Shown: in pieces, positions 1 through 39,869 of the stretch
Numbering within the stretch: the first letter of the stretch is position 1
How the letters are laid out: the number at the start of each line of letters is the position of its first letter
Assembly (NCBI GenBank): GCA_949287065.1
Contig: CASEEV010000030.1
Coordinates: 1 to 39,869, forward strand
Direction: 5' to 3'
Origin: an uncultured Collinsella sp.
Lineage (GTDB): Bacteria; Actinomycetota; Coriobacteriia; Coriobacteriales; Coriobacteriaceae
Length of the DNA: 39,869 bases
The notes under the pieces: generated by a model
Seen by the model: only the letters and a program-made list of their open reading frames with translations
What the model was told of the DNA's origin: nothing
Database searches by the model: none
Position numbers and translations under genes: made by a program

Positions 1-640
1 CCCAAGCGATCCCGGCGCGCTCGTAGGCGCTGCGCCGCTCGCGGCAGGCGTCGGCGAGCGCCGCGCCGTCGGCCGACACCCCCTCGTTGAGCGCGCGGAA
101 CAGCTCCGACACAAACCAGACCTGATACGCCCGCGGATAGTCGCTCCACGTGCCGCCGAGCACGATGAGCTCGATCTTGTCGGTGGGATGCCCCATCTGG
201 GTGAGCGCCTGCAGGCGTGCCGAAACCTGCAGGTACGGGTCAAAGCAGGCGCGCTCCGCCCGCTGGCACGCGGGCTCGTCGGCAAGGTAGCTCTTGGGCA
301 TGCGCACGTCGCACGGGCAGTACAGGCAGTTGCTCGAGCAGGGCCAGGGCTTGGTGATGACCGTGATGGTGGCAACACCCGACGCCGTGCGCCGCGGCTT
401 CATGCGCAGTGCCCGTACGAGGGCGCGCTCGAGCTCGGGCGTTACGCCCCACGCGCGCCACCGCTCGGGCTCGCGCTCCTTAACGCGCAGGTAAAACGGT
501 AAGAGCGCCTTCTTGGAGAAGTGCTTCTCGCCCGGGGCGAGGAGCTTGTCGTGCGCGTGGAGCACGGCCTTGAGGGCGCGCTCGTCCATGCGCTCGCCGG
601 CACGGAGCTTGTTGAGTATTTCTAGCAGAATCGATTCCAT
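1..640 (-). CDS. elp3: Elp3-family radical SAM protein, N-terminal part (3' end outside window)
   Basis: The first 213 codons are present; the gene runs off the left edge. In this family Elp3 uses radical SAM chemistry, with a C-terminal acetyltransferase domain, to start carboxymethylation of wobble uridine U34 in tRNA. After an N-terminal segment of about 85 residues there is a TVITKPWPC stretch and a CSSNCLYC cluster (CX3CX2C) for the 4Fe-4S centre. Next come VRMPKSYLADEPACQRAE and FDPYLQV, then GHPTDKIELIVLGGTW, all typical of the family. The GNAT domain would lie outside the window. The start is the ATG at 640 (MESILLEIL). A TATACT box on the minus strand at 648-653 would place transcription start almost on this ATG, so the message may be leaderless. 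A methyltransferase gene diverges from it at 858. Family assignment is secure; the exact modification made in this organism is inference. Confidence 0.88.
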   Translation of the reverse strand, partial: MESILLEILNKLRAGERMDERALKAVLHAHDKLLAPGEKHFSKKALLPFYLRVKEREPERWRAWGVTPELERALVRALRMKPRRTASGVATITVITKPWPCSSNCLYCPCDVRMPKSYLADEPACQRAERACFDPYLQVSARLQALTQMGHPTDKIELIVLGGTWSDYPRAYQVWFVSELFRALNEGVSADGAALADACRERRSAYERAGIAW

Positions 641-772
641 GCGCCCCAGTATAGAGGATGGGCGCCGGCGCGCGGGGCTGCGGCACAGGGGCGCGCGGCA
701 TCCGGTCACAACGGCGGCAACACGAGGCGGGCACGTAGCACTGCGCCGCCAGAGGCAAGCGGCATCGACGGC

Positions 773-778
773 TATACT
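773..778 (+). promoter_or_regulatory. Possible -10 box of the methyltransferase gene
   Basis: TATACT lies in the 217-base divergent gap between the elp3-like gene and the methyltransferase, about 80 bases before its start codon. No good -35 match is visible 16-18 bases upstream. A second TATACT, on the minus strand at 648-653, could serve the elp3-like gene. Confidence 0.3.
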
Positions 779-857
779 CAACGAGAAGTGCCGCCGGCGA
801 GCGCGTGTCCCGCGCTAACGCCCCAGCGGCAGCCGAACCCCAGCAACAGGAGGAACC

Positions 858-1736
858 GTGGACCGAGAGACCGCACATGCGCTCAACGAGCTCAACGCCG
901 TCTTTTATCGCACGCACGCCGCGTCGTTCTCGGCAACCCGCCGCGCGCCGTGGTGCGGCTGGGAGCGGCTACTCAACCTGCCCGAGGTGCGCGCCCTGCT
1001 CGGCAACGGCGCACCCCTGCCGTTGAGAGGCGCCGATGCCAACGCGGCGCCAGCGGACCCCCTCGTTGTGCTCGACGTGGCCTGCGGCAACCTCCGCTTC
1101 GAGAACTTCCTCGCCGAGCGCGCCGCCGGCCGCCCCTTACATATATATGCTGTCGACAACTGCCCCGACCTCGCAGGCCACGCCCCCGCCCTTGGCGGCG
1201 CGCCGCGGCAGCGCTGCCGCTTCAGCTTCCAGAACCGCGACATCGTCCAAGCGCTGATCGAGGGCCAAGCGACACCCGCCCTCGAGCTGCCGCCAGCGCA
1301 CCTCGCGGTGAGCTTTGGCTTCATGCACCACGTCCCCGGCGCAGGGGCGCGCGAGGACTTTCTCGCCGCGCTTCTCGGCTGTCTGCGCCCGGGCGGTATC
1401 GCGGCCGTGTCGCTCTGGCGCTTTATGGACGACCCGCGGCTCGCCGCCAAAGCGCGCGCGATCACCGCGCCCTATGCCGATGCGCACGGCCTTGCGCTCG
1501 AGAAGAACGACTATCTGCTCGGCTGGCAAGACAGCGCCCACACGGTGCGCTACTGCCACCATTTTTGCGAGGAGGAGATCGCGCGGCTCGCTGACGCCGC
1601 AAGCGCGAGGGCGAGCGCCCAACTCGTAAACCGCTTTGAGGCCGACGGCAAAGGCAGCCGGCTCAATACGTACCTCGTATTCAAATGCCCAGCTCAGCGC
1701 ACGCCCGTATGCAAAACCGCGCCGGCCTCCGCATAG
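858..1736 (+). CDS. Class I SAM-dependent methyltransferase, Trm9/ALKBH8-like
   Basis: 292 residues. The GTG start is preceded by AGGAGGA at 848-854. Motif I is VVLDVACGN (about residues 70-78), followed by an acidic strand end in IYAVDN. Motif IV lies around VSFGFMHHV, and the post-IV strand is LRPGGIAAVSLW. The HHV after motif IV, the W after LRPGG, the DYLLGW segment (about residue 218) and RYCHHFCEEEIARL (about residue 229) recall the Trm9/ALKBH8 methyltransferases that methylate cm5U34 in tRNA. This is a by-eye family resemblance, not a search result. The gene is transcribed divergently from an Elp3-like gene, whose product would create the cm5U substrate, so a shared wobble-uridine pathway is a reasonable inference. 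The alternative is a generic small-molecule methyltransferase. Confidence 0.82.
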   Translation: MDRETAHALNELNAVFYRTHAASFSATRRAPWCGWERLLNLPEVRALLGNGAPLPLRGADANAAPADPLVVLDVACGNLRFENFLAERAAGRPLHIYAVDNCPDLAGHAPALGGAPRQRCRFSFQNRDIVQALIEGQATPALELPPAHLAVSFGFMHHVPGAGAREDFLAALLGCLRPGGIAAVSLWRFMDDPRLAAKARAITAPYADAHGLALEKNDYLLGWQDSAHTVRYCHHFCEEEIARLADAASARASAQLVNRFEADGKGSRLNTYLVFKCPAQRTPVCKTAPASA

Positions 1737-1931
1737 TTTTCCACAAGGGGACCCTCGGTTTTGTTTGAATTCGGTTGGGCTCCTCGCGGGTTCTCCACAC
1801 CGCTCGCCGCCCAAACATGCCGCTCAGACAGCCAAACCAACCTGCAGCGCCCCTTCCGCGCGCATGCGCCTACACTCCCCGGCACACGCCGCGCCGCCTA
1901 TCGGGCGCGGCACCGACCTCGGGAGGCACTC

Positions 1932-2306
1932 ATGCATTATGCATCGGTCAACGCGGCTGCCGTAACACCTGCAGCCAACGCCCTGCACACCTCGCGCTAC
2001 GCACGCCCCGCACGGCTCGCACCACACAGCGCCTCGGCGCACACACGCCGCCTCGCTGACTACCTGAACGAGGCCGACAAGAGCGCGCCGCTTTCTCCCT
2101 ATGAGGCCACGGAGCTCCGAGCGCTGCTCGATCGCGCAGAGCGCTGCTGCCGGCGCACGTCCGACCCGGCGCTTCTCAACGAGCTGGCGCGCTCGCTCGG
2201 CGCCGTCGCGCACATAGCCGACACCACCCTCATAACCCTCATGCTCCGCGACCTGCAACGGGCAAGCCACGGGCCACGCACTGCACACGCACCCGCCGCA
2301 CGATAG
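1932..2306 (+). CDS. Small hypothetical protein
   Basis: 124 residues, not recognised. The ATG at 1932 follows GGGAGG at 1921-1926 at suitable spacing; the reading frame is open further upstream but has no comparable ribosome site there. The N-terminal 40 residues are rich in Ala, His and Arg and look disordered. Residues from about 40 to 115 (RRLADYLNEADKS onward) could form helices with Leu spacing and a CC pair near the centre. There is no signal peptide or membrane segment. It sits alone between the methyltransferase and the toxin-antitoxin pair. Between 1737 and 1931 I see no gene and no clear terminator. Codon use matches the neighbours, so it is probably real. Confidence 0.5.
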   Translation: MHYASVNAAAVTPAANALHTSRYARPARLAPHSASAHTRRLADYLNEADKSAPLSPYEATELRALLDRAERCCRRTSDPALLNELARSLGAVAHIADTTLITLMLRDLQRASHGPRTAHAPAAR

Positions 2307-2377
2307 CCCCGCAGACCGCCGAGAAGCAAGACCTTCTCGGCAAACGCCCGACCTCTGCCCATGCACCCTCCCAAGCA

Positions 2378-2394
2378 GATATACTTTAGATATC
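2378..2394 (+). promoter_or_regulatory. Promoter and likely autoregulatory operator of the toxin-antitoxin pair
   Basis: GATAT and ATATC form an inverted repeat with a 7-base spacer (2378-2382 and 2390-2394). A good -10 hexamer, TATACT (2380-2385), lies inside it. The predicted transcription start near 2392 is just upstream of the antitoxin ribosome site at 2401-2409. MazE-type antitoxins commonly repress their own promoter, so the palindrome over the -10 box is a natural operator candidate. No strong -35 is visible. Confidence 0.5.
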
Positions 2395-2414
2395 CAGCAA
2401 GGAGGGAGGCAACG

Positions 2415-2663
2415 ATGGCAGCCACAACAACCGTAGGAAGGTGGGGAAACGCCATGGCGCTGAGAATTCCCCAGGCACTGTGCGACGAGATGCAGCTGAG
2501 CGTGGGCGACTCGCTCGAGGTGAGCCTCGAAGCCGGAGTGCTCGTGATCAGGCGGCCCGACGAGCGCTACACCCTGCGCGGACGTATGAGCTCCTGGAAC
2601 GGCGAGGGCCGCGCCGTTTCTGAGATGGACTGGGGAGAACCCAAGGGACAGGAGGCATGGTGA
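2415..2663 (+). CDS. AbrB/MazE-type antitoxin
   Basis: 82 residues. The family is a swapped-hairpin DNA-binding dimer that neutralises a MazF RNase and represses the shared operon. The N-terminal half shows the SpoVT/AbrB pattern: TTVGRWGNAMALRIPQAL, then a VGDSLEVSLEAGVLVIRR strand pair. The C-terminal tail (EMDWGEPKGQEAW) matches the acidic, aromatic toxin-binding tail of MazE proteins. The ATG at 2415 is chosen because GGAGGGAGG lies at 2401-2409; the frame is open upstream from 2361 but without a ribosome site. The stop codon overlaps the toxin start (TGATG at 2661-2665), the usual sign of translational coupling. Confidence 0.88.
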   Translation: MAATTTVGRWGNAMALRIPQALCDEMQLSVGDSLEVSLEAGVLVIRRPDERYTLRGRMSSWNGEGRAVSEMDWGEPKGQEAW

Positions 2664-2998
2664 TGGTCAACCAAGGCGACATCATCATCGTTGACTTTGA
2701 CCCCACGCGCGGGCACGAGCCGAGCAAGCGCCGCCCCGCCCTGGTGGTCAGCTCGTTTGAGTACAACGTCTCGACCTCGATGACGCTCGTGTGCCCCATC
2801 ACCAGCACCGTCAGCGGGTTTTACCTCCACGACCCCCTGCCCGAGGACTGCCCCGTCCGGGGGTCAGTGGTTCTCGAACAGGTTCGCGCGCTCGACCTCA
2901 GCGCGCGCCCGTACCGCGTGGTGGGGCGGCTCGACAAGGAGCACCTGCGGCGCGCGCTTGTCTGCCTGAGGTCGTTCTTTGAGCGCAGCAGCGGGTGA
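2663..2998 (+). CDS. MazF/PemK-family toxin (mRNA interferase)
   Basis: 111 residues, typical for the family, which cleaves RNA at short sequence motifs when released from its antitoxin. The N terminus QGDIIIVDFDPTRGHEPSKR is the usual first strand and the S1-S2 loop with its conserved Arg. It is followed by RPALVVSS and by VCPITSTVSGFYL, where MazF proteins have their conserved Thr/Ser. The VRGSVVLEQVRALD strand is also typical. Either ATG 2657 or ATG 2663 could start translation. GGAGG at 2651-2655 is one base from the first but seven from the second, so 2663 is preferred. The gene forms an operon with the antitoxin. No disabling change is seen. Confidence 0.9.
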   Translation: MVNQGDIIIVDFDPTRGHEPSKRRPALVVSSFEYNVSTSMTLVCPITSTVSGFYLHDPLPEDCPVRGSVVLEQVRALDLSARPYRVVGRLDKEHLRRALVCLRSFFERSSG

Positions 2999-3155
2999 CG
3001 GGCGCGCTTAAGCTTCTCCTAAATCCGCGCGCCGGCGGGCAGATTGGCCCGAGAAGGGCTACCATAGTGGGCGCCGCGCGCCGCGGGCAGCCGTGCGCGC
3101 CCCAGAAAAGAGCGCGCACCGCGGAGCGCCGCGCGCCGCCGAAGGGAGGATCGCC

Positions 3156-4709
3156 ATGCCCACCGTTAGCATCATCGTGCCGGTGCACAACGCCGCGGCA
3201 ACGCTGCCGCGCTGCGTCCAAAGCATCCTCTCGCAGGAGTACCGCGACCTCGAGCTTATCCTCGTCGACGACGGGAGCACCGACGAAAGCCCCGGGCTCT
3301 GCGACGACCTCGCCGAAGACGACGACCGCGTGATCGTGATCCACCAGCAAAACGCCGGCGTCTCGGAGGCGCGCAACGCCGCGCTCGACCGGGCACGCGG
3401 AACCTACGTGCAGTTTGCCGACGCCGACGACTGGCTCGCGCCGAGCGCCACCAAGCTCATGGTGCGCGCCGCCGAGGACCACGACTGCGACCTCGTGATC
3501 GCCGACTTTTACCGCGTGGTCGACAAGCGCGTTGCCCGCAAAGGCGACATCGACCTCGAGTTCCCGCTCACGCGCGAGGAGTTCGCCGACTGCATGATCG
3601 AAAACCCCGCCGACTACTACTACGGGTCGCTCTGGAACAAGCTGTTCCGCCGCAGCATCATCGAGGCGCATCATCTGCGCATGGACCCGCAGATCAACTG
3701 GTGCGAGGACTTCATCTTCATCATGGAGTACATCGTGCACGCCAGCCGCGTGTTCCCGCTCAACGCGCCCGTGTACTACTACGTCAAGACCAAGGGCTCG
3801 CTCGTCTCGCAGGGGCTGAGCATGGCGGGCATCGTGCGCATGAAGCTCAACGTCATCGAGTACTACGACGACTTCTTCCGCCGCGTGTACGACGAGGCCG
3901 ACTACGAGGCCCGTCGCGGCGAGATCCGCAGCTTCCTATTCAAGTACGCGCACGACGACGGCGCCATTGCCGGGCTGCCCGGCACCAAGAAGCTCGGGCG
4001 CGAGCGCGTGCGCGCCTTCGTGACCCCGGGAACCGAGAAGAACCCCTTCTCGTCGTTCTACTTTGTGCGCAAGGTGCTCGACCGCGCCTTCGAGACCATC
4101 GCCGACCGCTACGACCTCGAGCTCAAGGACCTCCAGGTTCTCTCGTACGTGCGCCACGCCGGCGGCACCTGCGGATTCGCCGAGATCGTCGACTTCTGCG
4201 GCCTCACGTCGGTCGCCGCCGCCTCGTCGCTCACCAAGCTCGCCGGCAAGCAACTCGTGCGCGTGAGCCCGAGCGGCGCGGCGCTTCTCGGCAAGCTCGC
4301 CGACTCCGGGTCAGACGACGAGGGCAAGCTCGCCAGCGCCCTGCGCTCCTTAAGCGAGAAGCTCGAGGCGAGCGAGCGCGCCAAACGCGAGCGCCGCGAG
4401 CGCCTGACCGAGCCTGCCGGCAATGATGAGCCGCGCGGCCTCTTCCGGTCGCTCGCCGCCGACGCCCCCGTCCCCGAGCCCGCCGTGCCGGACCCTGCCG
4501 CCCCGGCATCCGCCGCCGAAGAAGCGCCCCGCCCGCTCGTGGCCATCGGCCTCGGTAAGAAGGTCGCGCCGCTCGTGGCAGAGATCGACCGCGCCGCCGA
4601 AGACACGCGGGCACTCTGTCTCGAAGGCATAAGCGACGAGGAACGCGCGCAGATGGCCGCGGTTCTCGGCCGCATGATGGAGAACGCCAAGCGGACCTTT
4701 GCCGAATGA
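3156..4709 (+). CDS. GT2 family glycosyltransferase with C-terminal winged-helix-like region
   Basis: 517 residues. Residues 1 to about 110 form a GT-A nucleotide-sugar domain: VSIIVPVHNAAATLPRCVQS, LILVDDGSTD, NAGVSEARNAAL, and the metal-binding FADADDW. The segment SLWNKLFRRSIIEAHHL, followed by WCEDFIFIMEYI, is typical of EpsJ/capsule-type GT2 enzymes acting at the membrane on lipid-linked sugars. Unusually, residues of about 318-385 (LQVLSYVRHAGGTCGFAEIV onward) read like a MarR-type winged helix: a helix, a G-rich turn, a second helix, then a SSLTKLAGKQLVRVS recognition-helix/wing pattern. After that come charged helices, a Pro/Ala linker (about 430-465) and a final helix. The ATG at 3156 follows AAGGGAGG at 3142-3149. 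No sugar-pathway neighbours are present, so the acceptor is unknown. Confidence 0.85.
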   Translation: MPTVSIIVPVHNAAATLPRCVQSILSQEYRDLELILVDDGSTDESPGLCDDLAEDDDRVIVIHQQNAGVSEARNAALDRARGTYVQFADADDWLAPSATKLMVRAAEDHDCDLVIADFYRVVDKRVARKGDIDLEFPLTREEFADCMIENPADYYYGSLWNKLFRRSIIEAHHLRMDPQINWCEDFIFIMEYIVHASRVFPLNAPVYYYVKTKGSLVSQGLSMAGIVRMKLNVIEYYDDFFRRVYDEADYEARRGEIRSFLFKYAHDDGAIAGLPGTKKLGRERVRAFVTPGTEKNPFSSFYFVRKVLDRAFETIADRYDLELKDLQVLSYVRHAGGTCGFAEIVDFCGLTSVAAASSLTKLAGKQLVRVSPSGAALLGKLADSGSDDEGKLASALRSLSEKLEASERAKRERRERLTEPAGNDEPRGLFRSLAADAPVPEPAVPDPAAPASAAEEAPRPLVAIGLGKKVAPLVAEIDRAAEDTRALCLEGISDEERAQMAAVLGRMMENAKRTFAE

Positions 4710-4861
4710 GCGGCGCGCGTCTTGCCTCCCGGGGCTCTTGTGCGGTTTCGGTTCTTATGCAGTTCCTAAGCCGAGGAGAACAGCGTCTTCATACCGAACA
4801 GCTAAGATGGCGCCGATATGCGTCCCGCACGCGGACGCTGGCGAGCAAAGGAGACGGTTAC

Positions 4862-6049
4862 ATGAGCGAACCGAGACGAGACGAGGACCGCACGGTCGTG
4901 TTCAGCGCCGCGTCGGACCCCCAGGTGCCTGGCGACGCCACCGCTCCCCTGAACGGAAACCCGGGCGCGGCAGAAGGCACCCGCGCCTATGCAGACAAGA
5001 GCAACGCAGCCGCACGAACCGGCTCCATGGCAGCGGCGGCCCGTGCCGCCGAGCAGCGCGCGGCCGCCGACGCGCAGGCCGATGATGCCGCGAGTCTGTG
5101 GGAAGGCTCCGCGGCCGACGAGACCGCCGGCTCGGACCGCACGCGCGTGATGCCGTACAACCAGGTGCCCTCGTCGTACCCCAGCCCCGAGGAAGACCCA
5201 GCCAACCCCTACCGCGAGCAGCCGCTCACGCAGACGCAGCTCATGCCCGCGGCAGCACGCCAACGCGCGAGCGCCGCGCGGCGCCAAAGCCCGTACGCCG
5301 CCGACCGCGGCGACGCCTACGAGCCGCGCGACTACGCAGCCCCGAGCGCCCCGGCGCCCGAGAAGGGCGCGCGCGGACCGCTCTCGACCCGCATGCTGTT
5401 TGCCCTGCTCGGCGTGGGCCTCGCCCTGCTCATCGTGGCGTTTCTGAGCCTTTCGAGCTGCTCGGGCAACACCGAGGCGGGCGCCAACGCCGTGACGAGC
5501 GACACGCTCGCGCAGGACGGCACCACCGGCACCGACGGCACCGCGGGCGAGACCGACGGCACGAGCGGGACCGACGGCGGCGCGGCCTCGGATGCCAACC
5601 TGTACGTCGACACCTCGGGCCTCGTGGGCGAGCGCTGGTCCAACGCCCGCAAGATCCTCGAGGATCGCGGCGCCGACCTGGGTTCCGTCACCGTGCTCAC
5701 CGACGACGGTCAGTTTGTGCTCAACCCCTCCAACTGGACCGTCACGAGCATCGGCGTCGAGAACAACGTGCTCACCGTGTACCTCACGCACGCAACCGAC
5801 GAGGATACGAGCGCGGACGCGAGCAACGGATACGGAACGGACGGCACGTACGGAACCGACGAGAGCGGCCAGACGGACGACGGACTCTCGCTCGGCGACG
5901 TGGGCGATGCGCTCTCGGGTGCCCAGGACGCTCTCGAAGGCGCGGGCAACGCTGTTGACGGCGCAAACGACCTGCTCGGCAGCGCCGGCGACATCCTCGG
6001 CAGCCTCGCCAACGGCGCCCAGGGCCTGCTCGACCGGCTCGCCAACTAG
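4862..6049 (+). CDS. Single-pass membrane protein with an extracellular PASTA-like domain
   Basis: 395 residues. About 170 cytoplasmic residues are low-complexity and charged, with a RDEDRTVVF start that resembles phosphothreonine/FHA-ligand-type N termini. One membrane helix (MLFALLGVGLALLIVAFL, about residues 178-195) follows, running into a Ser/Cys/Gly stretch. Outside, a GTDG-rich linker leads to a domain at about 240-305 with the PASTA-type order: VDTSGLVGERWSNARKIL, VTVLTDDG, NWTVTSIG, NVLTVYL. A second GTDG linker and an amphipathic Ala/Leu/Gly tail (about 335-395) close the protein. PASTA domains bind cell-wall muropeptides or beta-lactams; with a single diverged copy, a wall-sensing or anchoring role is only inferred. 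The ATG at 4862 has AAAGGAG at 4847-4853. Confidence 0.72.
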   Translation: MSEPRRDEDRTVVFSAASDPQVPGDATAPLNGNPGAAEGTRAYADKSNAAARTGSMAAAARAAEQRAAADAQADDAASLWEGSAADETAGSDRTRVMPYNQVPSSYPSPEEDPANPYREQPLTQTQLMPAAARQRASAARRQSPYAADRGDAYEPRDYAAPSAPAPEKGARGPLSTRMLFALLGVGLALLIVAFLSLSSCSGNTEAGANAVTSDTLAQDGTTGTDGTAGETDGTSGTDGGAASDANLYVDTSGLVGERWSNARKILEDRGADLGSVTVLTDDGQFVLNPSNWTVTSIGVENNVLTVYLTHATDEDTSADASNGYGTDGTYGTDESGQTDDGLSLGDVGDALSGAQDALEGAGNAVDGANDLLGSAGDILGSLANGAQGLLDRLAN

Positions 6050-6270
6050 CCCCGAGGCACGGGCCGGGGGCCGACGCTTCTCGCAAGCCAGCCACCCGGG
6101 GCCCGCGCCTCTTCCAGACCTGCGCTTCTCCGCAGGTCTCCGGGTCTTTCCAACCCTCGCTTCCCCGCTGGTCTGCGCTCTCCCTAACCCGCAATTCTCC
6201 ACGGGCCCGTTCTTCTCCCAAACCAGCCACCGGGCCGGCGTTTCTCCCGGTCCCGCAGCCACCCGAACGA

Positions 6271-6400
6271 GCCGCAAGATTACGCAGACGAACGGATCTA
6301 CCACAAGATTACGCAGATCGACGCATCTACTGGGCCCAATCAGCCTGTAGATGCGGTCGAGTGCGTAATCTTGCGGCCTATACGGGCAACTGCGTAATCG
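6271..6400. repeat. Long imperfect palindrome built from three related units
   Basis: In the gap between the PASTA-like gene and the macro-domain gene (6050-6516, no gene seen) two direct 27-base units (6275-6301 and 6304-6330) share CAAGATTACGCAGA and end in ATCTAC. A third copy is inverted (6347-6373). The outermost arms, GCCGCAAGATTACGCA (6271-6286) and its exact complement (6362-6377), are perfect, and TGGGCCCA sits in the 16-base loop. A partial copy follows at about 6390-6399. It can fold as a long hairpin in RNA or DNA but lacks a T-tract, so it is not a classic terminator. The stretch 6077-6250 also holds degenerate TTCTCC motifs, seen more clearly in the repeat arrays near 7.9 and 14.7 kb. 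Confidence 0.75.
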
Positions 6401-6516
6401 TTAACCGCCCCAAAGGCTGGCCGTCCCCAGCGCCTGCCCCTGCAGGCCGCCTGCCCCGGGCGCAAGCTCTCGGGGCGGCCGCCCGCGGGGAATTCCGGCG
6501 GCGTCCCGACACGTAC

Positions 6517-7725
6517 CTACAGCCCCAAGAGCGGCTGGTCAAAGGCAAAAAGCACTTCGTTGATGGTGTAAACGTCGTAGACGCCCGTGCGGATAAAGTA
6601 CTCCACGATCACGTCGCGTTTGCTGCCGTGCGAAAGCGCCATCCCCGCGCTGGCGAGAAGATCCTTGGCCTCGTCGAGCGTGAGCTCGAGCGCCACGGCC
6701 AAAGCGAGCGCTGCGGACTTGCTCGGCTGGAACCCGCCGTCTTTGCGGATCTTCGAGAACAGCGCCCGGCTCAGGTTGGCGCGGGAACACACCTCCGCGT
6801 CGGTAAGGCCGCGGCTGGCAACAAGCGCCAGAAGGGTCTGCGAGAACGACGCGTCGAGGCTGCCGATCATGAGGCGGATGCTCTCGATGGCGCCCGAGAT
6901 ACCCGAGCGCGACGGCTTGACCTTGAGTTTCTGCTTCTTCTTGCGCGCGGCGTGGGCGGGCGCCGCGGACGACGAGGACGCCGTCGCCGGATCCGCAACA
7001 GACGCCGCGGTAGCGGGCGCGGCATGCGCGGCACCCATGACGGGCGCGGCGTGTGCCCCCATGAGCGGCTCCCCCGTCGCCGGGTCAAGACGCGGCGAGG
7101 TGCGAATGGGCTCCGGGGCGGCATCGCGCTTCTCGGCCAACGCCTCAAACACCGCCGTCTGCTCAAGGCCGCGACCCCGCGGGGTCTCGCGCACGGCTAC
7201 GTACACGTCGTCGAGGTAGTTCTCGACCGCAAAGTACAGCTCGTTGCCCACGGGCACCGCCTCGCGGCTGAACACCACGAGGGTCACGTCGAGGTCGTGG
7301 TCAGCCAAAAACGCGCGGACCTCACTGGTTGCAACCGCAAGGGCGGCGCGTTTGGGGTAACCGTAGATGCCCGACGAGATGAGCGGAAACGCCACCGATC
7401 GCGCCCCGAGCTTCTCGGCCAACGCGAGCGTCTGGCGGTAACAGCTGCGCAGCGCCGCCTCTTCGCCAGATGTGCCGCCGCGCCAAATGGGGCCGACCGC
7501 ATGGATGATCCACCGCGCGTTCAGACCAAACGCCGGCGTCGCCACCGCGGAACCCGTCGGGCAGTACCCGATCTTGTCGCACGCTGCCTGAAGCGCCCCC
7601 GCGCCCGCAGCGGCAAAAATGGCCCCGCACACCCCACCGCCAGCGGCAAGGCGCTCATTGGCGGCGTTTACGATGGCATCCGCCCGCACCGCGGCAATGT
7701 TGTTGCACACAATGGAGAACGGCAT
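6517..7725 (-). CDS. Macro-domain protein with C-terminal XRE-like helix-turn-helix region
   Basis: 402 residues. Residues 1 to about 175 are a MacroD-type macro domain that binds ADP-ribose or removes it (or O-acetyl groups from it). The key pieces are ADAIVNAANERL, GGGVCGAIFAAAG, the CPTGSA turn, WIIHAVGPIW and FPLISSGIYGYP. A variable Ala/Pro/Thr linker (about 185-285) follows. The last 110 residues contain an XRE-like helical unit (TDAEVCSRANLSRALFSKIR, then SAALALAVALELTLDEAKDLL), similar to lambda-repressor folds. The ATG at 7725 has GGGGAGG six bases upstream, better than the GTG at 7740. It stands alone on the minus strand, so function must be inferred: ADP-ribose-dependent DNA or RNA regulation is possible. 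The macro domain is certain; the HTH is likely. Confidence 0.88.
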   Translation of the reverse strand: MPFSIVCNNIAAVRADAIVNAANERLAAGGGVCGAIFAAAGAGALQAACDKIGYCPTGSAVATPAFGLNARWIIHAVGPIWRGGTSGEEAALRSCYRQTLALAEKLGARSVAFPLISSGIYGYPKRAALAVATSEVRAFLADHDLDVTLVVFSREAVPVGNELYFAVENYLDDVYVAVRETPRGRGLEQTAVFEALAEKRDAAPEPIRTSPRLDPATGEPLMGAHAAPVMGAAHAAPATAASVADPATASSSSAAPAHAARKKKQKLKVKPSRSGISGAIESIRLMIGSLDASFSQTLLALVASRGLTDAEVCSRANLSRALFSKIRKDGGFQPSKSAALALAVALELTLDEAKDLLASAGMALSHGSKRDVIVEYFIRTGVYDVYTINEVLFAFDQPLLGL

Positions 7726-7874
7726 GGCTGACCTCCCCACATTAAAGTCGGTATCCGTTCCATCTTACCGCGGCGCGCAGCGTACCGACGCCGTCCCAGC
7801 CCAGCAGCCCCCGCCTACAATCAGCGCTTTACCTCAGTCGCAGGGGTCTGCCCTTACTTCCCCGGCCAACCCGC

Positions 7875-8240
7875 CTCTCCCAAGGCGGGACGATGCGCCA
7901 CTCGCCCTGCACAAGATCCCTGCTTGGGAGAGCTTTGCGGACTCGAGCGACGGATACGGGCGATTCTGGCGCAACGTCCCGGCTTGGGAGAAAAACAAGG
8001 GCACAAGATCTCGGCTTAGGAGAGCCGGCGAGAAGGGCAGGCCCGTTAACCTGCGGGAATGTCAGAGGCCTTCTCCGCCCAAGAGGGCGATTCTCTCCCA
8101 AGCCGAGACGTTGTGCAGAAACAAGGCCAGAACTCGTCCCCATCAATCGAATTTCTCCCAAGCCGGGACGGTGCGCAGCCAACCCCTGCCCGCCTCCCCC
8201 GGCCAACGCCTCCCTCCCAAGCCGAAACAACGTGGAGAAG
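7875..8240. repeat. Array A of a dispersed short repeat in both orientations
   Basis: The 740-base gap between the macro-domain gene and asnS holds no gene that I can support. It contains seven copies of a roughly 26-base repeat with core CTTGGGAG or its complement CTCCCAAG. Forward cores lie at 7923, 7983 and 8015. Inverted cores lie at 7877, 8095, 8155 and 8214. Spacings between successive same-strand cores are 60, 32, 60 and 59 bases. Outside the core, the side reading GCRCAACGTC is also shared, so the unit is longer than the core. The first inverted and first forward copies can pair as a hairpin. The same family recurs near 14.6-14.9 kb. Confidence 0.85.
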
Positions 8241-8465
8241 GACGGGGCCGCGGCTCTACTCGTCATGGGCGCGGCTGCGGGCCAGTCGTTACCGGCAAGA
8301 CGGCCGTGTACGCCTCTCACTCCCCATGCGCGCGGTATCGACGAGCTGTTAAAATAAAAGATTGCTGGCACTGCTCGCGCAACAGGTGGCGGGCGCTACC
8401 GGCAACGCTGGGTTTTCGCGCGCCAGCCGGCCGCGGGCGCGCTTCTCACCTTTGAAAGGACCCCT

Positions 8466-9869
<1,404 letters not shown>

Positions 9870-9965
9870 GCCGCGCTGCCCGCAAAGGCGAGAAGAGCGA
9901 GAAACGCCGTCGCGGGCAGGCCCAGACGCCGCGCCCGCGCCCGCCCGACCACCTCAGGCACCCCG

Positions 9966-10003
9966 AGCGCCTGCCGCAGCACCGCCGCGGCAGGCGCTTT
10001 TTG
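9966..10003 (+). terminator. Rho-independent terminator of asnS
   Basis: AGCGCCTGCCGC (9966-9977) pairs perfectly with its complement at 9987-9998 around a 9-base loop and runs into five T's (9998-10002). It lies about 100 bases after the asnS stop. Confidence 0.85.
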
Positions 10004-10179
10004 CGCTTCTCGCGCACCGGAGCTAAAGGCGCGCCGTGCTTCATTAAATCCTTGTATCGCCCCTACCGTTCCCCGGAAACTAGAGCAAGCGCGCAGCGGC
10101 CGGGGATATTATGAGCCCATGACTTTTGGCTACGTTCAGATGGCGCGCTTATGCACATCAAACGCATGCCAGCCCGTAA

Positions 10180-10199
10180 GTATGCAAGTACCTGCATAC
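10180..10199 (+). promoter_or_regulatory. Inverted repeat upstream of the ABC importer genes, operator candidate
   Basis: GTATGCA and TGCATAC form a perfect 7-base inverted repeat with a 6-base centre, about 60 bases before the first binding-protein gene. A plausible -10 box, TATTAT, lies at 10107-10112. The repeat is therefore downstream of the predicted start site, in the 5' leader, as for a repressor roadblock site. No cognate regulator gene is in the window. Confidence 0.4.
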
Positions 10200-10260
10200 A
10201 CCGCCGGTACCGACGCCGCGCGGCCACAGCGGGCAACGAGAGAAACGAGGAGGTCATAGC

Positions 10261-11289
10261 ATGAAACGTCACAGCATGAAGCGTCTCTATACGCTCTGCT
10301 CCGTCATGATGATTGGGGTGCTGGCCGCCTTTGCGCTCACGGCATGCTCGGGCGGCTCCGACGGAGCAGCAACCGAAGGCAGCGCTCAGGCGTCCACCGG
10401 CGGCTCGGGCGAGACGTACAAGATCGGCGTGCTGCAGCTCACCGAGCACGCGGCGCTCGACGCTTCCAACGAGGGCTTTGTTGCCGCGCTCGACGACGCC
10501 GGCATCGACTACGAGATCGACCAGCAGAACGCCCAGAACGACCAGTCCGCCTGCCAGACCATCGCGAGCAAGCTCGTGAACGACGGCGACGACCTCATCC
10601 TCGCCATCGGCACGCCCGCCGCTCAGGCCGTGGCCGGCGCCACCTCCGACATCCCGATCGTGGGCACCGCCATCACCGACTTCGCCGCCTCCGGCCTGGT
10701 AGAGTCCAACGACGCCCCCGGCGGCAACCTGACCGGCTCTTCGGACCTCACGCCCGTGGCCGACCAGATCGAGCTTCTCCAGCAGCTCGTGCCCGACGCC
10801 GAGACCGTGGCGCTTCTCTACTGCACGGCGGAGTCCAACTCCGAGATCCAGATCGAGATGGCCGAGGAGGCCCTCGACGAGGCCGGCATCGACCACGAGC
10901 GCTACACCGTGTCGAGCTCCAACGAGATCCAGCAGGTCGTTGAGTCGATGGTGGGCAAGGTCGACGCCATCTACACCCCCACCGACAACACCATCGCCGC
11001 GGGCATGGCCACGGTGTCGATGGTCGCCAACGAGAACGACCTGCCCGTGATCGTGGGCTGCGACACCATGGTCGAGGACGGCGGCCTGGCCTCGTACAGC
11101 ATCAACTACTACGACCTGGGCTACAAGGCCGGCGAGATGGCCGTTGACATCCTCACCGGCGAGGCCGATCCGGCCGACACGCCCATCGCCTACCTGGAGG
11201 CCGACGAGTGCACGCTCATCGCCAACCAGGCAACGGCCGACGAAATCGGCATCGACATCTCGGGGCTCGAGGACGCCGAGATCGTCTAG
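10261..11289 (+). CDS. ABC transporter substrate-binding lipoprotein 1, TrpX-like
   Basis: 342 residues, the solute receptor of a BPD-type importer of the TrpX/PF04392 family, members of which bind amino acids such as tryptophan. A Sec-type signal peptide (MKRHSMKRLYTLCSVMM, then a hydrophobic run) ends in a lipobox, LTAC, with Cys29 as the lipidated residue. A Ser/Gly linker precedes the mature domain, which starts near YKIGVLQLTEHAALDASNEG. It also shows QQNAQNDQSACQTIA, IGTPAAQAVAGATSDIPIVG and YTPTDNTIAAGMA, all typical of the family. ATG 10261 has GAGGAGG close upstream. It is strongly similar over its whole length to the next gene, with the same number of codons, so the pair arose by tandem duplication. 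The ligand is not proven by the sequence. Confidence 0.9.
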   Translation: MKRHSMKRLYTLCSVMMIGVLAAFALTACSGGSDGAATEGSAQASTGGSGETYKIGVLQLTEHAALDASNEGFVAALDDAGIDYEIDQQNAQNDQSACQTIASKLVNDGDDLILAIGTPAAQAVAGATSDIPIVGTAITDFAASGLVESNDAPGGNLTGSSDLTPVADQIELLQQLVPDAETVALLYCTAESNSEIQIEMAEEALDEAGIDHERYTVSSSNEIQQVVESMVGKVDAIYTPTDNTIAAGMATVSMVANENDLPVIVGCDTMVEDGGLASYSINYYDLGYKAGEMAVDILTGEADPADTPIAYLEADECTLIANQATADEIGIDISGLEDAEIV

Positions 11290-11380
11290 CACCTGCGACC
11301 TTCCCGCACCGGCGCCTGCACCGCAACCAGCAGGCGCACGTTTTGCAATCGCGCTCCGCGCACAGCTAAGGAGGACCACC

Positions 11381-12409
11381 ATGGGTTCCATCAACACCGC
11401 CATCTCCCGCCGCACCGCCACCCTCGGCATGCTCTCGGCAGCGGGCGCCGCGATTCTCGCCGGCTGCTCGTCCGAGACGTCCGGCTCCGGCTCTGACGCT
11501 GGCGCCGCTTCCTCGGGCGAGAAGTACAAGATCGGCATCCTGCAGCTCACCGAGCACACCGCGCTCGACGCCGCCAACGACGGCTTCTGCAAGGCCATCG
11601 AGGAGTCGGGCATCGACGCCGAGATCGAGCAGCAGAACGCCCAGAACGACCAGTCTGCCTGCCAGACCATCGCGCAGACGCTCGTGAACGACGGCTGCGA
11701 CCTCATCCTCGCCATTGCCACCCCGGCTGCCCAGGCCGTGGCCGGCGCCACCTCCGACATCCCGATCGTGGGCACCGCCATCACCGACTTCGCCGCCTCC
11801 GGCCTGGTCGACGACAACGACGCCCCCGGCGGCAACCTGACCGGCACCTCCGACATGAACCCGGTCGCCGACCAGATGGACCTGCTCCAGCAGCTCATTC
11901 CCGACGCCGAGAAGGTCGGCCTGCTCTACTGCACCGCCGAGTCCAACTCCGACATCCAGATCTCCATGGCCGAGGAGGAGCTCGACTCCCTCGGCATCGG
12001 CTACGAGCGCTACACCGTCTCGAGCTCCAACGAGATCCAGCAGGTCGTGGAGTCGATGGTCGGCCAGGTCGACGCGATCTACACCCCCACCGACAACACC
12101 ATCGCCGCGGGCATGACCACGGTCGCCATGGTTGCCAACGAGAACAAGGTCCCCGTTATCTGCGGCGAGGTCGGCATGGTCCAGAACGGCGGCCTCGCCT
12201 CCGTCTCGATCAACTACGAGGAGCTCGGGCGCCGCGCCGGCGAGATGGCCGTCGAGATCCTGACCGAGGGCGCCGACCCGGCCGAGATGCCCATCGGCAC
12301 CATGGGCGCCGACGAGTGCGACCTGGTCTACAACCAGGAGACGGCCGACGAGATCGGCGTCGACGTGAGCGCGCTTGCCGACGAGGGCGGCGAGGACGTC
12401 AGCGCCTAA
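11381..12409 (+). CDS. ABC transporter substrate-binding lipoprotein 2, TrpX-like, probable Tat export
   Basis: 342 residues. It is a close paralogue of the preceding gene, with most of the mature region nearly identical (QQNAQNDQSACQTIA, IPIVGTAITDFAASGL and YTPTDNTIAAGM are shared). The signal differs: the N terminus holds a twin-arginine-like SRRTATLGM, followed by a short hydrophobic part and an LAGC lipobox with Cys29. It may therefore be exported by Tat while its paralogue uses Sec; this is inferred from the motif alone. ATG 11381 is preceded by AAGGAGG at 11368-11374. The spacing to the first gene is 91 bases with no terminator, so the two are probably co-transcribed. A strong terminator follows at 12444, before the permease. 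Confidence 0.9.
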   Translation: MGSINTAISRRTATLGMLSAAGAAILAGCSSETSGSGSDAGAASSGEKYKIGILQLTEHTALDAANDGFCKAIEESGIDAEIEQQNAQNDQSACQTIAQTLVNDGCDLILAIATPAAQAVAGATSDIPIVGTAITDFAASGLVDDNDAPGGNLTGTSDMNPVADQMDLLQQLIPDAEKVGLLYCTAESNSDIQISMAEEELDSLGIGYERYTVSSSNEIQQVVESMVGQVDAIYTPTDNTIAAGMTTVAMVANENKVPVICGEVGMVQNGGLASVSINYEELGRRAGEMAVEILTEGADPAEMPIGTMGADECDLVYNQETADEIGVDVSALADEGGEDVSA

Positions 12410-12443
12410 GCGCCTGAGCGCATTTCTCCCCGAGCAGTCTTTT

Positions 12444-12471
12444 GAGCCGGCCTCTTGGCCGGCTCTTTTTT
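12444..12471 (+). terminator. Rho-independent terminator after the two binding-protein genes
   Basis: GAGCCGGCC (12444-12452) pairs perfectly with GGCCGGCTC (12457-12465) around a TCTT loop, followed by six T's. It sits between the binding proteins and the permease, so it should reduce read-through and favour extra production of the binding proteins. Confidence 0.9.
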
Positions 12472-12552
12472 GCCGCAAACAGCATTGACACGCCAAGCCG
12501 AGCGCCCACGCAACAAACAACAAGGCAACGAGCGGTTTCAGGTGCATTACAA

Positions 12553-12660
12553 GCGCATGAGGCATGTTCATGCGCAACCCGACATGCTAGACTGTACCCT
12601 CGCATGTAGTATCTGCAAATTACGTGCTCAACCCCGGCGGGAGCTTCTCGCCGGGGTTCT
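12553..12660 (+). promoter_or_regulatory. Second promoter region and hairpin leader before permease and ATPase
   Basis: GCGCATGA (12553-12560) and TCATGCGC (12568-12575) form a perfect inverted repeat that covers a weak -35 (TGTTCA, 12565-12570). A -10-like TAGACT follows at 12588-12593 with 17-base spacing. The resulting leader of about 85 bases holds a perfect 10-base stem, AACCCCGGCG (12630-12639) with 12649-12658, followed by only a weak T-run. It could be an attenuator or simply a stabilising hairpin. The permease ribosome site (GAGAGGAGAAA, 12671-12681) lies just after. Confidence 0.4.
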
Positions 12661-12685
12661 GTTGGTTATCGAGAGGAGAAAGCAG

Positions 12686-13639
12686 ATGGCTCTTGCTCTG
12701 CTGAGCGCCGTTTCGCAGGGTGTCTTCTGGGGCATCATGGTTCTCGGCGTCTTCATCACCTACAAGCTGCTCGATATCGCCGACCTCACCGTCGACGGCA
12801 GCTTCGCGTTGGGCGGCTGCGTGTGCGCCGTTCTCGTCGTGGGCGGCTGCGACCCGTTGCTCGCCATTCTCGCCGCCATGGTCGCCGGCATGGTCGCCGG
12901 CGCGGTCACGGGCTTTTTGCACACGGTCTTCGAGATCCCCGCGATTCTCGCCGGAATCCTCACGCAGATCAGCCTGTGGTCCATCAACCTGCGCGTCATG
13001 GGCAAGTCCAACACGCCGCTGCTCAAGAGCGACACCATCTTCAGCCGCGTCGAGGACCTCACGGGGCTCTCGCAGAGCACCGTGGCCATTATCGTGGGCC
13101 TTGCGATCGCGGCTATCGTGATCGTGGCGCTTTACTGGTTCTTTGGCACCGAGATCGGCTCGGCCTGCCGCGCCACCGGCAACAACGAGGCCATGGTGCG
13201 CGCGCTCGGCGTCAACACCAAGGTCACCAAGATGATCGCCCTCACCCTCTCCAACGGCCTCGTGGGCCTCTCAGGCGGCCTCATCTGCGAGAGCCAGAAG
13301 TACGCTGACATCGGCATGGGCACCGGCGCTATCGTCATCGGCCTCGCGGCCATCGTCATCGGCGAGGTGCTCTGGCGCATCCTGCCCGGCGCCAAGCTGC
13401 ACGCCTTCGGCGGCCGCCTTGCCTCCGCCGTCGTGGGCTCCGTGGTCTACTTCCTCATCCGCGCCGTCGTGCTCCAGCTCGGCATGGACGCCAACGACAT
13501 GAAGCTGCTCTCGGCCATCATCGTGGCGCTCGCCCTGTGCGTGCCAGTCGTGTGGGAGAAGTACCAGCTCCGCCGCACCTACGCACGCGCCATCAAGGCC
13601 GACGCCGCAAGCAGCCAGGCTCAGGAAGGGGGGCGCTAG
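12686..13639 (+). CDS. ABC transporter permease, TrpY-like
   Basis: 317 residues, the membrane subunit of the importer. Many hydrophobic helices are seen: GVFWGIMVLGVFITYKLLDI, the LTVDGSFALGGCVCAVLVV loop-helix, LAAMVAGMVAGAVTGFL, IVGLAIAAIVIVALYWFFG, GAIVIGLAAIVIGEVLWRIL and a final LLSAIIVALALCVPVVW. The ADLTVDGSF and ATGNNEAMVRALGVN elements are typical of permeases that pair with TrpX-type receptors (BPD_transp_2 superfamily). The latter lies where the ATPase coupling loop is expected. ATG 12686 is preferred because of GGAGAAA upstream; the frame is open from about 12455 but without a better site. It ends four bases before the ATPase start. Confidence 0.9.
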   Translation: MALALLSAVSQGVFWGIMVLGVFITYKLLDIADLTVDGSFALGGCVCAVLVVGGCDPLLAILAAMVAGMVAGAVTGFLHTVFEIPAILAGILTQISLWSINLRVMGKSNTPLLKSDTIFSRVEDLTGLSQSTVAIIVGLAIAAIVIVALYWFFGTEIGSACRATGNNEAMVRALGVNTKVTKMIALTLSNGLVGLSGGLICESQKYADIGMGTGAIVIGLAAIVIGEVLWRILPGAKLHAFGGRLASAVVGSVVYFLIRAVVLQLGMDANDMKLLSAIIVALALCVPVVWEKYQLRRTYARAIKADAASSQAQEGGR

Positions 13640-13642
13640 CGC

Positions 13643-14437
13643 ATGCTTAAGGTCAACCGCGTCTGCAAGACGTTCAACGCCGGCACCATCAACGAGAAGC
13701 GCGCCCTGGTCAACGTGAACCTCCACCTGCATCCGGGCGATTTCGTAACCATCATCGGCGGCAACGGCGCCGGCAAGTCGACGCTCATGAACATGATCGC
13801 CGGCGTGTACCCCATCGACGCCGGCACCATCGTGCTCGACGGCAAGAACATCTCGCGCCTGTCGGAGTCCCGCCGCGCCCAGTACCTCGGCCGCGTGTTC
13901 CAGGACCCCATGATGGGCACCGCCTCCGACATGCAGATCGTCGAGAACCTCGCCATGGCCAAGCGCCGCGGCCAGCGCCGCACGCTCGCCTGGGGCGTTA
14001 CCCGCGCCGAGAAGGAAGAGTACGCCGAGCGCCTCAAGATCCTGGGCCTCGGCCTCGAATCGCGCCTCACCGCCAAGGTCGGCCTGCTCTCGGGCGGCCA
14101 GCGCCAGGCGCTCACCCTGCTCATGGCCACGCTCACCGACCCCAAGCTCCTGCTCCTCGACGAGCACACCGCCGCGCTCGACCCCAAGACCGCGGCCAAG
14201 GTGCTCGACCTCACCGAGCAGATCGTCGGCGAGCGCAAGCTCACGACCCTCATGGTCACGCACAACATGAACGACGCCATCCGCATGGGCAACCGTCTCA
14301 TCATGATGCACGAGGGCCAGATCATCTACGACGTCCGCGGCGCCGAGAAGAAGTCCCTCACCGTCAAGGACCTGCTCCAGAAGTTCGAGGAGGTCGCCGG
14401 CGGCGAACTCGCCAACGACCGCATGCTCCTGAGCTAG
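13643..14437 (+). CDS. ABC transporter ATP-binding protein, TrpZ-like
   Basis: 264 residues, a standard single ABC ATPase. Walker A is GGNGAGKST (about residues 39-47), the Q-loop lies in VFQDPMMG, the signature is LSGGQRQAL, Walker B is LLLLDEHTAALDP, and the switch His is in MVTHNMNDA. It completes the importer encoded by the three upstream genes and starts only three bases after the permease stop, so the two are translationally close. In the Walker B region the usual DEPT is DEHT, as in other members of the TrpZ-like group. A perfect 15-base terminator stem follows at 14465. Confidence 0.93.
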   Translation: MLKVNRVCKTFNAGTINEKRALVNVNLHLHPGDFVTIIGGNGAGKSTLMNMIAGVYPIDAGTIVLDGKNISRLSESRRAQYLGRVFQDPMMGTASDMQIVENLAMAKRRGQRRTLAWGVTRAEKEEYAERLKILGLGLESRLTAKVGLLSGGQRQALTLLMATLTDPKLLLLDEHTAALDPKTAAKVLDLTEQIVGERKLTTLMVTHNMNDAIRMGNRLIMMHEGQIIYDVRGAEKKSLTVKDLLQKFEEVAGGELANDRMLLS

Positions 14438-14464
14438 TTGCAGCCTCGCACATACAGCAGCCTC

Positions 14465-14504
14465 AAGGGCCCGTTCCGCCTCAACACGCGGAACGGGCCC
14501 TTCT
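14465..14504 (+). terminator. Terminator of the ABC importer operon
   Basis: AAGGGCCCGTTCCGC (14465-14479) and its exact complement (14488-14502) form a perfect 15-base stem with an 8-base loop. Only TTCT follows, but the stem is very strong and lies 27 bases after the ATPase stop. Confidence 0.8.
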
Positions 14505-14579
14505 CGTATGCTGAGGCCGCGGTACCCCAAGCATGCTCCTCTCCCGCTGGCCGGAGCAGCACCGGATACGCCGAGACCG

Positions 14580-14940
14580 GGACCTATGCACAACGTCCTT
14601 GCTTGGGAGAGGTCGAGCAAGAAAGAGCCGCGCCTGCCGCACAACGTCCTTGCTCGGGAGAGATTCCGTGCGCAACATCCCGGCTTAGGAGAGATCGACG
14701 AGTTTGAGCGAGAAATACCGGCGTTTGTTGCACAACGTCCTTGCTTGGGAGAAATACTCTGATTGCAGCAAGAATGCCGTCCGACGTTTTCGCAGGTCAG
14801 CTACTTGGCCCTTCTCGTGCGCTCTCCCAAGCCGAGACGTTGCGCGTCCGCATTTCTCCCAAGCCGAGACGTTGTGCAAGAACACAGGGATAACTGCTCA
14901 GAAAACGGCGAGTTTCTCCCAAGGCAGGACAATGTTCATA
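14580..14940. repeat. Array B of the dispersed short repeat in both orientations
   Basis: The gap between the importer operon and the purF-like gene (14438-15071) has no gene I can support. It carries seven copies of the same repeat as in 7.9-8.2 kb. Forward cores (CTTGGGAG or one-base variants) are at 14602, 14653, 14684 and 14744. Inverted cores (CTCCCAAG) are at 14824, 14856 and 14916. Spacings are 51, 31, 60 in the forward set and 32, 60 in the inverted set, so distances near 31 and 60 dominate in both arrays. The forward block to the left and the inverted block to the right face each other across an 80-base centre. Confidence 0.85.
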
Positions 14941-14991
14941 CAACCCGCCAGCTCACCGCCACAAGCCCCTCTCCGCCGCGCGCCGCAACGC

Positions 14992-15023
14992 AAAAAAGGG
15001 CCGGAGCGCGTACGCCCCGGCCC
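14992..15023 (-). terminator. Terminator of the PurF-like gene
   Basis: Read on the minus strand, GGGCCGGGGCG and CGCTCCGGCCC make a GC-rich stem around a short TA-containing loop (14998-15023), followed by six T's (plus-strand A's at 14992-14997). It lies 49 bases downstream of the stop codon at 15072. Confidence 0.87.
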
Positions 15024-15071
15024 TTGCAGCCCTATCTCTGCCCGTGCGGCCCGCACCCCGGCAGATGCGCC

Positions 15072-16502
15072 CTACTCGCGGCCGTCCCAGCAGTAGGTGC
15101 AGACCTTCTCGGGATCGATGCCAATGGCCTCGAGCATGCCCGGCAGGCTCTGGTAGCCCAGGCTGTCAAAGCCCAGCTGCTCGCAGATCTTCTTGAGCAT
15201 GCACTGGCCGCGCTCGGTGGAGCTGTCGGCGTACTCGCTCAGATGCTCGTCGCCCTCGGGACCCTCGAGCTCGCGCACCACGCGGCGCGCAATGAGGTCC
15301 ATGTCGGACTTGCCGCGCGAGAAGCTCAGGTACTTGCAGCTGAACATGATCGGCGGGCACGCGGAGCGCATGTGCACCTCGGACGCGCCGGTCTCGTACA
15401 AAAAGTTGACCGTGTTGCCGAGCTGCGTGCCGCGCACGATGGAATCGTCGACCAGAAGCAGGCGCTTGTCGCGGATAAGCTCGGGCACGGGAATCTGCTT
15501 CATCTCGGCAATGCGGTCGCGCACTTTCTGATTGGTGGGCATGAACGAACGCGACCACGTAGGCGTGTACTTGATGAACGGGCGGGCGAACGTGGCGCCG
15601 CACTCGTTGGCGTAGCCGATGGCGTGCGGGGTACCGGAGTCGGGCACGCCGGCCACGTAGTCAACCTCGGGCAGCGTACCGGCCAGTGCCTCGTCGCGCG
15701 CCATGATGCGGCCGTTGCGGTAGCGCATGACCTCGACGTTGAGCCCCTCGTAGTTGGAGTTGGGGTAGCCGTAGTACACCCAGAGGAAGGCGCAGATCTT
15801 CATCTTGTCGCCGGCAGGCGCCACGGTCTCGTAGCCGTCGGCGGTTACGCGCACCACCTCGCCGGAGCCGAGCTCGTAGGCGTCCTCGTAGCCGAGCTTG
15901 TGGTACACGAAGCTCTCGAACGAAATGCAGTAGCCCTGGCCCTCCACGTCGCGGCCGATAAGCACAGGCAGGCGCCCCATGCGGTCGCGCGCGGCAAAGA
16001 CCACGCCGTCCTCGGTCATGATGAGCAGCGTGAGCGAGCCCTCGATCTGCTCCTGGGCAAACTTGATGCCCTCGACCAGGTCGTCCTTTTGGTTGATAAG
16101 CGCCGCCACGAGCTCCGTACCGTTGACCGCGCCCGAGCTCATAGCCGTGAGCTGGGCACCGCCGGCCGAGAAGTACTGCTCGATAAGCTCGTCAGCGTTG
16201 TTGATGATGCCGACCGTGGTGATGGCGAACGTGCCGTGACGACCGCGGACCAAGAGCGGCTGCGGATCGGTATCGGAGATGCAGCCGATGCCGCTCGTGC
16301 CGTGGAACTGCTCGATGTCGCGGTCGAACTTGGAGCGGAACGGAGCGTTCTCGATGGAATGGATCTCGCGCTGGAAACCGCCCGTGCCCTCGCAGATCAC
16401 CATGCCTGCGCGGCGCGTGCCGAGATGCGAGTGATAGTCAACGCCAAAGAACACGTCAAGCACTACGTCGCGATGCGAGACCGCACCGAAGAATCCGCCC
16501 AT
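15072..16502 (-). CDS. purF: Amidophosphoribosyltransferase (PurF) homologue without the catalytic Cys
   Basis: 476 residues. PurF makes phosphoribosylamine from PRPP and glutamine, the first step of purine synthesis. The C-terminal half has a complete PRPP-binding motif, LLLVDDSIVRGTQ, and the VDYVAGVPDSGTPHA element. The N-terminal half keeps the Ntn glutaminase fold (ARDRMGRLPVLI, ISFESFVYHKLG). However, normal PurF starts MCGI with Cys1 as nucleophile after Met removal, and here the protein starts MGGFFGAVS, with Gly. An MGGFFG class of PurF-like proteins exists in other gut anaerobes as I recall; it may use free ammonia or have another role. The ATG at 16502 has GAGGGGAAG upstream, and a consensus TATAAT lies on the minus strand at 16565-16570. 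No other purine genes are nearby. Confidence 0.85.
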   Translation of the reverse strand: MGGFFGAVSHRDVVLDVFFGVDYHSHLGTRRAGMVICEGTGGFQREIHSIENAPFRSKFDRDIEQFHGTSGIGCISDTDPQPLLVRGRHGTFAITTVGIINNADELIEQYFSAGGAQLTAMSSGAVNGTELVAALINQKDDLVEGIKFAQEQIEGSLTLLIMTEDGVVFAARDRMGRLPVLIGRDVEGQGYCISFESFVYHKLGYEDAYELGSGEVVRVTADGYETVAPAGDKMKICAFLWVYYGYPNSNYEGLNVEVMRYRNGRIMARDEALAGTLPEVDYVAGVPDSGTPHAIGYANECGATFARPFIKYTPTWSRSFMPTNQKVRDRIAEMKQIPVPELIRDKRLLLVDDSIVRGTQLGNTVNFLYETGASEVHMRSACPPIMFSCKYLSFSRGKSDMDLIARRVVRELEGPEGDEHLSEYADSSTERGQCMLKKICEQLGFDSLGYQSLPGMLEAIGIDPEKVCTYCWDGRE

Positions 16503-16564
16503 GCTACTTCCCCTCGTGATCAGGGCACAGCCGCCCCGGTTGTACGTTGCGTAAAGCCGCCCAC

Positions 16565-16570
16565 ATTATA
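16565..16570 (-). promoter_or_regulatory. -10 box of the PurF-like gene
   Basis: TATAAT is an exact consensus on the minus strand, 63 bases before the start codon. The -35 region is GC-rich and weak. The leader of about 55 bases is too short for a purine riboswitch, and none is seen. Confidence 0.6.
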
Positions 16571-16695
16571 GTGGATGCCGCGCCCGTGCCCGCGCGCACG
16601 GCCGATAAGCGCCATACGGCAACAAAACCCCTGCAAAGCCCAGGGCAGCGCGGCGCGGCGCACCCCCCTTGGCGCTACAATCAGGAGCAGAGCTT

Positions 16696-16805
16696 GCCTA
16701 CGCAAAATGCGAGCCTACGCAGTTTGCGCAGGCAACGCTTCTGATAAAGCGATTAACCAGCAAGCTAAATGCGCATTTTGCGTACTCTGCGCATTTTGCG
16801 TAGGC
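16696..16805. repeat. Imperfect 35-base inverted repeat in the purF-TIR gap
   Basis: The 433-base gap 16503-16935 holds no gene. The outer arms, GCCTACGCAAAATGCG (16696-16711) and its exact complement (16790-16805), are followed inward by TACGCAGTTTGCGCA (about 16716-16730) and TGCGCATTTTGCGTA (16770-16784), which pair with three mismatches. The two right-hand units are also direct repeats 18 bases apart (16770 and 16788). The centre (16731-16769) is AT-richer. The TGCGCATTTTGCGTA unit is itself near-palindromic, so the whole can form a large cruciform or hairpin. It lies upstream of the TIR gene and could be a regulatory site or a dead mobile element. Confidence 0.75.
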
Positions 16806-16935
16806 AATCGCGGCCCGTGCGGACGCCGGCCTACGCCTCGCGTCGCCCTGCCCGTACTTCTCCGCTACCGCGCAGGCGAGAGCAGCCTGCCGCGAAGAAG
16901 CGGTCTCAACAGCCGCCCGCCCCGAAAGGACCGTC

Positions 16936-19900
16936 ATGACCGCCTGCCCCGTCTGCCATCACGAGCCGCCCGCCGGCGCCGCGTTCTGCCCGCGCTGCGA
17001 GGCAGCGCTGAGCGGCACGCCGGCCTACGACGACTACGCTTACGAGGCGTTTATCTCCTACCGTCACGCACCGCGTGACCAAAGGCTCGCCCGGCGCATC
17101 CAGCGGCGCATCGAGGGCTTTGCCATACCCCGTGAACCCGAGGGCCCGCGCGCCGGCGAGAAGCTCGGCAAGTGCTTCCGCGACGAAGACGAGCTCCATA
17201 CGAGCGACTCGCTGCCGGCGCTTATCGAAGACGCGCTCAAGCGCTCGCGCTTTCTCATCGTTATCTGCAGCCCCGCCATGCGCGAGAGCCCCTGGGTCGC
17301 ACGCGAGGTCGAGCTCTTTGCCGCCTACCACGGACGCCAGCGCATTCTGCCCGTGCTCGCCGAGGGCGAGCCTGAAGACGCCTTCCCGCCCCTGCTCATG
17401 ACCGTGCTCGAGAAGAACGAGGGCACGGGCGAGCTGACCGAGCGCCCCTGCGAGCCGCTCGCCGCCGACATGCGCGACGCCGCCCGCAAGAGCTTTGGCG
17501 CCGAGCTCCTGCGCGTGGTGGCGCCCATCGCAGGCTGCGGCTACGACGACCTGCGACAACGCGAGCGCCTGCGCCGCATCACGCGCACCGCCGTGGCCGC
17601 CGGCGCTGCCGCCGTCATCGCCGCGGGCTTCGGCGCTTTCGCGCTCTACCAGCAGGTTCAGATCGAGCGCAACTACGATGCGGCGCTTCTTAACCAGTCG
17701 CAGTACCTCGCCGAGGAGGCGCAGGAGCTTCTCGCCCAGGGCGACCGCATGCAGGCCGTGCAGGTTGCGCTGGCGGCCCTCGGCGAGAGCGAGGGCAGCC
17801 GCCCCTACACGCCCTCGGCGCGGCTTGCCCTCGAGCAGGCGTGCGAGGTGTATCCGGGGTCGTACTGGCGCCCTGTGTACGCCAACCACCTCGACGAGGA
17901 GCTCAGCGCCTGGAACCTGGTCATGAGCGCGGACGCGGGCTGCTATGCCGTGGACACCTCAAACGGCACGGTGCACGTATACGACCTGGTAACCGGCGAA
18001 GAGACCTGCACGGTACGCGACGCGTCGACGTTCCTTTCCGCCACGTGCTTTGCGGGCAGCAAGCTCGTCTGCGCATGGGGCAACGACGAGGCGGCCGTGT
18101 TTGACCCGCGCACCGGAGAAGAGCTCGCACGCGCCGAGCTGCCCGTCGCCGAGGGAGTAAGCGGCTACGTGGGCGACATCGCCGCCGCCCCCGACGGCAG
18201 CCTCGCGGCGCTCACGTGGCGGGGAACCGACGGCGAGACCGGCGAGGGAGTTCTCATAACCTACCTGCTCGACACCGCCACCGGAGAGATCAGCGCGCAG
18301 CAGACCTTCTCCTACGACGAGAGCCTCGACGCCTACGACTACTCGCTACCCTACCTCTTTACCGCAGCCTTCTCGTCCGACGGGTCGACGCTCGTGCAAT
18401 CGGCGGGCGAGACCCTGCACGTGCTCGACGTTGCCCGCGGCACGTGGAAGGACGTGCAAACCTCCGAAGGCGTTGTCACCTCGCTGCGCTTTGCGGGAGA
18501 TGCGCTCTACGCCGTCGCCTTTGACGAGAAGGACCGGGGCAGCCAGTTTGTTATCAGCGCGTACGACCCGCAAGGCTTCGAGCGCCGCTGGAGCTTCCGC
18601 TTGGGCGCAAGCACCCCGAGCATCACCAATGATACCTCCGTGCCTGCCATCTACGGCGTCACCAAACGCAACGAGGGCACGCACCTGCTCGTCTCGTACA
18701 ACCAGCACGTGTACTTCCTCAACGTCAAGACCGGCGAGGCAGAACTCGACTTCGAGGCAACGGGGCAGGTGCAGGCGGCAACCTGCGCCGACGAGGACAA
18801 GGGCGGCTTTGCCTACGTGGCAGACGGCAAGCCCTCCACCGCCTTCGACCCGTTTGGCTACCGCGAGATCGGCGAGCTCGGCATCGCGTACAGCGGCAAC
18901 CCGCCCTCGGCGCCCAACACCTACGGCGGCGAGCCCGAGACGGGGGCCTGGTACGCCGACTTTGTCGTGCTCAAAAGCGGCGAGCAGCTCTGCATCACCG
19001 CCAACCCGCAGACCAACAGCACCTCCGTTTGGCGCTACGACCTCGAGAACGACTGCCCCGGCGCCGAAGAGACCGACGAGAAGCTCGCCTCCGCCATGGA
19101 CACCTCGTTCCACGCGCCCCAGCGCAGCACCGAGGGCACCTACGTTGCGGTCTTTGACTCAACCGCCAACGAGGCCCTTATCGCAGACGGCGCCACCTTC
19201 GCCACCGAGCGCACCCTGGACCTCGCCGCGCTTGCCCCTGGCGAAAGCTCCTTCAGCGTGTTTCTCAGCCCCGAGGACGACGAGGTTCTCTACCTTGCGG
19301 CAGGCAACACGCTCACCACCGTGAATTTGGCAACCGGAGAGAAGCTCGGCTCGTACGAGTCGCCCGCGTACAGCATAGAGGAGAGCGGCCTCGCCTTCCG
19401 CAACGGCAAACTTTACGCGTTCGAGCACTACACCGACCTGAGCGCGTCTGCCGCCGGCGAGATCGCAGAGGCCACGGAGCTTGTCGCGCTCGACCCGCGC
19501 ACGCTGGAAGAGACGGACCGTCTCGTCCTTACCCCTGCACACGAGGACGAGATGAGCGACGCCGACTGCGTCGTGCTTCTCGACAACATGCTCGTGGCGT
19601 CGATTGCCGCCTACGACGACGCATCGACCGACGTATCCTACTTGCTGCACACCTTCGACCTCGCGAGCGGCGAGGAAATCACAGCCGAGATCTCGGGCAC
19701 CGTCGTTCCCGCGGCGTACTCCCAAAGCTCGCTGCACGCAAGCGACGACGGCACGCGCCTGGCGTTTGCCACCGCAGGCGAGGTCGTGCTGGCAACCAGC
19801 GAGGGCAGCATCCTGTGGCGCGCCGACTTGGCGGAACAGGGCATCGCTCCCGAGCTGGCGTCCAACCCCTTCGTTGCCTTCACGCCCGAAGGCAACGTTG

Positions 19901-20274
19901 TAGTGCAAGACACCAACGGCCAGCTTCTGCTGCTCAGCGGGCAAACGGGCAGCACCCTCGCCACATCGCAGGCGGCCGACCTCGACTCCATCGATGACGT
20001 TTGGCTCTCGCTCGACGGCACGCGCCTGTACGCGCGCACCTCGCTCGGCGACCTGCACACCATCGCGCTCGAGGCCGACCTCTTTGGCGTCGAGTCGTCG
20101 GTAACCTGCGGCACCGTGACCTCCTCGGACGAGCGGCACGTGCTCGTCGAAGACAGTTACGGCTCGTCGGTCCTGCCGCTCTACACCACCGACGAGCTGC
20201 GCTCCTTTGCCCAGGAACTCATCGCCGGCCACGAGCTCACCGAAGCCGAAAAGCGCGCCTACCACATCGACTAA
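16936..20274 (+). CDS. Zinc-ribbon, TIR, transmembrane, beta-propeller receptor-like protein
   Basis: 1112 residues. A zinc ribbon at 4-21 (CPVCHHEPPAG, CPRC) is followed by a TIR domain at about 35-150: YEAFISYRH, CFRDEDELHTS, a SRFLIVICSPAMRESPWVAREVE block and RILPVLAEGE. Glu124 in WVAREVE aligns by eye with the catalytic Glu of SARM1-type TIR NADases. After a linker, one hydrophobic Ala/Gly segment (about 217-238) follows a positive RLRRITRT, so the N-terminal part should be cytoplasmic and the rest outside. Residues of about 250-290 look like a helical repeat, and from about 320 to 1090 there are repeated beta-propeller blades of WD40/PQQ type (for example VHVYDLVTGEETC, VFDPRTGEELA). 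The start follows GAAAGGA. A signalling or NAD-cleaving receptor is inferred. Confidence 0.85.
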   Translation: MTACPVCHHEPPAGAAFCPRCEAALSGTPAYDDYAYEAFISYRHAPRDQRLARRIQRRIEGFAIPREPEGPRAGEKLGKCFRDEDELHTSDSLPALIEDALKRSRFLIVICSPAMRESPWVAREVELFAAYHGRQRILPVLAEGEPEDAFPPLLMTVLEKNEGTGELTERPCEPLAADMRDAARKSFGAELLRVVAPIAGCGYDDLRQRERLRRITRTAVAAGAAAVIAAGFGAFALYQQVQIERNYDAALLNQSQYLAEEAQELLAQGDRMQAVQVALAALGESEGSRPYTPSARLALEQACEVYPGSYWRPVYANHLDEELSAWNLVMSADAGCYAVDTSNGTVHVYDLVTGEETCTVRDASTFLSATCFAGSKLVCAWGNDEAAVFDPRTGEELARAELPVAEGVSGYVGDIAAAPDGSLAALTWRGTDGETGEGVLITYLLDTATGEISAQQTFSYDESLDAYDYSLPYLFTAAFSSDGSTLVQSAGETLHVLDVARGTWKDVQTSEGVVTSLRFAGDALYAVAFDEKDRGSQFVISAYDPQGFERRWSFRLGASTPSITNDTSVPAIYGVTKRNEGTHLLVSYNQHVYFLNVKTGEAELDFEATGQVQAATCADEDKGGFAYVADGKPSTAFDPFGYREIGELGIAYSGNPPSAPNTYGGEPETGAWYADFVVLKSGEQLCITANPQTNSTSVWRYDLENDCPGAEETDEKLASAMDTSFHAPQRSTEGTYVAVFDSTANEALIADGATFATERTLDLAALAPGESSFSVFLSPEDDEVLYLAAGNTLTTVNLATGEKLGSYESPAYSIEESGLAFRNGKLYAFEHYTDLSASAAGEIAEATELVALDPRTLEETDRLVLTPAHEDEMSDADCVVLLDNMLVASIAAYDDASTDVSYLLHTFDLASGEEITAEISGTVVPAAYSQSSLHASDDGTRLAFATAGEVVLATSEGSILWRADLAEQGIAPELASNPFVAFTPEGNVVVQDTNGQLLLLSGQTGSTLATSQAADLDSIDDVWLSLDGTRLYARTSLGDLHTIALEADLFGVESSVTCGTVTSSDERHVLVEDSYGSSVLPLYTTDELRSFAQELIAGHELTEAEKRAYHID

Positions 20275-20364
20275 CGCCGCCGGCTTTCCACCCGGCCGCC
20301 CCGGTCGGCCCCGGTTGGCCTCATCCCCCCTCCCCTTCCCTGCCCGGTCGTCCACTCCCCTCCC

Positions 20365-20400
20365 CTGCCAAATAACGCTGTTAACAGCGTTTTTTGGCAG
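20365..20400 (+). terminator. Terminator of the TIR gene (near-perfect palindrome)
   Basis: CTGCCAAATAACGCTG (20365-20380) pairs with 20385-20400 around TTAA with one mismatch, and the inner stem AACGCTG/CAGCGTT runs into T's at 20390-20395. Being nearly symmetrical, it can act in both directions. Confidence 0.8.
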
Positions 20401-20468
20401 AGGGGCAACTACCTCATCTACCTGCGGCGACACGTTATCCTCCCTGCTCAGAGCCGGTGGACAAAATT

Positions 20469-20489
20469 CGCTGTCAACGGCGTTTTTTT
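20469..20489 (-). terminator. Second hairpin, probable terminator for the minus-strand signalling genes
   Basis: CGCTG-TCAA-CGGCG, followed on the plus strand by seven T's and on the minus strand by AATTTT, closely resembles the stem at 20365-20400. It is the first hairpin met after the kinase-like gene stop (20586). The gap 20275-20585 otherwise holds nothing I can call. Confidence 0.6.
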
Positions 20490-20585
20490 GGCAGGGGGAG
20501 GAAGAGGGGGCGTCCAGGCCGAGAAGATCGGCCGAGAAGGACGGGGCGACCGTGGTGGCCACCGCCCGGGCGGCGAGCCCAGCCC

Positions 20586-22085
20586 CTACCGGCAGATGGC
20601 GAGCCCCGCCAGCGCGAGCAGGCGCGGGATGTCGCGGGCGTGGGCGCGGTTGTAGTCCTTGTCGTCCTCGGACAGCTCGTCGTACGGCACGAGGCTCGGG
20701 TTGACGCGCTTCTCCACGTCCTTGGCCGGGCCCCAGGTCCAGCCAGCGGCGCGGCGCTCGGCGCACCAGCGGCGGTGCTCCATATAGGCGAGGTACTCCA
20801 CCTCGTCATCGGTAAACGACGCTACCCGCCGCCCGACGCGACACGCATCCGCCTCCACCACGCGGTAGCCGAGCGCGTACACCTTGGCCGGCACGTCTTT
20901 GACCTGCGCCGTCGTGGACCCGCGCAGCGCCTCGGGCTGGGTGTCGAGCGTGCGCGCCTCAAGCGCCGCCCCGCCGCGGCTCGCCTGCTCGACGTAGGTC
21001 CTAAACGCCCGGTCCACCAGCCCGTCGAGCGATCCGTACATCTTGGCCTCGGGGTGCAGCATCTTGAGCAGCGCCCGATCGTACGCGTCAACGTAGCCGC
21101 CATGATGCACCGTGGCGCGCGCCATGGCGAGAAGGTCCGGCTCGGGAAAGGTCTCGGCGCAGACCGGCGCGAGCCCCAGCTCGTGCGCCCGAGCATCGAT
21201 GTCGAGCTCTTGGTCGATCATGCGCGCAAACACCGTGCCGTCGGCGCGGTAGGCAAAAAGCGGCCACGTCCCAAGCTGCGCGCGCAGGTCCTCAGGCGCC
21301 GCTCCGGTTGCGGGCACGCCCGTCGCAAGCTCAAAGAGCAGCGCCGCCAGGTAGCCCATGTCGATCTGCAACGGCATAAAGTCCTGGGGCGCTGCGGCGC
21401 CCAGCTCTGCGGGCAGGCGCCTGAAGAGGTGCGCATACGGCTCGTTGGCGTACGCCACGCGCTCGCCGGCGTCGTGCGCGGCGAGCTCAAAGTCTATGAG
21501 CGTGGCGTGCAGGTCCTCAGGCCCAGGGCCGCAGCGCTTAACGCACACGTTTGCCGCACGCAAGTCGCGGTGGTAGCTGTTCTCGGCATGCAGGTTCGCA
21601 AGCTGCACCATCACGTCAAAGGCAATCTTGGCTGCCTCGCGCTCGCGCTCGGGCGTCCCCACCTCGCTGAGCGGCGCGGCCGAGAAGCGTGGGGGCCCAC
21701 AGGCACCCTCGGGCTCCCCTAAAGCCAGCAACGTCTCGTCAACGGGGATCGGCGCGGCCGAGAAGAGCGCCCGCTCGAGCGAGACGCCGGCGTACTCCTC
21801 CACGAGCGCAAGGCCCGAAGCGCCTTGACCGCGCGCGGCAAGGTAGGGGCACAGAAGCTGCGGGCCTACGCCGATCGCAGCGTTGCGTGCAAGGCTCGCG
21901 AGCTCGTTGGCGTACTGGGCCTCGGCGCCTGGCGCAAACGTCACGAGCAAAGCGTCGCGGCGGACCCCTTGGGCGTCAACATAGGTGCCGCGGAAGAGCA
22001 CCTTGCGCTCGGAAGAGGCAATGACCTCGCCCGTGCGATAAAAGCAGCCGCGCGGCGCGCGGTCCCTCACAACGGTTGCCGCCAT
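20586..22085 (-). CDS. Protein-kinase-like protein with C-terminal RyR domain
   Basis: 499 residues. Residues of about 15-330 follow the Ser/Thr kinase fold: the catalytic loop is HRDLRAANV (His172, Asp174, Asn179) and the metal-binding motif is LIDFELA (Asp198, with DFE in place of DFG). The glycine loop is not recognisable, and the strand that should carry the VAIK lysine reads ALLVTF, so Lys seems absent; Glu61 may be the helix-C Glu. The last 80 residues are a RyR domain (PF02026-like): EVEYLAYMEHRRWCAERRAA, GWTWGPAKD, NPSLVPYDELSEDDKDYNR. Bacterial RyR domains are thought to bind small ligands or nucleotides. The start ATG at 22085 is six bases after the FHA gene stop, so they form an operon. 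It may be an atypical kinase or pseudokinase. Confidence 0.78.
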   Translation of the reverse strand: MAATVVRDRAPRGCFYRTGEVIASSERKVLFRGTYVDAQGVRRDALLVTFAPGAEAQYANELASLARNAAIGVGPQLLCPYLAARGQGASGLALVEEYAGVSLERALFSAAPIPVDETLLALGEPEGACGPPRFSAAPLSEVGTPEREREAAKIAFDVMVQLANLHAENSYHRDLRAANVCVKRCGPGPEDLHATLIDFELAAHDAGERVAYANEPYAHLFRRLPAELGAAAPQDFMPLQIDMGYLAALLFELATGVPATGAAPEDLRAQLGTWPLFAYRADGTVFARMIDQELDIDARAHELGLAPVCAETFPEPDLLAMARATVHHGGYVDAYDRALLKMLHPEAKMYGSLDGLVDRAFRTYVEQASRGGAALEARTLDTQPEALRGSTTAQVKDVPAKVYALGYRVVEADACRVGRRVASFTDDEVEYLAYMEHRRWCAERRAAGWTWGPAKDVEKRVNPSLVPYDELSEDDKDYNRAHARDIPRLLALAGLAICR

Positions 22086-22091
22086 GGCTGC

Positions 22092-23567
22092 CTACAGGAT
22101 CTCGAACTCGGAATCGCCGAGGTAGATGCGGTCGCCGCGATACGCTGCTGCCGCGGGCCGCTCGCCCATGGCAGGGTCGTGGCCAAGGTCGACCTGGGAT
22201 CCGTCGGCGCGCCTGAGCGTCGTTCCGTTGCTCGAGGCAAGGTCCACGAGAACCACCCTTCCGTCAACGGCGCACACCGCAACGTGCCGCGCGGAGTCGG
22301 CCGGCTGGTCGGTGGGATAAAAGTTCTCGTTCGTCTCGCACGCATGGGCCGCATCGGAGAAGGCAAACGCCACGGCAGCCGCCTCGAGCTCAGCATCGGC
22401 GCCTCGCGCCGCACCGGCAGGCTCGTCGCAGCCCTCCGCGCCGTAGGCGGGCAGCGGGCGCGCCTCGCCGCCGAACTCGCGGCCGATCACAAAGAGCAGC
22501 GCGCTGCCGCGCTCGGGCAGGGCGTCGAGGTTCACCACGCGCGCAAGGTACGTTACGTTGCCAGGCAGAATCTGGCGCACCAGAGCCTCGCCGCCGCCGC
22601 GCACAAGCGGACCGGTGGCCGCAAGCTCGCGCGGCACAAAGCCCGTAAGCTCGGTGCGCGCGGTCTCGGCGGCATAGCAGTCGCGCAGCGCCTGCTTGGG
22701 TCCAAAGAACGCGCTGATCACCACGTTGTAGATAACCGCGCCCTTACGGGCGTTCCACAGCGCATCGCACTCCATAAAGGAGGCGCGGTAAGCGTCGAAG
22801 GAGTCGAGCGTCGTGCGCTCGAAGTAGCGCACCGCGGCCTCGGAGTGCCCTTGGGCACGGAACGCCCCCGCAAGGCGCGCCACCAACTCAGCCACCGGCG
22901 AGCGCCCCAGCTCGGAGTCCGCGTCAAAGCGATCCCACAGGTCGAGCCCCCAGAGCATGCTGTCTTGCCCGCGCTCGGTCTGCAGCATCTTCTTAAACGC
23001 GTCGGCGCCGGGCTCCATGCTCTCAAAGCGCGCCCGGTCGCGCTCGGCGCGCACCAAAAACCGGTCGAGCTCATCCGCGTCAAACGCATTCGCATAGCGC
23101 TCGCGCAGCGCACGCAGTTGCGCGATGGTCTTCTTGTCGTAAGCCGCCGGCGGCCAGCCCTTGCAGAACTCCTGGCGGAGCTTGTCGTCGCCCTTCTCGG
23201 CAAGGCGCAACGGCGAGTTGCCGTAGCTCTCGCGGGCGCGGCGGAGCTTGTCGCCGGTCAGCTCCTCGAGGTCAACGCCCTTGGCGGTAAAAGCCGAGGC
23301 GCCAAACTCGGCGGCGGCGCACCTAAACGCCAGCTGCCGCTCACGATCGGCAATCAAACGCGGCGCAAACACGCTCTCGGGCAGCGTCGAGGCGAGAGAA
23401 TTGCGGTTAAAGAGCGCGCGTTCCACAAACATCAGCGCGTCGGAGCCATACTCCACGCTCGTGGGCGCCGCACCCGCCAGGTCCTCGCGGTACACCCGCG
23501 CGGTGTCCTTAAATCCTCCCGGCAGGTCGTACAGCGCGTCCCTCAGAACGATCACCGACTCGAGCAT
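22092..23567 (-). CDS. FHA-domain protein
   Basis: 491 residues. The C-terminal ~100 residues form a forkhead-associated domain, which binds phosphothreonine peptides: SARHVAVCAVDGRVVLVDL, then ASSNGTTLR, and a final RGDRIYLGDSEFEIL. The Ser-x-x-His and Asn-Gly elements are present; the preceding Gly-Arg of the consensus is not clear, so pThr binding may be altered. The N-terminal ~390 residues are helical and charged, with no recognised domain, and contain YNVVISAFFGPKQALRD and GREFGGEARPLP. ATG 23567 is preferred (GGAGG five bases upstream) over the TTG at 23591. Its 5' end overlaps the end of the PP2C-like gene by 59 bases, and it is followed by the kinase-like gene after six bases. It is a likely scaffold of the module. 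Confidence 0.75.
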   Translation of the reverse strand: MLESVIVLRDALYDLPGGFKDTARVYREDLAGAAPTSVEYGSDALMFVERALFNRNSLASTLPESVFAPRLIADRERQLAFRCAAAEFGASAFTAKGVDLEELTGDKLRRARESYGNSPLRLAEKGDDKLRQEFCKGWPPAAYDKKTIAQLRALRERYANAFDADELDRFLVRAERDRARFESMEPGADAFKKMLQTERGQDSMLWGLDLWDRFDADSELGRSPVAELVARLAGAFRAQGHSEAAVRYFERTTLDSFDAYRASFMECDALWNARKGAVIYNVVISAFFGPKQALRDCYAAETARTELTGFVPRELAATGPLVRGGGEALVRQILPGNVTYLARVVNLDALPERGSALLFVIGREFGGEARPLPAYGAEGCDEPAGAARGADAELEAAAVAFAFSDAAHACETNENFYPTDQPADSARHVAVCAVDGRVVLVDLASSNGTTLRRADGSQVDLGHDPAMGERPAAAAYRGDRIYLGDSEFEIL

Positions 23568-24252
23568 GGGCGCCTCCGCAGGTAAAGCCAACTACCACCA
23601 CGGCCGCGCCGCCCAAACAACCCTGCGCATGCGCCGCCCGGGCCAAGGCACGCGCCGCAGCCTGGGGCTCGCCGGCGCCCAGACACAACGCGCGCGCCAG
23701 CTCCGCAGGCAGCAACGCACGTGCGTCGGCCGACATAAGCACAAGGTAGGGGTACGCGTCCGTCAGCTTTCCAGTATAGCGCGCCACGCTCGCCGCCACG
23801 CAGCGGCCCGAGCCCAGATACGCCGAGAAGCGCCGCTTACGCCCGCAAGCGGCCTGCGGCACCGAGCGTGCGCCGCCCGGTCCTACGAGAAGCGCCGACG
23901 GCCCGCCCAGGCAGGCAACCTCGAACGCGCCCGTCCGGTCCCACTGCGCACGCCACACGGCAGCGCCGCCCGCCGCCGAGCCCGCATGGTCGAGCGCCGC
24001 TGCAACCTGCCGGTCGAGCTGGGCGGCGCGCGGTCCAAACGGCCGCGCCGGACCCAGGGCGCCTCCGCACGCGCGCAGCGCAATATGCTCGAGCGGCATG
24101 CCGCACTTCTCGTCCGGCCGCCGTACACGGGCAGGCGGCCCGCTCACCACCGCGGCGCTTCTCCCGGCAACGGCAAAAGCAGCCGTAACGCCGCAGGCGC
24201 TTGCCCCGCGCACACACGACCCCGCTGCCTCAACGCAGCCGCAGCCACCCAT
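23509..24252 (-). CDS. Degenerate PP2C-like phosphatase protein
   Basis: 247 residues. The order of segments recalls PP2C phosphatases: a GSCVRGASACG opening, a strand AFEVACLGGPSALLVGPGG where active enzymes have GDSRAYL, a DAYPYLVLMSADARALLPAE segment where they have the SDGL motif, and a final GCLGGAAVVVVGF where they have DNATVVVV. The metal-binding Asp residues at all these places are missing (GGPS, SADA, GGAA), so a non-catalytic protein is likely. The assignment is by eye and uncertain. ATG 24252 follows GGGAAGG closely; a GTG at 24288 is also possible. The 59-base overlap with the FHA gene supports co-translation. Its bias to Ala, Gly and Arg is stronger than in the neighbours. Confidence 0.55.
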   Translation of the reverse strand: MGGCGCVEAAGSCVRGASACGVTAAFAVAGRSAAVVSGPPARVRRPDEKCGMPLEHIALRACGGALGPARPFGPRAAQLDRQVAAALDHAGSAAGGAAVWRAQWDRTGAFEVACLGGPSALLVGPGGARSVPQAACGRKRRFSAYLGSGRCVAASVARYTGKLTDAYPYLVLMSADARALLPAELARALCLGAGEPQAAARALARAAHAQGCLGGAAVVVVGFTCGGAHARVGDRSEGRAVRPAGRI

Positions 24253-24430
24253 GCCTTCCCGTTGCCCCGCCGCTCGCCCGCCTGTCACCGCACATCACCC
24301 GCACTCGCCGTAAGGATCCGCCAAACCTATCGGCCCCACCTTACCGAGTACGGCCCGCACCCATTGCGCAATGCCCCCGCAGCGAGCCCCCGCACCAGGC
24401 GAACCTCTTGCACGGCTCGCCGGGCCTCAT

Positions 24431-25609
24431 TTACTGGGAGGAGCTCACGTAGCTCTCGTCTACGGTGATCTTGCAGATGGTCTTGGGGTAATGGCTTCGC
24501 ACGATGTCGGTAATGCGGCGCTTGAGCTGGCTCTCCGACATGCCGAGGTCAGCGGGGCGCACGCAGTCAAAGATCACGTTGGTGTGCGTGGGCCCGGGCA
24601 CCGTGCGCAGGTCGTGAATCGAAACGCGCGGGTCGATGATCTTCACCGCCTGGTTGATCCAGTTGCGCATGTCGTTGACCTCGGGGTCGTCGGTCACGAT
24701 GGGGTCGTAATGCAGCGTCACGATCATGTTGTCCTGCACCTTGAAGTCCTGCTCGATGGTGTCGATCAGGTCGTGGCTCTCCATGGGGTCTGCCTCGGCG
24801 GCCATCTCAACGTGAGCGCTCGCAAACTGCCGGCCCGGGCCGTAGTCGTGCACCATGAGGTCGTGCGTGCCGAGCACGCCCGGGTAGCTCATGATCTTGC
24901 CGCGGATGTGCTCGACGAGCTCCTCGGACGGCGCTTGGCCGAGCAGCGGGTTCACGGTGTCGCGCACAAGACAGGCGCCGCTCCACAGGATAAAGACGCC
25001 CACGGCAAGGCCCACCCAGCCGTCGAGCTGCACGCCCGTCGTCTCGGACACCACGGCCGAGAGGAGCACCGCGCCGGTGGAGATCACGTCGTTGCGCGAG
25101 TCCACGGCTGTGGCCTCGAGCGTCTCTGACCCAATGCGGCGGCCCACGGTGCGGTTGAACGCCGCCATCCAGAGCTTCACCAGAATAGAAAGCACGAGAA
25201 CCACCACGAGCGCCGCGCTGAACTCGACCGGCGTGGGCTCGAGGATCTTCTCGACCGACGACTTGAGCAGCTCGACGCCGATGGCCATGACGATAACCGC
25301 CACGACGAGCCCCGAGAGGTACTCGAAGCGGCCGTGACCGTAGGGGTGACCCGGGTCGGCGGGCTTGCTCGCGAGCTTGAAGCCGAGCAAGCTGATGACG
25401 TTGGACGAAGCGTCGGAGAGGTTGTTCACCGCGTCGGCCACGATGGAGACCGAGCCGGCCATAAGGCCCACCGCACCCTTGGCGAGGCAGAGCGCCACGT
25501 TGCAGACGATGCCCACAACGCCGGCGAACTGCCCCATGCGGGCGCGCGCCTGCGGGTTCCCCGCATCCTCAGCATCGGCAACAAAATGCCTGATCAGCCA
25601 TTCGGTCAT
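24431..25609 (-). CDS. Cation diffusion facilitator (CDF) transporter
   Basis: 392 residues, a membrane exporter of divalent metals in exchange for protons. Six membrane helices are seen between about residues 25 and 225. The transport-site aspartates are in SIVADAVNNLSDASSN and in AVDSRNDVISTGAVLL, with the HPYGHGRFEYLSG motif between them. This fits the DxxxD plus HD/DD pattern of Zn/Fe/Mn exporters. The cytosolic C-terminal domain (about 230-380) carries MVHDYGPGRQFASAHVEM, as usual for the dimer interface. It is longer than the usual 300 residues because of an extended C-terminal region (TLHYDPIVTDDPEVNDMRNW onward). It diverges from trmB across 160 bases; a TACAAT lies on the minus strand at 25681-25686. 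The metal cannot be told from sequence. Confidence 0.9.
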   Translation of the reverse strand: MTEWLIRHFVADAEDAGNPQARARMGQFAGVVGIVCNVALCLAKGAVGLMAGSVSIVADAVNNLSDASSNVISLLGFKLASKPADPGHPYGHGRFEYLSGLVVAVIVMAIGVELLKSSVEKILEPTPVEFSAALVVVLVLSILVKLWMAAFNRTVGRRIGSETLEATAVDSRNDVISTGAVLLSAVVSETTGVQLDGWVGLAVGVFILWSGACLVRDTVNPLLGQAPSEELVEHIRGKIMSYPGVLGTHDLMVHDYGPGRQFASAHVEMAAEADPMESHDLIDTIEQDFKVQDNMIVTLHYDPIVTDDPEVNDMRNWINQAVKIIDPRVSIHDLRTVPGPTHTNVIFDCVRPADLGMSESQLKRRITDIVRSHYPKTICKITVDESYVSSSQ

Positions 25610-25769
25610 ACGTGCATCAGCTTCCTTCGAGCAGCAGCGCCCGGGCCCTGTGCCTCCCGGGTCGCGTGATTTGCTGATGAATTGTACGCGTTCGCAGGTA
25701 CGAATGCTACTGTTAAGCAGCTAGAACAGCACAGAAGCCCCAGAACCAGCCGCCTTGCGAGGAGCGCCC

Positions 25770-26642
25770 ATGGGCAAGATGCACGCGCGCATGCCAAAGA
25801 ACTTCGTGCTCGAGAAGCGCCTCGAGCGCTACGCCTCCGCCATCGAGCCCGCGCCCGAGCGCTACGCCGGCCGCTGGGCCGAGGCCTGCGCTCCCCTGCC
25901 CTTCTCGGCCGAGAAGGGCGCAGCCGCAACGGGCGCGTGTGGGCTCGGACGCTTCTCCTCCGTGCGGCTCGACCTCGGCTGCGGCAAGGGCGCCTTTTTG
26001 GTGGAGTCGGCCCGCCGCGAACCCGACGCCCTCTTTATCGGCATGGACGCTGAGCCCGTATGCGTTGCCTACGCCGCCCAGGCCGTCTGCGAGGCGGCCG
26101 TGGCCAACGCCGTCGTCGTGCCGGGCAACGCCCGCAAGCTCGACCGCTACTTTGCGCCCGGCGAGCTCGAGCGCATCTACGTCAACTTCCCCACGCCCCA
26201 CCCCAAGGCGCACGACGCGCGCGAGCGCCTCACCTACCTCGACCGGCTTCTCGCCTACCGCGCGCTTCTCGCCCCGGGCGGCACGCTCAACCTCAAAACC
26301 GACAGCCAGCCCTTCTATGCGTTCACGCTCACGCAGCTCGAGCTCGCCGGCTACAAGGTGCTCGAGAAGTCTCGCAACCTGCGCACAAGCCGCCCGGACG
26401 ACCCGATGACCGGCTACGAGGAGCGCCTCTGCGCGCAAGGAGCGCGCGTGCACGGCATCTGCGCCACGCCTGGACCCTTGCCCGCACGCATCGAGCAGAC
26501 GGCCGCCTTAAGCCTCATGGACTACCTGCCCCAGGATCTCGATAGCCTGGACTACGTGCCCCTAGGCATGGAGCGCGCGGTAGAGAACTTCCGCAACCGC
26601 CGCACCAAGCTCGCGGCCCGCGCCCTGAGCAGCGCCTCGTAA
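25770..26642 (+). CDS. trmB: tRNA (guanine-N7)-methyltransferase
   Basis: 290 residues. TrmB methylates G46 in the variable loop of tRNA. Motif I is LDLGCGKGAFLVESA (about residues 68-82), followed by DALFIGMDAEPV. The family signature is IYVNFPTPHPKAHDARERL, where many TrmB proteins have FPDPWPK and an RRL tail; the substitutions to TPHP and ERL are mild variations. Before it, about 65 residues include ARMPKNFVLEKRLERY. After the domain come about 70 extra residues (ICATPGPLPARIEQTAAL to ALSSAS) beyond the usual C terminus near 220-240. ATG 25770 has GAGGAG upstream at 25759-25764; a TTG at 25755 is less likely. It diverges from the CDF gene. Confidence 0.9.
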   Translation: MGKMHARMPKNFVLEKRLERYASAIEPAPERYAGRWAEACAPLPFSAEKGAAATGACGLGRFSSVRLDLGCGKGAFLVESARREPDALFIGMDAEPVCVAYAAQAVCEAAVANAVVVPGNARKLDRYFAPGELERIYVNFPTPHPKAHDARERLTYLDRLLAYRALLAPGGTLNLKTDSQPFYAFTLTQLELAGYKVLEKSRNLRTSRPDDPMTGYEERLCAQGARVHGICATPGPLPARIEQTAALSLMDYLPQDLDSLDYVPLGMERAVENFRNRRTKLAARALSSAS

Positions 26643-26730
26643 CCGGGGCCGGCGAAGCCGCAGCACCGCCGGCAAGCTCGCAGCGCCTGCGAACCGCTGC
26701 AGCGGCAAAGGCCGTCGGCGCCCCCTCCGC

Positions 26731-26772
26731 AAACAAAAGGCGCCGAGGACCCAAACGGAGCCTCGGCGCCAC
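26731..26772 (-). terminator. Terminator of the glycogen operon (after the deformylase-like gene)
   Basis: On the minus strand GGCGCCGAGG (26761-26770) pairs perfectly with CCTCGGCGCC (26739-26748) around a 12-base loop and runs into TTTTGTTT. It lies 24 bases after the stop at 26795 and may also stop trmB transcripts from the other side. Confidence 0.9.
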
Positions 26773-26794
26773 AACATCAGATCAGCACGCTGCC

Positions 26795-27211
26795 TTAGAC
26801 CAGCACGCCCTTGGTGTGGTCGATGGCGTGCTGGATGATCTCGGCCGTCCAGCCGCTGAACTTCTTGGTGCGGCTCTGCAGCTTGCCGTCGGCCAGCACC
26901 TGGTACGACACGCGGATCAGGTTAAAGCGCTGCACCGGGCTCTGCTCCTCGAGCGACAGGCAGCTCTCGACCGCCGGGAACGGCTGCATGTAGGCCACGA
27001 GCTTGGGGTTGTACATCACGTGCACGCGGCCGTTCTCCTCGTAGGCAATGACGGCCTTGGTCGAGCCGATCTGGTTGGCGGCGAGGCACGCGCAGCCCTC
27101 GAGCGACCCCATGGTGTCGACAAGATCCTGGCCGACCTCCGCGTCGTCGGCGGTGGCGGGCTCGGCAACCTGGCTCAGAAAGTCCTTGTCCTTGACGATG
27201 TCCTTGATCAC
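26795..27211 (-). CDS. def: Peptide-deformylase-like protein with altered HExxH motif
   Basis: 138 residues, typical of the short clostridial-type deformylase branch, which removes the formyl group from nascent N-terminal Met. Motif 1 is GCACLAANQIG, motif 2 is ESCLSLEE (the metal-binding Cys is kept), and motif 3 is IIQHAIDHTKG. Both His ligands of HExxH remain, but the catalytic Glu is Ala (GCC codon), so ordinary deformylase activity is doubtful. The GTG start at 27211 has AAAGGA upstream. It begins 15 bases after the stop of the GH13-GH77 gene, so it ends the glycogen operon. Whether another deformylase exists elsewhere in the genome cannot be seen. A binding or regulatory role is the alternative. 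Confidence 0.78.
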   Translation of the reverse strand: MIKDIVKDKDFLSQVAEPATADDAEVGQDLVDTMGSLEGCACLAANQIGSTKAVIAYEENGRVHVMYNPKLVAYMQPFPAVESCLSLEEQSPVQRFNLIRVSYQVLADGKLQSRTKKFSGWTAEIIQHAIDHTKGVLV

Positions 27212-27226
27212 GATGGTCCTTTCGTT

Positions 27227-30200
27227 CTAGTCGCGGGACGCGTCCTCGGCGTCCCTGCGCTTCTTGATCGGATAGGGCGCGAGCTGGCTTGCGCGCGGGT
27301 CGGTTGCGCGGTCGATCATGGCCGAGAGGCGCGGCGGCTCCTTGACCTTGCGCCCCGCGAGGTCGGTGAGCGCCGCAAGGGCGAGCGCGACCTCGGGCGG
27401 GTCGAGCTGCTTCTCCTCGGCCTGCCAGCTCCAGTTGCCCGATGCAACGCCCGGGACGTTCATGCGCGCGTCGTCGTTCAGGCCGAGCACGTCCTGAAGC
27501 GGCATCATGGCAACCACGGCGTCGCTGACCATAACCGACTTCTTGATCTTCTCGGCGATCTCGGTGGCGTCGCCCGTGCCGAACGCGCCCTCGCACCAGC
27601 CCAGCAGCGTCTGGGTGTCGTGGGTCGAGGTGTAGGCGATCTTGCCCGCATGGGCGCGGTAGCCCTCGCGCACGTCGTAGTCGGCAAAGAGCGCCACGTC
27701 CATGCCCGCAAAGCCCGTGCGCGCCACCAGGCCGCGCACCGCGGGCGTGATGGTGCCCAGGTCCTCGGCGATGATGGGCAACGGCCCCAGACGGCGACGG
27801 GCGCGCTCAAAGAGCTCGATGCCCGGGCCCGGGATCCAGCGGCCCTCGGAGGCGGGCTTGCCGAGCGGGATGCCGTAGTAGCTCTCGAGACCCAGGAAGT
27901 GGTCGAAGCGCGTCCAGTCGTAGAGCTCCATCATGCGCGACAGGCGGCCGGTCCACCAGAAGTACCCGGTGCGCTTGTGCTCCGCCCACCGGTAGGTGGG
28001 GTTGCCCCAGACCTGGCCCTGCGCCGCAAAGGCGTCGGGCGGGGTGCCCGCGACCTCGGTCGGGTTCCCCTCGGCATCGATGTTGAAGAGCTCCGGATAC
28101 GCCCACACGTCGGCGGAGTCGGCCGAGACGTACATGGGCATGTCGCCGATGATCTCGATGCCGCGCACGTGCGCGTACGAGCGTAGCTCGCGCCACTCGC
28201 GGTCAAAGCGGAACTGGCAGAACATGTGGTAGCGCGCGTCGTCGATGAAGCGCGGGTCCTCGAGAAGGTCGCGGTCGTAGCGGCGCAGCTCGCGGGGCCA
28301 CTCCTGCCACGGCTTGCCGCCCTGGTAGTCGCGGATCGCCATGAAGGCCGCGTACGGCAGGAGCCACCAGGCGTTCTTCACGACGAAGCTGTGGTAGGAG
28401 GCGTCGGGCACGAAGGAGCTGAAGTACGCCTTGAGCGTGGCCTCGTCCTCCTCGAGCAGCGCCTCGTTGCCGGCAAAGGCCGAGACGCCCGCGTACGGGC
28501 TGCCGTAGTCGTCGACCGGGCTCACCGGGAGCACCTGCCAGTAGCGCTGGTGCGCCGGAGCGAGAAAGTCTACGAAGCGCTTGGCCGGCGCGCCGAGCGT
28601 GCCGGGGCGTTTGCCGTTGGGCACCGAGGTGATGTGGCACACCACGCCCGCGCCGCGGCCGAGTTGCTTGGTGAGGCGCTCCTCCTCGGTGTGGAAGTAC
28701 ACCACCGCAGACCCCAGGGGCCAGAGCTGCAGCGACACGTTGCCGTCTTCGTCGGGCACGAGGTCGGCGCCCGACACGAGGTCCTGCGCGGTCGCGCCGT
28801 ACATCGGCAGCTGCACGCGACGCGGACGCGTGGTCGAGCGGTTCACGAGAACCGCCGTGCGCTCCTCGTACTGGTCGCCGTAGCGCCAGAAGCCAAAGAC
28901 GTCGCGTCCGAACGAGAAGAACTTGATCGCGCCGTCAACGAGGAACGGCAGCGTGCGGCGCAGCGCGATGGCGTTGCGGTACATGACCTGGCAGTCGCCG
29001 TCCTCGTGGCCCCACGGGTACGGCCCGCGGTTGCACGGGTCGGTAAAGCCCTGCATGCCCGCCTCGTCGCCGTAGTAGATGGAGGGCACGCCGGCCATGG
29101 TCATCTGCAAGAGCACCGCGAGCCAAAAACGGCTCTTGGCGAGCTGGAGCTTGTCGTGCGGCAGCCAGTACTCGCCGCGCTCCTTGTCGGTAAAGAAGCT
29201 GTTCTCGGCCGGCGGGTCGCCGAGCACCGTGAGCAGGCGCGGACGGTCGTGGCTGCCGAGCAGGTTGAGCGAGTTGTAAAACGCCTCGCGCGGGTAGTTC
29301 TCGCGCAAAGACTCGAGCATCTCCTCGGCGTCCTGGGCGCCCAGGGAGCCCGTCAGAAAGCCGAGGATCGCGTCGCGGAACGGGTAGTTCATCGCCGCGT
29401 CGAGCTCGTCGCCGAGCAGGTAGCGGCGCAGTTTGCTGTACGCGGTCTTGTTGGAGGCATCCTCCCAGACCTCGCCGAGCACGAGCGCGTCTTCCTTGAC
29501 GCCCGTGGCGGCGGTGCGGATCTTCTCGATGAACTCGTCGGGGAGCTCGTCGGCCACGTCGAGGCGCCAGCCGTGGGCGCCCTCGCGCAGCCAGTGCTCG
29601 ACCACGCCGTCGGGACCCGTCACGAACTTCTGAAACGTCGGGTCGGACTCGTTGACGCTCGGCAGGGCAGAAACTCCCCACCAGCTGTCGTAGTGCGCGC
29701 CGTCCTCCGAGAAGTTGAACCACTTGCGGTACGGCGAGTCCTCGCTCTGCCACGCGCCCACGTCGGGGTAGTTGCCGAACTGGTTGAAGTAGCGCGAGTC
29801 ACTGCCGGTGTGGTTGAAGACGCCGTCCAAGATGATCGAGATGCCGCGCTTCTCGGCCTCGGCGCACAGCGACCTGAAGTCGGCATCGGTGCCGAGCATC
29901 GGGTCGATCTCGAGATAGTCGCCGGTGTCGTAGCGATGGTTGCTCTCGGCCTCGAAGATGGGGTTGAGGTAGATGGAAGTAACGCCCATCTCGACGAGGC
30001 GCGGAAGGTCCTCCTCGATGCCGGTGAGCGTACCGCCGTAAAAGTCCCAGGTCAGAACGCTGCCGTCTTCGCCGCGTTCGTAGTACGGGCGCTTGTACCA
30101 GTCTTCCACGAAGGCGCGGCGCGGCCCCTTGGGATGGAGCTTCATGGCCTGCTCGACGTTTTGGCGCCAGCCGTCGCCGCGGCGGTAACGGTCAGGGAAG

Positions 30201-30613
30201 ATCTGGTACACAATGCCCCGGCGGTACCACTCGGGCTGAACGGCGCGCGGCTTGTAGCACGTGATCTGGAACGAAGGCGGCATGTGGTCGCACAGCTCGC
30301 CCTCGCCGCCTACGCTGCCCGGACGGGCGCCCAGGTAGCGCGTCTTGGCGTGGGGCTCCTCGATAATGAAGCTGTACCAAAAAATAACCTGCTCATCGCA
30401 GGTCAGCGAGCATGTGAATCTCAGGTGGTCGCCGCAGGGCTGCGGCGTCATGGGTAGCAGGTGCTCGCCCTCGTCGTCTACCCATACACGACAGGTGCAC
30501 GTGGCGCGCGGGCTATCCCAGACCTCGACCGCCAACGTGACCGTTTGACCAAGACGCACCGCCCCGAACGGAGTTCGGAACGATGCGTCTCGAGAATTAT
30601 GCCGTGCTTCCAT
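27227..30613 (-). CDS. malQ: Fusion of GH13 neopullulanase/alpha-amylase and GH77 4-alpha-glucanotransferase
   Basis: 1128 residues, twice the size of either enzyme. Residues 1 to about 125 look like a CBM34-type beta domain; the GH13 barrel follows with region I LDGVFNHTG (about 260), region II GWRLDVADEL (catalytic Asp, about 349), region III LGEVWEDA (Glu, about 382) and region IV LLGSHDRPR (Asp, about 455). From about 655 the protein is a MalQ-type amylomaltase: DYGSPYAGVSAFAGNEALL, GDMPMYVSADSADVWAYPE, AGTPPDAFAAQGQVWGNP, TRFDHFLGLESYY (nucleophile Asp, about 903) and IIAEDLGTI (acid/base Glu, about 949). It would shorten and reshuffle alpha-1,4-glucans released by GlgP. The gene follows glgA by 54 bases. 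Confidence 0.93.
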   Translation of the reverse strand: MEARHNSRDASFRTPFGAVRLGQTVTLAVEVWDSPRATCTCRVWVDDEGEHLLPMTPQPCGDHLRFTCSLTCDEQVIFWYSFIIEEPHAKTRYLGARPGSVGGEGELCDHMPPSFQITCYKPRAVQPEWYRRGIVYQIFPDRYRRGDGWRQNVEQAMKLHPKGPRRAFVEDWYKRPYYERGEDGSVLTWDFYGGTLTGIEEDLPRLVEMGVTSIYLNPIFEAESNHRYDTGDYLEIDPMLGTDADFRSLCAEAEKRGISIILDGVFNHTGSDSRYFNQFGNYPDVGAWQSEDSPYRKWFNFSEDGAHYDSWWGVSALPSVNESDPTFQKFVTGPDGVVEHWLREGAHGWRLDVADELPDEFIEKIRTAATGVKEDALVLGEVWEDASNKTAYSKLRRYLLGDELDAAMNYPFRDAILGFLTGSLGAQDAEEMLESLRENYPREAFYNSLNLLGSHDRPRLLTVLGDPPAENSFFTDKERGEYWLPHDKLQLAKSRFWLAVLLQMTMAGVPSIYYGDEAGMQGFTDPCNRGPYPWGHEDGDCQVMYRNAIALRRTLPFLVDGAIKFFSFGRDVFGFWRYGDQYEERTAVLVNRSTTRPRRVQLPMYGATAQDLVSGADLVPDEDGNVSLQLWPLGSAVVYFHTEEERLTKQLGRGAGVVCHITSVPNGKRPGTLGAPAKRFVDFLAPAHQRYWQVLPVSPVDDYGSPYAGVSAFAGNEALLEEDEATLKAYFSSFVPDASYHSFVVKNAWWLLPYAAFMAIRDYQGGKPWQEWPRELRRYDRDLLEDPRFIDDARYHMFCQFRFDREWRELRSYAHVRGIEIIGDMPMYVSADSADVWAYPELFNIDAEGNPTEVAGTPPDAFAAQGQVWGNPTYRWAEHKRTGYFWWTGRLSRMMELYDWTRFDHFLGLESYYGIPLGKPASEGRWIPGPGIELFERARRRLGPLPIIAEDLGTITPAVRGLVARTGFAGMDVALFADYDVREGYRAHAGKIAYTSTHDTQTLLGWCEGAFGTGDATEIAEKIKKSVMVSDAVVAMMPLQDVLGLNDDARMNVPGVASGNWSWQAEEKQLDPPEVALALAALTDLAGRKVKEPPRLSAMIDRATDPRASQLAPYPIKKRRDAEDASRD

Positions 30614-30667
30614 ATGCGCCCTGGCTCTCTTCTCTCACCAAAGCGCGGAAACCGGATGACTCGGTGG

Positions 30668-32122
30668 CTACGCCTCGGGATGCAGGCCCTGGTACAGCCC
30701 GCAATATTCCTCTGCAGAGCGCCTCCAGCTGAAGTCAGTGGTCATGGCGTGCACCTGCAGCTTCTTCCATTCTACTGGATTGTTCCAGAAAACGTCGGCT
30801 GCCGCAAGTATGACGCCCGCCATTTCGTCGCCATTGAAGTTGGCGAAGCTGAAGCCCGTGCCCTCGCCCGTAAAGCGGTTGTAGGGCTGAACGCTGTCCT
30901 TGAGACCGCCGGTCTCGCGGACGATGGGGAGCGTGCCGTAGCGCATGGCGATCATCTGCGAGAGGCCGCAGGGCTCGAAGAGCGACGGCATGAGGAACAT
31001 GTCGCAGCCCGCATAGATGCGGCGCGAGAGATCGGAGTCGAACATGATGCGCGCAGCCATGTTCGGGTACTTCCAGTCAAAGTAGCGCAGCGAGTCCTCG
31101 TAGCAGGTGTCGCCGGTGCCGAGAACCACGACCTGGATGCCGCGGGACAGCACGGTGTCGAGGGCGTACTGGACCAAGTCCATGCCCTTCTGCTTGGTGA
31201 GGCGCGTGACCATGCCCATGAGCGGCACGTCGTCGCGGACCTCGAAGCCGAGCTCGCGCTGGAGCGCCGCCTTGCACTCCTTCTTGCCGTTGAGGTCGGC
31301 CGCCGTGTAGTCGGCGGCGATGCTCTGGTCGGTGCGCGGATCCCACGACACCATGTCGATGCCGTTGAGGATGCCCGAGAGGATGCTCGAGCGGTCGCGC
31401 AGGATGCCGTCCATGTGCTCGCCGTAGAAGGGCATCTGGATCTCGCGCGCATAGGTGGGGCTCACCGTGGTGATGCGGTCGGAGTAGCACAGAGCGCCCT
31501 TCATGAAGTTCACCGTCTGCGGGCCGCAGTAGAGCTGACGGGCCGCGTTGGGAATGTGGGCCAGGCCGCAGATGTCGGAGAGCACCTTGTCGCCGTACTG
31601 GCCCTGGAAGGCGATGTTGTGGATAGTAAAGACGGTCTTGATGTTCTCGTACAGCGGAATGCCCTGGTAGAACTCGCGCAGGAACACCGGCGCCAGTGCG
31701 GTCTGCCAATCGTTGCAGTGCAGGATGTCGCAGTGGAAGTCGATGTGCTGGAGGCTCTCGGTAATCGCCTTCGAGAAGAACGCGAAGCGCTCGCCGTCGT
31801 CGAAGTAGCTGTAGAGCTGGTCGCGCTTGAAGTAGCGCTCGTTGTCGATGAAGATGTAGCGAACGCCGCGCTCCTCGAGCATGTCGAGGCCGCAGTACTC
31901 GCTGCGCCACCCCAGCGGCACGTAGAAGTCGCAGAGGTGAACCATCTTCTCGCGGAAGCGCTCCGGAATGGTGCCGTACTTCGGCACCATGACGACGACT
32001 TCGCAGCCGGCGTCCTGGAGCGCCGCCGGGAGCGACCCGGCTACGTCTCCGAGACCGCCCGTTTTGGCAAACGGGGCAGCCTCGGAGGAGGCGAACACAA
32101 CGCCCAGTTTTCTGTTAGACAT
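30668..32122 (-). CDS. glgA: Glycogen synthase
   Basis: 484 residues, the normal length for a GT5 bacterial glycogen synthase, which adds glucose from ADP-glucose to alpha-1,4-glucan ends. The N-terminal KTGGLGDVAGSLPAAL motif binds ADP-glucose; ILHCNDWQTALAPVFL and TIHNIAFQGQY follow. The C-terminal GT-B half has GMVTRLTKQKGMDLV and MPSLFEPCGLSQMIAMRYGTLPIVRETGGLKDSV, with the catalytic Glu in the FEPCG loop. The start overlaps the end of glgD by 8 bases (ATGTCTAA at 32115-32122), so translation is coupled. No active-site change is seen. Confidence 0.96.
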   Translation of the reverse strand: MSNRKLGVVFASSEAAPFAKTGGLGDVAGSLPAALQDAGCEVVVMVPKYGTIPERFREKMVHLCDFYVPLGWRSEYCGLDMLEERGVRYIFIDNERYFKRDQLYSYFDDGERFAFFSKAITESLQHIDFHCDILHCNDWQTALAPVFLREFYQGIPLYENIKTVFTIHNIAFQGQYGDKVLSDICGLAHIPNAARQLYCGPQTVNFMKGALCYSDRITTVSPTYAREIQMPFYGEHMDGILRDRSSILSGILNGIDMVSWDPRTDQSIAADYTAADLNGKKECKAALQRELGFEVRDDVPLMGMVTRLTKQKGMDLVQYALDTVLSRGIQVVVLGTGDTCYEDSLRYFDWKYPNMAARIMFDSDLSRRIYAGCDMFLMPSLFEPCGLSQMIAMRYGTLPIVRETGGLKDSVQPYNRFTGEGTGFSFANFNGDEMAGVILAAADVFWNNPVEWKKLQVHAMTTDFSWRRSAEEYCGLYQGLHPEA

Positions 32123-33221
32123 ACTCGGCCTTCTCCTTGATGAGGATGTCGTCAGGCGTACCGCGCATCTCGGTTCCGGAGGGAATCAGGTTGTAGCGGT
32201 CGATGATGGCGTTCTCGATGCGAGCGCCGCTCTGGACGACACAGGACTGCATAACGATCGAATTGGTCACCACCGCGCCGGGCTCGACGATGACGCCGCG
32301 GCCGAGAGCGCTGTTGCGCACGGTGCCGGAAATTCGGCAGCCGGCCGAAACGAGCGAGTCGCGCACCACGGAGCCCTTGAAGTACTTCGCCGGCGGCGCG
32401 TCGTGGGCCTTGGTGTAGATGGTGCGGTCGGGGTTGAACAGCGCGTTGTACACCTCGGGCTTGCGGATGTCCATCGTGCGGTTGTAGTAGCTCTTGGCAT
32501 CGAAGACGCCGGAGGCGTAGCCGTCGAACTCCCAGTAGCCGATCTTGTAATGGGCCTCGGACTTGAAGGCGGCCTCCTCGAGCGACAGGTAGTCGGCATC
32601 GGCGAAGTTCTCGAGGATGTCGATGAGGTCGTCGCGGTTGAAGACGCAGTAGTCGAGGGACTCGAGATCGCCGTACTTGACGCCCTTCTTGAGCGCGGTG
32701 ACGGTGTCGCCGTCGGTCACGAGGGCCGTGGTGTCGTCGCTGATGGCAGACGCGCGGTGGCAGATGATCGTGGCGGTGTTGCCCGACGCCTCATGGGCGG
32801 CGATGGCCGCCTTGAGGTCGAAGTTCACGACCATGTTGGAGCCCGAGAGCACCACGTACTCGGCGGTGTCGCGGATGAGGAACGCCTTGTTGTCGATGAT
32901 GTCGCGCAGAAGGAAGCGGAAGCCCTCGTGCGTGCCGCCGTAGACGGTGCCGGGGAGGATGAACAGGCCGCCGTTCTTGCGGTCGAGCATCCAATCGCGG
33001 CCGGTGCCCACGTGGTCGAGAAGCGACCGGTAGTTCTGCGGGACGATCATGCCGACGGTGCGGATGCCGGCGTTGACCATGTTGGACAGCGGGAAGTCGA
33101 TGAGACGGTAACGGCCGGCGAACGGCAGGCCAGCCATAGGACGACGCTTGGAGAGCGCGCACGGCACGTTCGTCTTGTAGTTAGCGGTGATAAGTCCGAT
33201 AGCCTTGCTTTTCACGGTCAC
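32115..33221 (-). CDS. glgD: Glucose-1-phosphate adenylyltransferase regulatory subunit GlgD
   Basis: 368 residues. GlgD is a GlgC-related partner found in Firmicutes and some gut actinobacteria. It resembles GlgC in [20 protein letters not shown] and [15 protein letters not shown], but lacks the GGxGxRLxxLT glycine-rich triphosphate motif, so it is expected to be non-catalytic and to stimulate GlgC. The C-terminal beta-helix is present ([34 protein letters not shown]). The GTG start at 33221 overlaps the glgC stop (GTGA); a GTG at 33215 is an alternative. Ending in the glgA overlap, it forms a tight glgC-glgD-glgA block. Confidence 0.95.
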
Positions 33222-34363
33222 TCTCCCCTTCCGATGACAACGTCGTCACCTGCAAGAGCGGTGTCCTTGGTCGTATCGACGCTGCCGAACTTGACGTTCT
33301 CCTCAACCACGGCGCGCTCGCCGAGAATGGCGCGCGCAACATGGGCGCCGTCCTTCACCACGGCGCCGGGCAGCAGGACGGAATCCTCGACGATGGCGCG
33401 CTCGCCCACGTAGGCGTCGGTGGAGAGAATGGAGTGCTTCACCGTGCCGAAGATACGGGCGCCGTTGTCGATGAGGCAGTCCTCCACCACGGCCTCCGGG
33501 CCCACGTAGTGGGGCGGACGGGTAGAGACGTTGCTCATGATGGGGAACTCGCTCGTATAGAGATCGAACTTGGGCTCGTCGCCGAGCAGGTCCATGCTCG
33601 TCTCGTGGTAGCTGGCCACCGTGCCTACGTCGCGCCAGAAGTCCTGGAACTCGTAGACGTAGACCGGCTTCTCCTCCGCGAGCAGCTTCGGAATAATGTC
33701 GCCGCCGAAGTCGTGGCTGGAGCGCGGGTCCTCGGCGTCGGCACGCAGCTCGTCGAGCAGCAGTTTGGCGTCGAAGATGTAGATGCCCATGGAGGCAAGG
33801 TTGCTCTCGGGCTTCTCGGGCTTCTCGTCAAAGCGGACCACGCGGTCGTCGTCGTCCTTGAGCAGAATGCCGAAGCGGCTGGCGTCCTCCCACGGCACGG
33901 GCATGACCGCGATGGTCAGGCCGGCCTTGTGGGCCTTGTGGGCGGCGAGCATCTTTGCGTAGTCCATACGGTAGAGCTGGTCGCCGGACAGGATGAGCAC
34001 GGTCTCGGGATCGTGCGCCTCGATGAAGTCGATGTTCTGATAGATCGCGTCGGCAGTGCCGGCGAACTCGCGCATGCCCTCCTGCGTGGCGTACGGCGAA
34101 AGCGTCGTGACGCCCGCACCGGGCTCGTCGAGATCCCATGCGGAGCCGTTGCCAATGTAGGCATGCAGCAGGTACGGACGATACTGGGTCAGTACGCCGA
34201 CCGTGTCGATGCCCGAGTTGGCGCAGTTAGACAACGGGAAGTCGATGATGCGGAACTTGCCGCCGAACGAGACGGCGGGCTTCGCGTTCTTCTTCGTCAA
34301 CTCCCTCAGTCTGCTTCCTTGCCCCCCGGCGAGGAGCATGGCAATGCATTCCTTCTTGCTCAT
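33218..34363 (-). CDS. glgC: Glucose-1-phosphate adenylyltransferase (ADP-glucose pyrophosphorylase)
   Basis: 381 residues. GlgC makes ADP-glucose from ATP and glucose-1-phosphate, the committed step of glycogen synthesis. The N terminus has [20 protein letters not shown], the glycine-rich nucleotide site, with [11 protein letters not shown] following. [24 protein letters not shown] (Asp of the metal site) and [10 protein letters not shown] are the family landmarks. The C-terminal hexapeptide helix ends the protein. ATG 34363 is preferred because AAGGAGAG lies just upstream; a TTG at 34378 has none. It starts 51 bases after the glgP stop, a gap with a small CCGCC/GGCGG hairpin (34395-34408), and overlaps glgD. 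Confidence 0.96.
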
Positions 34364-34414
34364 CCTGCTCTCCTTCAAAGCCTTCCTACACTTCCCGCCT
34401 AACGGCGGTTAGAG

Positions 34415-36841
34415 CTACACATGCCAAATGTCATGTGCGTACTCGCGAATGGTGCGGTCGCTCGAGAAGAAACCGGAGTTGGCGGTGTTCATCAGCGCCA
34501 TGCGGTTCCAAGCGAGCGTGTCGCCGTAGGCCTGCGTGAGCTCCTCCCACGCCTGCACGTACGAGCGGAAATCCTTGAGGACGAAGTCGCCGTCGTTGTT
34601 GTCCATGAGCTGGCGGCGGATCGAGTCGAACGGACCGGACAGGCGGGAGAAGGTGCCGTCGGTCAGCTCGTCGATCACGCGGCCCAGACGGTCGCGGTCC
34701 TCGTTGTACATATCCCAGGAGAAATACGAGCCGCTCGCCTTGAGCGCCTCGACCTCGGGCTCAGTGAGACCGAAGATCTTGACGTTCTCATGGCCAGCGA
34801 GCTCGGCGATCTCGATGTTGGCGCCGTCGAGGGTGCCGAGGGTAATCGCGCCGTTCATCATGAGCTTCATGTTCGAGGTGCCCGAGGCCTCCTGACCGGC
34901 CGTGGAGATCTGCTCGGAGATCTCGGCGGCGGAGTAGATGAGCTGGGCGTTCGACACGGCGAAGTTGGGAATGAACGCGACCTTGATGACCTTGTTCACG
35001 CGGTCGTCGTTATTGACGATGTCGGCCACGCTGTTGATGAGGCGAATGACTTCCTTGGCAAAGTAGTAGCTCTGCGCCGCCTTGCCCGAGAAGATGAACG
35101 TCGTCGGGCGGACCGAGAAGTTCGGGTCGGAGATGAGGCGGTTGTAGATGTCCATCACCTTGAAGATGTTCAGCAGCTGACGCTTGTAGGCGTGGAAGCG
35201 CTTGACCTGAACGTCGAAGATGGTGTCGGGGTCAACGACGGTGCCGGTGGTCTCGCGGATGTAGTTGGCGAGGCGCACCTTGTTCTCGCGCTTGGACGCC
35301 GACATGGCGCGCAGGAACTCCTCGTCGTCGAGCTTGCCCTCGAGCTTCTTGAGCTCGTAGGCGTCGTCGAGCCACTTGGTGCCAATGGCCGAGGTGATGA
35401 GCTTGGCGTAGCTCGGGTTGGCCTCGGCGAGGAAGCGACGGTGGGTCACGCCGTTGGTCTTGTTGTTGAACTTCTCGGGCGTGAGCTCGTAGAACTCCTT
35501 GAAGACGTCGTTCTCGAGAATCTTGGTGTGGAGCTCGGCCACGCCGTTGACCGAATGGCTGCAGATGATCGAGAGGTTCGCCATGCGGACCTCGCCGTCC
35601 CACAGAATGGCGGTCTTGCGGAACATGTCGCGCCAAGCGGGGTTGTCGGTCGGGAAGCTCTCGCGGTAGCGGCGGGCGATCTCGTCGATGATCTCGTAGA
35701 GACGCGGCAGCAGCGGCTTGAACGTGGTGATGGGCCACTTCTCGAGCGCCTCGGGCAGAACGGTGTGGTTGGTGAACGAGACGGTGCGGGTCACGATGCT
35801 CCACGCCTGCTCCCACTCGAGCCCCTCCTCGTCCATGAGGACGCGCATGAGCTCGGGGCCGCACATGGCCGGATGGGTGTCGTTGGTGTGAATGGCAACG
35901 TAGTCGGGCAGCTTCTCCCAATCGGAGCCGTGCTCGTTGCGGAACGTGCGCAGGATGGAGTTGATGCCCGCAGCCACGAACAGGTACTCCTGCTTGAGGC
36001 GCAGGATCTTGCCGTGCTCGCCGCCGTCGGCCGGGTAGAGAATGGTCGAGATGGCCTCGGCCTCGGCGCGGCCGGCGTTGGCCTTGGCGTAGTTGCCGCG
36101 GTTGAACTCGTCGAGGTCAAAGAGGTCCTCGTTGGCCTCGGCCTTCCACACGCGCAGCTTGTTCACCAGCTTGCCGCCGTAGGCAACAACCGGGATGTCG
36201 TAGGGAACGGCAAGGATCTTCTGGCCGCCCTCGGTGCGGTAGAAGGTGCGGCCGTCCTTCTGGTACGACACGCTCTTGCCGCCAAAGACGACCTCCACGG
36301 CGCTCTCGGGACGACGGCTCTCCCAGGGGTAGCCGTGCCTGAGCCAGTTGTCGGCCTTCTCGACCTGCTGGCCGTCTTTGATCTCCTGCTTGAAGAGGCC
36401 GTACTCGTAGCGCATGCCGTTGCCGTAGAAGGCAATGCCCTCGTGAGCAGCAGACGCGAGGAAGCACGCGGCCAGACGGCCGAGGCCGCCGTTGCCGAGC
36501 GCGGCGTCGGGCTCGCGGACCTCGAGGGCGTCGAGCGTGGTGCCCATGTCCTCGAGGGCCTCCTCGACCATGTCGCGGATGCCGAAGTTCAGCAGGTAGT
36601 TGTCAAGCAGACGGCCGATGAGGAACTCGAGCGAGAAGTAGTAGACGCGCTTCTTGCCCGTCTTCTCGATCTCGACCTCGTTCTCGCTCGCGATGCGGCG
36701 AGCGCGCACGGCGATAAGCTCGGCGAGCGCGTAAAAGCGGTCATGCGACCCGCACTGCTCGAAATCTTTGCCGGTGTTGGCGCGGATCATCGCGCGGTAC
36801 TGATCGATGAAGTCTTGCTTATCCTTGAAGATCTGGCGCAT
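34415..36841 (-). CDS. glgP: Glycogen/maltodextrin phosphorylase
   Basis: 808 residues, standard for GT35. It releases glucose-1-phosphate from chain ends with PLP as cofactor. The PLP-lysine motif is EASGTSNMKLMMNGAITLGT, followed by DGANIEI. The N-terminal half has AALGNGGLGRLAACFLASAA and YFSLEFLIGRLLDNYLLN; the active-site region includes TNDTHPAMCGPELMR and the KRFHAYKRQLLN block near residue 550. The ATG at 36841 has AGAGG upstream; a small inverted repeat, AGGTAT and ATACCT (36843-36856), overlaps this ribosome site and might hide it in RNA. It follows glgB by 48 bases. The enzyme works opposite GlgA, so the operon holds both synthesis and degradation. Confidence 0.96.
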   Translation of the reverse strand: MRQIFKDKQDFIDQYRAMIRANTGKDFEQCGSHDRFYALAELIAVRARRIASENEVEIEKTGKKRVYYFSLEFLIGRLLDNYLLNFGIRDMVEEALEDMGTTLDALEVREPDAALGNGGLGRLAACFLASAAHEGIAFYGNGMRYEYGLFKQEIKDGQQVEKADNWLRHGYPWESRRPESAVEVVFGGKSVSYQKDGRTFYRTEGGQKILAVPYDIPVVAYGGKLVNKLRVWKAEANEDLFDLDEFNRGNYAKANAGRAEAEAISTILYPADGGEHGKILRLKQEYLFVAAGINSILRTFRNEHGSDWEKLPDYVAIHTNDTHPAMCGPELMRVLMDEEGLEWEQAWSIVTRTVSFTNHTVLPEALEKWPITTFKPLLPRLYEIIDEIARRYRESFPTDNPAWRDMFRKTAILWDGEVRMANLSIICSHSVNGVAELHTKILENDVFKEFYELTPEKFNNKTNGVTHRRFLAEANPSYAKLITSAIGTKWLDDAYELKKLEGKLDDEEFLRAMSASKRENKVRLANYIRETTGTVVDPDTIFDVQVKRFHAYKRQLLNIFKVMDIYNRLISDPNFSVRPTTFIFSGKAAQSYYFAKEVIRLINSVADIVNNDDRVNKVIKVAFIPNFAVSNAQLIYSAAEISEQISTAGQEASGTSNMKLMMNGAITLGTLDGANIEIAELAGHENVKIFGLTEPEVEALKASGSYFSWDMYNEDRDRLGRVIDELTDGTFSRLSGPFDSIRRQLMDNNDGDFVLKDFRSYVQAWEELTQAYGDTLAWNRMALMNTANSGFFSSDRTIREYAHDIWHV

Positions 36842-36889
36842 AAGGTATGTATACCTCTTTCCGTACAGGGCCGACCGGAGGCAAACGTG

Positions 36890-39100
36890 CTACTCCTCCG
36901 TGCCCGCGGCCTTTTTGCTACGAGTTCCCTTCGCTGGGGTCGCCTTCTTTGCAGCGGGCCTGCTGGCGGTCTTCGCAGGGGCGGCCGTAGAGGAGGCCGA
37001 AGCCTTCTTCTCTGCCGCGCCCTTGGCTGCGGCGGCCTTGGCGGTCGTCTTCTTTGCAGCCTTCGCCTTGGTGGTCTTGGCGGCCGCCTTGCCCTTGGCA
37101 GCAGCGCGCTTGCGCGGCGGCTTGGGCGGGACGTACGAGGACTTACCGACGCGCCTGAACGCAACGCCGGCCAGCGGGGGAACCTTGATGGTAATGGATT
37201 GGTCGCATCCGTTCCACTTTTCGGGCTCGGGGTGGCTCGAAACGATACTTTCGTTCACAACTCCGGAGCCGCCGAACGCGGTGGAATCGGTGTTGAAGAC
37301 CTCCTGGTAGTCGCCTTCGCGCGGCACGCCCACCTTGAACTCCTGGTACGTTGCCGGATCGAAGTTGATGAGAACCACGAGGTCGTCGACTGGGCGGTCG
37401 CCGTGGCGCACGAACGAGATGATGGACTGCTCGGAGTCGTCGGCGTCGATCCAGCGGAAGCCCTCGGGCGCATAGCCCTTCTGCCAAAGCGCCTTGCTCT
37501 GACGGTAGAAGTTGTTGAGCTCGCGGACGTAGCCGTGGAAGTCGCGATGGGTCTCGTACTTGTCGACGAGGAACCACTGGAGCTCCTCGTAGTAGCGCCA
37601 CTCGATGAAGGTCGCCAGCTCGTTGCCCATGAAGTTGTGCTTGGCGCCCGGGTGGGTCATCTGGTAGAACGCGAGCGCGCGCATGCCGGCAAACTGGCGC
37701 CACCAGTCACCGGGCATACGGCGGATGAGCGAGCACTTGCCGTGCACGACCTCGTCGTGGCTGAGCGCGAGCACGAAGTTCTCGTTGAACGCGTACATGA
37801 GCGAGAAGGTCAGCAGGCGGTGGTTGCCGGGACGCCACGGGAAGTCGGTCTGCATGTAGTGCAGGGTGTCGTGCATCCAGCCCATGTCCCACTTGTAGTG
37901 GAAGCCCAGGCCGCCCTCCTCGGGCGGATAGGTCACGAGCGGCCACGCGGTGGACTCCTCGGCGATCATCATGACGTCGGGGTGGTACTCGCCGACCGTC
38001 TTGTTGGTCTCGCGGACGAAGTCGATGGCGGTGAAGTCCTCCTCGGTGCCCTTGCTGTTGAACTTCTTCTGGCTCGGATCATCGATGCCGAAGTTCAGGT
38101 ACAGGATGCTCGTGACGCCGTCGACGCGGATGCCGTCGATGTGGTACATGTCGAACCAGTACAGGGCGTTGGAGATGAGGAACGAGCGTACCTGTCCGCG
38201 GTCGAGGTTGAACTTGAGGGTGCCCCAGTCGGGATGCTCTTCCTTCTCGTACAGCATGTGGCCGTTGAAGGTGGCGAGCCCGTGGGCGTCTTTGCAGAAG
38301 CCGCCGGGAACCCAGTCGAGAATCACGCCGATGCCCGCCTTATGGCAGGACTCGACGAAGTGCATGAACTGCTTGGGGTTGCCGTAGCGGCTGGTAGGCG
38401 CGTAGTAGCCGGTGACCTGATAGCCCCAAGAGCCGTCGAAGGGGTGCTCCGCGATGGGGAGCAGCTCGACGTGCGTGTAGTTCATGTCCTTGACGTAGGC
38501 CACGAGCTCGTCGGAGAGCTCGTCGTAGGTGTAGTAGTCGCCGCCGTTGGCGTCCATCTCGCCCTCTTCGCCGCTCGGGTGGCGCTTCCACGATCCGAGA
38601 TGGACCTCGTAGATGTTGAGGGGCTTCTTCATGTGGTCGCCGCGCGAACGGCTGCGCATCCACGTGCCGTCTTTCCAGGCGTAACCGTCGAGCGAGAACG
38701 TGCGGCTCGCGGTCTCGGGCGGAACCTGGGCCCAGAAGCCGTACGGGTCGGCCTTGTAGAGAAGCTCGCCGGCGTCGGTCTCGATCACGTACTTGTAGAG
38801 GGCGCCCTCGGGCAGGTCGGGCACGAAGCCCTCCCACACGCCGCCGGTCTCGGTCTCGGTCATCGGCGTGGCCTGGGGGTCCCACTCGTTGAAGTCGCCG
38901 ACGATGTGCACGCTCTTGACCTCGGGAGCCCAGACACGGAAGAGCCAGCCGTTTTGGCCGTCGACCTTCGCGGGGTGCGCGCCCATCTTCTCGTAGCTCT
39001 TGTACCACTTGCCCATGCCGAGCAGGTACAGGTCGTCGTGCGTCAGCTCCAGAGTCGAGCCGGCAGGTACGATGCTGGTGCCAGTGCTTTGAGCCGTCAT
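36890..39100 (-). CDS. glgB: 1,4-alpha-glucan branching enzyme with Lys/Ala-rich C-terminal tail
   Basis: 736 residues. GlgB makes alpha-1,6 branches in glycogen. A CBM48 domain (FRVWAPEVKSVHIVGDFN) precedes the GH13_9 barrel: region I LDWVPGGFCKDAHG, region II IDGIRVDGVTSILY (nucleophile Asp), region III MIAEESTAWP (acid/base Glu) and region IV LALSHDEVVHG. In region I most branching enzymes have GHF or AHF; here His is Gly. Residues 655-736 are an added basic tail with 19 Lys and 4 Arg among mostly Ala, Thr and Pro, like histone H1 or the tails of actinobacterial HU proteins. ATG 39100 is chosen for the GGAGGAAGTGGGG upstream; the frame is open to 39208 with no site. It is the first gene of the operon. 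Confidence 0.95.
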   Translation of the reverse strand: MTAQSTGTSIVPAGSTLELTHDDLYLLGMGKWYKSYEKMGAHPAKVDGQNGWLFRVWAPEVKSVHIVGDFNEWDPQATPMTETETGGVWEGFVPDLPEGALYKYVIETDAGELLYKADPYGFWAQVPPETASRTFSLDGYAWKDGTWMRSRSRGDHMKKPLNIYEVHLGSWKRHPSGEEGEMDANGGDYYTYDELSDELVAYVKDMNYTHVELLPIAEHPFDGSWGYQVTGYYAPTSRYGNPKQFMHFVESCHKAGIGVILDWVPGGFCKDAHGLATFNGHMLYEKEEHPDWGTLKFNLDRGQVRSFLISNALYWFDMYHIDGIRVDGVTSILYLNFGIDDPSQKKFNSKGTEEDFTAIDFVRETNKTVGEYHPDVMMIAEESTAWPLVTYPPEEGGLGFHYKWDMGWMHDTLHYMQTDFPWRPGNHRLLTFSLMYAFNENFVLALSHDEVVHGKCSLIRRMPGDWWRQFAGMRALAFYQMTHPGAKHNFMGNELATFIEWRYYEELQWFLVDKYETHRDFHGYVRELNNFYRQSKALWQKGYAPEGFRWIDADDSEQSIISFVRHGDRPVDDLVVLINFDPATYQEFKVGVPREGDYQEVFNTDSTAFGGSGVVNESIVSSHPEPEKWNGCDQSITIKVPPLAGVAFRRVGKSSYVPPKPPRKRAAAKGKAAAKTTKAKAAKKTTAKAAAAKGAAEKKASASSTAAPAKTASRPAAKKATPAKGTRSKKAAGTEE

Positions 39101-39237
39101 ATTCGAACCCCACTTCCTCCGAATGAAAACAGCGGGACCAACAGATACGCGCCCGATGCGGTGGTGCCGCGCAGGGCATGGAACGGTGCGAGCGCGCGCA
39201 AGACACACAAAACGCCCGCAAAGCAGAATCCTTGTTC

Positions 39238-39243
39238 ATTGTA
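39238..39243 (-). promoter_or_regulatory. Possible -10 box of the glycogen operon
   Basis: TACAAT on the minus strand lies about 138 bases before the glgB start in the 381-base glgB-ssrA gap, in an AT-richer patch (39225-39255). The -35 position is GC-rich and poor. Nothing else is seen in this gap except the ssrA promoter. Confidence 0.4.
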
Positions 39244-39412
39244 GTAGCTTATTGCGCGTCGCGGACACGGCAAACGGACGCGCGGCGGAAACTGGGGCAT
39301 AAGTGGCGAGTTTTATCCGCTCATGCCGTGGCCGAGCGCTGCTGCGGCGCACCCTGGTTTCGGCGGGGTAACCTCGCGCGCCGGGCTGTATGGAAGGCCT
39401 CGCAGGCGGGTA

Positions 39413-39418
39413 TATGAT
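39413..39418 (+). promoter_or_regulatory. -10 box of ssrA
   Basis: TATGAT (5 of 6 consensus) lies 64 bases before the mature tmRNA 5' end, followed by AAGATC. The -35 region at 39390-39395 (TGGAAG) is weak. The 5' leader would be removed by RNase P. Confidence 0.45.
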
Positions 39419-39481
39419 AAGATCACCTACGCGGCCATGCGCCGCAGCACCTTGACAGGTCGGGCACGACCTCGGGTTTCC

Positions 39482-39849
39482 GGGGGCGACTGGTTTCGAC
39501 GCGATAGCGATGAGAGGGGAAGCAGGCCGTGGTCTCCTCGCCACGTTAAACAGGGGTACCGTCAAATTGAATTGACAAGAATTCTTCTTACGAGCCCCAG
39601 CTGGCTCTTGCCGCTTAATTAACAGCAGGCACGTCAATCCGAAGATCTTCCCCGTCTTCGGTGCGACGTCATTTTAGGGGAACGCTCCCGCGCACGTAGA
39701 CGGTATGGCGCGGGCTAAGACTGAACCGGATCGGATGCCGCGGGGGAGCTAACGCGCCCAAGGCGTCCTAAACCCAACCGTTAGCTGAACCTGGAGAAAC
39801 CCTCAGGGCGTTGTCGTGGACCGGAGTTCGATTCTCCGCGCCTCCACCA
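39482..39849 (+). ncRNA. ssrA: Transfer-messenger RNA (tmRNA)
   Basis: The 5' end GGGGGCGACTGGTTTCGAC and the 3' end TTCGATTCTCCGCGCCTCCACCA region form the tRNA-Ala-like part. The acceptor arms GGGGGCG and CGCCTCC pair fully with a G3-U pair, the AlaRS identity element, and CCA is encoded at 39847-39849. It frees stalled ribosomes with SmpB and adds a degradation tag. The tag frame at 39574-39618 reads DKNSSYEPQLALAA and then TAA, ending in the ALAA degron. GAC is the likely resume codon, because a TGA lies two codons upstream (39568-39570). The total length of about 368 bases is normal. Pseudoknot regions follow the tag but were not folded here. Confidence 0.95.
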
Positions 39850-39869
39850 ATTACCATAAAGCTGGTAGG

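Follow-up and report, generated by a model that had tools for sequence, protein, structure and literature searches.

A block of four signalling genes lies in the 39,869-nt stretch of Collinsella DNA analysed here (hereafter, the window), and we read it, with roughly even confidence, as a mobile TIR-RyR signalling module, in which a membrane TIR protein would produce an ADP-ribose (ADPR)-type messenger and a RyR-gated kinase-like protein would respond to it. The four clustered genes described in the initial annotation are all real and are found at the places given in Table 1, as supported by domain matches and by purifying selection, with dN/dS values of 0.14-0.28 for all four genes against a 94%-identical sister locus. 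The pairing of TIR and RyR genes recurs in many Actinomycetota, which suggests a bacterial signalling system. A literature search, largely of open-access journal papers, found no paper describing bacterial TIR-RyR operons.

Table 1. Features of the four-gene block and of the adjoining transporter gene in the window.
Feature	Position	Strand or location	Basis or remark
TIR receptor	16936..20274	+	1112 aa; TIR_2, TM and propeller calls
Strong two-way terminator-like hairpin	20363..20402	between convergent genes	fold energy against shuffles
Partial degenerate hairpin copy	20468..20494 (about)	+	no significant fold
Kinase-like domain (about 1-340) and C-terminal RyR domain (429-497)	20586..22085	-	Pfam RyR, kinase fold
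FHA protein: helical N-terminal domain (about 1-300) and C-terminal FHA	22092..23567	-	Pfam match of a relative, structural matches
Pseudo-PP2C, metal-ligand motifs lost	23509..24252	-	Pfam match of an orthologue, family profile
Cation efflux (CDF) transporter	24431..25609	-	within the same inserted stretch

The genes bordering the block are purF, the CDF gene, trmB, a deformylase gene, a transporter gene and sugar genes, and no secretion genes were recognised among these neighbours, in agreement with the initial annotation. Compared with relatives of the same genus, the four genes and the CDF gene constitute an insertion at the purF/trmB site. There purF directly adjoins trmB, the site being empty in genomes G001 and G003, and the block was therefore either acquired or deleted at this position; the CDF gene is part of the inserted stretch, and its membership of the system is only putative. 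A scan of genome contigs for relatives recovered the sister species alone, and RyR remnants were found in two other genomes (G064 and G053). The patchy presence, the empty site and the remnants fit a defence-type module. It is unlikely, in our estimation, that the module is instead a non-immune sensor of envelope or host cues, a one-component receptor with a phospho-relay subject to ordinary accessory-gene turnover. Such a role would agree with the propeller and PknH_C-type ectodomains, which look like cell-wall or nutrient sensors, and with the fact that, RyR itself aside, no phage protein family matches the block proteins; against it, the patchy gain and loss, the decayed remnants and the Pycsar effector-family and SIR2-family genes that adjoin plasmid RyR genes favour conflict. 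A search of plasmids and phages for the kinase-RyR protein returned only distant RyR-only matches, and no viral relative of it was confirmed.

The TIR receptor is composed of a Zn-ribbon-like N-terminus, a TIR_2 domain (E 4e-11), one TM segment and a propeller (PQQ_2, 6e-14). The sole TM peak is at residue 219, with a helix spanning about 219-237, and the beta-propeller region of about 870 aa is predicted to lie outside the cell. The GAAAGGA-ATG start context of the gene is kept in the sister species. The catalytic-type Glu corresponds to E124, in the motif WVARE; when aligned, it matches the equivalent Glu in TcpB and PdTIR, and it is conserved in all 40 TIR-TM proteins that cover that position. 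Some related TIRs pass the Pfam cut-off for ThsB_TIR (5.5e-9 in locus L109).

Between the TIR gene and the operon, the initial annotation had placed two similar hairpins, of which the first was confirmed as a strong two-way structure (-29.7 kcal/mol on the plus strand and -29.9 on the minus strand, with z of -7.7 and -6.8 against shuffles), but the second is a degenerate partial copy that folds no better than shuffled sequences.

In the AF2 model of the kinase-RyR protein (pLDDT 83), residues 9-332 adopt a complete protein-kinase fold (Z 18), in which D174 of the HRD motif, N179 and D198 (the DFG-type Asp) are invariant; the beta-3 (VAIK) Lys is absent from its strand, and the nearly invariant K28 could replace it. 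Its RyR domain was detected with PF02026 (E 3e-14, 53.3 bits, with a curated cut-off of 27.4), and the corresponding profile matches an animal RyR chain with E 4e-29. Phage RyR domains bind (6/8) or cleave 2'/3'cADPR, which are TIR messengers, through residues H75, W78, H100 and D117 (2026 preprint, PMC13232231). The window RyR belongs to the same PF02026 family as this phage RyDEP, and keeps the equivalents of H75 and W78 (H437 and W440) with their spacing unchanged, as do nearly all compared RyR proteins; it differs from RyDEP (PMC13232231) in being chromosomal, fused to a kinase-like domain and TIR-linked, not a phage counter-defence protein, and in having Asn at the positions of both H100 and D117, which may mean a different ligand or binding strength. 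In other loci these two positions are occupied by H, S or T, and mostly by D, respectively.

Alternatively, the RyR protein could be a brake that sequesters or cleaves the TIR messenger in the manner of phage RyDEP, limiting self-damage or ending the response. We consider this decidedly unlikely: it matches exactly the known activity of RyR domains, and the D117 equivalent is retained in most relatives outside the family, but the window protein carries the two Asn residues mentioned, only one of the tested phage RyR proteins was able to cleave (PMC13232231), and the fusions of RyR to kinase-fold, channel-like and AAA domains suggest an output rather than a sponge.

In the FHA protein, whose gene starts with an ATG at 23567 within a longer ORF that begins with TTG at 23591, the Pfam FHA match is weak (0.07), and reaches 1e-5 in a relative (L016). 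The top structural matches of its model are nearly all FHA domains, and its helical N-terminal domain, modelled with low confidence (pLDDT 62), gave no convincing structural match. The remaining operon protein, the pseudo-PP2C, has no Pfam match of its own, its orthologue in L014 is above the PP2C cut-off (1.4e-5), and the profile of its family recovers solved PP2Cs, which makes it a member of the PP2C family. The metal-binding Asp motifs (DGxGG, GD, SDG and DD/DN) are all lost in the window protein, so that its description as a pseudo-enzyme fits, and its dN/dS against the sister locus is 0.23. The motifs are present in L131, and DGMGG and GD are seen in L132. A single PP2C_2 match was found in the source genome, on another contig.

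Within the family (67 genomes), all six TIR-TM-propeller genes lie at most about 4 kb from a kinase-like/RyR gene; the TIR gene and the operon do not separate in this family, the separation that the initial annotation named as refuting was not seen, and the proposal that they belong together holds, with linkage far above chance at broader scales. Across the class (398 genomes), TIR was found in 42 genomes, RyR in 46 and both in 27 (co-occurrence p 3e-19), and 20 TIR loci are within 4 kb of a RyR gene (linkage probability 1.6e-34). Elsewhere in the phylum, in a sample drawn on RyR alone, 5 of 15 RyR genes are within 5 kb of a TIR gene (p 6e-8). The conserved neighbourhood expected for all four genes was thus recovered for TIR and RyR but not for the quartet, as about half of the TIR-TM genes (19/40) have no linked RyR, kinase-RyR operons without a linked TIR-TM gene exist (L130-L132), and the PP2C-FHA-kinase-RyR order, with PP2C motifs present, is found in L131 and L132 apart from any TIR-TM gene. 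In these comparisons, the unit that recurs is TIR plus RyR rather than the four genes together. That the TIR gene and the operon are adjacent by chance, or through crowding in a defence island, with no joint function, is highly improbable: each is indeed found alone, but the class and phylum linkage, the overlapping genes and the domain swaps between partners argue against it. Same-strand overlap or tight spacing in five loci (L111, L113, L117, L119 and L121) suggests co-transcription.

The fusion partners of RyR in the class are the kinase-like domain, the helical domain of the FHA protein (L106 and others) and an AAA domain (L173), and lone RyR proteins are found in L121 and L155. Outside the class, a 2TM-TrkA_N-RyR gene adjoins a TIR-TM-Septum_form gene (L166) and a multi-TM RyR gene adjoins a TIR-TM-PknH_C gene (L167), so K+-channel/TrkA-like RyR fusions occur beside membrane TIR proteins. 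In L123, a kinase-TM-propeller gene lies beside an FHA gene, and kinase and TIR interchange on the same receptor ectodomain.

ATP-type adenine compounds are ligands of RyR domains as well, a point against the messenger-based reading, and TIR domains are often NADase effectors. In a rather unlikely alternative, the TIR would be such a terminal effector, one that kills or arrests the cell, held or freed by the kinase-like, FHA and pseudo-PP2C proteins through phosphorylation, while RyR would only monitor an adenine nucleotide such as ATP or NAD. Besides that frequent activity of TIR domains, the nature of the operon as a phospho-signalling set favours it, and the convergent, separately controlled TIR gene and operon fit a split between effector and regulator. 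However, RyR partners outside the window are often not kinases (channel/TrkA, AAA, helical) and are still paired with TIR, and the sensor ectodomain on the TIR itself, where a kinase can take its place, makes it input-like. The initial annotation had likewise seen an extracellular sensor and a pseudo-enzyme scaffold controlling a TIR effector; the link of TIR and operon and the pseudo-enzyme stood, but that model gave no role to RyR, the recurring partner.

Because RyR is the recurring partner and its fold binds cADPR isomers in phages, we infer that TIR is the signal maker and the RyR protein the receiver. In the messenger-based module that we prefer, the propeller would sense a cue such as phage contact, a toxin or damage to the envelope, and the cytosolic TIR domain would convert NAD+ into an ADP-ribose-type messenger, whose binding by the C-terminal RyR domain would switch the kinase-like domain. 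The FHA protein would read phosphothreonine that this kinase-like protein or some other kinase has made; the inactive PP2C may serve as scaffold or regulator. The messenger, its binding by RyR, this order of events and a role in defence are what we infer from the domains, their linkage and the conserved active-type residues.

We compared the block with known systems, for which PADLOC gave only weak matches with the four proteins and neither PADLOC nor NCBIfam a strong system name. As in Thoeris, a TIR with its catalytic Glu is encoded beside a protein with a domain family able to bind ADPR-type messengers. Whereas Thoeris receivers are SLOG or Macro and its outputs SIR2 or TM-Macro, here the TIR belongs to a membrane receptor whose propeller is predicted to be extracellular, RyR takes the receiver position, and the outputs are kinase-like, channel-like or AAA; no SLOG, Macro or other Thoeris receiver or effector domain was found in the three operon proteins. 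The PP2C-FHA-kinase order is shared with the threonine phosphorylation pathway sets of type VI and VII secretion, although here no secretion genes were recognised, the kinase bears RyR and the PP2C is dead. Identification of the window locus as a TerY-P triad (VWA, PP2C and kinase) was rejected, since no VWA or live PP2C is linked to it; relatives hold that likeness, with VWA, PP2C and kinase-like genes flanking the same module in L014, L015, L109 and L124. With the R12 repeats of animal ryanodine receptors the block shares RyR domain homology, but it has no calcium channel, and other Actinomycetota carry RyR on TrkA/2TM channel-like proteins.

The direct action of cADPR on animal ryanodine receptors is a long-standing dispute. 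More tentatively, and somewhat short of an even chance, RyR may be a built-in bacterial receiver of TIR-made cyclic ADP-ribose messengers that acts through a kinase, an AAA domain or a K+ channel. The animal cADPR-ryanodine receptor axis would then have a counterpart, and perhaps its ancestor, in prokaryotes, represented in the window by a version in which a kinase is the output and the TIR receptor is membrane-bound. If this is true, whether RyR domains read TIR messengers could be tested in the bacterial pair, a small genetic system; the pair would also add a receiver class to TIR immunity, would give a possible reason for the RyR sponges of phages, and would supply, in gut-type bacteria, a candidate for a membrane-bound TIR receptor that senses outside the cell.

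The four genes of the initial annotation are present together, with the TIR gene convergent to a three-gene operon (pseudo-PP2C, FHA and kinase-RyR) on contig C30 of a 2.08 Mb Coriobacteriaceae genome. The dN/dS ratios against the 94%-identical sister-species locus (L023) reveal constraint on all four, and thus the pseudo-PP2C is a kept protein.

Genes of the quartet, with dN/dS measured against L023
Gene	Position	Strand	Domain match in the window protein	dN/dS
TIR gene	16936-20274	+	TIR_2 (Pfam, 4e-11) and propeller (PQQ_2, 6e-14)	0.28
kinase-RyR	20586-22085	-	RyR (Pfam, 3e-14)	0.17
FHA protein	22092-23567	-	weak FHA (Pfam, 0.07)	0.14
pseudo-PP2C	23509-24252	-	no Pfam match	0.23

The FHA domain is clear in the relative from L016 (Pfam, 1e-5), and the best matches in a structure search were mostly the FHA domains of FhaA, GarA and OdhI. 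PP2C was not detected by the Pfam scan of the window pseudo-PP2C; its orthologue in the related locus L014 exceeds the Pfam cut-off, and the family profile retrieves solved PP2Cs. The sole PP2C_2 match of the window genome lies on a different contig. Two hairpins had been described between the TIR gene and the operon, but only one is real (20363-20402; folding energies of -29.7 and -29.9 kcal/mol on the plus and minus strands), and it behaves as would a shared terminator for convergent genes. Upstream of the TIR gene, at 16696-16806, TGCGCATTTTGCGTA and its complement recur as clustered inverted and direct repeats; these are conserved only in part in the sister species and are possible operator sites. 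Elsewhere in the window, alpha-amylase and 4-alpha-glucanotransferase (GH77) domains are joined in a single ORF (27227-30613).

Linkage was examined in the family, the class and the phylum. Among the 67 genomes of the family, the TIR-TM-propeller protein was found at six loci, each with a kinase-RyR gene no more than 4 kb away, and the FHA protein appeared, at the sensitivity of the search used, only where both were present; in L016 and L019 the TIR has diverged FHA proteins beside it. The prediction that TIR and operon stay together therefore held in the family, but more widely each can stand alone. Among the 398 genomes of the class, a TIR-TM protein occurs in 42 and a match to the RyR profile in 46, with 27 genomes carrying both (p 3e-19 by hypergeometric test; kinship among genomes inflates the class p-values). 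Leaving out the L123 fusion, 20 TIR loci lie no more than 4 kb from RyR. When 40 TIR-TM genes were read in context, RyR lay within 4 kb of 21; the other 19 include some on short contigs and one (L125) with a weak RyR adjoining. The phylum draw, selected on RyR alone, yielded 15 RyR genes outside Coriobacteriia; for 5 of them a TIR lay no more than 5 kb away, against about 0.1 expected (p 6e-8). Neither this draw nor the spread across several families depends on a single lineage, and the recurrent pair beyond the family is TIR-RyR.

The TIR-TM-propeller receptor also exists without a linked RyR partner, and no RyR neighbour was seen at L096-L105, L114, L120 (a tandem pair) and L122. At L100 (100-5300), several small ORFs of about 100-440 aa lie in a row upstream of the TIR-TM gene; by eye they resemble genes of WXG100/secreted-toxin type.

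What stays the same is the RyR partner; the outputs differ between loci. In genomes of family f3 the FHA protein's helical domain is fused to RyR, with no FHA (L106, L108-L112, L115-L117, L119, L127); a lone RyR domain stands immediately behind the TIR gene in L121 and L155, and an AAA-RyR protein is the partner in L173. In other Actinomycetota, a 2TM-TrkA_N-RyR protein adjoins the TIR gene in L166, a multi-TM RyR protein that matches TrkA_N weakly does so in L167, a protein of this last type in L168, and a TrkA_N-RyR, interrupted by the contig end, in L163; these fusions to K+-channel-like TrkA/2TM or multi-TM proteins are possible messenger-gated channels. The membrane TIR proteins of L163, L166 and L167 have other ectodomains (PKD-PD40, Septum_form and PknH_C, respectively). 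One ectodomain shows a domain swap: in L123 (3599-7495) the TM-propeller receptor carries a kinase-like domain where the TIR would be, and an FHA gene precedes it. On a Priestia plasmid (L175, NZ_CP128553.1) a lone RyR gene shares a gene run with a cyclase gene and a member of the Pycsar effector family, and a TIR gene is found about 1.4 kb downstream on the opposite strand.

The order PP2C, FHA, kinase-RyR is maintained in L131 and L132, where PP2C motifs are present and no TIR-TM gene is linked; this gives the operon the look of an old set of phospho-signalling genes in which the phosphatase has died in the window's lineage. The block also appears mobile. In G001 and G003, of the same genus, purF and trmB are divergent neighbours separated by about 60-75 bp; in G000 and G002 the four genes and a CDF gene sit between them, and kinase-RyR islands of other genera (L016, L019) are likewise near trmB. 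A short RyR remnant in G053, at the position of the intact island of G054, and another retained in G064 complete a pattern suggestive of one unit being gained, lost and degraded.

The catalytic-type Glu of the TIR (WVxxE) was found in all 40 TIR-TM proteins covering that position; TcpB and PdTIR have their corresponding Glu at the aligned site. The kinase-like domain retains HRD, Asn and the DFG-type Asp, lacks the beta-3 Lys, and has a nearly invariant K28 (in SSxRK). 2'cADPR and 3'cADPR are the messengers of Thoeris TIR proteins, and the preprint PMC13232231 shows that phage RyR-domain proteins (RyDEP) bind or cleave them through H75, W78, H100 and D117. The matching positions in the window RyR are H437, W440 and two Asn at exactly +25 and +42; most relatives retain the first two residues, with H, S or T as the third and D or N as the fourth. 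The two Asn suggest binding without cleavage, or a different ligand. The parts of the preprint that were consulted make no mention of linkage between RyR and TIR genes in bacteria, and among the papers available to our literature search no other one on such a system was found.

Combining the phage RyR/cADPR result of PMC13232231 with the TIR-RyR linkage, we infer each arrow of the most likely scheme: a cue at the ectodomain would activate the TIR, the activated TIR would make an ADPR-type messenger, its binding by RyR would change the kinase-like domain, and this would give a phospho-signal with FHA as reader and the dead PP2C as scaffold. What is shown is limited to the components of this scheme, their linkage and the residues.

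As to identity, the quartet was not assigned to Thoeris because it has no known receiver domain, nor to TerY-P because VWA is missing, although TerY-P-type VWA, PP2C and kinase genes adjoin the module in L014, L015, L109 and L124, and VWA and PP2C in L016 and L127. Nor was it classed as a secretion regulator. The quartet is a novel form of TIR signalling.
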